Part shown: positions 1 to 47,753 of the stretch, in pieces | How positions within the stretch are numbered: the first letter of the stretch is position 1 | Layout: every line of letters starts with the position of its first letter | Virus record (IMG/VR): IMGVR_UViG_3300010371_000047 | Location: 1 to 47,753 of that record | DNA: 47,753 nucleotides | Strand: one strand, 5' to 3' | DNA from: a virus | The notes under the pieces: model-generated | What the model was told of the DNA's origin: nothing | What the model saw: only the letters and a program-made list of their open reading frames with translations | Database searches by the model: none | Position numbers and translations under genes: made by a program

Positions 1-224
1 AGCATCCCCATGATCGTGCGATTGGCGTAGAAGCAGGACCGGCCGATGGTGACGGTGGGGTCGGCGGAGGTCTGCACGGGGGCCACACCCGCAGGCATCA
101 CCGGGGGCTTGTACACCATCGCGTTCATCACGGAGATGAGGTCGAGGCCGGTCTTGGGGGCCAACAGCGTCACGTCGATGTTGCACGCGCGGACGGCGTA
201 GCGCCAGTCTTCGATGGCGAGGCC
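1..224. repeat. Terminal duplication of the contig, left copy
   Basis: Positions 1-224 match 47530-47753 without gaps, with five mismatches: 64, 105, 142, 146 and 147. The capsid frame continues across the overlap, so this is the overlap of a circular assembly (or circularly permuted molecule) rather than a duplicated gene. Three of the mismatches fall within six bases. Confidence 0.9.
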
Positions 225-902
225 GATGTTCCACCGGAGCCAGTGTTGCCAGGACAGGAACGGGCGTGCGTTCGCGTCGTAGGTGTTCTGGCGACCCATG
301 TCGATCATTTGGAGGCCAGCGGGCATCCCCTCGGGGAAGATGGTGTGGATTTGCTTCTCCCCCCAAGTGATGAGCCACAGGGACGTGTTGGTGGATTGCG
401 TGCCGCCGCAGTCGATCACGTTGTTGGCGATCTGGGAAGTGGAGGTCGTGACCGTGTTGTAGATGTTAGCGAAGCCGGTGAAGGTGGTCGGGGAGGTGGT
501 GTTGTTGGAGTAGAAGATGTCCGACGCGACCTTCTGGGTCATCGCTTGGGTGTGGAGGCGGGTTTCCTGCGCCCGCATCTCGGCGGCTTGGCCCCCAAGT
601 TGCATGAGGGAATCGTCGATCACGATGAGGTCGGGGTACTCGACGCAGGTTTGGACCTGCTTGGCGACACCGGCCAGCGTGGCGCTGACGCCTTGGTTGT
701 ACGAGCGCGTGGTGATGGTGGGGAGCTTCACGACCTGCGTGAACTCGTAGGCGTTGCCGGACTGGCACTCCTTCGCCATCATGTCAACGAGGATGCCGTT
801 GTCCTGCGACAACAGGTTCACCAGCGGGGCGATCTTGCCGTCGAGGTTGTGGCGGAGGCCCCATTCGGAGTAGGTGTAGACTCCGGGAGTTAGCGTGGAC
901 AT
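1..902 (-). CDS. Major capsid protein, N-terminal 300 codons (gene crosses the contig junction)
   Basis: Forms the icosahedral shell. The gene starts at the ATG at 902 (MSTLTPGVYT), runs off the left edge, and continues in frame at 47529 down to the stop at 47394, giving 345 aa on the circular genome. Conserved-looking stretches include SGNAYEFTQVVKLPTITTR and a C-terminal part ending NTETRVV. Placement after the scaffold gene and before a Bbp16-like cement protein matches the head block of Bordetella phage BPP-1, whose coat has the HK97 fold; that family assignment is inferred from context and general resemblance. A good Shine-Dalgarno (GGAACCTCCC region) lies upstream. The break at position 1 is an assembly end, not a truncation. 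Confidence 0.85.
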   Translation of the reverse strand, partial: MSTLTPGVYTYSEWGLRHNLDGKIAPLVNLLSQDNGILVDMMAKECQSGNAYEFTQVVKLPTITTRSYNQGVSATLAGVAKQVQTCVEYPDLIVIDDSLMQLGGQAAEMRAQETRLHTQAMTQKVASDIFYSNNTTSPTTFTGFANIYNTVTTSTSQIANNVIDCGGTQSTNTSLWLITWGEKQIHTIFPEGMPAGLQMIDMGRQNTYDANARPFLSWQHWLRWNIGLAIEDWRYAVRACNIDVTLLAPKTGLDLISVMNAMVYKPPVMPAGVAPVQTSADPTVTIGRSCFYANRTIMGM

Positions 903-912
903 TGGGAGGTTC

Positions 913-1620
913 CTATTGCGTCATGTCGGGGAACAGTTGCGCCCCGAGCGTTTTGGGAAGGGCACGACCGTCTCGTCCGTTGGGGGCCGGGCGACCTGGG
1001 GCCGCCGGAGCACCTTCGTTGAGCGCGTTCGCGATGGAGAGCATCATCTTGGCGAGTGCAGGGTTGTTCCCAGCGCCGTAGGCGTCAAGTGCGGCCTTGG
1101 CTTCGGGGCTCCCGTACACGTCCCACAACTTCCCGATGGCTTCGGAGGACTTCTCTCGCGTCGGTCCTGAGAACTCGGGCATGGAGTTGAGTTGCGCGAT
1201 CCACTCGGCCTGTTGGGCGGTGTGGACGGCGAGTTGGGCGGCGGAGGCGGCGGATTGGGCCTCCACGAAAAGGTCGAGTAGGCCTTGGGCTTTGTCGGCG
1301 GGGACGCCCGCCTCGGCGAACGTGGACTTGGCCTTGGTCAGGAGGCCCTCGTCTACGGTGAAGGACTCGGGAAGCTTGAGGTCGTACTCGACGGGGGTGG
1401 GGGCCTCAGGCTCAACAACGGGTTCGGTGGGCTGCGCACCCTCAACTGCCGCTGCGGGCTCGGGCTCAACGGCCACCTCCACCTCAGCCGCAGCCGACGG
1501 TTGCGCCACGTCGCCCTCAGGGAACAACGCAGCGGCGGTGGAAGTGGCCGGAGCCTCAGCAGCGGGCGCAGTTGCCGCAGGGGCCTCAGGAGTCGGGGTC
1601 GAGGTCGGGGCTTCCGACAT
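913..1620 (-). CDS. Capsid scaffolding protein
   Basis: 235 aa; guides coat assembly and is lost from the mature head. Residues 1-75 are low-complexity, rich in Ala, Pro, Glu and Thr. A conserved-looking core follows with YDLKLPESFTVDEGLL and a predicted helical stretch (AQGLLDLFVEAQSAASAAQLA), and the C-terminus is basic then hydrophobic (LGAQLFPDMTQ). This acidic, helical layout just upstream of the coat gene is typical of T7 gp9-like and BPP-1-like scaffolds. The start at 1620 lies inside the 3' end of the preceding Bbp19-like gene (35-base overlap), suggesting translational coupling. No protease motif was seen. Confidence 0.8.
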   Translation of the reverse strand: MSEAPTSTPTPEAPAATAPAAEAPATSTAAALFPEGDVAQPSAAAEVEVAVEPEPAAAVEGAQPTEPVVEPEAPTPVEYDLKLPESFTVDEGLLTKAKSTFAEAGVPADKAQGLLDLFVEAQSAASAAQLAVHTAQQAEWIAQLNSMPEFSGPTREKSSEAIGKLWDVYGSPEAKAALDAYGAGNNPALAKMMLSIANALNEGAPAAPGRPAPNGRDGRALPKTLGAQLFPDMTQ

Positions 1621-1942
1621 AATTCGCGTCCTTCTTGGTTAGGGAGGCCTCAACGGCCATGGCCTCGTTGGTCATCAGGATGTATTCGTTGGGCGTGAAA
1701 GTGGTCACGTCGCGAAGCAGGCGGAGGCCCGCATTCCGCAGTCCCACTTTCATACACAACTGCGCGTGGTCGAGGTCCTCGGATTGGTTGAAGATTTGGG
1801 CCTCCGTGAGGCGGTTCCACACCCAGCGGCGTCCATCCTTATGGGACATGAGGGAGCCGATCACGATTTTGTCCGTCACGCGGTCGCGACGGGCTTGGGC
1901 CTCACGGGCGGCTTTTTGACGTTCGTTGGTGGCGGAGGTCAT
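1586..1942 (-). CDS. Bbp19-like virion-associated protein
   Basis: 118 aa from the ATG at 1942 (MTSATNERQ); this ATG overlaps the stop of the gene before it (TGATG arrangement). The pattern GRRWVWNRLTEAQIF, then CMKVGLRNAGLRLLRDV and a P-x-x-Y followed by M-x-x-EA near the C-terminus is what I know from the Bbp19 family, found between portal and scaffold genes in BPP-1-like podoviruses. Its precise role in the virion is unknown. A short basic coiled N-terminus (QKAAREAQARR) precedes the family core. Confidence 0.7.
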   Translation of the reverse strand: MTSATNERQKAAREAQARRDRVTDKIVIGSLMSHKDGRRWVWNRLTEAQIFNQSEDLDHAQLCMKVGLRNAGLRLLRDVTTFTPNEYILMTNEAMAVEASLTKKDANYVGSPDLDPDS

Positions 1943-2151
1943 CACACGCACTCCACGTCAACAGACACGGGAGGTTGCGCGACACCGGCGATGCATAAAC
2001 GGACGGGGAAACCCGCTTGGAGGAGCGCAAGTTCCTCCGCGTCCGGTTTCCAGTATGTGGCGATATAGCTTTCAGTGCGCAATGCCGGAAGGTCCGCACA
2101 TCCCTCAGCGACGTAAGTTCTATCGCACGCGTCCGTTCGAATGGGAGTCAT
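1942..2151 (-). CDS. Small hypothetical protein in the head operon
   Basis: 69 aa, MTPIRTDACDR. It overlaps the portal stop codon by four bases and its own stop overlaps the next start, so it is locked into the head operon and translationally coupled on both sides. No motif recognised beyond three cysteines. Probably an accessory head protein by position only. Confidence 0.6.
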   Translation of the reverse strand: MTPIRTDACDRTYVAEGCADLPALRTESYIATYWKPDAEELALLQAGFPVRLCIAGVAQPPVSVDVECV

Positions 2152-3875
2152 GCGGCCCTCCCCAGCATGGCCTGCAACGCGTTCTGCCCGCCGCCAACGT
2201 CGGTGTTACTCAGCGTCTCCGCACCCTGCGCCATCGCGGAGCCGGTTTGGAGGGCCTGTTGCTGTTGGAGTTGCTTGCCCCGCGCCGCGCGGATCGCGGC
2301 TATGGCCTCGGGGGTATTTTGGAGGTGGGGTGGGATGTTCAGCAGATCGCCGTACGTCTCGATGGTTTCGTCCGAGTTCACGTTGTCCATCGCGTCGGGC
2401 TTCACGGCCACGAGGCCGCCCGCGAGTTGGAGCCAGCGCTCAATCGCGCTCGTACTCGCCGCGCGTTGGGCGTCGGCCAGGATGGAGATGTATTGGATTT
2501 CGATGGGCTGGCCCGCGATCTCCGAGGGCGGGGGCGGGAAGAGCTTACGCCGTTGCATGATCGCGAAGGTGCGCTCGATGATTTGGTCAAGGCCCTCGTT
2601 CTCGGTGCGCTCGATCACGGGGCCGAGGAGGATCAGCTTTTCTTCACGCGCGGCATCGACCCACGTCGCCGTTTGCACCTTGTCCTCGGCGGAGATCATG
2701 CGGAACAGGGGGGTGAACATCACCTCTTCAATCCGCGACTGGACTTCGCGAATGTCCTCCATCATCTCGGCGATGCGGGGCTCGAACTGGAAGGCGGGCT
2801 TGAAGCCGGAGTTCGGGTCAGTGGAGTAAGTCACGTCGCCCGGCAGGATCGACATGGGTTCGTTTTTCATTGAGGCGGGCGCGACCATCGGGGGGCGCAC
2901 CATCTTGTCAATGGCCTCGGCCTTTCGGCGCTGCTCGGTTTGGATTTGACGGACGGCGGGTAGGGCGTCCATGCCGGGGGAGCGCCCGTAGGCGTCATTG
3001 GAGGTCACGTCCCAGCGGAGCCCTGCGAAGGGGCACTCGCGGAAGCCGGACGCGCGGAGGACGAAGCCTCGGTTTTGGGACTGCGTTCCCGCGTTGGTGG
3101 TGGATTCCCAAAACACCTCGCGGTAGGGGAAGGACTTGGGGACGAGGTAGGGCTGCTCGACTTCGCCGAGGTACACGGGCAGGTTCGGCTCGATGGCGTG
3201 GCCGATCACGATTTCCATGTCTTGGGAGGACGCGGATTTGGCGAGGTTTTGGGTGGAGGGCGAGAGGTTCGCCAAGCCAAACTCCTTCACCGCTTCATTC
3301 ACCGTGTAGGTGTACTCGCGGTACGCGGTGTCCACACGGAGGGTGTTGTCGAGGCCGAAGAAGAACTCGCCGACGGGGGAGTTGAGGAAGCGGACGACGG
3401 TCTTGGGGTCCTCGTACTGGATTTGGAGAGCCGAGCCGAAGACGACGAGTCCGTGGTAGGCGTCCCCGAGGGATTGATAGAGGTTGGACTTGGCGTAGAC
3501 GGCCAGCATTCGAGTGGTGCATTCGGAGAGCCACTCCTTCACCGGGCCTTCGGGGAGGTCGTCCTGACCTTGGAGGCCGAGCCGGAACCAGGGCTTGGTG
3601 GGGGAAGTGAGGCCTGCGAGGAGGCCGGTAGCCAGGGTGCGCGCCGCCACCAATCCGGTTTCATCCACGATTGCGCCATTAATCGGACTTCCCTTAGAGT
3701 AGTTGTTCGGGGTGGCGAAGAACTGGTACTTCCTCGGGAGGAAGAGTTCCGCGAGCGCCCCCCAATGAGACCACCATGGGATACGATACCCACGCATGGT
3801 TTCAAGACGGTCGCCTGACCAACGGGCGGTCGCGTCGATCACGTCTTTCGGGACTTTGGAGAGGTCAATGGACAT
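2148..3875 (-). CDS. Portal (head-to-tail connector) protein
   Basis: 575 aa; a dodecameric ring at the DNA-entry vertex, docking the terminase and later the tail. I chose the ATG at 3875 (MSIDLSKVPKDVI) instead of an upstream extension to 3971 that has no coding character. Features typical of T7 gp8/BPP-1 connectors are WWSHWGALAELFLPRKYQF near the N-terminus, TGLVAARTLATGLLAGLTSPTKPWF, a central QTEQRRKAEAIDKMVRPPM, and a long C-terminal helix rich in Gln and Ala (KQLQQQQALQTGSAMAQG). Length fits the family. Lies between the terminase/small virion genes and the scaffold. Confidence 0.88.
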   Translation of the reverse strand: MSIDLSKVPKDVIDATARWSGDRLETMRGYRIPWWSHWGALAELFLPRKYQFFATPNNYSKGSPINGAIVDETGLVAARTLATGLLAGLTSPTKPWFRLGLQGQDDLPEGPVKEWLSECTTRMLAVYAKSNLYQSLGDAYHGLVVFGSALQIQYEDPKTVVRFLNSPVGEFFFGLDNTLRVDTAYREYTYTVNEAVKEFGLANLSPSTQNLAKSASSQDMEIVIGHAIEPNLPVYLGEVEQPYLVPKSFPYREVFWESTTNAGTQSQNRGFVLRASGFRECPFAGLRWDVTSNDAYGRSPGMDALPAVRQIQTEQRRKAEAIDKMVRPPMVAPASMKNEPMSILPGDVTYSTDPNSGFKPAFQFEPRIAEMMEDIREVQSRIEEVMFTPLFRMISAEDKVQTATWVDAAREEKLILLGPVIERTENEGLDQIIERTFAIMQRRKLFPPPPSEIAGQPIEIQYISILADAQRAASTSAIERWLQLAGGLVAVKPDAMDNVNSDETIETYGDLLNIPPHLQNTPEAIAAIRAARGKQLQQQQALQTGSAMAQGAETLSNTDVGGGQNALQAMLGRAA

Positions 3876-4157
3876 GGTTGGCCTCGGCGCTGCCGTTATG
3901 TGATTTCCATTTGCTTTGCGCTTTACGTTTTGCTTCGTAGTTTCCCTCGCGATGAGGGAAATCAATAACAACGGCAGTGATAGCGGTGCTGGGCGCTGGT
4001 CTGGGGGCCTCTCGGGGCCTCTTCCACTCGACTCTCCCTTGGGAGGTGCGCGGGGCCAAATCGGGCGGGGTTAGGGGTTGAGCACAATTGGGTGATAGGG
4101 CAGGTACGAACCCGGCCCCTCCTCTGTTGGTGCGGAGGATGTTAACAAGCGTCATCC
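3876..4157. other. Intergenic leader upstream of portal
   Basis: About 280 bases between the 56-aa gene and the portal start. The minus strand has a 96-codon frame (ATG at 4155, stop at 3865, running into the portal start) but its sequence lacks any protein-like character, so I do not call it. The 60 bases just upstream of the portal ATG are A-rich on the coding strand, and a strong hairpin lies at 3941-3961. Confidence 0.5.
3941..3961 (-). promoter_or_regulatory. Perfect 8-bp hairpin in portal leader
   Basis: Arms TTTCCCTC (3941-3948) and GAGGGAAA (3954-3961) with a 5-base loop, 65 bases upstream of the portal ATG. It lacks a U-run on the minus strand, so it is more likely an mRNA processing or stabilising hairpin, or a weak attenuator, than a terminator. 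Confidence 0.45.
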
Positions 4158-4328
4158 TTAAACGCTCCTACGGGACGCGAACCACTCGAAGGTGCGGCCC
4201 TCGAAGGTTTCATCGTCGTCGTCTTGCCAAGTGTCGGAGGCGAACAGCACGCGTTCGGTCCTCTCGGTTTCCGTGGCGCGCTCCCGTTCTGGACGTTCGC
4301 GATGTGTGGGGGAAAGGTAGTACCTCAT
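4158..4328 (-). CDS. Small Arg/Glu/Asp-rich hypothetical protein
   Basis: 56 aa, starting MRYYLSPTHRERPE at the ATG at 4328, which overlaps the TGA of the upstream gene (ATGA). The middle is highly charged (ERERATETERTERV) and followed by an acidic run QDDDDETFEGRTFEW. The ATGA coupling and the compact acidic-aromatic C-terminus support a real gene. No family recognised; position between a small virion gene and the portal suggests a head-assembly or virion accessory role. Confidence 0.6.
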   Translation of the reverse strand: MRYYLSPTHRERPERERATETERTERVLFASDTWQDDDDETFEGRTFEWFASRRSV

Positions 4329-4828
4329 CCGAGAACTTTTTTACCACCACTGATCTGCGGCGAACGGTTGGAGCCGGTGATGAAGGTGCCGTTCGCGTTC
4401 CCTTCGGCTGGGCCGAACAAGGACGTGCCGCTGCTGCCGAGGAAGGTGGGCGCTTGCGGGGCTTGTGGGGGTTTGGGCGGCTTGGGGCCAAGCGCCTTTG
4501 CGGCGAGCGGGGTCAGCACAGACGCGGCGGTTAGGCCCGCTTGAGCAGCGGTCAACCCTCCGGTGGCAGCGGTCGCAGCGGTCGTTGCGCCGAGGCCCGT
4601 CGCTGCACCCACGCCAGCGGCAGTTGCATCGGCGGCGGTCCCAATCGCGCCTACGGTGGACGCGATGTCGGCAGCGGCGAGGCCGGTGGTCGCAGCGGTT
4701 CCAGCGGCAGCAGCGGTAGTGGCGGCAGTTGCGGCGGTCAGCCCCGTTGCGGCAGTGCCAGCAGCGGCCCCCGCCCCACTCAACGCGGTCGCGCCTTCGA
4801 TGGCGAGGGAGATTGGATCGAAGCCCAT
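4325..4828 (-). CDS. Ala/Thr-rich small virion protein
   Basis: 167 aa from the ATG at 4828 (MGFDPISLAIEGATAL), one base into the terminase stop. The N-terminal two-thirds is nearly all Ala, Gly and Thr with apolar repeats (TAATAATTAAAAGTAATTG), which suggests a membrane-active or packing segment. The C-terminal 50 residues are different: PKPPKPPQAPQAP, then GTFITGSNRSPQISGGKKVLG. Phages often carry a protein of this style between terminase and portal; exact function unknown. Confidence 0.65.
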   Translation of the reverse strand: MGFDPISLAIEGATALSGAGAAAGTAATGLTAATAATTAAAAGTAATTGLAAADIASTVGAIGTAADATAAGVGAATGLGATTAATAATGGLTAAQAGLTAASVLTPLAAKALGPKPPKPPQAPQAPTFLGSSGTSLFGPAEGNANGTFITGSNRSPQISGGKKVLG

Positions 4829-6411
4829 CAATGCACCTGTGGGGCGGTGGGGCGGGAGTAGAAGTGTTCGGGCAGGGGCGCCTCGCGCTTGGCCCACCCA
4901 CTCACCTGCGTGTCGTATGCGAGCGGGTCGTATTCGGACTTCATCTGGCTGCGGCCCTTCCATGCGGTGGTCGCGACCGGGAATGCGAAGGTGAGGGCGA
5001 TGGCGTCGGCGATGTCGGGGGAGTCCTCCATCTCATCCTTCGGCGTCAACACGATGGCGTCCTGCTTGCCCTTCACCTTCGAGTGGCCGTACTCGACAGC
5101 GATGAGTTGGTCGAGGAGGTCGCGGTCATTCGGCAAGCAGCCGCCCTCACGGAGCCACGTGCGGAGGCTCAAGTACATCTCGGCGCGCTTGTTGGCCGCT
5201 AGGTCGCCCCCAAGCGGTACGCTCGCCGCTCCGCCGAATTGAACTTCAATTGGGGAGTGCCCGAGGTGACGGAGGAAGTCAATGACGCCAGAGCCCACAC
5301 CGCCGCCGTCAATAAAGATGGCGTCGGGGTTGTGCAATGACTTGAGCGCCGCGACTTGCTGGCCGAGTTCCACATTGTTGAGGCCCCGATAGCGGAGGAG
5401 TGGGATGGTGCGGGCGTCCTTGCCCCGGCGGAAGAAGATGACGGATTCGTCGTCGCCTTGTCGCGCCACGTCCACACCCATGATGAGCGGCTCGCCGTAG
5501 AAGGACTGTGGGGCGCGGTTCATCGCCGCGCGGATGTCCTCGGAGGAGATGAGCTGGCTAGCGCTCGATGAGGGGAACTCCCCCAGCCACCGCTTCTTGA
5601 TGTGGTCGGAGTCGACGCCCCAGAGCGCAATCTGCTTCTCGATGTACTCCTTGTTGGTGAAGCTGACTTCGCGGGAGTCCACTTTGAAGGTCTTCCAGAA
5701 CTGGCCCTGGCCCTCGGTGTCGAAACACTCGCGGAAGCGGCCCGTGTTCCGGGTGGGGTTGCCCATCGCGAACCACAGCAACTCGGTGTCCTTCTCGCCC
5801 ATCACCCCGTCGATGGTTTCCCAGATGTTGGAGGTGATGCCGGAGGCCTCGTCGAAGATGACCAGGGCGCGCTTGCCCTCGTTGTGGAGGCCGGCGAAGG
5901 CTTCGGGGTTGTCTTCACTCCAAGGGATCGCGTCGATGGACCACTCGGGGTGTTCGGGGTCGGTGGAGGCCAACGACGTCGACGTCCACTTGAACAGGTC
6001 CTTGCCCAAGAACAAACGATGCCATTTAGCCAACTCTTTCCAGAGTTTGAGGCGGAGCTGCTTCTCAGTGTTCGCCGTCACCGCGCCCTTGGTGTCGGCC
6101 ATGGTGGAGATGGCCCAGAGGATCAGCCAACACACCATCGCGGACTTGCCGATGTTGTGGCCGGAGCGGACGGCGATCTGGATGGCGTTCGCGATGATGA
6201 GTTCGGGGCGGCGCAGGCCCTCCGCGAGTTTGTCTTCGAGGTAGGTTAGGAGTTCATCCTGCCAGGGCTCAGGGCCGGTCTTCTTCTCCAGTTCGCCGGG
6301 CTGGCCCCAGGGGAACATGGCATAGACGAACGCGCGCGGGCGGAATGAGTAGGAGCCCAACTCCGTGAGGAGGGCGTCGCGATCTTCTGGTGAGAGGCCC
6401 CCCGGCGTCAT
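4828..6411 (-). CDS. terL: Terminase large subunit
   Basis: 527 aa DNA-packaging motor, ATPase plus nuclease. The ATPase P-loop is GHNIGKS at residues 84-90, a deviant Walker A as in many terminases. Walker B is LVIFDEAS with D187 and E188. A coupling-type motif WFAMGNPTRNTGRF follows around residue 213. The C-terminal RNase H-like nuclease begins with MGVDVARQGDDESV near residue 313, continues with AIFIDGGGVGSGVID and ends at PDIADAIALTFAF, which supply the acidic metal ligands. Starts three bases after the small terminase stop. Confidence 0.93.
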   Translation of the reverse strand: MTPGGLSPEDRDALLTELGSYSFRPRAFVYAMFPWGQPGELEKKTGPEPWQDELLTYLEDKLAEGLRRPELIIANAIQIAVRSGHNIGKSAMVCWLILWAISTMADTKGAVTANTEKQLRLKLWKELAKWHRLFLGKDLFKWTSTSLASTDPEHPEWSIDAIPWSEDNPEAFAGLHNEGKRALVIFDEASGITSNIWETIDGVMGEKDTELLWFAMGNPTRNTGRFRECFDTEGQGQFWKTFKVDSREVSFTNKEYIEKQIALWGVDSDHIKKRWLGEFPSSSASQLISSEDIRAAMNRAPQSFYGEPLIMGVDVARQGDDESVIFFRRGKDARTIPLLRYRGLNNVELGQQVAALKSLHNPDAIFIDGGGVGSGVIDFLRHLGHSPIEVQFGGAASVPLGGDLAANKRAEMYLSLRTWLREGGCLPNDRDLLDQLIAVEYGHSKVKGKQDAIVLTPKDEMEDSPDIADAIALTFAFPVATTAWKGRSQMKSEYDPLAYDTQVSGWAKREAPLPEHFYSRPTAPQVH

Positions 6412-6413
6412 GG

Positions 6414-7250
6414 TCAGCTCACATCCGCATCGGTGATGTAGGCCTGGACGGCCCGTTCGCGGGAGAGGCGGAGCTTATCGCCGATGCCGTGGTTGACGTT
6501 CACGTTGACGGACTTCGCCACCGGCGCGTGGCCTGTGCGGTCGGCGATGAGGCGGTAGGCTTCGAGGAGCTGGGCGGGCGAGAACTTCTCCGGCGTCTCG
6601 TCCAACACCTCCTGCAACCGCATGAGGAAGTCTTTGCCAAGCTCCGCCGATGCTGTGGCGAAGTCCATGAACGCGTGGTCCACCTGACCGGTGTAGTAGG
6701 CGAGGAGTTCCTGGAACGCGGGGTTGGCCTTGAGTTGGCTGACGCGAGCGATGGAGTAGTTGCAGAGGGTGGCGGCGACTGTTTCGTCCATCCCGCCCGC
6801 AAGCATCTGGGCGAGGCGGTGGTGGGTGTGGCGGAGGGCCTTAATGGTGTTCGCGCCGTTGGGGTCGAAGGAGGAGTTGCCCACTTGGCCGCCTTCGGCC
6901 AACACCGCGTTCATGGCCTCGACGTGCGTGGCGTCGAGGGGGCCGGTGGAGGTGACGACTTCGTGGAGGGGAACCACCGGGCGCGCCTTGGTGGCGAACG
7001 CGGGGCTGAACTTCGGCCCGTCCATGAAGGCGTCGAGGTCGGCGTCGGTGAGTGCGGAGGGGTGCATGAAGCGGACCTGTGTGGGTAAGCCATACAACGA
7101 CGCGGGCTGGGCCGGGAGGTAAGTAGCAGGATCGGCCCCAGCGCCACCTTGGGGTCTAGGGGTGGTGCCTGTCAAGCGGGAAACCACAAGAGGGGCGAAA
7201 TCGGCCTTGACAAAGCGTCGCGGGGCGACTATTCGCGCGCGCCCGCCCAC
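6414..7250 (-). CDS. terS: Terminase small subunit (start uncertain)
   Basis: 278 aa from the GTG at 7250; the recognisable part begins about residue 90. It would bind the packaging site and feed DNA to the large subunit. The region LRHTHHRLAQMLAGGMDETVAATLC followed by ARVSQLKANPAFQELLAYY looks like the helix-turn-helix plus oligomerisation helix seen in terminase small subunits of alphaproteobacterial phages. The C-terminus carries VAKSVNVNVNHGIGDKL. No clear ribosome site precedes the GTG; an ATG at 7067 (MHPSALTDADLDAF) gives 217 aa and is a plausible alternative. Immediately precedes the large subunit. Confidence 0.72.
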   Translation of the reverse strand: MGGRARIVAPRRFVKADFAPLVVSRLTGTTPRPQGGAGADPATYLPAQPASLYGLPTQVRFMHPSALTDADLDAFMDGPKFSPAFATKARPVVPLHEVVTSTGPLDATHVEAMNAVLAEGGQVGNSSFDPNGANTIKALRHTHHRLAQMLAGGMDETVAATLCNYSIARVSQLKANPAFQELLAYYTGQVDHAFMDFATASAELGKDFLMRLQEVLDETPEKFSPAQLLEAYRLIADRTGHAPVAKSVNVNVNHGIGDKLRLSRERAVQAYITDADVS

Positions 7251-7303
7251 GCGCGGTCTAGAATGACTCGGCGGCCAGAGGGCGCATTGTATGGCTTACC
7301 CAC
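7081..7303. repeat. 17-bp perfect inverted repeat flanking the terminase start region
   Basis: GTGGGTAAGCCATACAA at 7081-7097 and its exact reverse complement at 7287-7303, 189 bases apart. One arm lies inside the 5' part of the small terminase frame, the other in the divergent control region. Could be paired sites for a regulator or for the terminase (a packaging site); no further copy was noticed. Confidence 0.6.
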
Positions 7304-7561
7304 TCGTGGGCCTACATATATCCGGGTCCTTTGTGTGCGCGATGCCGGGGGGTACCGGCGGGGTGGGGGGTGCGCCTTCGGCGCGTGTGAGTGTGACCGG
7401 ATTGGGTGGGCGGGAGGGTGAGTGTGTTCACGGTTTGGGCGCGTGGATTTCGCATAACACTGCGGGCTGTGGTGCGTTTAATGTGGGTGATGCGGGTGAG
7501 TGGGCGCTTGACAAGCGTGAGAGCGCCGAATATCCAGGGCGCAGCATCAATGGAGGCTATC
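7251..7561. promoter_or_regulatory. Divergent control region between late (leftward) and early (rightward) genes
   Basis: About 310 bases with no convincing gene. It holds one arm of the 17-bp inverted repeat, an AT-rich patch CCTACATATATCC at 7311-7323, G-rich tracts around 7345-7425, and a promoter-like TTGACA near its right end. Late transcription toward the terminase must begin here or inside the terminase frame, but I found no convincing minus-strand sigma-70 promoter. Confidence 0.5.
7508..7536 (+). promoter_or_regulatory. Sigma-70-like promoter
   Basis: TTGACA (7508-7513), 17-base spacer, TATCCA (7531-7536). Perfect -35, weak -10. Serves the 61-aa gene starting at 7562. Confidence 0.5.
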
Positions 7562-7747
7562 ATGAGCTATCGTGTTCTCATCATCGGACGTACCTGGGCG
7601 AACCGTGAGCCACTATGGCCGGTGTCCAACTATCTGTCCGAGCGTGACGCGCACCGCTTCGCGCGAGATTGGTTGGAGCAATTCCCCAATGAGCCTGTGC
7701 GTGTGGTTCCGAACACGCATCCTGTCGCGGCGGTGTTGGCGTATTGA
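7562..7747 (+). CDS. First rightward gene, hypothetical protein
   Basis: 61 aa, MSYRVLIIGRTWANRE, with a strong GGAGG site six bases upstream of the ATG. It forms a short transcription unit of its own: promoter at 7508, terminator at 7778. The sequence looks like a small soluble protein with a helix rich in Arg, Asp and Phe (SERDAHRFARDWLEQF). No family recognised. As the first gene to be read it may be an immediate-early host-takeover protein, but that is inference from position only. Confidence 0.65.
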   Translation: MSYRVLIIGRTWANREPLWPVSNYLSERDAHRFARDWLEQFPNEPVRVVPNTHPVAAVLAY

Positions 7748-7777
7748 GGATGCGGGACGCCTGTTGAGTAACGAATT

Positions 7778-7798
7778 GGCCCCTTCGGGGGCCTTTTT
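7778..7798 (+). terminator. Rho-independent terminator
   Basis: GGCCCC, TTCG tetraloop region, GGGGCC then TTTTT. Six GC pairs and a U-tract, 30 bases after the stop of the 61-aa gene. Confidence 0.85.
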
Positions 7799-7848
7799 GT
7801 TGGGGTGGAGGGAGGTGAGGGTGTGTGTAGGCTGCGTAGGCACTATGT

Positions 7849-8003
7849 CTGTAGTCCTGTAAGCCGTGGGGCACCTGACACCCCCTCCCCCACCAAAAAT
7901 TTTCTTCTTGACTTTGTAGTATATATGTGAGTGAGTTGTTCTAGATTTGTTCACGGCCAATCGGACGCGCACCCGGCCTGCCCCACGGCTTACACAACTA
8001 CAG
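7849..8003. repeat. 25-bp inverted repeat bounding an AT-rich segment
   Basis: Arms at 7849-7873 and 7979-8003 match as reverse complements in 23 of 25 positions; 16 of these are contiguous (TGTAAGCCGTGGGGCA). Between them is the most AT-rich stretch seen in this GC-rich genome (about 7896-7950, with AAAAATTTT and TATATATG) plus a TTGACT at 7908-7913. The layout fits a replication origin or an operator pair around a promoter. This also accounts for most of the gene-free stretch 7748-8100. Confidence 0.65.
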
Positions 8004-8100
8004 TCTTAGCCAATACGCATACGGGCTGGCGCGCGCTCGCGCCCTCTGCTAGGCTCGCGCTGGGGCCGCCCGCAGGCCTCGCCAACGGAGCGCCCTTCCC

Positions 8101-8736
8101 ATGCCAGCCCTACGGTCGTTCAACGCCTCCAGCGCGGTCGTCAAGCGCGTCGCAGACGCAGCCCTGGACGATCCCGCAGGCTGCGTTGTGACGTGGTTCA
8201 GCCGCGACATCGGCCTAGCCGCCTGCAGGCAATCCGCCCGCAGCTTCCAGACCTCATTCTCTTCCCTCCGCGCCCGCGCCCGCCGCCAGCGCATCAACCA
8301 CGTTGGGGACGCCTCCAACCTCACCTTGGACCTTGAAGTCGTCGGCCCCTACGACTGCCTCGCCTGCACGCCGCGCGAATTGCCTGAAGGCGCGGGCTGG
8401 TCAGTGTCGCTCCTCAAAGCCGACACCGCGCTCCAAGGCGTCACCATCACCAGCGCTAGCACAGGCGAGCCTATCGACGGCATTGACCGCGAATCAGTTA
8501 AAAAGAACGAAATCCTTAACCGAATGATCGAGTACCCACACACAGTGACGAGAGCGGAATACGATTTCGTCATCGGCGGCAACGCGGAGCGTAAGCGTCT
8601 CGCGGATGAATTCTTCACCCCGCATTGGGAGGAGGAGGAACCCGCGCGGACGTTCGTGGGCCAAGACGCCTTGCTCGATGAACTCGGGGATGATGCGTTT
8701 GCGGAAATTTCAAATGAGGGCAATAAACCCGCTTGA
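8101..8736 (+). CDS. Hypothetical early protein, 211 aa
   Basis: MPALRSFNASSAVVKRV. The N-terminal 70 residues are basic with an Arg-rich run (SSLRARARRQRINH) that could bind nucleic acid. The C-terminal part is acidic (HWEEEEPARTFVGQDALLDELGDDAF). Four cysteines, two of them as DCLAC. The largest gene of the accessory block; it follows the inverted-repeat control element. The end of the gene (after about 8480) is visibly less GC-rich than its start. No family recognised. Confidence 0.65.
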   Translation: MPALRSFNASSAVVKRVADAALDDPAGCVVTWFSRDIGLAACRQSARSFQTSFSSLRARARRQRINHVGDASNLTLDLEVVGPYDCLACTPRELPEGAGWSVSLLKADTALQGVTITSASTGEPIDGIDRESVKKNEILNRMIEYPHTVTRAEYDFVIGGNAERKRLADEFFTPHWEEEEPARTFVGQDALLDELGDDAFAEISNEGNKPA

Positions 8737-8762
8737 CACACTCAGAGAGGCGAGCGTAGGGT
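8733..8762 (+). promoter_or_regulatory. Sigma-70-like promoter at the end of the 211-aa gene
   Basis: TTGACA (8733-8738), 18-base spacer, TAGGGT (8757-8762). The -35 overlaps the stop of the preceding gene; the next ATG is at 8787 with GGAGG in front. Confidence 0.45.
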
Positions 8763-8786
8763 TGGAACATCAAACGGAGGAACAAC

Positions 8787-8909
8787 ATGACCAACAAACA
8801 ACTACACCAATTCGTGAAGCGTTATCACGGTTGGTTTGAAGATGGAGTGATCCGGTTCCCCTCCGTCTATCTCAAGGAACAATTCGAAAAGGCGATTGCC
8901 AATGTTTGA
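8787..8909 (+). CDS. Very small hypothetical protein
   Basis: 40 aa, MTNKQLHQFVKRYHGWFEDG, preceded by a strong CGGAGGA site. Ends with FPSVYLKEQFEKAIANV. Its last bases overlap the next gene start. Basic-aromatic helix followed by a short strand-like part; no family recognised. Confidence 0.6.
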   Translation: MTNKQLHQFVKRYHGWFEDGVIRFPSVYLKEQFEKAIANV

Positions 8910-9147
8910 GGTCATCGAATCGCGCGTGTGGAAACACACAAGCGGGCGTACCGCTTCAATTTACGGAGCGTGTCCGTGGGTTGCTCAATCCGACGCGCCT
9001 AACTGGCAAATCGTGACGCGCGGTTGGACTGTCCGCAATCCCCACACCGGGGAAGTCGGCGCATGTCGGCCACCTTTCGCAACGAAAGAGGAGGCGCAGG
9101 CCTTCGCTGAACGGGTCCAGCCCTCACGAAGCGGCTACGGAGACTAA
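8902..9147 (+). CDS. Small hypothetical protein
   Basis: 81 aa from the ATG at 8902 (MFEVIESRVWKHTSG), overlapping the previous gene by eight bases. Pattern of aromatic strands (WQIVTRGWTVRNPHTGEVG) followed by a helix FATKEEAQAFAERV, like a small alpha-beta protein that looks related in style to the product of 9446-9682 (both contain NPHTGE/NADTGE near the C-terminal half). No function known. Confidence 0.6.
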   Translation: MFEVIESRVWKHTSGRTASIYGACPWVAQSDAPNWQIVTRGWTVRNPHTGEVGACRPPFATKEEAQAFAERVQPSRSGYGD

Positions 9148-9180
9148 CGCCCACTCCCTCTCGCGGACAACCCGCCCTCT

Positions 9181-9208
9181 GGCTCGCGGCTTCGGTTGGC
9201 GAGCCTTT
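9181..9208 (+). terminator. Possible terminator hairpin
   Basis: GGCTCGC (9181-9187) pairs with GCGAGCC (9199-9205), followed by TTT only. Lies 34 bases after a stop codon. Short U-run, so weak or an attenuator. Confidence 0.45.
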
Positions 9209-9247
9209 GGGGTGGGCGCACCCCGCGCCAAGGGAAGGAACCCTCCA

Positions 9248-9442
9248 ATGACCATGCAGCGTAGGCATTTTGAGTTGATTGCGAAGATGATCGCGTCTTT
9301 GGACGCCTCAGCGCCGTATTACGGACCGCTGAGTCCTCTTGGCGTTAGGAAAGTCGCGTATGAGTTCGCCCGCACGCTCGCCGCCACAAACCCCAACTTC
9401 AACCGCGCCCGGTTCCTCAAGGCGTGTGGGGTGGAGGGCTAA
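9248..9442 (+). CDS. Small hypothetical protein
   Basis: 64 aa from the ATG at 9248 (MTMQRRHFELIAKMIASL), with AAGGAA upstream. The pattern FxxIAxxIxxL, YEFARTLAATNPNFNRARFLKACG is one I know from many phage early regions as a conserved protein of unknown function. An all-helical small protein. Confidence 0.7.
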   Translation: MTMQRRHFELIAKMIASLDASAPYYGPLSPLGVRKVAYEFARTLAATNPNFNRARFLKACGVEG

Positions 9443-9445
9443 AGC

Positions 9446-9682
9446 ATGTTTAACGTCATTATAACCGAATACCGCCTTGACCAAAATCACGTCGGCGAGT
9501 TGACAGGGCGGTGCATCCTTTGGTCGCAGCATCGTAGCAAGAAAGCCGCTGGACGCGTTTTGGGCTCCTTAATTAGTGGAAAACACGCAAAGAGCACACA
9601 ACCTCCGCGCGGCTTTGCGTATCATTATCAAGTTACCAACGCTGATACAGGAGAGTGTTTCGCCCGCAACGATTGTTATTGA
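9446..9682 (+). CDS. Small hypothetical protein
   Basis: 78 aa, MFNVIITEYRLDQNHV, starting four bases after the previous stop. Basic middle (WSQHRSKKAAGRVLGSL) and a C-terminal YQVTNADTGECFARND. Less GC-rich than its neighbours, suggesting recent acquisition. No family recognised. Confidence 0.6.
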   Translation: MFNVIITEYRLDQNHVGELTGRCILWSQHRSKKAAGRVLGSLISGKHAKSTQPPRGFAYHYQVTNADTGECFARNDCY

Positions 9683-9692
9683 CCCTCAACCC

Positions 9693-9716
9693 ATGCGGAG
9701 GCCCCATCCTCCGCAT
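9693..9716 (+). terminator. Strong hairpin after the 78-aa gene
   Basis: ATGCGGAGG (9693-9701) and CCTCCGCAT (9708-9716), a perfect 9-bp stem with a 6-base loop, then TATTG. No U-run, so either a processing site or a leaky terminator. Confidence 0.5.
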
Positions 9717-9742
9717 TATTGAAGGCCAAAAGGAGATTCATA

Positions 9743-9967
9743 ATGCAACTCACCCTCGAACAAGCCCTCATTCGCTACGACCGCAAGCAATCCACGCGCA
9801 AGTATTACAACCCCCACGCGCTGAACCTTTACCTCGCGCGTGCGGAGGAGGTGCAAGCAGAAATCGCCAAGGGTAAGTCCCCACGCCAAGCCGTGATTGA
9901 CAGCTTCACCGATCGCCTTCGCGACTATCTCCTGCGCGAGATGGGCCTTACCGTGTGTGGCGCATGA
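9743..9967 (+). CDS. Small hypothetical protein
   Basis: 74 aa from the ATG at 9743 (MQLTLEQALIRYDRKQ), with a good AAGGAG site. Predicted helical and basic, with NLYLARAEEVQAEIAKG and FTDRLRDYLLREMG. Overlaps the next gene by ATGA. No family recognised; likely a DNA- or protein-binding accessory protein, but that is a guess from composition. Confidence 0.62.
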   Translation: MQLTLEQALIRYDRKQSTRKYYNPHALNLYLARAEEVQAEIAKGKSPRQAVIDSFTDRLRDYLLREMGLTVCGA

Positions 9968-10221
9968 CCCCGCGCTCTCCCCGCGACGCCCTCCACCTCG
10001 CAGCCCTCCGGGGCGCGTCAACCCACGCCACGCTCAACCGCCTACGCGGCAAGCGGCGCGACGCCGAGGTCGCCACCTACTTCGGCGCGTGCTGGCGCGG
10101 AGCGTGGTGGGCCACATCCCACGACCCCGAATTCGACCTCAGCCAGCCCGGCGAACTCATCGAACGCCGAGGCTGGCGCGAGGTGCAAACGCAACTGCAC
10201 ATTTTGGAAGGGAGGGCGTGA
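9964..10221 (+). CDS. Small hypothetical protein
   Basis: 85 aa from the ATG at 9964 (MTPRSPRDALHLAALRG), overlapping both neighbours by one to four bases. Basic N-terminus, then GACWRGAWWATSHDPEFDLS and a C-terminal RRGWREVQTQLHILEGR. No recognised family. Confidence 0.58.
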   Translation: MTPRSPRDALHLAALRGASTHATLNRLRGKRRDAEVATYFGACWRGAWWATSHDPEFDLSQPGELIERRGWREVQTQLHILEGRA

Positions 10222-10661
10222 TGGCTGACTTCACACTGGATACGTCGGGCGCGGTCGCCACAGGCGATGCCGCACAGGGCACCTATTGGGCTTATTTTTG
10301 GCCCGACCTCTCGCCTTTTGAGCGGGGCTACACGCGCAAGGCGTTGGAAGACCTGAACGAAGCCCTCCGCGCCAATCCTGGCAACTACTTGGACGGCGGC
10401 GAGGGGGTCGAATACATCGGCCCGACCGTCGGTTTCTCCGACCTCTCCCCCGAAGCTCTAGGGGTAATCAGGAAGGACTGCAAGTTGGCGGAAAACAACT
10501 CCTACGCTTGGCATACTTGGCTGGACCGAGTGGGTGTTGAAGGAGGGAAGAACTTTTGGGAGAGTCGGCAAAAACCCCATCGTTGGTATGCCAAAACCTT
10601 CCCACCCCTCACCGTCTTCCTCTCTGACGAGGGCAGGGTCTGCTTGAGGGAGGCGACGTGA
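10221..10661 (+). CDS. Hypothetical protein, 146 aa
   Basis: MADFTLDTSGAVATGD, starting on the last base of the previous stop, with GGAGG six bases upstream. Rich in Trp, Tyr and Phe (GTYWAYFWPDLSPF, YAWHTWLDRVGVEGGKNFW), which suggests a compact globular protein. No motif recognised. Ends overlapping a small membrane protein gene, so the two may be functionally linked. Confidence 0.62.
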   Translation: MADFTLDTSGAVATGDAAQGTYWAYFWPDLSPFERGYTRKALEDLNEALRANPGNYLDGGEGVEYIGPTVGFSDLSPEALGVIRKDCKLAENNSYAWHTWLDRVGVEGGKNFWESRQKPHRWYAKTFPPLTVFLSDEGRVCLREAT

Positions 10662-10837
10662 TGCGACGCGCAGCAATCACTCTCGCACTCACCATCGGCC
10701 CCTGCGCGGCGTACGCCGTGTGGGCGCTCACTGGCCGCCATTGGGGCCACCTCGCCCTGGCGGCGGCGCTGAACCTCACCCTCTGGACCGCTGGCCCAGC
10801 GCTAATCGCCTACGCGGCGCGCGCGTCCCTCCAATAA
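10661..10837 (+). CDS. Small two-helix membrane protein
   Basis: 58 aa, MRRAAITLALTIGPCAA. Two apolar segments: about residues 5-23 and 31-53 (LALAAALNLTLWTAGPALIAY), with a basic N-terminus. Predicted inner-membrane protein. The start overlaps the previous stop by one base. Function unknown. Confidence 0.6.
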   Translation: MRRAAITLALTIGPCAAYAVWALTGRHWGHLALAAALNLTLWTAGPALIAYAARASLQ

Positions 10838-10870
10838 CCGTTCTCCCGATCGGTACGCAGGAGCCCAATC

Positions 10871-11041
10871 ATGACCGTTGACCAGTCTCTCGAAGTTCTC
10901 GCCCGCCATCTTGACGGAACAGAAGATGACACCGAACAAGCGCACCGCTCTGCCGACGCCGCCTTGTGCGAAGTCCTGCAAGCCCTCGGCTATGACCGTC
11001 TTGTGGCCGCGTGGCAAGAAGTGGGAAAGTGGTACGCCTAA
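10871..11041 (+). CDS. Very small hypothetical protein
   Basis: 56 aa, MTVDQSLEVLARHLDGTED; AGGAG site upstream. Acidic helical N-terminal half, then ALCEVLQALGYDRLVAAWQEVGKWYA. Followed by a gene-free stretch with a promoter at 11103. No family recognised. Confidence 0.58.
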   Translation: MTVDQSLEVLARHLDGTEDDTEQAHRSADAALCEVLQALGYDRLVAAWQEVGKWYA

Positions 11042-11102
11042 CGCGGAGGGAGGGGCGAAGCCCCGAACACTCACGTCTGCCGAAAGCGCACTCACTCCGC
11101 GC

Positions 11103-11130
11103 TTGACAGTTACACCGTACCGCGTAGCGT
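11103..11130 (+). promoter_or_regulatory. Sigma-70-like promoter
   Basis: TTGACA (11103-11108), 16-base spacer, TAGCGT (11125-11130). Next gene begins at 11166. Confidence 0.5.
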
Positions 11131-11165
11131 TCCCACTCAGCCCTCAACACTCAGGAACCGCCCAC

Positions 11166-11303
11166 ATGAAATGGACACCATACCCCACGCTGACCCGCCC
11201 CCAACGCATCGCCCTCGCGGTCCTGGCCGCGTGGCAGGCCACCCACCCGCGCCCCGTCAGCCTCGGCGGCCCGAAGTGGTCGCATGGAGGGTGCGCGCGA
11301 TGA
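11166..11303 (+). CDS. Very small basic hypothetical protein
   Basis: 45 aa, MKWTPYPTLTRPQRIALAVLA. First gene after the promoter at 11103 and overlapping the next gene by ATGA. One amphipathic or weakly apolar helix (residues 13-24) then a Pro/Gly-rich tail. Confidence 0.5.
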   Translation: MKWTPYPTLTRPQRIALAVLAAWQATHPRPVSLGGPKWSHGGCAR

Positions 11304-11536
11304 CTAGCGACCTCATTGCCGAATTCAAAGAATGTCTCAGCCGCATGAGCTACGCTCGCGCGGGGTGGGACTACGAACTCTCCCCGGAAGAACGTACAAG
11401 GGAGAACGCGTTGGAAAAGAATTCTCTTTCCCGCGCGCGCGCTATTTGGGGCGACAACCCCGACGCACACGAAGTTTTGCGTGCAGCTTTCGTTGAGGCC
11501 AGCCCCCTCGCCACGCTAAAGGAAATCACCCAATGA
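11300..11536 (+). CDS. Small hypothetical protein
   Basis: 78 aa from the ATG at 11300 (MTSDLIAEFKECLSRMS). Charged helical protein with a central LSPEERTRENALEKNSLSRAR. Both ends overlap neighbours by ATGA. No family recognised. Confidence 0.6.
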   Translation: MTSDLIAEFKECLSRMSYARAGWDYELSPEERTRENALEKNSLSRARAIWGDNPDAHEVLRAAFVEASPLATLKEITQ

Positions 11537-11772
11537 CCGCTAAGCTCTTAATCCGCGAAGTGAGCGCACGCGAGTTCGTACAGCACAACGGGGATTACGT
11601 TGACCTCTACGACGGACAGCATGATTCCGCAGCCCTAGTACAAACCGCCATTGACCGCGCAATCGCGGAGGGTGAGCGTCTGTGTGCTGAGGGCAACGTC
11701 GAGGCCTTCCAAGTGTGGGAACTCCGCACCACCCGCCAGCGCGTGTGGAAGCTTGAGGAGGTGACGGCGTGA
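11533..11772 (+). CDS. Small hypothetical protein
   Basis: 79 aa, MTAKLLIREVSAREFVQH. The layout is strand, loop with DLYDGQHDSAAL, acidic helix AIDRAIAEGERLCAEG, then a strand FQVWELRTTRQRVWKLEE. Looks like a small alpha-beta fold. Coupled to both neighbours by overlapping start/stop codons. Confidence 0.6.
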   Translation: MTAKLLIREVSAREFVQHNGDYVDLYDGQHDSAALVQTAIDRAIAEGERLCAEGNVEAFQVWELRTTRQRVWKLEEVTA

Positions 11773-11990
11773 CTAATGCAGAAATAGATGCCACTGAATG
11801 GACGCCTTCTCAAAAGGCAAGCGCCAAACGTATTGAGAAGGCGTTCCGAGAGTTTAAAGAACGTTACGCCTGTTATTACCAGTCCCCACCTACTCATCGC
11901 TTTTGGAGCAGTCGTGCATTACTGAATCTCCTCGGCACCCTCCTCATCCTCACCCTCGCCATCGGCTTCGCGGTTGTGGGAGGGAGGTAG
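11769..11990 (+). CDS. Small tail-anchored membrane protein
   Basis: 73 aa from a GTG start at 11769. Residues 1-45 are soluble and basic (SQKASAKRIEKAFREFKERYA), then a single membrane helix LLNLLGTLLILTLAIGFAVV ends the protein. Likely in the inner membrane with the N-terminus in the cytoplasm. Function unknown; could modify host membrane or block superinfection, which is speculation. Confidence 0.6.
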   Translation: MTNAEIDATEWTPSQKASAKRIEKAFREFKERYACYYQSPPTHRFWSSRALLNLLGTLLILTLAIGFAVVGGR

Positions 11991-11995
11991 GCGGC

Positions 11996-12178
11996 ATGCC
12001 AATGTTCCTGTCTTCCAAATTCAAAGAAGGTGACTGGGTTGTACGTAAAAAGACACACCTTCCTTGGGGCCGTGTTGTAACCTCACTCACGCGAAACCCT
12101 GGACGAGTTTACATAGAGTGGCCTGCCAAACGCGCGTGGGAAGATGAGAAGGATTTACGCAAAGGTAAACATCCATGA
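11996..12178 (+). CDS. Small beta-rich hypothetical protein
   Basis: 60 aa from the ATG at 11996 (MPMFLSSKFKEGDWVVRK); a second ATG lies two codons in. The pattern KEGDWVVRK, WGRVVTSL, GRVYIEW resembles a small SH3-like barrel of the kind seen in phage and CarD-type proteins, but I cannot assign it. Overlaps the next gene by ATGA. Confidence 0.58.
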   Translation: MPMFLSSKFKEGDWVVRKKTHLPWGRVVTSLTRNPGRVYIEWPAKRAWEDEKDLRKGKHP

Positions 12179-12588
12179 TCCCAGCTCTCACCCCCGCCGA
12201 CATCATGTCCCTCCGCACCAGCGCCGCGACCCTCCGCAACCTCGGGGGCGGCGTCAACCTCGGCTCGCCCTACATCCTCTACCTCCCCGCCGATGACGCC
12301 TTCTGCCTGCACGCCTACGGCTCGCCTCAGGCCAAGCACGCCGACCCCCGCGTCCTCGGCGCGATGCTGGCGGGGGAGCGCGCCGAGCCCGGCTACATTC
12401 GCCGCGTGCTATCGCCGCTCACCGACTGCGACACGGCCTCCCTCGCCCCCGACGACCGCGCGGCCCGCGAACGCCATCGCGCGTCGGAAGCCGCCCGCGT
12501 TCGTGCTGCCGAAGCCGAACGCGCCGAGGCCGCCCGCCGACGCGCCCACGCCATCGACGTTTCCAAGCTGGATTTGGAGGACCTATGA
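12175..12588 (+). CDS. Hypothetical protein with acidic LDLEDL tail
   Basis: 137 aa, MIPALTPADIMSLRTSAAT. Residues 1-85 look globular; residues 88-125 form a highly charged Ala/Arg/Glu helix (RHRASEAARVRAAEAER), a likely coiled coil; the protein ends VSKLDLEDL. The same acidic C-terminal pattern ends the product of 16789-17046 (VSELDLDDL). Overlaps the following gene by ATGA. Function unknown. Confidence 0.62.
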   Translation: MIPALTPADIMSLRTSAATLRNLGGGVNLGSPYILYLPADDAFCLHAYGSPQAKHADPRVLGAMLAGERAEPGYIRRVLSPLTDCDTASLAPDDRAARERHRASEAARVRAAEAERAEAARRRAHAIDVSKLDLEDL

Positions 12589-12887
12589 CCCCGCAACACG
12601 CTCACACGACCGGACCTTGGGTATTCGACCAAGGTGTGGTGCCAACTGTACGCTTTGAAGGCCATTGTCATATAAATGGGGATAATTGGTTCGGACTCGC
12701 TCAAGTCGCCGTCGAATGCAACGGCGAACCCTCTTTAGAAGGGGAAGCCAACGCCCGCCTGATCGCTGCGGCTCCTGAACTCTATGCCGCCTTGCGGGAA
12801 ATGTGCAACGTTTGGGGCGGCGGGAACGATGATCCAGTCTATATTGAAGGGCGCAGGGCGCTTTCGCTTGTGGAGCCCACGCCATGA
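12585..12887 (+). CDS. Conserved phage protein (EANARLIAAAPEL family)
   Basis: 100 aa. The start TTGPWVFDQ and the block GEANARLIAAAPELYAALREM are hallmarks of a very widespread phage and prophage protein of unknown function. The C-terminal part has GGGNDDPVYIEGRRAL. Coupled to the previous gene by ATGA and to the next one likewise. Less GC-rich in its first half. Confidence 0.75.
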   Translation: MTPQHAHTTGPWVFDQGVVPTVRFEGHCHINGDNWFGLAQVAVECNGEPSLEGEANARLIAAAPELYAALREMCNVWGGGNDDPVYIEGRRALSLVEPTP

Positions 12888-13090
12888 CCGACTTCACAAC
12901 CGCCTTCGCAGTCTACCTAGGCGTCGCCGTCTCCCTAGCGCTCGTGACCTGCTTTCTCTGCGGTCGAGCGCACGACGACGACCCCGCCGCACTCGTCCTC
13001 GCCGCTTTCTTCTGGCCCATCTTCCTTGCACTCGCCGTAGCCATTCTTCCCTTCGGGCTCGCGTACCGCGCGGGAAAGACGCTGTCATGA
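12884..13090 (+). CDS. Small two-helix membrane protein
   Basis: 68 aa, MTDFTTAFAVYLGVAVSL. Two clear apolar segments: residues 6-26 and 37-61 (VLAAFFWPIFLALAVAILPFG), separated by an acidic loop HDDDPAA. Predicted inner-membrane hairpin. Resembles many phage small membrane proteins; function unknown. Confidence 0.62.
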   Translation: MTDFTTAFAVYLGVAVSLALVTCFLCGRAHDDDPAALVLAAFFWPIFLALAVAILPFGLAYRAGKTLS

Positions 13091-13305
13091 CCTCCCACCG
13101 CCCCAACCCGAACCTCCCCTTCGACGCCCTCAACCCCCACGCCAATCTCTCCGAGGCCGAGCGAGGGGTCATCGAAGCGCAGAGCTACAACTTCGCCCGC
13201 ACCTACGGTCGCCCCATGGCCCTCCCGCCCATGCTCTACGAAACCCTGCGCCTGGGCGGCGTGGACATGCGGCACATTGTGGCCGACCCGAGTTTGGAGA
13301 ACTAG
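13087..13305 (+). CDS. Small hypothetical protein
   Basis: 72 aa from the ATG at 13087 (MTSHRPNPNLPFDALNPH), overlapping the stop before it. Pro/Asn-rich N-terminus, then LSEAERGVIEAQSYNFARTYG and LPPMLYETLRLGGVDMRHIV. No family recognised. Confidence 0.58.
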   Translation: MTSHRPNPNLPFDALNPHANLSEAERGVIEAQSYNFARTYGRPMALPPMLYETLRLGGVDMRHIVADPSLEN

Positions 13306-13306
13306 G

Positions 13307-13507
13307 ATGGCCAAGCAACGCAAGCGCGGCGGCCCTTCCTTTGCCGCCTACGTCGCCGATAAGATGGACGGAGAGCCGAAAAAGCCGCGCCTCACCATCG
13401 GCTCCAACCTCGCGCGCTCCGGTCTGGACCCTTGGGAGCGCGCGCAGGAAACCCGCAAGGCCAACCGCAAGGAGAAAGAAAATCGTCTCGCCCTCCGCCG
13501 TTTCTGA
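13307..13507 (+). CDS. Small basic hypothetical protein
   Basis: 66 aa, MAKQRKRGGPSFAAYVADK. Strongly basic at both ends (KQRKR, RKANRKEKENRLALRRF), consistent with nucleic-acid binding. Last gene of its block: the next 120 bases hold two TTGACA elements and then a new unit. Confidence 0.58.
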   Translation: MAKQRKRGGPSFAAYVADKMDGEPKKPRLTIGSNLARSGLDPWERAQETRKANRKEKENRLALRRF

Positions 13508-13510
13508 CAC

Positions 13511-13571
13511 TTGACAAAGGAACCTCCGTCCCCCACGCGCGCTTGACACGCGCGTTCGCGCAGTTCACAGT
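13511..13571 (+). promoter_or_regulatory. Promoter region with two TTGACA elements
   Basis: TTGACA at 13511-13516 and again at 13543-13548; the second has CACAGT 17 bases on (13566-13571). The second box sits within GCGCG-rich inverted half-sites. Upstream of the stand-alone 215-aa gene. Confidence 0.4.
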
Positions 13572-13628
13572 GCCCAACGTCACTCCCTCAGCCCGCATCC
13601 CGCAGGCTGCAAACCTCAGGAACCCCTC

Positions 13629-14276
13629 ATGCCGCAATTCGACACCTCGACCCCGACCATTTCCCGCAAGTTCGCCGACCACACCTTCACGGTCCCCGCG
13701 CCCTTCACCGAAGGCCACGCGCTGACCGCCGACGAAGCCAAGTTCATGAACGGCCAAGTCGCCTCGGTCGTCGGCAACCAGTTCGCCGGTGACGTGCGCC
13801 GGGCGTTGGCCGCCTACAACAAGGCCCAACGCGACGCCCTACCGAAGAAGGAACAGGCCTCCTACGTGGACACGACCGACGTATCCGTCCTCGGTTGGGA
13901 CATGGCCGCGCGCTTCGCGGAGAAGTATGCGGACTACGAACTCGGCGTGTCCAACCGTGGCGGCGACGGCTCCGCGTCGGCCAACTCCGCCCTTGAGCGC
14001 ACCGTCAACTTCCTCAACGCCGAAGACATGAAGGCCCGCATCATCGCCAAGGGCCTCAAAGTCGGCGCGTTCCAAAAGGCCGCCGCCTCCGACCCGCAGT
14101 ACAAGACCAAGTGGGCCGAACTGCTCGCCAAGAACCTCGAAGCCAAGGGCGACCAGTTCCGCGCCACGGCCCAAGCGCAGATCGACGCGGCGGCGGCCAA
14201 CGCGGGCTCCGACGACCTCCTCGACGGCATCACGGCTCCGGTCGCCGAAGTGGAGGCCCAACCCGAAGCCGCCTAA
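13629..14276 (+). CDS. Hypothetical protein, 215 aa, stand-alone unit
   Basis: MPQFDTSTPTISRKFADHTF. Its own promoter region lies upstream and a strong terminator downstream, unlike the densely coupled neighbours, suggesting high or separately controlled expression. The sequence has an N-terminal strand region (TISRKFADHTFTVPAPF), a helical middle (FAGDVRRALAAYNKAQRDALPK), and an Ala/Gln-rich C-terminal helix, ending in an acidic tail (VAEVEAQPEAA). I have seen similar proteins in phage early regions but know no function; an ssDNA-binding or DNA-organising role would fit the abundance but is a guess. Confidence 0.7.
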   Translation: MPQFDTSTPTISRKFADHTFTVPAPFTEGHALTADEAKFMNGQVASVVGNQFAGDVRRALAAYNKAQRDALPKKEQASYVDTTDVSVLGWDMAARFAEKYADYELGVSNRGGDGSASANSALERTVNFLNAEDMKARIIAKGLKVGAFQKAAASDPQYKTKWAELLAKNLEAKGDQFRATAQAQIDAAAANAGSDDLLDGITAPVAEVEAQPEAA

Positions 14277-14360
14277 CGCGGCCACTCTCTCAGGCAGGGC
14301 AATCGGCCCAAACCCCCAGGCCCTAGTGCCAAACCCCCGCATTGCCAGCCCTGAGTGGGA

Positions 14361-14391
14361 GGCCTCATTGGTGAAAACCAGTGGGGCCTTT
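14361..14391 (+). terminator. Rho-independent terminator
   Basis: An 11-bp stem (14361-14371 with 14378-14388, two G-U pairs) and loop TGAAAA, followed by TTT. Ends the unit of the 215-aa gene. Confidence 0.75.
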
Positions 14392-14414
14392 CCCATTAAG
14401 TAGGAGCCCTAATC

Positions 14415-14603
14415 ATGCCCACCGACCCGCCTCTCATCAAACGCCTTCCGCCCTCCCTTACCTTCATCGGCCATCCCACAACCCTCCAGGTCAGCGTCAC
14501 ACTCCATTCCCTCGCCGATGTTGCCACCATGATCGAATTCTTCACCGTCCTACAAGACCGGCCTCAACTATTCGAGGCCCTTGAACCAGAAGGAGCGCCG
14601 TGA
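14415..14603 (+). CDS. Small hypothetical protein
   Basis: 62 aa, MPTDPPLIKRLPPSLTFIG; TAGGAG upstream. Strand-rich N-terminal half and a helix DVATMIEFFTVLQDRPQLFEAL. Its TGA overlaps the next ATG. Confidence 0.58.
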   Translation: MPTDPPLIKRLPPSLTFIGHPTTLQVSVTLHSLADVATMIEFFTVLQDRPQLFEALEPEGAP

Positions 14604-14821
14604 TGCGTGAATTCATCGAATCCCACTTCGGCGCTGTCATCCTCCGTTGGGCCGAGCCCGATGAAGACGGCCACGGCGAACTCTACGAGGCTCTCCACCT
14701 CGGCCAACTCATCCGCGCCGACTCGCCCCTCCTCCTCCTGCGCGCGGTCACCGACCTCGAACCCGCCGTGGGCCGGGTGGTGTACCTCCCCGCCAACACA
14801 CACTTGGCGTGGGCGGCATAA
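14603..14821 (+). CDS. Small hypothetical protein
   Basis: 72 aa from the ATG at 14603 (MREFIESHFGAVILRWAE); AGGAG upstream. Acidic, with GELYEALHLGQLI and LLLLRAVTDLEPAVG. Coupled to the next gene by a TAATG overlap. No family recognised. Confidence 0.58.
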   Translation: MREFIESHFGAVILRWAEPDEDGHGELYEALHLGQLIRADSPLLLLRAVTDLEPAVGRVVYLPANTHLAWAA

Positions 14822-15042
14822 TGGACACTCCCTGTCGCATTTGTCATAAGAGTGAGTGGGTTGGCGTCTATGACATCGCACACCCCGAGCGGTGGATTTG
14901 CGTAGAGTGCTGCCCCACCGTTGAACATTTCGACGGAGAAACGGGGCACCAGTTCGACTACGAGCGCGGCGAAGGATGGATGTGTAGGTACTGCGGCATC
15001 TTACGCGAACATACCAACTACGACTACTCGGATGAGTTTTGA
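14821..15042 (+). CDS. Small zinc-ribbon protein
   Basis: 73 aa, MDTPCRICHKSEWVGVYD. Cysteine pairs CRIC (5-8), CVEC (28-31) and CRYC near residue 60, plus His residues, give two likely zinc knuckles. The C-terminus is tyrosine-rich and acidic (NYDYSDEF). Could be a transcription or DNA-binding adaptor; specific function unknown. Confidence 0.65.
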   Translation: MDTPCRICHKSEWVGVYDIAHPERWICVECCPTVEHFDGETGHQFDYERGEGWMCRYCGILREHTNYDYSDEF

Positions 15043-15297
15043 ATGCCCACTCACGCTGAGCTTTCTGCGCTATGGTACTCCGCCCTCAACGAGCCTCTCG
15101 GCGTGTGGATCGCCACGCCGGACCCTCTGCGCCTCAAATCGCTGATGTACTCCGCCCGCGCCAAGGAAACCTCGGGCGACCCCGACCACCCCATCGCGCG
15201 TCTCCAACTCCGCACCGCCGCGCCCGGCTCCGCCCCCGGCCTTGGGCCGAATAATCTGTGGGTGGTGCGCCCGCCGCCTGACGACGTGGAGGAGTAA
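15043..15297 (+). CDS. Small hypothetical protein
   Basis: 84 aa, MPTHAELSALWYSALNEP, starting directly after the previous stop. Contains GVWIATPDPLRLKSLMYSARAK and ends with an acidic-proline tail (RPPPDDVEE). Looks like a small alpha-beta protein of the type common in alphaproteobacterial phages (a short LRLKSLLYSAR-like block). Function unknown. Confidence 0.6.
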   Translation: MPTHAELSALWYSALNEPLGVWIATPDPLRLKSLMYSARAKETSGDPDHPIARLQLRTAAPGSAPGLGPNNLWVVRPPPDDVEE

Positions 15298-15300
15298 CCC

Positions 15301-15462
15301 GTGCCCCCGCCGCTGAAAATTGACACCACTCCTGTTAAATGGAGAATGAACACGGAGGACTTAGTGACCCTCCGCGAAGCCTTCGGCCCCGGCCACGTCA
15401 ACGAGGCCGTACGGGCGCTCATCAGCGCGTACTGCGCGAGGTTGCGGCGCGAATCTCGTTGA
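15301..15462 (+). CDS. Small ribbon-helix-helix-like protein
   Basis: 53 aa from a GTG start at 15301. The pattern VKWRMNTEDLVTLREAFG then VNEAVRALISAYCARLRR resembles a ribbon-helix-helix (CopG/MetJ-type) DNA-binding domain: a short strand then two amphipathic helices. Such proteins bind palindromes as dimers. Positioned 350 bases upstream of the 19-bp palindrome at 15816, which could be its operator. Assignment tentative. Confidence 0.5.
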   Translation: MPPPLKIDTTPVKWRMNTEDLVTLREAFGPGHVNEAVRALISAYCARLRRESR

Positions 15463-15479
15463 ACTCCAAAACATCCCAC

Positions 15480-15508
15480 TTGACATCTCGTTGAACTCGT
15501 GTTATACT
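15480..15508 (+). promoter_or_regulatory. Consensus sigma-70 promoter
   Basis: TTGACA (15480-15485), exactly 17 bases, TATACT (15503-15508). The best promoter in the window. Transcription should start near 15515, 18 bases upstream of the ATG at 15533. Confidence 0.85.
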
Positions 15509-15532
15509 GCTGTCTTCAATTGGAGGACTGCC

Positions 15533-15760
15533 ATGACCCTTGCTCAACTGAAAAAGTTCATCGCCACTCGCAACCGCTCTGAGTTCTCGTCCAACCTTCA
15601 GTTCCAAGTCGATTGTGAGGAGAGCGGCTTCTCCTGTGAAGACCTTGGGGACGCGGTTAAGGTCGTGAACGACGACGGCCACATGTGCGGTTGGCGTTGG
15701 GACACTCCACACGGTCCGCTCTACGAAAGCCGCGACGGCCAACTGCGTTTAGGCGGCTGA
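15533..15760 (+). CDS. Small hypothetical protein under a strong promoter
   Basis: 75 aa, MTLAQLKKFIATRNRSEF, with GGAGG upstream and the consensus promoter at 15480. Helix then strands (SNLQFQVDCEESGFSCED, DAVKVVNDDGHMCGWRWD). Three cysteines. It is a single-gene unit likely expressed immediately on infection by the host polymerase. Function unknown; a host-takeover or anti-defence role is a guess from expression logic only. Confidence 0.65.
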   Translation: MTLAQLKKFIATRNRSEFSSNLQFQVDCEESGFSCEDLGDAVKVVNDDGHMCGWRWDTPHGPLYESRDGQLRLGG

Positions 15761-15815
15761 GTGTGTGTCGGGAAGGTGGCGCGCAGCGCCCACTCCCACC
15801 CCGCCGGTAGGGTAT

Positions 15816-15834
15816 CGTATCGATTATCGATGCG
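15816..15834. promoter_or_regulatory. 19-bp palindrome, probable operator
   Basis: CGTATCGATTATCGATGCG: reads as its own reverse complement except one pair, centred on 15825. Lies in a gene-free stretch (15761-15938) just upstream of the promoter of a helix-turn-helix gene. Likely a dimeric regulator site. Confidence 0.55.
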
Positions 15835-15903
15835 TGTCTATTAGTGGTATGCCGCCGCGTCCGAGACGCTACCCCTAGCCGCCATCCCCTCCCATAATCC
15901 CCC

Positions 15904-15932
15904 TTGACATCCGTTCCGCTCCCCTATACGCT
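15904..15932 (+). promoter_or_regulatory. Promoter of the HTH gene, probably leaderless
   Basis: TTGACA (15904-15909), 17 bases, TACGCT (15927-15932); TATACG at 15925 is an alternative -10 with 15-base spacing. Transcription would begin near 15939, the A of the ATG, and there is no ribosome site between. Confidence 0.6.
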
Positions 15933-15938
15933 ACCCAA

Positions 15939-16172
15939 ATGCCCGACGCGATCCCCACGCATCCGCCTTCCGAGTGGTGTAACACCGATGAAGCCGCAGC
16001 CTACCTCGGCTATTCCCGCAAGGCGCTGGAAGCGTGGCGTTACTCGGGCTCCGGCCCTCCCTTCTACCGCGTCGGCAACCGCTCCTCCATCAAGTACGCC
16101 TACGCCGACCTCAAGGCGTGGATGGAGGCCCAACGCGTGAACCCTTCCGAACTTCAACGGCCTGCCGAATGA
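15939..16172 (+). CDS. Excisionase/MerR-like helix-turn-helix protein
   Basis: 77 aa. The block WCNTDEAAAYLGYSRKALEA followed by PPFYRVGNRSSIKYAYADL is the winged helix-turn-helix pattern of AlpA/excisionase-type DNA-binding proteins (helix domain PF12728-like): DEAAAYLG is the first helix, SRKALEAWR the recognition helix, and Y-R-V-G-N-R-S-S-I the wing. Likely a transcription regulator, since no integrase is present. It begins at the predicted transcription start, so the mRNA would be leaderless, as is known for some phage repressors. Probably acts on the palindrome at 15816 or other early promoters. Confidence 0.78.
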   Translation: MPDAIPTHPPSEWCNTDEAAAYLGYSRKALEAWRYSGSGPPFYRVGNRSSIKYAYADLKAWMEAQRVNPSELQRPAE

Positions 16173-16239
16173 CCCCGATCATCGCCCAGGGGAGTGACGC
16201 AGCGTGGAGGCCCAGCTAGGTAGCAAGCAGGCTGTGCAA

Positions 16240-16327
16240 GCCGGACTATTGAGCCCTTATCGCAAGGGCACTTTAGAGCAAAACGCAAACGATGAAGCTG
16301 GTAAGTTAAAACGCTCAATAGTCCGAC
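16240..16327 (+). ncRNA. Candidate structured RNA (long stem with inner hairpins)
   Basis: A 13-bp perfect stem (16242-16254 with 16313-16325, extended by one more pair beyond a mismatch) encloses a hairpin GCCCTT-ATCGC-AAGGGC (16253-16269) and a possible third arm (ACTTTAGAGC with GCTGGTAAGT). It fills the 227-base gene-free gap between the HTH gene and the 130-aa gene. It could be a small RNA, a leader control element or an antisense regulator. I recognise no known class. Confidence 0.5.
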
Positions 16328-16399
16328 TGCCCGATCCGCCCACTGATTCCATTGCCCAGCCCGCGTTCCACAAATTCGTAACTCATCGGAACCCCTCCA

Positions 16400-16792
16400 A
16401 TGCCCTTCGACGCTGAACACTTCGTGGTCACCGACCTGCCCGTCCATCCCTCGGTGAGTCAACCAGAGCGCATCCGCACGTTGCGAGACGCGATCCGCGC
16501 CGCGCCGCAGGATTTCGACATGCGCGATCCCGCTATGCACACTTGCGGAACCGCTGTCTGCTTCCACGGGTGGGTTAAAGAGCTTTTCTTTGGAAAGTAT
16601 GTCACTACTGAAACCACTTCGGCGCACTTGGGGCTGTCTCCCCAACAAGGGGCCGACCTCTATCAAATGTGGACCGGAAACGCAGAGCCTTGTAACTTAA
16701 ACCGTAGATTCCGCGACATCACGGCTCAAGAAGGTGTGCGCGTCCTCAACCACTACCTCGCCACGGGCGAAATCGACTGGTCGGTCGCATGA
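16400..16792 (+). CDS. Conserved phage protein with CGTxxCxxGW motif
   Basis: 130 aa, MPFDAEHFVVTDLPVHPS. The block MHTCGTAVCFHGWVKELFF, then SAHLGLSPQQGADLYQMW is a pattern shared by many phage and bacterial hypothetical proteins (cysteine pair, glycine-tryptophan, then LGLxxxQxxxLF). N-terminal IRTLRDAIRAAPQDFDM is also typical. No biochemical role is known to me. Follows the structured RNA candidate, so its expression may be controlled by it. Overlaps the next gene by ATGA. Confidence 0.72.
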   Translation: MPFDAEHFVVTDLPVHPSVSQPERIRTLRDAIRAAPQDFDMRDPAMHTCGTAVCFHGWVKELFFGKYVTTETTSAHLGLSPQQGADLYQMWTGNAEPCNLNRRFRDITAQEGVRVLNHYLATGEIDWSVA

Positions 16793-17046
16793 CCGACTCG
16801 CCCCTCAACGCCACCGACCCCGACGCCCTGACCCGGTTGTTTGAGAGTGACCCGACGACAATCAGTGACGCGGAGCTTACGGTATTGATTACTGAGCTTC
16901 GCCGTCGCCGTAACGCCTTCCTCTCCGAAGAGGCCGCCAAGTCCCTCGCCCCCAAGAAGGCGCGCACCAAGAGTGACGCGATCCCGGCGAGTGTCGCCGC
17001 CGCGTTGGACAAACCCGTTAGCGAACTCGATTTGGATGACCTGTGA
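16789..17046 (+). CDS. Hypothetical protein with acidic LDLDDL tail
   Basis: 85 aa, MTDSPLNATDPDALTRLF. The middle (DAELTVLITELRRRRNAFLS) is a charged helix, followed by a Lys/Ala linker and the tail VSELDLDDL, which matches the tail of the product of 12175-12588. The small, helical layout suggests an adaptor. No family recognised. Confidence 0.62.
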   Translation: MTDSPLNATDPDALTRLFESDPTTISDAELTVLITELRRRRNAFLSEEAAKSLAPKKARTKSDAIPASVAAALDKPVSELDLDDL

Positions 17047-17417
17047 TGAGCGCCTCTGACCTCACCTCCCTCCTCATTCGCGTGGAAAAAGCTGAGGGGG
17101 CGGATCGGGAGCTGTTAGTAGCTCTCGGCGAGGCACTGTTCATCGACTTCGCGCCATCGCCCGCGTGGTGGAAAAAGTTCACCAGGTTCATAGACGCTGG
17201 GGCCTGGACTGATGCCGCCCTGGCGCTCTGTAAGCGGCTATATCCCGACGTTTTCTTTCACGTTTCCCGGTTCAGCAGGGATGGCGGAGCCGAAGCACAC
17301 CTCTATCCGAACCGGCGTATAGGAGACGACTACAAAGCCGAGGCCAAAACCCCCGCCCTCGCCCTTCTCGCCGCTCTCCTCAAGGCCAAGATCGCGGAGG
17401 CTAGCCATGACCAGTGA
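17046..17417 (+). CDS. Conserved hypothetical protein of alphaproteobacterial phages
   Basis: 123 aa from the ATG at 17046 (MSASDLTSLLIRVEKAEG). It has the pattern RELLVALGEAL, then FTRFIDAGAWTDAALALCKRLYP, then KTPALALLAALLKA. I know this arrangement (DAALAL...P, PALALxAALLxA) from many prophages and phages of Sphingomonads, Caulobacterales and Rhizobiales, always without known function. Supports the host guess. Confidence 0.72.
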   Translation: MSASDLTSLLIRVEKAEGADRELLVALGEALFIDFAPSPAWWKKFTRFIDAGAWTDAALALCKRLYPDVFFHVSRFSRDGGAEAHLYPNRRIGDDYKAEAKTPALALLAALLKAKIAEASHDQ

Positions 17418-17853
17418 AAAGGGACTGGTGGAGAGGCTGCGGGCGGTTCTTCAGTCGCGTCCGATCACGTTGCGGGTGCCACAGGTCTACCACGACCCGG
17501 TTCACGACAACCCGTGGGGTCTGTTCGCGGACGATATTGCCGAAGCCGCTACCCTCATCACCACCCTACAAGCAGAGAACAGGGTCGCAGTAGAGGCGCT
17601 GAGGAGATTGTCGGACGCCTCGGACGAGATCAACGGCGCAATCGACGACCAGATTTACGATGAGCGCGCAAGCGACGGCTTCGACAGCCAACCAAACGAC
17701 GAGTTCTCCGTGACGCTCAAGTGGGGCGATATTCATGAGATGGATCGGGCGATCTGCGGCGCCCAGAGTCTTTTCAAGGATCTAGCCTCTCACGGCGCAG
17801 GGCTACCAGACAGCCCATCGGTGTCTCAAGAGGCCGAACATGTCTCCCGTTGA
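17407..17853 (+). CDS. Ead/Ea22-like hypothetical protein
   Basis: 148 aa, MTSEKGLVERLRAVLQSR. The line LFADDIAEAATLITTLQAEN is the common motif of phage early proteins of the Ead/Ea22-like group; here it is followed by a coiled-coil-like segment and an acidic region (DDQIYDERASDGFDSQPND). Function unknown in any phage. Overlaps both neighbours. Confidence 0.68.
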   Translation: MTSEKGLVERLRAVLQSRPITLRVPQVYHDPVHDNPWGLFADDIAEAATLITTLQAENRVAVEALRRLSDASDEINGAIDDQIYDERASDGFDSQPNDEFSVTLKWGDIHEMDRAICGAQSLFKDLASHGAGLPDSPSVSQEAEHVSR

Positions 17854-18013
17854 CCTTATCTTTACTGCTGTGGAGAACTCTCTTCTCTCAATCGAGAGTC
17901 GCCTAGACGACCCGCGTTGGGCGCACGAGAAAGAGGCATTGGAGAACTCCCACCTCACTCTCTCCATTTTCCGTAGTCAACTTGTCCAAACTCTCACCCA
18001 ACCCAGAGGCTGA
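17840..18013 (+). CDS. Small hypothetical protein
   Basis: 57 aa, MSPVDLIFTAVENSLLSI, within a 14-base overlap with the previous gene. Helical, moderately charged (WAHEKEALENSHLTLSIF). Less GC-rich than neighbours. No family recognised. Confidence 0.55.
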   Translation: MSPVDLIFTAVENSLLSIESRLDDPRWAHEKEALENSHLTLSIFRSQLVQTLTQPRG

Positions 18014-18018
18014 TCCCC

Positions 18019-18339
18019 ATGCCCTCCCCCATCACCGCCTCCATCGGCGTTGAGCTGACACTGAACCTCACCGCCGTCCACACCTCCATCAGTGCGGGCC
18101 TCTCCGACACCAACGCTCCCGAGGACTTCATCGAGGACGTGGCGATTGACGCGGTGTTGTACGACTACTACGCCCCCGAACGCGAAGGCCTGAACACAGG
18201 ATCGCGCGTGCTGACCCGCGATATCCTCCGCGGCGTGGACATCACCAACCCCCATGTTATCCTCCTCCTCGACAACCTCCTCATGTGCGTCAACGACGCG
18301 GCGGAAGAGGCGCTTTTGGCGGAGGTGGGGGATGAGTGA
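18019..18339 (+). CDS. Hypothetical acidic protein, 106 aa
   Basis: MPSPITASIGVELTLNLTAV. Acidic throughout, with EDFIEDVAIDAVLYDYY and a C-terminal LDNLLMCVNDAAEEALLAEVGDE. The charge and small size are compatible with a DNA-mimic or inhibitor protein, but no motif supports that. Overlaps the next gene by eight bases. Confidence 0.62.
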   Translation: MPSPITASIGVELTLNLTAVHTSISAGLSDTNAPEDFIEDVAIDAVLYDYYAPEREGLNTGSRVLTRDILRGVDITNPHVILLLDNLLMCVNDAAEEALLAEVGDE

Positions 18340-18613
18340 AGAGAAACTCTCCCTCGCACGCAGAGAACGCGACTCCGCCCTCGCCACCGCCGAAGCCATG
18401 CGCGATGATGAGTCCGCCCGCTTGGTGTATCTCCAACGCGCGTTACATGCCCAAGAACGTGTGGTGAGTATCCGCAAAGCCATAGTGGATGCTTACGAAG
18501 CTTGCCACGCGTGTGGCCGCAAGGTGAAAGTACCGTGCCACGATTTCAACGGCTTTCACGAAAGCGGTCCTTGGGACTTCTCATGCGAGGATCGTCTCCG
18601 TGCAGCAAAGTGA
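18332..18613 (+). CDS. Small cysteine-containing coiled-coil protein
   Basis: 93 aa from the ATG at 18332 (MSEEKLSLARRERDSALA). Residues 1-50 are a long charged helix, probably a coiled coil. The C-terminus has CHACGRKVKVPCHDF, then FSCEDRL, suggesting a zinc site. Overlaps the start of the nuclease gene, so it may be a partner. Function unknown. Confidence 0.6.
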   Translation: MSEEKLSLARRERDSALATAEAMRDDESARLVYLQRALHAQERVVSIRKAIVDAYEACHACGRKVKVPCHDFNGFHESGPWDFSCEDRLRAAK

Positions 18614-19565
18614 ACTCGTCCGCTCCCCCTTTTCCGCCAACATCCCGCAGTGGCAAGTCGCCTATGACTCCACCTCCCTCGGCTGGCTCAAGACCTGCGC
18701 GCGCCTGTACAAGTACCAAATGATTGACCAATGGTCGCCCAAGTCGCGCGGCATCCACCTAATGTTCGGTGGCCTCTACGCCAGCGGCGTCGAACACTAC
18801 GCGCATTACCGCGCCGCAGGCGACGACCACGACACCGCAACACTGAAGATGGTCCGCTGGGTGTTGGAGAACTCCGGCACGCGCTCCGATGACGGAGTGT
18901 GGGTTCCCTGGTCCCCCGGCGACCACAAGGACGCCAACATCAAGAACCGTTACACCCTCATCCGCTCACTCGTCTGGAACGTTGAGGAACACCTCACTTC
19001 CCCCTTCCAAACGGTCGTCCTCGCCGATGGCCGCCCCGCAGTGGAGCTCACCTTCAACTTCGACGCCTTCGAAATCGAGGGGGAAACCGTCAGCCTTAGT
19101 GGGCATTTGGACCGATTGGCGGAGGCCAACGGAGAGCTTTGGGTGCTGGACGACAAAACCACCAAGGGCGCACTCAACGCGCAGTACTTCAAGGGCTACA
19201 CGCCCCACAATCAAATGTCGCTGTATGCGATTGCCGGCAAAGTGATCGCCGACCGCCCCGTGCGCGGCGTGCTGATCCGTGCGGCCCAAATCGGCGTCGG
19301 CTTCACCCGGTTCGCCACCGGCCAAGCGCCTCGCCCCAGCGCCGTGTTGACCGAATGGCTCCACAACACTGAAACCTGGATTCGTCAAGCCCGCGAGTAC
19401 GCCATCGCCGACTACTGGCCGATGAACGAGACCTCGTGCGACAAGTTCGGCGGGTGCGCCTTCCGCGACGTGTGTGCCGTGTCGCCATCGCACCGCCCTC
19501 AGTGGCTTGAAGAAGGCTTCGAACGTCGCGAATGGAACCCACTCATTGCCCGAGGTGATATATGA
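18600..19565 (+). CDS. Cas4/RecB-like PD-(D/E)XK nuclease with probable Fe-S cluster
   Basis: 321 aa from a GTG at 18600. Predicted DNA exonuclease for recombination or replication. Visible motifs: FGGLYASGVEHYAHY (motif with the active-site His), SGHLDRLAEA (GxxDR, the first metal ligand, near residue 171), WVLDDKTTKG (D-x-K catalytic, near 185), and NQMSLYAIAG (QxxxY). C-terminal cysteines in CDKFGGCAFRDVC near residue 280, together with one upstream cysteine (CARLYKYQ near residue 25), match the four-Cys iron-sulphur cluster of Cas4/AddB-type nucleases. In an operon with the Sak4-like ATPase. Confidence 0.85.
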   Translation: MQQSELVRSPFSANIPQWQVAYDSTSLGWLKTCARLYKYQMIDQWSPKSRGIHLMFGGLYASGVEHYAHYRAAGDDHDTATLKMVRWVLENSGTRSDDGVWVPWSPGDHKDANIKNRYTLIRSLVWNVEEHLTSPFQTVVLADGRPAVELTFNFDAFEIEGETVSLSGHLDRLAEANGELWVLDDKTTKGALNAQYFKGYTPHNQMSLYAIAGKVIADRPVRGVLIRAAQIGVGFTRFATGQAPRPSAVLTEWLHNTETWIRQAREYAIADYWPMNETSCDKFGGCAFRDVCAVSPSHRPQWLEEGFERREWNPLIARGDI

Positions 19566-19828
19566 CACACTCTCTGAACACCAGCATCATGCTTCATCCT
19601 TCCCAGGCGAACATCCTCACCGATAAGATGGTTGAACATGACACAACCCAACTCCGTTTCACTGACGGAAGCACGACCGTTACCGTGTTTCTCTCTCGTG
19701 AGGCCGCACTATACTGCGCCCACTTGCTTCACGCCGAGGTCCACGAATTCGACAAGGCTAAGTCGCAACAAGACTCTGTTGTGATCGCCACCACTCCCGT
19801 AGACCTCGACGACGAAATCCCGTTCTGA
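19562..19828 (+). CDS. Small protein with SSB-like C-terminal tip
   Basis: 88 aa, MTHSLNTSIMLHPSQANI. The last residues are DLDDEIPF, almost the DDDIPF tip with which bacterial SSB recruits repair and replication proteins. The rest is not an obvious OB fold: a short strand LRFTDGSTTVTVFLS and a helix EAALYCAHLLHAEVHEF. Coupled by ATGA to the nuclease before it. I infer it engages host proteins that bind SSB tails, or the phage recombination proteins. Confidence 0.65.
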   Translation: MTHSLNTSIMLHPSQANILTDKMVEHDTTQLRFTDGSTTVTVFLSREAALYCAHLLHAEVHEFDKAKSQQDSVVIATTPVDLDDEIPF

Positions 19829-19977
19829 TGCGCCCCGACCAACCCCTCACCCACTTCCGCGTGTGGATGGCCTCCAACAAGCCATACAACCTCTGCGATG
19901 GCGTTCCCGGAGCGCCGCGCACGACCCCCCACCGCTCCCTCGTCACCTGCCCAGAATGTTTGGAGAGATTGCGTTGA
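19828..19977 (+). CDS. Very small hypothetical protein
   Basis: 49 aa, MRPDQPLTHFRVWMASNK. Two cysteine sites: NLCDG and TCPECLERLR at the end, the latter a CxxC. Could bind zinc. Overlaps both neighbours. Confidence 0.52.
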   Translation: MRPDQPLTHFRVWMASNKPYNLCDGVPGAPRTTPHRSLVTCPECLERLR

Positions 19978-20582
19978 AGGTGCTGGTAGCGATCCCCGCG
20001 TTGGACACATGTGCAACTGATTTTGCCATGTCCCTCGCCGCGCTAATGTCGCGGAAGGCTTACGAGAAGCGGCTCGGCAAAACACGCGACGTGGACCTCG
20101 CCCTCGCTTGCTGTAAGGGCTCGCTCATCATGCACTCCCGCAACAAACTCATGCAGCAAGCCCTCGACTGCGGCGCGTCCCACATCCTCTTTCTCGACTC
20201 CGACATGACCTTCCCGCCCGACGTCCTCGACCGTCTCATCGCGCACCGCGTCGGCATCGTGGGCGCGGATTACGTCAACCGGGTCGCGCCCCACGCGCTG
20301 AACGGGACGCAGGACATGGCCACCCGTGTCGCTCCGTTAACGTCACGCGGGCTGCTTCCGATGCTAACCCTCCCCTTCGGCTGCATCCTCATCGACCTCA
20401 AAACTCTCGTCGGCATGTCTCGCCCGTGGTTCAAGTATCTGGAGGGTGAAGGCGACCACGACACCCAATCAGAAGATACGTTTTATTGCAATTCCGCCCG
20501 CCGTCTGGGCCATACAATCTGGTGTGATGCCGCCCTCACACGCGAAGTCGGCCACATTGGACAGGAAGTGTTCAGGGCATGA
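19974..20582 (+). CDS. Glycosyltransferase-like (GT-A) protein
   Basis: 202 aa from the TTG at 19974, with GGAGAG upstream; an ATG at 19956 would add six residues. KVLVAIPALDTC at the start, then HSRNKLMQQALDCGASHILFLDSDM with the D-x-D metal site, VLDRLIAHRVGIVGADYVNR, and a late SEDTFYCNSARRLG are typical of the phage GT2/GT-A-like family, which take a nucleotide sugar. Target unknown: DNA bases, host surface or a virion protein are possible. It is unusual in a replication operon. Confidence 0.72.
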   Translation: MKVLVAIPALDTCATDFAMSLAALMSRKAYEKRLGKTRDVDLALACCKGSLIMHSRNKLMQQALDCGASHILFLDSDMTFPPDVLDRLIAHRVGIVGADYVNRVAPHALNGTQDMATRVAPLTSRGLLPMLTLPFGCILIDLKTLVGMSRPWFKYLEGEGDHDTQSEDTFYCNSARRLGHTIWCDAALTREVGHIGQEVFRA

Positions 20583-20737
20583 ATAAGGAACTCATTGAAT
20601 TCCTCAACAAACAGATTGCGTTGGAGGAGAAGCTGTTCACTAAAGCGTCCGCCGAAAAGTGGGAAGCCTCGGCCCTCCAAGCCCGTTCCCGCGCCGCTGC
20701 CTTTCAAATGGTCCTTAACTTCGTGAGGACGCTGTGA
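20579..20737 (+). CDS. Very small helical protein
   Basis: 52 aa, MNKELIEFLNKQIALEEKL. All helical and charged, likely a coiled coil. Overlaps the gene before by four bases and the next by four. Confidence 0.55.
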   Translation: MNKELIEFLNKQIALEEKLFTKASAEKWEASALQARSRAAAFQMVLNFVRTL

Positions 20738-20874
20738 ACAACATCTTCATCTACTTCCAACTCGGCTGTATCTTCATCGGCCTCCTCCTCCTCTTCATCC
20801 GCGTGATGAACGCCGAGCGCCACATCGCCAACCTCCTCGAAACCCTCCGCCAACATGGGATTTATCATGACTAA
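20734..20874 (+). CDS. Very small single-pass membrane protein
   Basis: 46 aa from a GTG at 20734. One apolar segment (residues 3-22: IFIYFQLGCIFIGLLLLFI) followed by a basic-amphipathic tail. Predicted inner-membrane anchor. Function unknown. Confidence 0.55.
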   Translation: MNNIFIYFQLGCIFIGLLLLFIRVMNAERHIANLLETLRQHGIYHD

Positions 20875-21052
20875 CTCAACAGGCGCAGAGCGTGCCGCAG
20901 CCCTCCTCCGCGCGAAGGCCAAAGCCAACGCAACATTCTACGCTGACACGCCGACCGAGCCCGCAACCGAACCGCGCCAGTCCAAGCGCCGTCGTGAACT
21001 GCTCGCTAAGAAGCACGAAGGTCGTCCCGGCCCTCACAAGCGGGGGCGCTGA
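20867..21052 (+). CDS. Small basic hypothetical protein
   Basis: 61 aa from the ATG at 20867 (MTNSTGAERAAALLRAKA). The C-terminal half is very basic (SKRRRELLAKKHEGRPGPHKRG), consistent with nucleic-acid binding. No family. Confidence 0.55.
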   Translation: MTNSTGAERAAALLRAKAKANATFYADTPTEPATEPRQSKRRRELLAKKHEGRPGPHKRGR

Positions 21053-21053
21053 T

Positions 21054-21323
21054 ATGCCCGACGCCACCCTCCGCATCCAACTCATCCCCCACGCCTTCCC
21101 CCTCAACGTCACGCCCGCTCTCACCGGCGAAGGCATGATGACCCTCGCCACGCCGGACGGGATGGTGCGGATGACGGTCCCCCTGGCCGCGTGGCCCTGG
21201 CTCACGCCCGGCGAGCAAATCTCCGGCTCACTGACGCTCTTCCGCGTCGCGATGGACGCACCCACGCCCGAGCCGCTTGGCCTCGCCCGCCCCGGCCTCA
21301 TCATCCCCGGAGGGGAGAACTAA
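21054..21323 (+). CDS. Small strand-rich hypothetical protein
   Basis: 89 aa from the ATG at 21054 (MPDATLRIQLIPHAFPL). Predominantly beta (GMMTLATPDGMVRMTVPLA, GEQISGSLTLFRV). Its stop overlaps the ATG of the Sak4-like gene. May be an OB-like or a partner of the recombinase; not recognised. Confidence 0.58.
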   Translation: MPDATLRIQLIPHAFPLNVTPALTGEGMMTLATPDGMVRMTVPLAAWPWLTPGEQISGSLTLFRVAMDAPTPEPLGLARPGLIIPGGEN

Positions 21324-22207
21324 TGCCCACCCTAGCAGACCATCCCTCCTCCTCCGTCATCAAACTCCTCAACATCGGCGAGTCCAAAACCGGCAAGACC
21401 GGGGCGCTCGCCTCCCTCGTCAAGGCGGGCTACACCCTCCACATCCTCGACTACGACAACGGCCTCGACATCCTCCAAACCGCGCTGCGCGGCGACAACG
21501 CCGCCTTGGCCCGCGTCCACTTCGCAACCCTCCGCGACACCATTGTCATGCACAACGGCACCCCGCGCCTCAAAGCCCCCGTCCACGCCTACAAGGACGC
21601 GGGCAAGACGCTGCAGGAGTGGGGCGTTGAAGCCTTCACCCCCAACGACGTGATCGTGCTGGACACCCTCACGACCTTCTCCGACGCCGCCTTCAACGAG
21701 GCCTGCTCCCTCGGAGGCCGCCTTAACCAACGCCCCCAACTCCAAGACTACGGATGGATGGCCGACAGTGTTAAACTCTTCATCGAACTCCTCACCGACC
21801 CGAGCCTGAACTGCCATGTCATCGTCAACACGCACATTCGCTATTTTAGCGGCAACGAAGAGGACCAGACCCAAGCTAAGGGCCTCCCAAATGCGAAGGG
21901 TCAAGAGATTTCTCGCGTGGTTTCACGCTACTTCAACACCGTTGTCCTCACGCGAAGTCAGGGCAGCGGGCCTGCAACGAAACGCCTCATCTCGACGCAG
22001 CCGCAGGGCGTTGTCGAGGTGGCAACGAGTAGCCCGTTTACTGTGAAACCCACCTACCCCGTAGACACCGGCATGGCCGCGTTGTTCGCCGATATTCTGG
22101 GCCACGGAGGTCCTGTAACCCATACAACCTCCGCCGCCCCGTCCCCCGCAAAGGGCACCACGCCCGCTGCACCAAGCACTCCCACTGAAACAAAGGAAAC
22201 TGTGTAA
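21323..22207 (+). CDS. Sak4-like AAA/RecA-type ATPase (single-strand annealing recombinase)
   Basis: 294 aa. Walker A GESKTGKT at residues 19-26, a lone aspartate-containing DYDNGLDIL after the second strand, and Walker B DVIVLDTLT with D114. A sensor-like strand VIVNTHIRYF follows. Short RecA-core ATPases of this sort next to an SSB or OB-fold partner are the Sak4 group of phage recombinases, which promote strand annealing with SSB. The last 30 residues are Thr/Pro/Ala-rich and disordered. In an operon with nuclease and polymerase genes. Start overlaps the previous gene. Confidence 0.82.
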   Translation: MPTLADHPSSSVIKLLNIGESKTGKTGALASLVKAGYTLHILDYDNGLDILQTALRGDNAALARVHFATLRDTIVMHNGTPRLKAPVHAYKDAGKTLQEWGVEAFTPNDVIVLDTLTTFSDAAFNEACSLGGRLNQRPQLQDYGWMADSVKLFIELLTDPSLNCHVIVNTHIRYFSGNEEDQTQAKGLPNAKGQEISRVVSRYFNTVVLTRSQGSGPATKRLISTQPQGVVEVATSSPFTVKPTYPVDTGMAALFADILGHGGPVTHTTSAAPSPAKGTTPAAPSTPTETKETV

Positions 22208-22665
22208 TGGCTCTGGACTTCTCAAAGTATTTGGACGTTGACGTTGAGTCCGTCCCGAAGACCCTGCCCTCCGTCCCCGGCGGCCACTGGTTCGCCACCA
22301 TCTCGGGCTGGAAGGGCGCGGAGCGCAACTACGACAAGGCCACTGGCGGCCCGCCCACTCCCGTGGTCGAACTCACCTTCAAACTCACCTCGCCCGACAG
22401 CGATGTGGAGGATGAGGAGGCCGCCCAACGCTCCATCGGCAAGCTTGCCACCAAGGACTACAACCTCGCCGACGGTTCGGGCCAAACGATGCTCCGCAAC
22501 CTCGCCGAGGACACGCTCGGCCTCGACGTGAAGGGTCTCCATTTCTCTGACGTCCTTGACGCCCTCAAGGGCCAAGAGGTCAAGGTCTTCAACAACCCGC
22601 GCGCCGGGAAGGAAGAGGGCCAGTTCTACACCAACATCACCAAGGTCCTGGGCGCGAGTTCGTAA
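22207..22665 (+). CDS. Probable partner of the Sak4-like ATPase (DUF669/SSB-like)
   Basis: 152 aa, MALDFSKYLDVDVESVPK. Its place directly behind the ATPase gene (one-base overlap) and its features (PGGHWFATISGWK, VVELTFKLTSPDSD, a C-terminal LKGQEVKVFNNPRAGKEEGQ) recall phage OB-like single-strand binding partners such as the DUF669 proteins. The family assignment is by context and overall shape; I see no diagnostic motif. An acidic helical insert (DVEDEEAAQRSIGKL) lies mid-chain. Confidence 0.6.
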   Translation: MALDFSKYLDVDVESVPKTLPSVPGGHWFATISGWKGAERNYDKATGGPPTPVVELTFKLTSPDSDVEDEEAAQRSIGKLATKDYNLADGSGQTMLRNLAEDTLGLDVKGLHFSDVLDALKGQEVKVFNNPRAGKEEGQFYTNITKVLGASS

Positions 22666-22666
22666 C

Positions 22667-23737
22667 GTGTTTGGCCCCGTTGTACCCTCAGCGGGGCCAT
22701 CCCCGTGCCGCATCATGATCCTCGCCGAAGCCCCCGGCTCCGAGGAGTCCGCCAAACTCCGCCCACTCGTCGGCCCTAGCGGCCACGAACTGCGGCGGCA
22801 ACTCAACACTGTTGGGATCAATCTCGATGACTGTTTCAAAGCCAACGTCTTTTCCCGCCAGCCGGACGGGAACAACCTGCACCTTTACTCAACATCGGTG
22901 GAAGCCGACCAAGTTCGTGAGCAAGGCCCCCTCGCGACTAACCCTGTTGCCTACATGGACCGCGCGCATTCGTGGGAACTTGAGCGTCTTTACGCCGAAA
23001 TACGTGCGTGCAATCCACACATAATTATCGCCCTCGGCAACACCGCCACTTGGGCGCTAGGCCTCGGCCTGGGCATCTCCGCCCTACGCGGTTCGGTGCA
23101 TACAACGTCGGTAACTGGCCGCCCGGTGAAAGTCCTGCCGACCTACCATCCCGCCATGATCCTCCGCCAATGGGACCACCGCGTCATCGCCCTGGCCGAC
23201 CTCGCCAAAGCCGAGCGCGAATCCCACTACCCAGAGGTGCGCTTCGACAACACCGAACTCTGGCTAAACCCAACCCTCGCTGACATCGCCGAGTTCGACG
23301 CCCGGTTCATGCGCGACGCGCGCCGATGCGCCTGCGACATCGAAACCAAGCGCGGCCAGATCGACTGCGTGTCCTTCGCGCCCTCGCCGGAGTACAGCAT
23401 CTCCATCCCCTTCTGGGTCGAAGGCCCCTCCCCCAACTACTGGCCCACCGTCGCCGAGGAACTCGCCGCGTGGCGCTGGGTCCACTGTTGGCTTGAGCGC
23501 GGGGACCTCGTTAAGTGCTTTCAAAACGGGTGCTATGATCTTTCATATCTTCCACTCACGGGCTGTACTCCACGCAACTGTTCAGAGGATACGATGCTCC
23601 TTTCGCATTCGCTTTGGAGCGAGATGCAGAAGGGGTTAGGTTTCTTGGGCTCAATCCACGCGAACTGCCCCTCGTGGAAGCAACTGAACAACCTCCACAA
23701 ACGCAAGAAAGAGGAGTTTATGAAAGCCAATGATTAA
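22667..23737 (+). CDS. Uracil-DNA glycosylase domain fused to the N-terminal part of a 3'-5' exonuclease (split polymerase, first part)
   Basis: 356 aa from the GTG at 22667, one base after the previous stop. Residues 15-185 are a family-4-like uracil-DNA glycosylase: AEAPG (20-24) with PLVGPSG, and the second active-site block TYHPAMILRQ near 160. Residues 218-350 are a DnaQ-like proofreading exonuclease: Exo I as DIET (D224, E226) and Exo II as NGCYD (N287, D291), then DTMLLSHSLW and GLGFLGS. The third exonuclease motif is missing here and lies in the polymerase gene at 24082. UDG-exo-Pol A normally form a single polypeptide in SPO1-like phages. Ends WKQLNNLHKRKKEEFMKAND. Confidence 0.85.
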   Translation: MFGPVVPSAGPSPCRIMILAEAPGSEESAKLRPLVGPSGHELRRQLNTVGINLDDCFKANVFSRQPDGNNLHLYSTSVEADQVREQGPLATNPVAYMDRAHSWELERLYAEIRACNPHIIIALGNTATWALGLGLGISALRGSVHTTSVTGRPVKVLPTYHPAMILRQWDHRVIALADLAKAERESHYPEVRFDNTELWLNPTLADIAEFDARFMRDARRCACDIETKRGQIDCVSFAPSPEYSISIPFWVEGPSPNYWPTVAEELAAWRWVHCWLERGDLVKCFQNGCYDLSYLPLTGCTPRNCSEDTMLLSHSLWSEMQKGLGFLGSIHANCPSWKQLNNLHKRKKEEFMKAND

Positions 23738-23876
23738 ACCTGAGAAACTCTCCTCCTTCGACAAGAAGAAGCTCCGCGAACTCCACGCCACCGGCGTCAG
23801 CGCGCAGAACCTCGCGAAGCGGTACGGCATCTCGCCTAGCGCGGTCAGTCGGATACTGAGTGGGGAGCGCCCATGA
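23730..23876 (+). CDS. Tiny helix-turn-helix protein between the polymerase parts
   Basis: 48 aa, MIKPEKLSSFDKKKLRELHA. A clear helix-turn-helix: VSAQNLAKRYGISPSAVSRIL. This motif occurs at the end of some homing endonucleases and in small phage regulators. Its ATG overlaps the end of the exonuclease gene and its stop overlaps the next ATG, so it is coupled into the split polymerase operon. It could be a remnant of an endonuclease whose insertion split the polymerase, or a live regulator. Confidence 0.65.
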   Translation: MIKPEKLSSFDKKKLRELHATGVSAQNLAKRYGISPSAVSRILSGERP

Positions 23877-24091
23877 GAGTTCACGTCCCCGACCTCTATA
23901 TTTTGACCGATGCCCGAGGCTTCACCACCGCGATCACCAAACGCGATGCCGTAAACCGCGAACTCGCCCGCGTACCGCTCCTCGTCCCGATCACCGTGTG
24001 TGGCTGGGCGCGGGTCGGCGCGCACTTCGGCGTCACTTGGCGTAAGCTCACCGAGTACACCTGGGACGGGATGCTCGCGTCATGGCGCTGA
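23873..24091 (+). CDS. Small hypothetical protein between the polymerase parts
   Basis: 72 aa, MRVHVPDLYILTDARGFTT. Strand and helix alternation (TAITKRDAVNRELARVP, WARVGAHFGVTWRKLTEY). No family recognised. Overlaps the HTH gene by four bases and the polymerase gene by ten. Its high GC differs from the less GC-rich 3' end of the exonuclease gene. Confidence 0.58.
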   Translation: MRVHVPDLYILTDARGFTTAITKRDAVNRELARVPLLVPITVCGWARVGAHFGVTWRKLTEYTWDGMLASWR

Positions 24092-25896
24092 AGCTCCGTT
24101 CCGCCGACCTCTACACAACCCTCTCCACCCGCGACCTCGACGCCTCCACAACCCGCGCGGCATACAACGCCCTGGACTCCGCAATCACTCTCCGCGTCTT
24201 CGACTCCCTCTCCGAAGTGGTCCGCAAGCAAAACACCTCCCACGCGGCGACCTCCTACCAGTTCGTCCGCGCAATGCAAGGCCCCGCGATGGCAATGGTG
24301 CGACGCGGGATCGCCGTCAACACAAAGGTCCGACAAGATGAAACTGAGCGATTTCTGGCCGTTCGGGCGAAAGCCCAAGCAGTTCTCGACACCCTCGCCG
24401 CTGCCGTTTGGGGACCAGCCCGCGTTGTCGTTAAAACCCGGAGCCGTGAACTATTCACCCCGATTGGGAAACGCGGTCAGCAACTTACACCTCGCTATCG
24501 AACCATCGTTGTCGAAACCGAAACCTCCGTCCCCCGAGGCCTCAACGCCAACTCCGACAAGCAAGTCCTCGCCTTCTTCAACACCGCTCTCGGCCTCCCC
24601 GTCGAGTACGAAATCCGCAAGCGGCCCACGGGCTCGGAGCGCACGCCCTCGGCCAACAACAAAGCCCTCCGCAAATGGGCCCAAGCGCGGACGAAAGGAC
24701 CGGGGGTAGATGGGAGGGACCGAAGTGTCCCCAGCGTTAGACTCGCTGCTCCTTTCGTTTCGCTCATTCTCACAATTCGAGACGCGGACAAAATGCTGTC
24801 AGTGTTGCGCACCCCTCTCGACCCCGATGGACGAATGCGCTGCAGCTATAACGTGGTTGGAACGGAGAACGGACGATGGAGTTCAAGCAAGAACGCCTTC
24901 GGACGCGGAACTAATCTTCAAAATGTCACCCCGCCTATGCGAAGAATGTTCTGCGCAGACGACGGTTACCGGTTTGTGTCAACTGATCTTGAACAAGCCG
25001 AATCCCGCCTAGTCGCGGGCCTCGTCTGGGCCACCACCGGCGACGACACCTACTGGCGCGCCTGCCTCAGCGGCGACCTACACACCACCGTGGCCCGCAT
25101 GACGTGGCCGGAATTGGGATGGACAGATGACCCGAAAGCGAACCGCAAAGTCGCCGACACGCCCAGCCGCGAACTTCCGAAGTTCTCTTATCGTGACATC
25201 TCTAAGCGTCTCGGCCATGGAAGCAATTATCGTGGCTCCCCTTTCGGCATCGCGCAAGCTGTTGGAGTACCTCCGAACATTGTCGAAGACTTTCAACGTC
25301 GATATTTCAATGCCTTTCCAGCCATACCTCACTGGCACGAATGGTGCAAACGTCAGTTGGTGGATCACCAGTTTCTCGATACGCCCTTGGGGCGTCGTAG
25401 GTGGTTCTTTGGACGCCCGAACGAAGATTCAACACTTAGGGAGGCTATCGCCTTTGGCCCCCAAAGTACAGTGGGCGAACTTCTGAACCTCATCATGTAC
25501 AAAGTCTGGGTCCGATCACTCCTCCCCCCCACCGACCCGTCCCACCTCCCCATCCAACTCCTCCTCCAAAACCACGACGCCTTCGCCTTCCAAACGCCGA
25601 CCTCCGCCCACCTCCCCACCATCATCGCCTCCGTCAACGCCGAGTTCAACTCCACCCCAATCCCGTTCGTCAGGGGCGACGAGCGGCGCGACCTAATCAT
25701 CCCCGGCGAGTTCGTCACCGGGTTCAATTGGGCCTACGCGGACAACGACCCTGATCCAGGCAAGTGGCACTTCGTTGACGGGAACAAAGATGGACTCCGC
25801 AAATGGTCAGGAAGCGACGAACGCATCCGCCAGCAGCCTGCGATTGCTCGCAGCGCCGACTTCCTCGGTCGGCCCAGCGCCCCAAGTTGGAGGTGA
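24082..25896 (+). CDS. Family A DNA polymerase (split polymerase, second part)
   Basis: 604 aa replicative polymerase. Residues 28-32 YNALD are the Exo III motif (YxxxD), completing the exonuclease of the preceding protein. The polymerase palm has motif A as TDLEQAESR (D302), motif B in RDISKRLGHGSNYRG (about 368-382), and motif C as QNHDAF with D499. The usual glutamate after that aspartate is alanine here. A template-related segment NVVGTENGRWSS and TNLQNV precedes motif A. The C-terminal 60 residues overlap the helicase gene. Base use varies: 24700-25000 and 25130-25480 are less GC-rich. No 5'-3' exonuclease. Confidence 0.9.
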   Translation: MALKLRSADLYTTLSTRDLDASTTRAAYNALDSAITLRVFDSLSEVVRKQNTSHAATSYQFVRAMQGPAMAMVRRGIAVNTKVRQDETERFLAVRAKAQAVLDTLAAAVWGPARVVVKTRSRELFTPIGKRGQQLTPRYRTIVVETETSVPRGLNANSDKQVLAFFNTALGLPVEYEIRKRPTGSERTPSANNKALRKWAQARTKGPGVDGRDRSVPSVRLAAPFVSLILTIRDADKMLSVLRTPLDPDGRMRCSYNVVGTENGRWSSSKNAFGRGTNLQNVTPPMRRMFCADDGYRFVSTDLEQAESRLVAGLVWATTGDDTYWRACLSGDLHTTVARMTWPELGWTDDPKANRKVADTPSRELPKFSYRDISKRLGHGSNYRGSPFGIAQAVGVPPNIVEDFQRRYFNAFPAIPHWHEWCKRQLVDHQFLDTPLGRRRWFFGRPNEDSTLREAIAFGPQSTVGELLNLIMYKVWVRSLLPPTDPSHLPIQLLLQNHDAFAFQTPTSAHLPTIIASVNAEFNSTPIPFVRGDERRDLIIPGEFVTGFNWAYADNDPDPGKWHFVDGNKDGLRKWSGSDERIRQQPAIARSADFLGRPSAPSWR

Positions 25897-27094
25897 GAAT
25901 CTTGTCGACCTCTTCCTCAGCTACACCAACGATCTCCCTTCACCTAGAGTGTTCCGTCTGTGGGCGGCCATACACGCCATTGGAGCGTCCGGAGAACGTA
26001 GAGTCTGGACTCAATTTGGTCGTTTGCGACTTTACCCCAACCTGTTCGTGTTTCTCGTGGGACCTCCGGGTACTGGCAAAACCGTAGCACTCAACCCCGT
26101 TGGGGAGATGCTGCGGAAAGCCCAGAGCGTCACTCTGGCACCGAATGACATCACTAAGCAAGGCCTTCTGGACACTCTGTATGAGGCGGCTCGGGCTGCG
26201 TTAATTGATGGTCGCCCCTTCGACTACCACTTCCTCGCCCTCCACATCGCCGAACTCTCCAACTTCATGTCGCAGTACGATGCGGCGCTGGCGGGACTCC
26301 TGACCGAACTCTTCGACTGCCCTCCCTTTAACGAGGAGGTCAAGCGCGGCCACGACAAGGGCAAGTTCATCCCCTTCCCCGGCATCTCCATGATCGTGGG
26401 CACGGCCACCCAGAACCTCGGCGCGACCATCTCCGACGAGATGTGGGGCTCCGGCTTCATGGCCCGCGTTATCATGGTGTACTCCGCTGATGAGGTGATC
26501 CCCCTCGACATGTTCGCGCCGGTCCCCGTCAACGACGTGATCGCCGCTGAGCTTGAAGTCGCCCTCCGCCGCGTGGGCGAGATGAAGGGCGAGATGACGT
26601 GGGAGGCCCCAGCCCGCGCCGCGCTGAACACCTTCCGCATCAATCAGAAAGACGGCGCGCCCCTCCACAACCGCCTCACCCATTACGTCACCCGCCGCTG
26701 GCTGCACCTCGCCAAGCTCTGCATGATCGCGGCCCTCGCCGACGAGCGGATGGTGGTGCGGGAGGCCGACTTCCTACTCGCCTACTCCTGGCTCCTTGCC
26801 GCCGAACACGACATGCCCGAAATCTTCAAAGACATGCAGACGCATGAAGATGGCCAAATCTATGAGGAGTTCCGCAGCGCCATGTTCCAGCTCCACTTCA
26901 ACAACGGGCGCGGCCCGGCCCCCATCCATATCAGCGCGATGTACAAATGGCTGAGTACGCGGGCTGCGACCCACAACATCGACCGCATCATCGCAATCAG
27001 CATGGCGGCGGACTTATTCCGCCGAGTGGCGGGCGAAGACGATCTCTACATGCCACAAGGCCCAAAGGGCGGCAAGAACTTGGGGGTGTTCTGA
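25790..27094 (+). CDS. P-loop NTPase, probable replicative helicase
   Basis: 434 aa from the ATG at 25790, within the last 107 bases of the polymerase gene. Walker A GPPGTGKT at residues 91-98, preceded by a strand LFVFLV. A later strand with glutamate (FLALHIAELSNFM) is probably Walker B, and MIVGTATQN a sensor. N-terminal FLSYTNDLPSPRVFRLWAA and C-terminal helical domain recall DUF3987-type phage helicases found behind polymerases. No primase domain or other helicase was seen in the window, so it is the best candidate for the unwinding engine. Function inferred. Confidence 0.72.
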   Translation: MDSANGQEATNASASSLRLLAAPTSSVGPAPQVGGENLVDLFLSYTNDLPSPRVFRLWAAIHAIGASGERRVWTQFGRLRLYPNLFVFLVGPPGTGKTVALNPVGEMLRKAQSVTLAPNDITKQGLLDTLYEAARAALIDGRPFDYHFLALHIAELSNFMSQYDAALAGLLTELFDCPPFNEEVKRGHDKGKFIPFPGISMIVGTATQNLGATISDEMWGSGFMARVIMVYSADEVIPLDMFAPVPVNDVIAAELEVALRRVGEMKGEMTWEAPARAALNTFRINQKDGAPLHNRLTHYVTRRWLHLAKLCMIAALADERMVVREADFLLAYSWLLAAEHDMPEIFKDMQTHEDGQIYEEFRSAMFQLHFNNGRGPAPIHISAMYKWLSTRAATHNIDRIIAISMAADLFRRVAGEDDLYMPQGPKGGKNLGVF

Positions 27095-27402
27095 TGGAGT
27101 GGAACGCGGCGGCCAAGCTCGCACTTAACACTTGCATTCACGCGGGCATGACCTATGAACAGATCGCCAAAGAGTTCGGCGTCAGCCGCTCTGCTATTGC
27201 AGGAGCCGTTCGCCGTTACGTCAACCACCGTGAGGACGCCGAGGCCGAACGCATTAGGAAGCGCCAACAGGCTCAATCCACCCATTACGGCATGATCGAA
27301 CCTTGGCGCGTGTACACTGCGCGCAAGCAAAAAGAGAGGGCGGAAGCTCGCGCCGCCGCCCTCCAAGTCACCTCAACCGGCCCCAGGCAGGAAGCCGATT
27401 AG
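27094..27402 (+). CDS. GcrA-like regulator
   Basis: 102 aa, MEWNAAAKLALNTCIHAG. Residues 1-45 match the N-terminal helix-turn-helix of GcrA: W at 3, then GMTYEQIAKEFGVSRSAIAG and RRYV. GcrA proteins activate sigma-70 transcription at GANTC methylated promoters in Alphaproteobacteria. Beyond residue 50 the protein is highly charged (EAERIRKRQQAQ, RKQKERAEARAAA) and lacks the long linker and C-terminal sigma-binding domain, so it is a short form. Last gene of the early half; stop-to-stop distance to the convergent gene is two bases. Confidence 0.7.
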   Translation: MEWNAAAKLALNTCIHAGMTYEQIAKEFGVSRSAIAGAVRRYVNHREDAEAERIRKRQQAQSTHYGMIEPWRVYTARKQKERAEARAAALQVTSTGPRQEAD

Positions 27403-27404
27403 AG

Positions 27405-27836
27405 TTAGGATGGACCTTCAGTGGGCGTGGCGGTCACGACGGATGGCTCGTCCTCTCCAGGCGCAGAGTCCTCGGTCGCCGGAGGCGCGGGATCGACCAC
27501 TGCCTCCGGGGGCGCAGGAACCGGCCCCGTGTCCGCCGTCGTCGGCACCTGCGTGGGCACCACCGGGGCGGCGGGAGCCTGCGCGCCAAGCGCCTGCGTC
27601 ACCTGCGCAATCGCCGCCTTCGCCTTCGCATCGGCATCCGCAATCGCCTGCGACGTGATGCTCGGGTCAACGCCCGCCGCATCGAGCGCCGCCTGAACCG
27701 CCGTGGCAATCTCAGCCGGCACCTGCGCCAGCCGGTCTACCATCTCCTGCACCTCGGCGATGAGCGTGTCGTTATCGGCCAGCAGGTCCGTAAAAGCACT
27801 CATGATCTTCGTCTCCATCGCCCGGAGGAAATGCAT
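27405..27836 (-). CDS. Coiled-coil protein with Pro/Ala-rich tail
   Basis: 143 aa from the ATG at 27836 (MHFLRAMETKIMSAF); ATGs at 27818 and 27803 are alternatives. Residues 10-40 form a coiled-coil-like helix (NDTLIAEVQEMVDRL), the middle a helical repeat (AIADADAKAKAAIAQVTQ), and the C-terminus is Pro/Ala/Thr/Val-rich and disordered (VPTQVPTTADTGPVPAPPEA). Common style in phage lysis and tail cassettes; last gene of the late operon after the endolysin. Function unknown. Confidence 0.65.
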   Translation of the reverse strand: MHFLRAMETKIMSAFTDLLADNDTLIAEVQEMVDRLAQVPAEIATAVQAALDAAGVDPSITSQAIADADAKAKAAIAQVTQALGAQAPAAPVVPTQVPTTADTGPVPAPPEAVVDPAPPATEDSAPGEDEPSVVTATPTEGPS

Positions 27837-27891
27837 GACCTCTTCCGCGCCGGGTCGCGGGCAAGGGTGTTCGTGAAAGTACTGGTGAACG

Positions 27892-28812
27892 TCAAGCCGT
27901 AGGGGCAACTGAGTTCTCCTTGTGGAAGTGGAACAGCGCACTCACATACGTCAGCGCGTGCTGCTCGGCGAAGGTGAGCGCGGCATCGGCCAAATTCACC
28001 GCCTCCGGGGCCAGTAACCCTCCGACCACCGGCACACTGCTCGTGACCGCGCTCGCCACAAACGCGTTCACCACGCTCTGCAACCCGTCTTCAAGGTCCT
28101 TGATGATCGGGCTCGCCATGCCCGCAGCGGAGTTGCCGCTGAGCGCGGCATTCACGTCAGTGACGACTTTGCCAACCGCGGCACTCGCGGCGACGGCGGT
28201 TGCCTGCGCCGTGGGGTTCGAACTCGTGCCCGCCCGCGCAATGGACGCCAACACCGGGTCGAACACGAAATGGACAAGGCGGGAAAGGTCGCTCATGGGG
28301 ACAGTCTCCGTTGGTTGAGGTTGAGGTTGAGGCGCAGGCGCACCATGCCCATACGCCGAAGTGTTAGTACGCATTTGCAACGCGAGCCGATCAGCCCGCT
28401 TCACCGTCTGCGTGGCCCACTTACTCGCCAACATGTGGTTAGCCGCCGCGACGAAGTCGCCCCGCGCAATCGCCGCTAGCGTCCCCACGAATAGGTCCAG
28501 CCCATGCGTGCCGAGTTGGTACGCCATACTCACCAGCACGTCCTGCCGCAGATCACTCAGCGTCCCCCACCACGGATAGTGCGCCTTGCACCACTCGGTG
28601 ATGTTGAGGATGTCGGAGTCCAGTCGGCTCTCCGCCTGCGCTCTCGTCCACACAGTCCCCTGCGTGATGTCAGGTCCGGTGCTTCCAAAGCCGATGGTCC
28701 ATGGAGGGCCTTTGGTGAGCGGATCGGGATACGCCGCGCAGCCTCCGTCCACCAACTGATCGCCGTAGCCTTCCTCGGTGATGATGTCATCCTTGAGGTG
28801 CGAAGTGGTCAT
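27892..28812 (-). CDS. Endolysin, lysozyme-like (GH24), with extra C-terminal domain
   Basis: 306 aa. Cuts peptidoglycan for host lysis. Catalytic triad pattern E-D-T: E13/E14 in ITEEGYG, D30 in YPDPLT, T39 in PPWTIGFGST. The family core continues with TRAQAESRLDSDI and LVSMAYQLGTHGL up to about residue 150. A linker of alternating Pro-Gln follows. Residues 173-306 are unusual: they begin with an ATG (28296) carrying a ribosome-binding-like GGAG upstream and contain an Ala-rich, partly apolar region (VASAVTSSVPVVGGLLAP). They may be a separate protein or a membrane-interaction domain. No signal peptide seen. Confidence 0.86.
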   Translation of the reverse strand: MTTSHLKDDIITEEGYGDQLVDGGCAAYPDPLTKGPPWTIGFGSTGPDITQGTVWTRAQAESRLDSDILNITEWCKAHYPWWGTLSDLRQDVLVSMAYQLGTHGLDLFVGTLAAIARGDFVAAANHMLASKWATQTVKRADRLALQMRTNTSAYGHGAPAPQPQPQPTETVPMSDLSRLVHFVFDPVLASIARAGTSSNPTAQATAVAASAAVGKVVTDVNAALSGNSAAGMASPIIKDLEDGLQSVVNAFVASAVTSSVPVVGGLLAPEAVNLADAALTFAEQHALTYVSALFHFHKENSVAPTA

Positions 28813-29111
28813 TGCGGACCCTCCGGTTGGGTCTGAGGCTGCGCCACCGCACTCGCCACCGCAGTCGTGGCCAGGTCACTAATGACCGCCGATTGTGTCT
28901 GCGCGCCTTTGGTCGCTTGGAAGTACCGCCCGAACGTGTCCTTCACCACACCAATCAGCGCGCCCAACAGCAACATCACATACTTCTCATTCGGCGCAGG
29001 CACGAGCATGAACAGCACCACCCCCAGCGCCAGCCCAAACACCGTCAAACTCCCTACGGCCAACACGGCCTCAATGTCCACAGCCCAACGGGCTCCGGGT
29101 TGAATGCTCAT
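28809..29111 (-). CDS. Holin-like membrane protein
   Basis: 100 aa, MSIQPGARWAVDIEAVLA. Two apolar segments at about residues 15-37 and 44-57 (VLAVGSLTVFGLALGVVLFML, KYVMLLLGALIGVVKDTF), then a helical Gln/Ala-rich tail. Overlaps the endolysin start by ATGA, the classical lysis-cassette arrangement. Class II-like holin; forms lesions that release the endolysin. Alternatives (antiholin) cannot be excluded. Confidence 0.75.
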   Translation of the reverse strand: MSIQPGARWAVDIEAVLAVGSLTVFGLALGVVLFMLVPAPNEKYVMLLLGALIGVVKDTFGRYFQATKGAQTQSAVISDLATTAVASAVAQPQTQPEGPQ

Positions 29112-32100
29112 CGCCTACTACTCCTATGTGATCCGCGCCCAGAGGACGATTCCCCTTTCGGCCCAAAGATGAAATCCTCCACCTGTTCGGAGAGCTTCTT
29201 GTTCTGTTCCTTCCCCTCGGCCATCGCCTTGAAGAACCCATACAACCGCGAGGCCTCAAGCCCCGGCGTGTGGGTGAACTGCCCCAGCGTCACCAACGCA
29301 TTCTGCGTCGCCCGCGTGGTCCACTCATGCTTCGTGAGCGCGGCCTCGATGTCCTTAACATTCGCACCCACCATCTCCCCAATGCTTGCCACGGCGGAGT
29401 CGTGAGAGTGATACTTCTCATGCGTCGCGATGTGCAGGCCTGCACCGGTGAGCGTGTTCAACCCCGGAATGGGCGCGGTGAGTTGGTGGATCAAACTCAC
29501 ACTCAGCCCCCCAACCCACCCGCCCATCTTCTTCACCTCACGCCCGAAGATCGCGTCCACCGTGACGGGGAGGATGATGGAGGTAATGAGTAGGGCGATG
29601 GCGCGGGAAAGGTCCACCTTCTGCCCGGCGTACCCTAGCGATTGAGGAATCTCCCGAGAGCGGTTATACATGTGGGAGAAGAACGTGAGGAACTGGTTCT
29701 GTAGGCGGTAGAACCTGCCCGGCACCCCGCGTCCGGCGCTCAGCGCGTCTGGCGCATCCGTCGCGCCACTACTCCCTAACGCCTGCCGCACGATCTGGTT
29801 CGCCCCAGCCTGAATGCTCGCCTCATCGGCCTCCGGGTTCTTGTCCCTCAACATCTCCTTCGCCGCGTTGTACGTCGCGATGGCGATTTGCTTGTTCACG
29901 AACCCGATGGTGTGGAAGGCAAAGCGGCGGTACTTCGCGGCGAGCCCGGTCTTTTGCGTCAGCGCTAGGAACTGTTGGTAGGAGTCCTCCCCGTACGCGG
30001 AGATGATATGCCGCACCTCGGGGCTCTCAATCTCTGCTGCGCGCCCAACGGAGTTCGCGTCCCGCATGTAGTCGAACAGCGCGCCCGCGTATCGCACTGC
30101 ACCCACCTCCGCCAACGGCTGGCCTAGCGCCGTCGTCCCGTGCTTCAACACCGTCACAGGCGAAAGGCCGATCATGTTAATCATCTGGCCCTCAGTGAGC
30201 CAGTCCACCGCCTTACTCACCGCACGGTTCTCATTCGTGTCGGTGGACTCACTCCGCGCGATCCGCTCAAGGTTGCGCCGGATTTTGCCCACATACTCCG
30301 GCCCGTATTTCCGCGTGATCGCGGCGGTCATGCGCGGATGGAGGAGGAACTTATTGATGTCGATGAGCGCGTCGCGATAGGCGAGATCGTGGATCACCTG
30401 ATTAAGGCGCGAATAAATCTGATCGAGGTTCATCTGCACCGGCGCACTCACACCCGTTCGCGCCTTGAGGTATTTGTTATTCGGCGTAGCGCGCACGTAT
30501 CGCGTGTCGCCCAGCATCGCGTTCGGGTCCTGCGCCTCAAGCCACTCCTTCGGCATCTGGGTCGGGTCGTACATCACGGGGAAATAGCCGCCCTTCGACG
30601 TGCGGGGCGTGGCGCGTCCCCCCTCAGGAATAGTGAACGACCTCGGCTCGACCAACCGCGCGTGGACTCCCGTGCGCCGCAGGAACTGCCGTTCAATCTC
30701 CGGCTTCAAGTCCGCGAACGCCTTCCACACGCCCTCTACCACCTTCCACATCTGGTCAGTGGCGTGCGCGTGGACGATAGCCTCAATCACCTCGGGCGTC
30801 GTGCCGTATCCCTCCGCGAACTTCCTTAACGCCTCCTCATCCCCCAAGTGCATCGCGGCGACGGTGATGTCTTTGTTGGTGTTGAAGATCGGATCGCCGT
30901 CCCGCGTTACGACTTGCTTCCACGGCCCGTCCGCCAACTTCGCCTTCGCCCAAGCGTCGAATCCCTTTCCCACATCCTTGTTCACCGCCGCGAAATGCTT
31001 AGCGAGTTCGGTACGCTTATCGAGGTTCCACCCCTTCGCGGCCTCAAGCCGCCTTGACACAATTTGGAAGAAGGGGGAGTTGATGTCCTTCTCCCCGAAG
31101 TCCAGCATGAGCTGCTCAAGCCGCACTAACCACGCGTCCACATAGCGCCGCGCCCGGTCAATGCGTTGGAGCGTGTCCGGCGTCGTCATCTCCGCATGGG
31201 TGATGACGCGCGAGTAGCGGGCGAGCTGTTCGATCCCCGCGTCCACCTGTTCCTCAAGGTTGACCTTCTCCGTCCCTCGCAGGACCCGAAGCTCCTCTCG
31301 CCCAGTCTTGATGAGTGACCGAATCATCTCGCTCACGCCCCGGAACGCGTCCACGGTCATCTGGTTCGGCGCGGCCACACGCTGGATCGGAGCCCAGATA
31401 ATGTCCGCGCCCACCCCGTTCTTCGCGGTGATGAAGGAGCGTAGGTCGGGGTAGCCGGAGATGGGGTAGGTGAGATCGGCAGGGTTCCCCCGAACCTCCA
31501 TTCCAACTTGGGAGAGGATATCCTTCGACCAGTTCACCGCATCCTGTGCGACGTTGGCGAGGGACACCTTCCGCGCGATGCGGTTCCACAGCTTCGTATC
31601 CTTGGCAACCTGCTTACTGAACTTGAACGCCTCCCGCATTTGGAGGTATTGCATGAGCTGTTGCTGCTTGCGCTTGAAGGCCTCGACAGGCCGCTCATCC
31701 ATCAGCGCGCTCTCGGCCTTCGCCCCCAGTCTCCGCATGTTCTCAGCGAACGCACGAGGGCGCGTCGCCTCCGCAACCGTCAGCCGCCCGAATTGCTCTC
31801 GCGCGAGCGCCTCAGCATCCGCCTTACTGAACGGGAGCCCCGCGCTCTTGGCCAACGCCTGCAAGTCCTCCGTCAACAGCGCCTCAACGCCCGGCTCGAC
31901 CAACGCCTCCCGCGCCGCAGCCAACAGCCCCTCCGGCGTTACATCATACCCCAAATCCGCCCGCGCCTGCGTAGTCGCGTACTCCTGCGCGCGGTTGGCG
32001 ATGTACTTGTCCAACGTCCCGCCGTTCGCCTCCACGGCGGTGTTGAGGTGATGGAGGTCCGCGACCAACTCCGCGCCGCTGGCGTGCCCTGTCAGCTCCG

Positions 32101-33946
32101 CGGCCTCATCGGGAGCCAGCCCACCGCGTTTGGTGAGCCCTGCAGGGATCGTGAGGTCGGGAAACTGATCGGCAATAGCTTCACTGTCGAGTTTGAACAG
32201 CGGGTCGCGGAGGGCGCGGTAGGCTTTGACATTCGGTTGACTTTCAATGAGGTTGCGTGCGGCTTCGGTGTGGAGTTGAACTGCCGCGCGAAATTCAGGC
32301 GTCCGCTCACGGCGGATTTGGTTGTAGGTGCGTTCGAGGAGGGCTGAATGCGCGGCCGCCCGCGCCTCATCCACCCGCTCCGCGTACCGCGCGAACTGCC
32401 CCTCCGTCATACCCGCCGCCTTTGCGTCGGTGAACAGCCCTCCGAGCGCAGTCTCCTTAAACACCTGCTCCACGGCACTGTCGGCCCGCGCGGCGATTTC
32501 CCGCACGGCTGGGTGGAGTTCGGGCTCGATGTCTTCGGGCGGGATCACATTTATTTCAGTCTGTGCCTTATTGCGCGCGTAGCGCTCATCTTCTAAAGCG
32601 ACAACCCCGCGCAATGGAATGTTTCCGTCATCATCAACTTCAATGCCGTGACCACGAAGTTGGACAATCTCGTCAGGAGTTAAAGTAACTCGCTTAGTGC
32701 CCTCTTCATTTGAAAGCACGTTAAGTAGATTGCCTGTTACATCTCCCAAAAAAGCATCTGGCAAGTCCTTAACGGTTTTCGAAGGCAACCCCTTCGCCTC
32801 CTCCAAACTCACCCCGCCTTCGCGGAACCGGGTCGCCGCGTTCAGCTCCTCCGCGAACGGCGCGCCCGCAGTCTCAGTAAGGTACTGCGCCAGCGGGACG
32901 TTCAGATCGCTCCCCGTCCTCAGCGCGTCACTCACCTCACCCGCCCGATCCGCGAACACCTGATGCCCCTGCGCCCACAGCCGCGCCACGGCCTCGGCGT
33001 CCACTGCCACCGTCTGCCCGCCCGCAGGAGTGTGGTCGGCGAGGAATTCCTGCATCAGCGCCGGGGAGCGCCCGTGTGTGGCCGTCTCCGCCACCGCGCC
33101 CTGCATCCGCGCAGCGTGTTCCGCGTCCAGCTCCGCCAGCGCGGTGTAGGTGTCGGTGTGGGCCGGGTTCACCCCCGGCGGATGGATGTCGGCGAACTCA
33201 GCGTCACGCACGGGCTCGGTCGGCCCTCCAATACGCGGCTGGTTGCGCCCAAAGAAGCCCTCATCAATCGGGGGCGGGCGAACCGCGGGGCCGAATGTGC
33301 TGCCCGCGCCGAGCCCTTGAAGCGCCGTGCCTAGAGCGTCGGCCACCCGACGTTGCCGCTCCTCTTGCGGAACCGGCACGCCGTTCACATCCTGCATCGG
33401 GATCGCGCTAATGGGCCGCGCTAGTGCGTTGAGCGCTCCACTCACCGGGCTGAACGCCACCGCCGCAGCATCGGCCAACACACTCCCCAACGCCTTGTCG
33501 GACTTGCTAAAGCCGGGGATGAGGTCCAGCGGGCCGCCCTTATCCCCCGTCGCGTCGTACATCCGCTTGGCGTCGGTCACCAATTGCCGCGCCGCCGCCG
33601 CCCCCGGCGCGAAGAAGTCCGTCGTGGCCGTGTCATTCCACCGCGCAACCGTCCGCCCCACGTTAGCCAGCGGGCCGTAATCGTCACTGACCGCCGCCGC
33701 CTTCGCCGGATCGCTCGCCACAAAGGAAGTCAACGGCGGACTGGCATTGAGCGTTGCCGCCGCGCGCTGCTCCTTCATCTGCGCCACGACCGGCTTCGGG
33801 TCGCCCATGCTCACACTCGCGGGCACCCCCGTTGCGGGCTCCGCGTGGAGAGCGTCCACTGCGTTCTGCGGGGCGACACCATTCGCCGCCGCCGCATTCC
33901 CCGTTGCCTTGTTCGCGAAGTAGGCGTCGATGTCATCACCGGGCAT
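29108..33946 (-). CDS. Large internal virion/DNA-ejection protein (gp16-like)
   Basis: 1612 aa, the largest gene. Its place at the end of a gp13-gp14-gp15-like series and before holin/endolysin matches T7 gp16, the inner core protein that is ejected into the envelope and helps pull DNA in. N-terminus MPGDDIDAYFANKATGNA; long helical stretches (ERTYNQIRRERTPEFRAAVQ, EAFKRKQQQLMQYLQ) follow. Near the C-terminus is an apolar LSRAIALLITSIILPVTVDAIF. I saw no transglycosylase motif here; that lies in the next protein. A part around 32530-32800 is less GC-rich than the rest. Confidence 0.75.
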   Translation of the reverse strand: MPGDDIDAYFANKATGNAAAANGVAPQNAVDALHAEPATGVPASVSMGDPKPVVAQMKEQRAAATLNASPPLTSFVASDPAKAAAVSDDYGPLANVGRTVARWNDTATTDFFAPGAAAARQLVTDAKRMYDATGDKGGPLDLIPGFSKSDKALGSVLADAAAVAFSPVSGALNALARPISAIPMQDVNGVPVPQEERQRRVADALGTALQGLGAGSTFGPAVRPPPIDEGFFGRNQPRIGGPTEPVRDAEFADIHPPGVNPAHTDTYTALAELDAEHAARMQGAVAETATHGRSPALMQEFLADHTPAGGQTVAVDAEAVARLWAQGHQVFADRAGEVSDALRTGSDLNVPLAQYLTETAGAPFAEELNAATRFREGGVSLEEAKGLPSKTVKDLPDAFLGDVTGNLLNVLSNEEGTKRVTLTPDEIVQLRGHGIEVDDDGNIPLRGVVALEDERYARNKAQTEINVIPPEDIEPELHPAVREIAARADSAVEQVFKETALGGLFTDAKAAGMTEGQFARYAERVDEARAAAHSALLERTYNQIRRERTPEFRAAVQLHTEAARNLIESQPNVKAYRALRDPLFKLDSEAIADQFPDLTIPAGLTKRGGLAPDEAAELTGHASGAELVADLHHLNTAVEANGGTLDKYIANRAQEYATTQARADLGYDVTPEGLLAAAREALVEPGVEALLTEDLQALAKSAGLPFSKADAEALAREQFGRLTVAEATRPRAFAENMRRLGAKAESALMDERPVEAFKRKQQQLMQYLQMREAFKFSKQVAKDTKLWNRIARKVSLANVAQDAVNWSKDILSQVGMEVRGNPADLTYPISGYPDLRSFITAKNGVGADIIWAPIQRVAAPNQMTVDAFRGVSEMIRSLIKTGREELRVLRGTEKVNLEEQVDAGIEQLARYSRVITHAEMTTPDTLQRIDRARRYVDAWLVRLEQLMLDFGEKDINSPFFQIVSRRLEAAKGWNLDKRTELAKHFAAVNKDVGKGFDAWAKAKLADGPWKQVVTRDGDPIFNTNKDITVAAMHLGDEEALRKFAEGYGTTPEVIEAIVHAHATDQMWKVVEGVWKAFADLKPEIERQFLRRTGVHARLVEPRSFTIPEGGRATPRTSKGGYFPVMYDPTQMPKEWLEAQDPNAMLGDTRYVRATPNNKYLKARTGVSAPVQMNLDQIYSRLNQVIHDLAYRDALIDINKFLLHPRMTAAITRKYGPEYVGKIRRNLERIARSESTDTNENRAVSKAVDWLTEGQMINMIGLSPVTVLKHGTTALGQPLAEVGAVRYAGALFDYMRDANSVGRAAEIESPEVRHIISAYGEDSYQQFLALTQKTGLAAKYRRFAFHTIGFVNKQIAIATYNAAKEMLRDKNPEADEASIQAGANQIVRQALGSSGATDAPDALSAGRGVPGRFYRLQNQFLTFFSHMYNRSREIPQSLGYAGQKVDLSRAIALLITSIILPVTVDAIFGREVKKMGGWVGGLSVSLIHQLTAPIPGLNTLTGAGLHIATHEKYHSHDSAVASIGEMVGANVKDIEAALTKHEWTTRATQNALVTLGQFTHTPGLEASRLYGFFKAMAEGKEQNKKLSEQVEDFIFGPKGESSSGRGSHRSSRR

Positions 33947-36122
33947 TGTGGCGGCTCCTGTAAATGGCCTCGATATCAGCCTGCGTTACGTTGTATCCAC
34001 GCCGTTGGGCCTCAGCGCGGATGGCCGCCGTCTCCACGTTCCCTGGAAGGTCCGTCGCACTCACCTGCGGCGCGCGGATTTGGCCCTTCTTCACCAACTG
34101 CGCCACCACCCCGCTCACAATCGGGCTCATGTCGCTATCCGTCGGTACCTTCCCGCCGTTCGACATCTCCCAAACGTGGATGTCGTTCGCCAGCATCCCA
34201 CGGAATTGCAGCGCCTCGTCAGAGTCCATCTTGCCGATGTTGAGGCGGTTGAGTGCGTTGGCCGTGAGCGGCGCATTCATCCACCGATTGGCGATCACAT
34301 CAGACTCTTGGTTGTTGAGGGCCTTGGCGCGGGCTTGCTGCTGCGCCTTCATCGCGGCGAGCCTGAACTTCTGCGGCAGGGCTGCGTTCCCTGCGATGTC
34401 CTCATTGAGGAACGGCGCGGGGTCGTTGGCCGCCAGAGCGCGTAGTCCGTTGATCCGCGCCATCTCACCCACCGCTTCCGGTGGCGGGTTCGCCGCGTTC
34501 TTCTTGATGTCCGACAACAGCGCGTAGCGGTAGTTCGCGGGAAGCGAGTTCCACGCACTAAGCGCGCCGGGCTGCTTTAACACATCCGCGATGTCCTGCG
34601 AGTCGTTGGCCTGAATGCCTACTGCGAGAGTATTGTAGGACGCGAACTCAGCATCGCTCCGCGCGGCGATTTGTTTGTTGAGCGTTGCGGTGGCGCGGGC
34701 CTCGGCCACATCCTTGAACGCGGCGTTGCCGGGGTGGGTTTGGTCGGCCAAACGGTCAGCAGTCGCCAACACCGAGGGCATCGCGGCCTTAAGGTCGAAC
34801 GAGGTGGGCACCCCTCCCGCCGTTGAGTCAACACTACTCGCAGCGAAGTGCTTAGTGGCCCCGGCGATAGCCTGCCCCACCGTTTGGTTCGCCAAGTACG
34901 GGTTCGCCGCAATCACCTTTGGAGAAAGCACCGTGGACGCCGCAGCGGAAGGGTCGGCGGAAAGTAGTTTGGTCGCGTCCCCCGAACCGAAGCGGTGGGC
35001 CAGCCCGAGGGTTTGCGGATTGACCTCCTTTCCCGCGCCTTGAAGTGCGGCGGCGTTCTGATCGCGGTACGCAATGATCGCGCGGCCCGCCACCGCTGGG
35101 TTGTTCCTCAGCGCCAGAATCTCCGCGTCACTCTTCCCCGCCACGTCAGCGGCGAACTGCGGGTCGCCCTTCACCACACTGAGCCAAGTGCCCTTGGTGA
35201 ACTGCCCGATGCCCTCGGCGCTAGAGCGAGGGTTCTTACCCGTGCCCTCCCCCGCGTTCACCGCAGCAACGTAATCGCTCGTCAGCCCACCTGGAGTGCC
35301 GAACCCGTGGAGCGCCGACGCCACCGCAGCATCACCAATCTTCGCTGCCGCGTTCGTCATCAACGCCGGGCGGAGCTTGGACAGGGTTTGTTGGTAAACC
35401 TGCCCATCCATCCCGTCCTTGTACTTCTCAAGCGTGGCGAGAGCGGTGTCGGGATCGCCCTGATCCGCCTGCACCAGCGCCACTTGGCTCACGGCCTTCC
35501 CCACCCACTGACGCGCAGCGAGTTTGCCTTCCTCCTCCCCCAACCCAAGCTGTTGATTGATGAGGGCTTGTTGCTCAACGCCCTTCGCAAGGTTCGCGGC
35601 AAGGTTCTCGGGATGGATGGCCGAGTCACTAATCCCCGCTTCCTGCACCGCCGCGAAGGACTTAAGCACTGCCTCCTTTCGCTGACTCACCGCGAACCGA
35701 GTTAGCTCCCCCGTGATGTTCGCCGTTGCCCGGCGACTGTCCGCGTCAAACATCGCGCGGGCCATCGGGTTAGAGAGCGTCCCGGCGATGTCGTCCCGCT
35801 GCTTCTTCAACGTCGCGTAGGCGTCGGGGAGGTTAGTGAACGCCGCCGCGCCCCGGTTGTTGGCTTGGTACTCGGCGGCAAAGGCGTTCGCGGCCTGCAA
35901 GTGAGTGACGTACGCGGTGTCCGCTTCGGCCTTGTTGTTGATCGCCTGGAACTGCTCGGCGTGCTGCGCCAGCATGTCGGACGTGTGTTGGCCCACATCA
36001 CCCAGCTTCGCAAGCGCTTCCCCGGCCACGTTCGCCCCAAACGCCTCGGGCGGCGGGGTGATGTTCAGCGGGCCGCCACTCAGGCTCTGCGTTGGCGCGT
36101 CAACGGTCGGGACAACGGGCAT
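33936..36122 (-). CDS. Internal virion protein with lytic transglycosylase domain
   Basis: 728 aa from the ATG at 36122 (MPVVPTVDAPTQ), overlapping the stop of the gp14-like gene. The middle has VNAGEGTGKNPRSSAEGIGQF, the soluble lytic transglycosylase pattern with the catalytic Glu in AGEG and the AEGIGQFT helix. It would open peptidoglycan locally for DNA entry. Flanks are helical (VQEAGISDSAIHPENLAANL; ALATLEKYKDGMDGQ), as in T7 gp15/gp16-type ejection proteins. In T7 the transglycosylase is on gp16; here it is on the preceding protein. Confidence 0.8.
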   Translation of the reverse strand: MPVVPTVDAPTQSLSGGPLNITPPPEAFGANVAGEALAKLGDVGQHTSDMLAQHAEQFQAINNKAEADTAYVTHLQAANAFAAEYQANNRGAAAFTNLPDAYATLKKQRDDIAGTLSNPMARAMFDADSRRATANITGELTRFAVSQRKEAVLKSFAAVQEAGISDSAIHPENLAANLAKGVEQQALINQQLGLGEEEGKLAARQWVGKAVSQVALVQADQGDPDTALATLEKYKDGMDGQVYQQTLSKLRPALMTNAAAKIGDAAVASALHGFGTPGGLTSDYVAAVNAGEGTGKNPRSSAEGIGQFTKGTWLSVVKGDPQFAADVAGKSDAEILALRNNPAVAGRAIIAYRDQNAAALQGAGKEVNPQTLGLAHRFGSGDATKLLSADPSAAASTVLSPKVIAANPYLANQTVGQAIAGATKHFAASSVDSTAGGVPTSFDLKAAMPSVLATADRLADQTHPGNAAFKDVAEARATATLNKQIAARSDAEFASYNTLAVGIQANDSQDIADVLKQPGALSAWNSLPANYRYALLSDIKKNAANPPPEAVGEMARINGLRALAANDPAPFLNEDIAGNAALPQKFRLAAMKAQQQARAKALNNQESDVIANRWMNAPLTANALNRLNIGKMDSDEALQFRGMLANDIHVWEMSNGGKVPTDSDMSPIVSGVVAQLVKKGQIRAPQVSATDLPGNVETAAIRAEAQRRGYNVTQADIEAIYRSRHNAR

Positions 36123-36676
36123 CACGCACCTCCATATGCGCCGGAACGGCGGTAGGCCAAGGCCTTGTCGCTGAGCGACTCCGCGCCGCTCAGGAACGAC
36201 ACGCCCGCATTCAGCGCACCCTTAATCAGCGAACCCGTCGCGGCCTGTTTGTACAACGACGCTTGGGTCTGCTCGCCGAACGCCTGTCGCGCGGCATTAT
36301 AGTGGATGAGCGCCGCGTCCATCGCACTCACGGCCTCAGTTGACCGCCGCACGGCCTCCGCCGTCCCGCTCGTCACCTGAATGCCGTTGGCGGCCTGCGC
36401 GGCCTTCTGCTCGGCCTCAAGCGCGCCGTACTTCATCTTGCTCGCGCTCTCGGCTTCCTGCCCAGCGGTCAGCGCGGCTTGGGCGTTCTGCCCCGCCACC
36501 TTCGCGGCGTATTCGTACCGCTGCGCGCCGCCGATGCCCTCGGCGAGCTGCGCGCCAACGTTGGCCCCTGTTGCGAGCGTTCCCCACCCAAGGCTCGCTC
36601 CCGCCGTCCCTTGCGCCGTAGCCGGAGGGCTGAACGCCTCCCCGATCTGCGCGCCCACATTCGCCAAAAACCCCAT
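36122..36676 (-). CDS. Internal virion protein B-like (gp14-like)
   Basis: 184 aa, MGFLANVGAQIGEAFSPP. Ala/Gly/Gln-rich amphipathic helices, with the typical AAKVAGQNAQAALTAGQEAESAS and a later ALIHYNAARQAFGEQTQASLY. T7 gp14-like proteins form the outer-membrane ejection pore. Between gp13-like and gp15-like genes. Low complexity makes homology hard to see by eye; context is the main evidence. Confidence 0.7.
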   Translation of the reverse strand: MGFLANVGAQIGEAFSPPATAQGTAGASLGWGTLATGANVGAQLAEGIGGAQRYEYAAKVAGQNAQAALTAGQEAESASKMKYGALEAEQKAAQAANGIQVTSGTAEAVRRSTEAVSAMDAALIHYNAARQAFGEQTQASLYKQAATGSLIKGALNAGVSFLSGAESLSDKALAYRRSGAYGGA

Positions 36677-37104
36677 CAGTTTTGCCCCACTTGCATAAGG
36701 GTGAATTGTTCATTGAGGGCGGAGGCGGGCGTGAAGCCCAACCACTCCAACCACCGGATCGCCTGGGTGTGACCGTTGTGGACCAGAACCCTCACCGCGC
36801 GGAACTCGCGGAGGAGCATCCCCAACAGCGCGCGGGACTCACGGGCGAAGAGGCGTGCGTGCGCGTCTACCGCAGGCGTACTCAACATCCACATCATCGC
36901 CACCGGGCCATAGCGCCGGTAGCCCCAAAGGCAGAGGAGGTCGTCCCCGAGCCACTCCGCGTACGCGCGGTCGGACGCCGCGACGGATCGCTGAACGGCG
37001 AGCTGGGGCGTGAGCCCCCCCGCCACACACTCCTCCACGTCCGCGCTCCGCAGCGTGAACGGAGGGATGGTGTCGAGTGTGATGCGCCTAGCGTCCGGTA
37101 TCAC
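36676..37104 (-). CDS. gp13-like protein (DUF2833, acetyltransferase-like fold)
   Basis: 142 aa from the GTG at 37104, chosen because GGAGG lies eight bases upstream; a TTG at 37131 would add nine residues. Pattern: LRSADVEECVAGGLTPQLAV, then GDDLLCLWGYRRYGPVAMMWMLSTPAV and HNGHTQAIRWLEWLGF near the C-terminus, as in T7 gp13 and its DUF2833 relatives, related to GNAT acetyltransferases. In T7 it is needed for virion morphogenesis. It lies between tail tubular protein B and the gp14-like gene exactly as in T7. Confidence 0.8.
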   Translation of the reverse strand: MIPDARRITLDTIPPFTLRSADVEECVAGGLTPQLAVQRSVAASDRAYAEWLGDDLLCLWGYRRYGPVAMMWMLSTPAVDAHARLFARESRALLGMLLREFRAVRVLVHNGHTQAIRWLEWLGFTPASALNEQFTLMQVGQN

Positions 37105-40100
37105 CTGGGGTGACCTCCACAATAATGCCAAGGATGGACGCGGGGAGCGGGAGGGTTTGCGTCACGCAGATTTCCCCCTCGGTGTTCCAGGTCGGGAAGT
37201 TCAGCGCGCGCACGTCGCCGGTGGCCAGCACGGTGTTTGACGCAGGATCGTTAACCGTCGTGGCGAACTCGGGTGGGGAGTACATCAACACGAAATCCGA
37301 GCCCATTTTCGGCCCGAGGGTACAGTCCACCCGCGCCGTGATGCCGCTGATCTGCTTCCGCTTGCCCTGCTCGGTCCCCTGGTTAAGCCCGTCCATCGTC
37401 AGGTACAGCGTCTTGATCTGTTGAGTGTACTGCAACCCCGCGACCACCAAGCACGCCTCAAACGGCAGCGTCACCACGCCGGTGGACGCGTCCGCCGTCA
37501 GCGGGCCGACAACGTGGCCGTCCGCCAGCGCCCATACCTCCTTGCCCTTGAGGTGCGCGAGGGTGATGGTTGTGGTGGGCGTGGTGAGCCACCAGTCCCC
37601 AACGGCGATCGGCGCGTAGGTCCCGTCCGGGTCATCCGGGATCAGCTCCTCTGGCACGGCCCGCACCACGCCAATCATATGCTGCGCGTCCACAACTTCC
37701 GTGATCTGGACCTCTCCGCAATCCACATGCACACAATCACTCACGCCGATGGCCGTGCTGAAACTGAGGCGGAGGAAGGGCGGGGAGCAAAAGCCCGAGA
37801 AATCTTCCCTACTCGCGTAGAGCAAGTTGAGCTGAAAAATGTCGAAGGACTGATACGAACTGGTCCACCAGGAGTTAGACTGCGCGTCATAGAGCCCGAT
37901 GTCGGACCAGATTTCGAACGTGTCCTGTTGGCGAGGGATTGAGAAGAACATCGGGTTGGGCTCGCCGGTGCGCGTTTGAAAATCCGGGTACGCCTCATCC
38001 CACCCGGCCTCGGTGTACACGCTCACCACCACAGGGGCCGCGCCGCTCACGAAGCGATAAGTTACTAATACATATTGTTGGGCGTGGGAGTCAGGGTCAA
38101 TCACCCCCGCAACAACAGGAGCGCAATTGAAGTAAAAACGGCGAAGGGTGTAATCCTCCCCATCCACGGTCTGATCGTGCATATCCAGATACACATTCGT
38201 CTGAAGGAAGTTCCTGACATTCCAGGCCGCGAGGGCGGGATTGGAAGTGGGCACCCAATCAGCGGTCATATATCCGGTGACAAAGGCTTGATGGAAGTCG
38301 AAAGCCATCGTGCCAAGATTTACATAGGTGCAATCCAACCTCCACAAGTTCGGATCGGTCACGCCCATCCCTGTGTTGTCTGGCAAAAGTAGCGACAACA
38401 GGGCGACCGAGTTTGTGGCAGGGAGCTTGAACGCGTAGCATTCCTGATTAGGCCCAGGCACTGTGGACTGAACGGTGTACGCCGACACGGCGGTATTTGG
38501 CCCAGTTGATCCTCCCCACGGAGTTACGTCAGTGAAACCACCATCTACCGGAGGAGTCGGGTAGACGAACGGGGAAGGCTTGGTGAACTTGTTGAGTGCA
38601 TACCCCCGAGTGCCTGATTGTTTACAGGAGAACCACCACATATCCCCTGAGTCGTCGGTGATCGCCGCGTTGTAACTATGGTCAAATGCTGCGGGGAGAG
38701 CATACGTGGCGTAGGCGAGAAGGTAGTCCGCCGTGATTTCAGCGGCCTGAAGCAGTCTCGGGGTGAGTAAAAGGTTCCCTACCCCAAACTGTTCCGCCGT
38801 CAGATACACCCAATCCTCTTCCATCCCCCGAATGGTCATGTGGTTGCCCACGTCGAGAATGGGAGAAATAATTTGTTGGAAGGAGTCTTCAAGGCGGAAA
38901 AGATAAATGGAACAAGGTACGCTAGTTCCAAAGCCGTGAACCCATACATTGCCGGTGCGCGGGTCCGCCACAGTCGGGCCTTGGTCGTCGGTGCCTGTGT
39001 CGGTATAGCGACGCGCGGTTCCATCGCCGAAGACACTCGACGGTACGGTGGAGGTAGGCGACCAACAGTCGTACCAAACCACTACGCGAGTGTCTATGTC
39101 CACCTCACACACGAACAGGTTCTTGCCGGAAGTGGCGTCGTATGTAGCGTCGGCGGCGATGGAATCGGTCCCATTCCACAAATCCCACCCCGTATCATTG
39201 GTCACGTTGCCTGAGGGGCACACATACGCGACGTACATGATTTTGCGGCGGGTGGAGTCATAGGACATGCCCGCGAAGAGTTGGGTGGGTATGCAGTGCG
39301 TGGGCGCGGTGTCTGCGGAGACTTGCGGGCCGTAGACGGAGTTGTAATTGTCCACCGCCTCCATGATCCGACCTGCTATGTTGAAAGAGCCTCTCGGCGT
39401 CTCGCAAGGGTCGTAGGAGTACAAGTCCACCGTGTCGCCAATGGCGTGCCCGCCCACAATGTACAATGGCGCAGTGGGGAAGTTCTTTGGTAAGGACAAT
39501 GCGGAATCGAGGAACCACGCGTCGTAAATGCAGCAGCTCTGCCGTTCCATCATGCGTTCGAGGAACCACTGCCAGCATGGCGGACCAAGGTCCACGTGCG
39601 GAATGTGCCGCGCCACAATCACATACACCGCGTCGGTGTCGCCCTCCGGCACGCTGCACACGGACTTGAACAGGCCCTGGGTGTCGTGGCGCGCCCACGC
39701 GTTCACCTCTTGGTCAGGGACGTACGTCAGCGACAGCATCGTCCCATCATCCCGCACCGCCCACACCAGCTTGAACGGCTCCTCGGCCCACGTCCACTCG
39801 GTCGTGTGGAAGCCGTCGAAGAGATGCGGCGCAAGCTGGGTCACGTCTCCGCCCGTGTAGGACTGACGCTGCCACGCGAACGCGAGGTTGCGGATGCGGT
39901 TGCCCTTGGCTTGGCCGTAGAGGATGTCGTAGTTGATGGCGAGGGGGCGGAGGAAGTTAGCGCCCTCACTCGCTTGGGCTTGCACGCTCACTGTTGACGG
40001 AGTGATAGGCGCGTAAGGCGAGCCGCCGTTGAGGAGGAACGACCCGCCGGTGGTGAAGATCAGCATGCCGTAGCTCACCGGCACCATCGCGCGGATGGTG

Positions 40101-41347
40101 TTGACCTCCTGGCTCGCGAGGGAGATCACCAACGCGTCCGTCGCGAGGCTAATCGGCGTCGTGTCGAAGTTGTTGTACAACCCCACGTTCGACGCCACCA
40201 GCGTCTCGGGCTTGAGGTTCGATCCAGCAAACCATCGCCGCTGTTGGAGGTACGCGGTGCAGGCGGGGTTCAGGGGTTGAGGATCGGAGAACGTAAAGTT
40301 GAACGTCGCGCCGGTCCCGCCCTCCCCATTCGCCGTCACCGTCGCGGTCGTGTAGTTCTTGCCGGAGTTGGTGAGGAACACACCGATAATCGCGCCCGTG
40401 GCGTGGTCAATGACCGCGTAGCCCGCCGCGTCGGTGCCGTCGCCGGAGATGGTCAAGGGCACGTAGGGAATATTGGGCCAGTCGCCGCTCACCCCATCGT
40501 AGCCGGAGCCGCCCATCGCGACGGTGATGGATTGGAATTGGCCACCGCTGAACGGGTCGCCCCAGCCGGGGGGCTGTTTGCTGAAATCGGGCGCGATGTT
40601 GTTGTCGGTGAACGTGGTGGTCTGTGACGACCCGATGAACCCCCACACAGTAGCGGGATTGAGCGTCACCGCGTCGATCGGCCCCCACTTGTAGATGTTG
40701 TACTTCGACACGGGCTCAGCAGGAGCCGTCCAACTCAGCCCAATCACCCGGTTCGTCGTCTCGTTCATCGCCTCGGAGTGCTTCACGCCGGGGTTCGAGG
40801 GCAGCGATTCCTCCTTCCCATCGAGGTCCACAGCGGTCACGAGGTAGCCGAAAGAGTACGGTCCGGAGTGGGGCGCAACGAACGTGGTGATGACCGGCGG
40901 CTCGATGGTCGGCCCGGTGGTCAGCAGTTCGTACACGAACGTCGTGTCGGAGGTGCGGCTGAGGTTCGCGGGCGGATAGCTCGGATGCACCAACGTCAAC
41001 ACATCCGCGCTCTGCGTGTAGTTGAGGCGTTGGAGGTCCACGGCGAGGTACGGCGTGGCGACGGTGGTCACCAGCACTCCCGCCGTGTAGATGGTGATGA
41101 GATTCTCACTGAACACCAACACATACGAGGCCGACGTGCTGACCACAAACGGGATAAGGCGCGAGTTCTCCAACACCGTGTCGATGTAGCGCGTACCGGG
41201 GCGGTTGGTGACGCCGCCTCGATAGTCCACGAAGAAGTTGCGGATCAGCGCCGCGCCGATTTGGAACTTTTCGAGGTCCACGCGACTGTAGAGTTGCGGG
41301 GAGATTTCACCCGCAGTGAATGCGGTTTGGATCGAAGCAACAGCCAT
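37088..41347 (-). CDS. Tail tubular protein B (gp12-like) with a large insertion
   Basis: 1419 aa from the ATG at 41347 (MAVASIQTAFTAGEISPQLY). The N-terminal block TAFTAGEISPQLYSRVDLEKF and NFFVDYRGGVTNRPGTRYI are hallmarks of gp12-like nozzle proteins, followed by VLTLVHPSYPPANLSR, a late NRIRNLAFAWQRQSY and AWARHDTQGLFKSVC. Usual length is about 800 aa. Residues about 616 to 1250 (DNA about 37590-39500) do not belong to that family pattern. After it the normal HLKGKEVWALADG resumes. The insert is less GC-rich and has repeated D-x-G-x-x-W strands (DPRTGNVWVHG, DDSGDMWWF) like beta-propeller blades. Confidence 0.85.
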   Translation of the reverse strand: MAVASIQTAFTAGEISPQLYSRVDLEKFQIGAALIRNFFVDYRGGVTNRPGTRYIDTVLENSRLIPFVVSTSASYVLVFSENLITIYTAGVLVTTVATPYLAVDLQRLNYTQSADVLTLVHPSYPPANLSRTSDTTFVYELLTTGPTIEPPVITTFVAPHSGPYSFGYLVTAVDLDGKEESLPSNPGVKHSEAMNETTNRVIGLSWTAPAEPVSKYNIYKWGPIDAVTLNPATVWGFIGSSQTTTFTDNNIAPDFSKQPPGWGDPFSGGQFQSITVAMGGSGYDGVSGDWPNIPYVPLTISGDGTDAAGYAVIDHATGAIIGVFLTNSGKNYTTATVTANGEGGTGATFNFTFSDPQPLNPACTAYLQQRRWFAGSNLKPETLVASNVGLYNNFDTTPISLATDALVISLASQEVNTIRAMVPVSYGMLIFTTGGSFLLNGGSPYAPITPSTVSVQAQASEGANFLRPLAINYDILYGQAKGNRIRNLAFAWQRQSYTGGDVTQLAPHLFDGFHTTEWTWAEEPFKLVWAVRDDGTMLSLTYVPDQEVNAWARHDTQGLFKSVCSVPEGDTDAVYVIVARHIPHVDLGPPCWQWFLERMMERQSCCIYDAWFLDSALSLPKNFPTAPLYIVGGHAIGDTVDLYSYDPCETPRGSFNIAGRIMEAVDNYNSVYGPQVSADTAPTHCIPTQLFAGMSYDSTRRKIMYVAYVCPSGNVTNDTGWDLWNGTDSIAADATYDATSGKNLFVCEVDIDTRVVVWYDCWSPTSTVPSSVFGDGTARRYTDTGTDDQGPTVADPRTGNVWVHGFGTSVPCSIYLFRLEDSFQQIISPILDVGNHMTIRGMEEDWVYLTAEQFGVGNLLLTPRLLQAAEITADYLLAYATYALPAAFDHSYNAAITDDSGDMWWFSCKQSGTRGYALNKFTKPSPFVYPTPPVDGGFTDVTPWGGSTGPNTAVSAYTVQSTVPGPNQECYAFKLPATNSVALLSLLLPDNTGMGVTDPNLWRLDCTYVNLGTMAFDFHQAFVTGYMTADWVPTSNPALAAWNVRNFLQTNVYLDMHDQTVDGEDYTLRRFYFNCAPVVAGVIDPDSHAQQYVLVTYRFVSGAAPVVVSVYTEAGWDEAYPDFQTRTGEPNPMFFSIPRQQDTFEIWSDIGLYDAQSNSWWTSSYQSFDIFQLNLLYASREDFSGFCSPPFLRLSFSTAIGVSDCVHVDCGEVQITEVVDAQHMIGVVRAVPEELIPDDPDGTYAPIAVGDWWLTTPTTTITLAHLKGKEVWALADGHVVGPLTADASTGVVTLPFEACLVVAGLQYTQQIKTLYLTMDGLNQGTEQGKRKQISGITARVDCTLGPKMGSDFVLMYSPPEFATTVNDPASNTVLATGDVRALNFPTWNTEGEICVTQTLPLPASILGIIVEVTPGDTGR

Positions 41348-42111
41348 TACATCCCCCAGCTTCCGCCGTCCCAGCCCCAATACCAATCACCCGCAGTGAA
41401 CGGAACGCCGCCCCACCACCCAGCATTCGCCGAGGGCACCCCACGGGTAGCAATCCAATCCGGCGTATGGTCGGCACTCGGCACGGCCTCATTCCCGTCC
41501 TGCACCCGCGCCATGTCAATATACATATTCGCCAGCTTAACGTAATCGCCCTTCATCCCGGCGTTACCCGTCAGCGGCTGAACCAGCTTCGCGGCCAACG
41601 CGGCCACCCACGCGGCCTGGAAGCCCACATCCATCAGGTCGGGGTCCGTCACATCGGCGACATACACGGCCACCGCGTCCCGCACATTCGATAGCACGAC
41701 TTTGATCTGCGCATCCATGTCGTCAATGTCATTGCTGACCAAGTACCGGCAGTTGCGGGAGGGCATCGCGTAGGGGACGATGGGCACCCCCACAACCGGC
41801 GTGTCAGTGGTCGCCGTGGGCGGCTTCGGCAGGATGTAATTCATGCGGAAGCAGTCGGCGGGGTAGGCGTATTTGAACTGCCACGGATAGGGGGAGGCGG
41901 GCGGATCGTCTGTCAGCTCGCCGAGGAGCGTTAGCGCCGCAGTCCGTCGGGCGAAGCCCCACGGGGCCATCCGTAGCAACTGTTGGCGGAGGGTGTCAAT
42001 CCAAATCCCCACTTGCTGCCCTGCGGGCGTGGTGTTGTCAATCGCCGTGATGGTCGCTCGCGCCCCGATTTCGGAGAGCGCGCGGTTGCCGAGGTCAACG
42101 AGGGAGGTCAT
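41347..42111 (-). CDS. Tail tubular protein A (gp11-like)
   Basis: 254 aa, MTSLVDLGNRALSEIGAR. Adaptor between portal and nozzle. Typical blocks are ALSEIGARATITAIDN, WGFARRTAALTLLG, PYPWQFKYAYPADCFRMNYIL and the C-terminal AALAAKLVQPLTGNAGMKGDYVKL. Length is close to the family. The C-terminus is Trp/Gly-rich (WWGGVPFTAGDWYWGWDGGS). Its stop overlaps the next ATG by one base. Confidence 0.88.
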   Translation of the reverse strand: MTSLVDLGNRALSEIGARATITAIDNTTPAGQQVGIWIDTLRQQLLRMAPWGFARRTAALTLLGELTDDPPASPYPWQFKYAYPADCFRMNYILPKPPTATTDTPVVGVPIVPYAMPSRNCRYLVSNDIDDMDAQIKVVLSNVRDAVAVYVADVTDPDLMDVGFQAAWVAALAAKLVQPLTGNAGMKGDYVKLANMYIDMARVQDGNEAVPSADHTPDWIATRGVPSANAGWWGGVPFTAGDWYWGWDGGSWGM

Positions 42112-42112
42112 T

Positions 42113-43234
42113 CTACGTTATCCCATAGAGGCTGAAAACTGATCCATTGACAAACGCCGCGCCAGTAAACTGCACAAACGTGATACTAGTGATTGCCGTT
42201 GTGACATTCCACCGACCCGAGACGACCTTGACAATGGGAAAGCCGGGAATGCCGTTCGTGGTTTGCCACGCCTTGATAAAGGTCGTTGAAGCGTACATTG
42301 GGATAAGTACATCAAAAGTGCCGCTCTGGTTAGCCGTTGCGGTCGCCCCCGCAACGTCGAAACAGTAATTGTTACTAACTGGGTTGGCAACGGCAGACGC
42401 TGTACTGTTGTTGCCTTGAACCTGTTGAGCGCCGTAGTTGCCGGCGGTAGTATCACTATTGAACTGGATCATCACGTTATCAGCTACGGCGCTCCGCGCA
42501 CTTCGCCCGGCCCCAATGATCCGTAAGTGTGTGTAGCTACCTGAGATAGAAGAAAACGTCACACTGGTTTGGGAGCCCGCCGTGGTTACGGTGCCGAGGA
42601 GGGCCACCGCCCCTGACGCACCTGTGGGGCCTTGCGGGCCGACAGGCCCGGGGATAGGGAAGCCTTCGGAGCCTTCCTCCCCATCCATCCCCATCACGCC
42701 GATAGGGCCTTGAGGACCGATGGCCCCGCTCGCACCCGTAGGGCCGATTGGTCCCGGAATGGCGAACCCTTCCGGCCCCTCCTCACCATCTAAGCCCATC
42801 GGCCCCATTGCGCCCGCAGAGCCAGGCGCACCATTCGCGCCCGCAGGTCCAGAGGGCCCCGGCACCGTCAGCCCATCCTGCCCATCCGCCCCATCCCACC
42901 CAAACGCGCCGGGAGGGCCAGGCGCACCAGCGGGACCGGCAGCGCCAGGCGCACCAGCCGGGCCGGGGATCACAAACTCATCCCCCCCGCCCCACCCATC
43001 AAAGGCCATATACGCGCCCATCGCGGCGTACACGGAGGAGTCAAGGCCGATAATGGGGCCGCTCGGGCCGCCGTCAATCACAATCCCCCCACCGGGGTTG
43101 CCCACCCCACTCGGGCCGCCTCCCGAGCCCGAGCTGCTCGACGCAGGTGTGCGCGCAGGCACGTAGCCCAATGCTTGACGCAGTTGGGCCGGAGTGCCGG
43201 TGGAGGTGAAGGGGGGATCGTAGCCTTGGGGCAT
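42113..43234 (-). CDS. Tail fibre/receptor-binding protein with collagen-like region
   Basis: 373 aa from the ATG at 43234 (MPQGYDPPFTSTGTPAQL). Order: short N-terminal attachment part with QLRQALGYVP, Ser/Gly-rich linker, collagen-like Gly-X-Y repeats over roughly residues 85-215, then a C-terminal beta domain of about 155 residues (LLGTVTTAGSQTSVTFSS onward). Collagen-like triple helices are common in phage fibres. The C-terminal part is less GC-rich than the rest, which suggests exchange of the receptor-binding tip. One base from tail tubular protein A. Confidence 0.82.
   Translation of the reverse strand: MPQGYDPPFTSTGTPAQLRQALGYVPARTPASSSSGSGGGPSGVGNPGGGIVIDGGPSGPIIGLDSSVYAAMGAYMAFDGWGGGDEFVIPGPAGAPGAAGPAGAPGPPGAFGWDGADGQDGLTVPGPSGPAGANGAPGSAGAMGPMGLDGEEGPEGFAIPGPIGPTGASGAIGPQGPIGVMGMDGEEGSEGFPIPGPVGPQGPTGASGAVALLGTVTTAGSQTSVTFSSISGSYTHLRIIGAGRSARSAVADNVMIQFNSDTTAGNYGAQQVQGNNSTASAVANPVSNNYCFDVAGATATANQSGTFDVLIPMYASTTFIKAWQTTNGIPGFPIVKVVSGRWNVTTAITSITFVQFTGAAFVNGSVFSLYGIT
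42600..42985 (-). repeat. Collagen-like Gly-X-Y repeat tract
   Basis: GPxGPxG-type triplets in the fibre gene, with two tandem units that share DGEEG-EGF-IPGP and GPTGASGA. Codes a triple-helical stalk; such tracts change length by recombination. Confidence 0.75.
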
Positions 43235-43638
43235 TACACGATCCCGATCTCGCCCTCGGCTTCGAACGTCAGTGCGGTTGCGGTGTCCGTGCCGCCAACA
43301 AGGAAGTCCGCCGGGTCCATCCGCAGTTGGCCGTACCAATCCACGTAGGATTGGGCGGCGACGGACACGCCCCGCGTGAGCGCGCCACCGGAGGCCGCCC
43401 CACCAAACACAGCCTCAGTCCCCGCCGTGTTCGCGCCCGTTGCGCCGAGCCACAGTGCCACTTGCGCCGCACTCGCCGTCTTGTTCGTCACGCGGATGTG
43501 GCGCAGGACGAGGTAGGTATTGGTGTTCGTGCCCGCCAATCCCGTCCCGCCCGTGAGCGTCGGCGGGTTTAGGACGTTAGTGGTGGTCGTGGTCGTGAGG
43601 GCCACTGGCCCCATACGGAGAATTTTGTTATTGGCCAT
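43234..43638 (-). CDS. Small beta-rich virion protein
   Basis: 134 aa, MANNKILRMGPVALTTTTTT. Strand-rich with Thr/Asn/Gly turns (NTNTYLVLRHIRVTNKTASA, SYVDWYGQLRMDPADF). Resembles small phage head or tail decoration proteins. One-base overlap with the fibre gene suggests joint use. No family named. Confidence 0.65.
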   Translation of the reverse strand: MANNKILRMGPVALTTTTTTNVLNPPTLTGGTGLAGTNTNTYLVLRHIRVTNKTASAAQVALWLGATGANTAGTEAVFGGAASGGALTRGVSVAAQSYVDWYGQLRMDPADFLVGGTDTATALTFEAEGEIGIV

Positions 43639-43647
43639 GAGGGTCTC

Positions 43648-43836
43648 CTATTTGGGTTTAAGGTGATCGGCGAGAGTGCGCTTGGACTTTGCGCGGGAGA
43701 TGGCGGTGGCGATGGCTTCGCCCTCGGGCACGCCCGACTTCAACATCGCATTAGCGACGCTCGCCGCGTGGGACGCTTGGGCGTCGGTGAGGTGTTTGGC
43801 ATGCCGGGTTTTGAACTCTTTGGCCGTCCAGGGCAT
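43648..43836 (-). CDS. Small conserved basic protein (DUF7218-like)
   Basis: 62 aa, MPWTAKEFKTRHAKHLTD. The layout MPWTxxxFxxRHxxxLxxxQAxHAASVANAxLxxGxxEGxAIATA is one found widely in phages and plasmids, of unknown function. Strong match by eye to that pattern. Confidence 0.72.
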   Translation of the reverse strand: MPWTAKEFKTRHAKHLTDAQASHAASVANAMLKSGVPEGEAIATAISRAKSKRTLADHLKPK

Positions 43837-43837
43837 T

Positions 43838-44026
43838 TCAGCCTCCTAATGCTTGACGGACGACGGATGCGACTTGTTTGGCGTAAGCGCCAATCATAAT
43901 CCCGATCCCGCCCACCGCGCCAATCACCCAATTCCTCCACGCGACCAGCGACTTCACGTCGCCCTCAAGCGCCTCAATCCTCCGTTCGATCTGGCGCTCG
44001 TACTTTTCGTCCCCCCCGCCATCCAT
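43838..44026 (-). CDS. Small membrane protein, XhlA-like
   Basis: 62 aa from the ATG at 44026 (MDGGGDEKYERQIERR). A charged coiled-coil helix (residues 8-34) followed by one membrane helix (WVIGAVGGIGIMIGAYA). This order recalls XhlA-type holin helpers, but the lysis cassette is far away. The start overlaps the next gene's stop. Confidence 0.6.
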   Translation of the reverse strand: MDGGGDEKYERQIERRIEALEGDVKSLVAWRNWVIGAVGGIGIMIGAYAKQVASVVRQALGG

Positions 44027-44487
44027 CACGCAACACCCGCGCCGCCAGGAGGATGAGGATGAAAGAGTTCAGTGCCGCCAGCAGTCCAATAGCGTACCGC
44101 CATCCATGCACTGGACACTCCCACGACAAGCAGTTGGAGAGCAAAGATAACGTTGAGGATTGCATAATACACGTACCCGCCTTGGAGGTGGAAGATGAAC
44201 GCTCCGAGGTGGATGCCGGCAACTAGGGCGTAGAGAAGGAAGATGGTAAGGGCGACGTTGGAGCGATTGTGGTAGCCGGTGGTGGCGACCAAGACCGCAA
44301 TCAACGCGTCGAGGGAGGGGATCAGGATAGGGGCATCTACGAAGCCCAAGTAGTGTACCAGAACGTTTGACGCCGCCCATGCGACAAGAAGCTGCATGGA
44401 GAGCTTTTGCAGGACCTGGGATGGGGAGAGCCACGCGAGGAGCATGACCAACCCCACCCCAACGCCGAACTTGTGCGCGAGGTCCAT
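44026..44487 (-). CDS. Multi-pass membrane protein
   Basis: 153 aa from the ATG at 44487 (MDLAHKFGVGVGLVMLLA). Apolar segments at about residues 7-22, 28-44, 53-66, 77-95 and 104-127, so four or five passes. C-terminus is Pro/His/Gly-rich (FHPHPPGGAGVA). Overlaps the XhlA-like gene. Could be a second holin or a membrane-modifying protein; not a family I know. Confidence 0.62.
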   Translation of the reverse strand: MDLAHKFGVGVGLVMLLAWLSPSQVLQKLSMQLLVAWAASNVLVHYLGFVDAPILIPSLDALIAVLVATTGYHNRSNVALTIFLLYALVAGIHLGAFIFHLQGGYVYYAILNVIFALQLLVVGVSSAWMAVRYWTAGGTELFHPHPPGGAGVA

Positions 44488-44491
44488 TGGA

Positions 44492-44704
44492 CTACGGGCC
44501 GGGCGGGGGCTTGTTAGTTCCGTCAAATGGCTGAATCTCGCCCTCATCGGAACAGTGTTCGGCCAGCACGTTCCCCGCGTGGTGGAACATGGCGGCGAGA
44601 CGCGAGGCGCGAGTCTTGGTCCCGCCATCAGGTAACGCAGCGATCTTCGCGTGGAGTTCAACGAAGCCAGTTTCGAAGTACGCGACTAGTTCATCGTTGG
44701 TCAT
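44492..44704 (-). CDS. Small hypothetical protein
   Basis: 70 aa from the ATG at 44704 (MTNDELVAYFETGFVELH), with AGGAG in front. Helical; contains RASRLAAMFHHAGNVLAEHC and a Pro-rich end (NKPPPGP). Unrecognised. Confidence 0.6.
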   Translation of the reverse strand: MTNDELVAYFETGFVELHAKIAALPDGGTKTRASRLAAMFHHAGNVLAEHCSDEGEIQPFDGTNKPPPGP

Positions 44705-44717
44705 CGGAGGGGCTCCT

Positions 44718-46211
44718 TTAGGAGGTAGGGATGTTGGGTCGGGCAGCGAGGTACGCGTCACGGCGCGAGGTGTCATTCGCGCCGGTGGCCTGCGGGATGA
44801 GGGTGTTGCCGGAAATGGTCACGTTCGTGGAGTCTGCTTCTGGCGGCTGGTGGAGGGAGAACGGAGTCGCTTGGCAGAAGTTGGCCGTCATGGTGATCTG
44901 ATCTGACCCATCGCGGCAGTAAATACGGGGGCCGTTGGTCCACCCCTGCATGTAATTGTCGTTGATGAGGGTGTTGGTGGTGTCCACAACGGTGATGCCA
45001 TTGGCGTTGTTGTCGAAGCCGCAATTGGAGGTGATTGTTGCACCGTCCACGGATTCCAGGCCGATGATGAAGCCGTTGGAGGAGGTGCCGCTCGGAGCCT
45101 GCTCACAGTTGTTGAAGCGGATAACCGCATTCGCGGTACGGCCTGTGGTACCAGTGGAGGCGAGGTGGATGTAATTAGAGTGGGTGCCTGCGGGGACGAA
45201 CTCAAGCGGCCCGATGTAGTTCTTCTCAATCGTGAGGCCCTGTGTGGATAAGCATAGAATTGGGTTGGCGCTGATCTTGGTGATGTGATTGGAGGAGATG
45301 ACAACGTTGGTGGCGTCTAAGCTACTTGCTCCGGCCCCAAGCTGGGAGAAGTTGTTGTTAGTGACGGTGATCTGGTCGGAGGAGCGGATGAACGCGCCCA
45401 CACCGTTGTGGGACGCGCCGGGGTTGTTGCCGGGGACGGTCCATCCGTCGAACACGATTCCGACGCAGGAGATCGCGTACATCGCGTAGTTGGAGGAGAA
45501 CAGCGAGGTGATCGTGCCCCCGTTGCCGAGGAACGAGATGCCCTTGCAGGTATCCAGGGCGATCCAGTTAAACACCACCCCCGCTTGGCCCTTAATGATG
45601 ATGGGGGCCGAGGAATAGTCGTAGGTCCAGGTGGAGGGTTGAGTGTAGGTGCCGGGCGCGAGTTGGTAGGTCTTGCCTCCCGAGGTGCCCGCACCCGCGT
45701 TCAACATCGCGATCAGCGCCGCTTGGTTGGCGATGGGAATGTCGGCGCTCGCGGCGGTCACTGTGCCGGTGTTGGAGGTGGAGTCTACAGAGCCTGCGGT
45801 GTTCGTGGCGTGTTCGACGAAGGTGAGCTTGTTAACGCCGATCTGGTCGGTGGTTGAGGTAAAGGTGTAGGCCGTCGCGCCCACGATATCCGCGCCGTCG
45901 AACTGCCACTTGCCCGTGAGGTGTGGGGTGGGCGTGCCGGTATAGACGCCGGAGGTGGCGGAGAACACCGTACCGACTGTGCCTGAGGTGGGCGCGATGG
46001 AGGGTGCGGTGGTAACGCCGGGGGCGACTGGATCGGGTGGGGGCGGAGTGACGCCCCCAGCGGCGGTCTGGAAGTTCACCGCGTTGATTTGAGAGTTGCC
46101 AATGGCCTTGAACACGGGCAGCAGGTCGGCGGTCAGGTTCACCTGTCCCGCCTTCACCACACCGTTGACCATGAACTTAAACTGGATGGAGCCGGGATCG
46201 ATGCGTGTCAT
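44718..46211 (-). CDS. Tail spike, Ig-like plus right-handed beta-helix
   Basis: 497 aa from the ATG at 46211 (MTRIDPGSIQFKFMVNGV). The first 45 residues are an attachment part. Residues 60-150 have an Ig-like pattern (APSIAPTSGTVGTVF, GKWQFDGADIVGATAYTFTS). From about 155 on are repeated short strands with N/T/G turns (YQLAPGTYTQPS, GISFLGNGGTITSLF, NVVISSNHITKISAN, LTIEKNYIG), the pectate-lyase-like beta-helix used by phage depolymerases. Probably digests or binds a host polysaccharide. Catalytic residues cannot be placed by eye. Confidence 0.75.
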   Translation of the reverse strand: MTRIDPGSIQFKFMVNGVVKAGQVNLTADLLPVFKAIGNSQINAVNFQTAAGGVTPPPPDPVAPGVTTAPSIAPTSGTVGTVFSATSGVYTGTPTPHLTGKWQFDGADIVGATAYTFTSTTDQIGVNKLTFVEHATNTAGSVDSTSNTGTVTAASADIPIANQAALIAMLNAGAGTSGGKTYQLAPGTYTQPSTWTYDYSSAPIIIKGQAGVVFNWIALDTCKGISFLGNGGTITSLFSSNYAMYAISCVGIVFDGWTVPGNNPGASHNGVGAFIRSSDQITVTNNNFSQLGAGASSLDATNVVISSNHITKISANPILCLSTQGLTIEKNYIGPLEFVPAGTHSNYIHLASTGTTGRTANAVIRFNNCEQAPSGTSSNGFIIGLESVDGATITSNCGFDNNANGITVVDTTNTLINDNYMQGWTNGPRIYCRDGSDQITMTANFCQATPFSLHQPPEADSTNVTISGNTLIPQATGANDTSRRDAYLAARPNIPTS

Positions 46212-46212
46212 C

Positions 46213-46407
46213 TCACGCACTCATCGCTGTATAGAGGTCGGCGGGGGAGACGACGGACTCGATGTACCCGCCCGTGGAGCCGTCGGGGTTGACGAGGTTC
46301 GGGTTCCACCAGAAGTACGGGATGAGGTCCGCGTCCACATCAAGCTGCGTGGAGTCGAGCTGCGGGCCTGCGAGGAATTGGGAAGAGATTTGGCCGGGAT
46401 CGGGCAT
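46213..46407 (-). CDS. Small hypothetical virion-region protein
   Basis: 64 aa, MPDPGQISSQFLAGPQLD. Acidic, with LDVDADLIPYFWWNPNLVN and ends PADLYTAMSA. One base from its upstream gene and from the spike gene. Function unknown. Confidence 0.6.
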   Translation of the reverse strand: MPDPGQISSQFLAGPQLDSTQLDVDADLIPYFWWNPNLVNPDGSTGGYIESVVSPADLYTAMSA

Positions 46408-46408
46408 T

Positions 46409-46849
46409 TCAGGCTCCTTCAGCCTTCGAAGGCAGTGGCTCCGCTACCACTTTCTCCTTGTACTTCGGTGCGACGGCGGGGCCGGGGCGTTGGTCGGTAG
46501 CCTTTCGCGCGGAGGTGATCTGCGCGAGGGTCATGATGTTCTCGGACTCGTCGTCGTGGTCGGGGATTGCCAGCACCCGCATGGGCGCAGTCGGCTCACT
46601 CGGCGCGGAGAGGAAGGACATGCCCCGGTGGGGTTTGGTCTTGCCGAGCACCTTGCCCGTGGCGGTCTCGATCTGGTCCACCTCCTGTTCGTACCACTCC
46701 TTCATGCGGGCTTCTGCCGCCGGGTTGAGGGGCTCCAGGTGGTCGCCCGGAGCCCCCTCCCACTGAATCCGCGCACCAGCCGGGATCAGGTCCGGCTCGA
46801 AGAACGAGGGGACCTTTACGCGGTACATGGGGATTTGATCTTGGGCCAT
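46409..46849 (-). CDS. Conserved hypothetical protein of the head region
   Basis: 146 aa, MAQDQIPMYRVKVPSFFE. YRVKVPSFFEPDLIPAGARI and WEGAPGDHLEPLNPAAEARM are typical of a small protein seen next to capsid and cement genes in BPP-1-like and other podoviruses. C-terminal half is disordered and Lys/Pro-rich. Function unknown. Confidence 0.68.
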   Translation of the reverse strand: MAQDQIPMYRVKVPSFFEPDLIPAGARIQWEGAPGDHLEPLNPAAEARMKEWYEQEVDQIETATGKVLGKTKPHRGMSFLSAPSEPTAPMRVLAIPDHDDESENIMTLAQITSARKATDQRPGPAVAPKYKEKVVAEPLPSKAEGA

Positions 46850-46866
46850 TGCGCGGACTCCGTTGG

Positions 46867-47370
46867 TTAGAAGTTGAGGGCCGTGGCCGGGTACGTCGCC
46901 ACGTAGTTGTTCGGGTAGTTGTAGTAAGTGTTGACGTCGGGCGACGGGTTCAGGTACGCGAACACGGCCCCGGCGGAGAACACGCCCGTTCCCACCGTGT
47001 AGGTGAGCCGGAGGAACTGGCCGGGGGGTTGGAGGACCCCCGCCGTTTCGTTGTTGAACTGATTGCGGGGCAGGATGAAGGCCAGGGGCCGGACGCCCGC
47101 AATCAGGTTCGACGCAGCGATCACGGGGGAGAGCAGCAGTGGGATGTAGGAGCCGCCCGCCGTCGAGCAGGTTTCGAACTGAACCTGTAGCGTCGCCGAG
47201 TTCGTGGTGGTGAAGGTGGTCGTCACGTCCACCACAAATTGCAGCATGTTGCCCGCGCCGACATCACGCGCGGTGAGCACGTCAATGACGTTGGTGGAAA
47301 CGCGGGTCGCGGTGACGGCCACGCCCGTGGAGGGCAGGGTGCCGTCGAAGATTAGAGTGGAGTCCAACAT
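46867..47370 (-). CDS. Capsid cement protein, Bbp16-like
   Basis: 167 aa, MLDSTLIFDGTLPSTGVA. Binds the outside of the mature shell. The layout of strand TLIFDGTL, VIDVLTARDVGAGN, QVQFETCSTAGGSYIPLL, and a late PGQFLRLTYTVGTGVF is that of the Bbp16 family from Bordetella phage BPP-1. Its place directly after the coat gene is also conserved. AAAGG site ahead of the ATG. Confidence 0.82.
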   Translation of the reverse strand: MLDSTLIFDGTLPSTGVAVTATRVSTNVIDVLTARDVGAGNMLQFVVDVTTTFTTTNSATLQVQFETCSTAGGSYIPLLLSPVIAASNLIAGVRPLAFILPRNQFNNETAGVLQPPGQFLRLTYTVGTGVFSAGAVFAYLNPSPDVNTYYNYPNNYVATYPATALNF

Positions 47371-47393
47371 GGGACTATCCTTTCAATTGGGGG

Positions 47394-47753
47394 TTAGACC
47401 ACACGGGTTTCGGTGTTGACCAGGGAGTCGCTGCACCGGATCGGGATGCCGCGATAGGTCAGCGTCGGCTTGCCCGCCCACTGCTCAATCGTCAGCAGCA
47501 TGTTGGTCTTGTTCTGGGCTTGGAGGTCGAGCATCCCCATGATCGTGCGATTGGCGTAGAAGCAGGACCGGCCGATGGTGACGGTGGGGTCGTCGGAGGT
47601 CTGCACGGGGGCCACACCCGCAGGCATCACCGGAGGCTTGTACACCATCGCGTTCATCACGGAGATGAGGGCGATTCCGGTCTTGGGGGCCAACAGCGTC
47701 ACGTCGATGTTGCACGCGCGGACGGCGTAGCGCCAGTCTTCGATGGCGAGGCC
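47394..47753 (-). CDS. Major capsid protein, C-terminal part (second end of the contig)
   Basis: Same reading frame as 1-902; 47530-47753 repeats 1-224. The C-terminus adds a segment with DLQAQNKTNMLLTIEQWAG and ends in SLVNTETRVV. Differences from the left copy alter three residues (SADPT versus SDDPT; TGLDL versus TGIAL). On the circle the gene runs 902 to 1, then 47529 to 47394. Confidence 0.85.
   Translation of the reverse strand, partial: GLAIEDWRYAVRACNIDVTLLAPKTGIALISVMNAMVYKPPVMPAGVAPVQTSDDPTVTIGRSCFYANRTIMGMLDLQAQNKTNMLLTIEQWAGKPTLTYRGIPIRCSDSLVNTETRVV
47530..47753. repeat. Terminal duplication of the contig, right copy
   Basis: See the left copy at 1-224. The five differing bases are at 47593, 47634, 47671, 47675 and 47676. 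Confidence 0.9.

Follow-up and report, generated by a model that had tools for sequence, protein, structure and literature searches.

Single-chain UDG-exo-PolA polymerases (PHROG 17; including those of Microcystis phage Mel-JY34, MW202489, and of phiLo, 9qhs) have the same domain order and the same exonuclease and polymerase motifs as the locus reported here, and their phages have a similar replication neighbourhood, with DUF3987/primase downstream. Where these enzymes have a short WKDEGK...W-YN linker, however, the present locus has two chain ends and inserted genes. Divided polymerases have precedents, and the preliminary description of this DNA was right to place one of them in family B: Aeromonas phages 25 and 44RR make their polymerase as two proteins, gp43A and gp43B, with a homing endonuclease gene or a spacer between them, and the two proteins of phage 25 co-purify and form an active polymerase (Petrov 2010, reviewed in PMC2988022). 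These are family B enzymes, whereas the present one belongs to family A. The NrdA of phage Aeh1 is also an essential enzyme in two chains that reassembles with activity (Friedrich 2007, reviewed in PMC2988022), but it is a ribonucleotide reductase and was split by a recognisable mobE endonuclease, unlike the present case. The OM43 phages MEP401 and MEP402 carry a family A polymerase in two ORFs with a small ORF between them, as here; their break lies inside the polymerase domain and leaves the exonuclease whole, unlike here, and an intron was suspected by the authors (PMC10580990).

Caulobacter phage Kuura (OQ067476), an isolated member of the clade described below, has the same break and the same halves as our locus (Kuura_029 and Kuura_026; 45% and 54% identity over aligned columns for the two halves), with two small genes in its cut other than those found here. 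The annotation of its genome lists chain A only as a hypothetical protein, and its paper (PMC9959647) nowhere uses the word "split". A search of the open-access literature for a description of this break or clade returned only MEP401/402 and family B or Pol III cases; split phage polymerases are thus already known, while this break and this clade are undescribed in the literature found.

Layout and domain identity of the divided enzyme

The window, meaning the whole stretch of viral DNA analysed (47,753 nt), encodes the divided enzyme in four frames, which we call A, B, C and D and which overlap successively by 8, 4 and 10 nt. The layout agrees with the preliminary description in every respect: Exo I and Exo II lie on A, Exo III lies at residues 28-32 of D, and two small genes joined by short overlaps stand between them. 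The features are as follows.

22667..23737, + strand: chain A, 356 aa, GTG start; UDG and the N-terminal part of a DnaQ-like 3'-5' exonuclease with Exo I and Exo II
23336..23347, + strand: Exo I, DIET, A residues 224-227 (D224, E226)
23525..23539, + strand: Exo II, NGCYD, A residues 287-291 (N287, D291)
23710..23716, + strand: Shine-Dalgarno-like AGAGGAG within the final codons of A
23730..23876, + strand: gene B, a 48-aa HTH protein in the cut
23873..24091, + strand: gene C, 72 aa, without known family
24082..25896, + strand: chain D, 604 aa; Exo III segment and family A polymerase thumb-palm-fingers
24082..24162, + strand: N-terminal extension of D, residues 1-27, with a candidate docking strand at 12-17
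24142..24228, + strand: predicted Exo III helix of D, residues 21-49, from structure model and couplings
24163..24177, + strand: Exo III, YNALD, D residues 28-32 (Y28, D32)
24985..24987, + strand: polymerase motif A aspartate D302, a conserved column
25192..25230, + strand: polymerase motif B, R371-K375-H379-Y383, conserved columns
25573..25578, + strand: polymerase motif C HD (H498, D499), conserved columns

Profile comparison revealed that A covers columns 481-782 and D columns 808-1246 of PHROG 17 (UDG-exo-pol DNA polymerase); these stretches are consecutive, so A and D are successive pieces of one family. Pfam placed UDG (PF03167, 2.7e-17) in A and DNA_pol_A (PF00476, 2.9e-21) in D. The UDG domain is family-4-like and forms the N-terminus of A (approximately residues 9-171), all three motifs of the DnaQ-like exonuclease are present with Exo III on the second chain, and D carries family A motifs A, B and C (D302; R371/K375/Y383; H498/D499). 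His379 in motif B of D sits at the position of E. coli F762. In place of the single polypeptide of the UDG-exo-PolA class, two ORFs were found in the window and its relatives (303 loci), the one-chain form being confined to outgroups among the loci compared.

Structure models of the chains were in keeping with these assignments. Modelled A (pLDDT 91.4) matched the UDG fold of 1ui0 with Z 22.6, and as a whole chain it aligned to residues 34-453 of the single-chain phage polymerase 9qhs at a high rmsd of 15.7, reflecting either different domain placement or poor fit. The model of D, built from this chain alone, reached pLDDT 87.3, with only 66-79 over its first ~60 residues; residues 6-552 of D aligned with Klenow residues 469-926 (Z 29.4), a start just upstream of the Klenow Exo III residues Y497/D501. 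In alignment, A and D together span the single-chain homologues end to end, and the start segment of D, with YNALD, falls on the true Exo III of single-chain relatives. That the locus encodes a UDG-exo-pol enzyme of family A interrupted within its exonuclease, as read earlier, is thus supported by both PHROG 17 coverage and this alignment.

In a comparison with L010, the closest relative of the window, dN/dS was 0.10 for A, 0.15 for D and 0.23 for C, with 0.9-1.1 in the shifted frames of C; the low values indicate selection on A, C and D as coding genes. For B it was 0.76 at 47% identity, and this gene appears to evolve fast.

A single break and the turnover of genes within it

The same break was found at 303 loci (298 usable, 202 non-redundant), and 303 of 307 split loci are divided at exactly this site. 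Nearly all are IMG/VR metagenomic contigs, the one isolated phage being Kuura, and Kuura and all close relatives of the window phage share the break. A search of genome contigs gave three matches, all in metagenome-assembled bacterial bins, and two of these (L176, L177) contain both chains with the same split. In the polymerase tree (83 split rows and 32 single rows), the split members form one side of a branch with SH-aLRT 98, requiring one change, and the sister set is mostly single-chain. The break, which had been called unusual, is not peculiar to one phage but the fixed state of a large clade, and the recurrence that the preliminary description proposed to look for in related phages is extensive. 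The enzyme was very probably divided once, in the ancestor of the clade, and has been divided ever since.

The cut itself ranges from 0 to about 1.9 kb. Across 94 cuts, about 90 unrelated gene families were found, and in 35 of 198 loci the cut is too small for any gene. On the tree, the presence or absence of small genes changes at least six times and the commonest cargo family at least eight times. The small genes are thus replaceable cargo that comes and goes in a cut that tolerates insertions. The two that had been described are indeed present in the window, but they are not a characteristic part of the split, given that the contents turn over and can be absent.

How the cut arose is a separate matter. 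A free-standing homing endonuclease may have split the Exo II-Exo III linker and later been replaced by cargo, with B as its orphan HTH; this account, which concerns origin only and is compatible with the overall explanation favoured below, is possible but on balance doubtful. Precedents exist in mobE within Aeh1 nrdA and seg43 within gene 43 of Aeromonas phage 25 (PMC2988022). HNH endonuclease genes occupy four of the 94 cuts in PHROG profile searches (L018, phrog_374, 1e-61; L060, phrog_99, 1.5e-13; L089, phrog_99, 2.8e-37; L163, phrog_59, 1e-24). Gene B has a Pfam HTH (HTH_3/HTH_7-like, 5.5e-6 to 9e-6), with a weak resemblance to the HTH at the C-terminus of HNH endonucleases from phages (phrog_6156 and phrog_59). 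Four nucleases with best matches to three PHROG families, however, also fit later invasion of an open cut. A BLAST comparison of B with the L163 nuclease gave no significant similarity, so that the orphan-HTH idea draws on the PHROG profile overlap. As in other genes in pieces, a conserved enzyme gene is split here into complementary parts, but the homing endonuclease of that class is missing from the window's cut, B and C having no nuclease domain in Pfam or PHROG.

The small genes could alternatively be subunits or regulators of the polymerase, with C for example as a bridge, and the cut could exist for their joint production. Gene C, without a Pfam match, overlaps both neighbours and is under purifying selection. 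Relatives of it occupy the same position in L008, L010, L012 and L013, and its retention beside D in five related loci takes one change on the tree; DUF1937/DUF7768-type genes account for 51 occurrences in the 94 cuts. Against this stand the diversity of the cargo, the gene-free cuts and the repeated changes of state, and we consider such a role quite unlikely.

Conservation and coevolution of a proposed composite exonuclease site

The catalytic residues were examined across the 298 usable loci, where the polymerase motifs are intact. D224 and E226 of A (Exo I) are present in all 297 aligned relatives that have no gap there, N287 and D291 (Exo II) in 298 of 298, and in D the Exo III aspartate D32 in 298 of 298 and Y28 in 297 of 298; few columns of either chain are invariant, and those of the three exonuclease motifs are among them. 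Two loci appeared as Exo III exceptions: L119 retains a complete Exo III and in addition has an intein-like insert in chain D, and L095 has Arg in place of Tyr with Asp retained. An apparent loss of Exo I in L050 and L061 was a regex artefact, DIET being present in both.

These observations were complemented by mean-field DCA of A residues 187-356 against D residues 1-79 in 298 paired loci (Neff ~173), a modest depth at which the overall excess is firmer than any individual pair. Among the 20 strongest couplings 8 were inter-chain, and among the 50 strongest 21. In the controls, the number of inter-chain pairs in the top 50 was 0-6 when nine other segments of D were used, 4 when UDG was set against D 1-79 and 0 after random mispairing, and shuffling within 2, 14 or 46 clades left 0 inter-chain pairs; together, the far D segments, UDG, mispairing and within-clade shuffles exclude phylogenetic correlation as the sole source of coupling. 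The couplings are structurally sensible. Residues 236/238 of A couple to D33, which adjoins the catalytic D32, and 312/313/316 couple to D43/46/47 at helical spacing; overall, the Exo III helix of D (21-49) covaries with A 236/238, 301, 307, 312-316 and 332. An antiparallel ladder with a near-constant sum links A195-201 to D17-12, suggesting D residues 12-17 as a candidate docking strand against the edge strand 195-201 of A; the isolated D model is helical at residues 7-16, a stretch that the couplings would make a strand. Judged from sequence comparison, conservation and coevolution support reassembly of the two chains into a composite proofreading site, as the preliminary description deemed necessary for proofreading, and the coevolution takes the place of the complex prediction proposed there.

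The chains might instead work apart, A as a UDG whose nuclease domain is inactive or of another kind and D as a polymerase without proofreading, the Exo III residues being leftovers. The chains are encoded separately with other genes between them, and D alone is predicted to form a complete polymerase fold; nevertheless, retention of all three exonuclease motifs in essentially all 298 loci, together with strong and specific inter-chain coevolution, makes this very unlikely.

Expression, proposed assembly and implications

The arrangement of the genes suggests coupled translation. Across the clade, AGG makes up 52% of Arg codons in the tail of A and 6% in the gene body, the next start lies no more than 10 nt from the A stop in 80 of 87 loci, and D has its own start, often in a TAATG or similar overlap preceded by a Shine-Dalgarno sequence. 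A promoter and terminator scan gave nothing clearly above shuffles separating the genes.

It is extremely improbable that the halves end up as one chain, whether by splicing of an intron, by a ribosome that bypasses the cut or shifts frame, or by ligation through a split intein. Phage polymerase genes do host introns and inteins, and L119 (in chain D) and the single-chain relatives L243-L247 contain a mini-intein-like insert. Here, however, Rfam gave no match over 22600-26000 even at E 5, Pfam detected neither an intein nor a Hint domain in either chain, and the cut is either empty or filled with unrelated coding genes. The chain ends (the A tail and the N-terminal segment of D) extend only ~20-30 aa beyond the conserved fold, too short for a split intein, and D carries its own start. 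A sequencing or assembly error or a pseudogene, as one metagenomic contig by itself could mislead, can be dismissed, given at least 202 non-redundant loci with the break, one of them an isolated phage, and dN/dS of 0.10-0.15 for A and D; neither the frameshift error nor the intron that the preliminary description had considered explains the break.

The best explanation, which we hold as very probable, is an enzyme of the SPO1/PHROG 17 kind that was split in the Exo II-Exo III loop and whose chains reassemble noncovalently. An ancestral UDG-exonuclease-polymerase would have been divided once, between Exo II and Exo III. Chain A would have kept the UDG domain together with the exonuclease sheet bearing Exo I and Exo II, and chain D would provide the polymerase preceded by the final helix of the exonuclease, on which the Tyr and Asp of Exo III lie. 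A and D would assemble without a covalent link, the Exo III helix of D docking into the exonuclease domain of A to complete the metal site for active proofreading, and the N-terminal segment of D would probably pair antiparallel with the edge strand of A. The genes may form one translationally coupled operon in which the final codons of A hold the ribosome binding site for the next gene, and small genes, in the window B and C, would have been inserted into the cut. Kuura, with the same arrangement, forms plaques (PMC9959647).

The described split replicative polymerases come from few phages, and here one break, running through the proofreading site of a family A enzyme, is common to at least 202 distinct members, in which chain A is easily overlooked, being a "hypothetical protein" in the clade's one annotated genome. 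A cut in an essential gene is used as a site of small-gene turnover. The clade may represent a natural, long-running protein fragment complementation, in which hundreds of pairs show contacts that replace a peptide bond. The split could even be useful, the UDG-exonuclease chain being detachable and the A:D ratio, set by coupled translation through the cargo genes, tuning or switching proofreading, with the docking strand a post-split addition; we regard this as unlikely. If true, the clade's polymerase would have adjustable fidelity and an exonuclease active site completed in trans. A, D, D32 and residues 1-20 of D are accordingly targets for questions of how a two-chain site assembles and how subunit ratio affects fidelity.

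Layout of the divided enzyme

The four reading frames proposed in the preliminary description were recovered at exactly the same positions, with overlaps of 8 nt (A/B), 4 nt (B/C) and 10 nt (C/D):

22667-23737, + strand: A, UDG domain, Exo I (D224, E226) and Exo II (N287, D291)
23730-23876, + strand: B, 48-aa helix-turn-helix gene in the cut
23873-24091, + strand: C, 72-aa gene in the cut
24082-25896, + strand: D, 27 residues, Exo III (Y28, D32), then family A polymerase

The idea that both large chains together make up a single UDG-exonuclease-polymerase enzyme was upheld by the PHROG 17 profile, which is covered piecewise by A to column 782 and by D from column 808, and all domains are therefore present. 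The UDG motif (22724-22747, A residues 20-27) reads AEAPGSEE, where many relatives have GEAWGE. The 3' end of D apparently overlaps the next gene by about 107 nt (25790-25896, given an ATG at 25790), this gene being a primase-like DUF3987 gene ending at 27094.

The model of A (pLDDT 91, with a short disordered tail at its end) aligns with family-4 UDGs and, at high rmsd, with the single-chain phage polymerase 9qhs over residues 34-453. The model of D has a pLDDT of 87, but of only 66-79 over its first 60 residues, where the Exo III helix lies; such low values could be anticipated for a segment modelled without its partner. This model aligns with Klenow residues 469-926 at Z 29.4.

Distribution and conservation

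By scanning IMG/VR, in which the window is a separate virus record, with the A and D alignments, we collected about 400 loci, finally classed as 307 split, 78 single and 21 incomplete (298 usable; 202 non-redundant at 95%). Related phages do share the break, a check proposed in the preliminary description: it lies between Exo II and Exo III in 303 of 307 split loci and occurs in the isolated Caulobacter phage Kuura, whose cut holds two unrelated genes. A single branch (SH-aLRT 98) of the maximum-likelihood tree built from the polymerase part sets off the 83 split rows, and one change suffices for the split state; the break is a clade character.

Across 298 paired loci, ungapped counts were 297/297 for D224 and E226, 298/298 for N287, D291 and D32, and 297/298 for Y28. 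These residues, among the few invariant columns of A and D, are as conserved as the polymerase motif residues: the exonuclease is kept in the split clade.

Viral PolA is typed as Phe, Tyr or Leu by the residue that corresponds to F762 of E. coli Pol I. At this position the clade, window and relatives alike, has His (D H379, 25216-25218; 287/289 ungapped relatives).

Most members of the closest large single-chain group (L179-L258 plus cultivated relatives) have one chain, and a few are broken elsewhere. Breaks were found at the UDG/exonuclease boundary (L190, L223) and before motif A (L228, L249, L251, L257 and Vibrio phage VS-ABTNL-3), a frameshift error being possible for single cases such as L228; given these other positions, the enzyme family seems prone to fission. 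These breaks in the polymerase family, to which that of L006 before motif A belongs, lie at different domain borders, and some of the cuts contain genes. Within the loci seen here, only the Exo II/Exo III break founded a large lineage.

In-frame mini-intein-like inserts were observed in the single-chain loci L243-L247 (within 4001-7279; C-VTAGHEVLTPEGW...VTGN before SNYGG) and in chain D of the split locus L119 (C-VRPTAEALTPFGW...VTGN before TNLQN).

Coevolution between the chains

Among these results, all of them sequence-based, inter-chain coevolution is the strongest argument that the two halves remain in contact. By mean-field DCA, at modest depth, the exonuclease part of A (187-356) was concatenated with D 1-79; inter-chain pairs made up 8 of the 20 strongest couplings and 21 of the top 50. 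By comparison, nine D segments of comparable length from elsewhere in the chain, paired with A 187-356, gave 0-6 in the top 50 and the UDG with D 1-79 gave 4; random mispairing of A and D gave 0 in the top 50, as did shuffling partners only within clades (2, 14 or 46 clades). The coupled pairs are structurally sensible: D33, adjoining the catalytic Asp, pairs with A236 and A238, which lie on a strand; D43, 46 and 47 of the Exo III helix pair with A312, 313 and 316, located in the helix that follows Exo II; and D38 pairs with A332. Couplings of A195/198/199/200/201 with D17/16/13/14/12 look like an antiparallel strand pair, a candidate docking strand. Because every sequence in the set is split, the coevolving substitutions postdate the break, given a single origin.

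Contents of the cut and origin of the split

In 94 loci inspected closely, cuts mostly hold 0 to 5 ORFs, 164 ORFs forming about 90 families, although chance ORFs may account for some singletons. The commonest passenger, a nucleoside-deoxyribosyltransferase-like DUF1937/DUF7768 gene (51 copies), usually lies immediately before D (for example in the split loci L027, 4654-5004, and L028, 1634-1969); KTSC (7 copies), NrdR-like Zn ribbons, MazG, RNase H, dNMP kinase, FkbM methyltransferases, HNH nucleases and many unknowns also occur. The cut is too small for any gene in 35 of 198 non-redundant loci, where D almost always follows A directly or overlaps it (e.g., AAGAGGGATGACTAATGAAA). At least 6 changes on the tree are required for gene absence and at least 8 for the most frequent cargo family; the split enzyme therefore does not need the inserts. 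AGG makes up 52% of Arg codons in the conserved A tail (KKED, KRDE) versus 6% elsewhere, and this tail likely doubles as a ribosome-binding site. By dN/dS against the closest relative, L010, C is a selected gene (0.23) and B is poorly constrained (0.76).

In T4-like phages, genes are split in like manner by homing endonucleases (PMC2988022). HNH nucleases occur in 4 of the 94 cuts, their best matches being three PHROG families, and B resembles the helix-turn-helix part of HNH nucleases at profile level; direct comparison of B with the HNH nuclease of L163 found no significant likeness. An endonuclease origin of the split is plausible, if unproven, and later nuclease invasion of an already open cut fits equally well.

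The passages found in a 2024 survey of phage polymerases (PMC11348598) contain no mention of the Exo II/Exo III split group. Two-chain phage polymerases are already known: gp43A/B (PMC2988022), considered here by its description, belongs to family B, unlike the window's family A enzyme, and MEP401/402 (PMC10580990), of family A, is broken inside the polymerase domain and keeps the exonuclease whole on one chain, whereas the window clade divides it over A and D.
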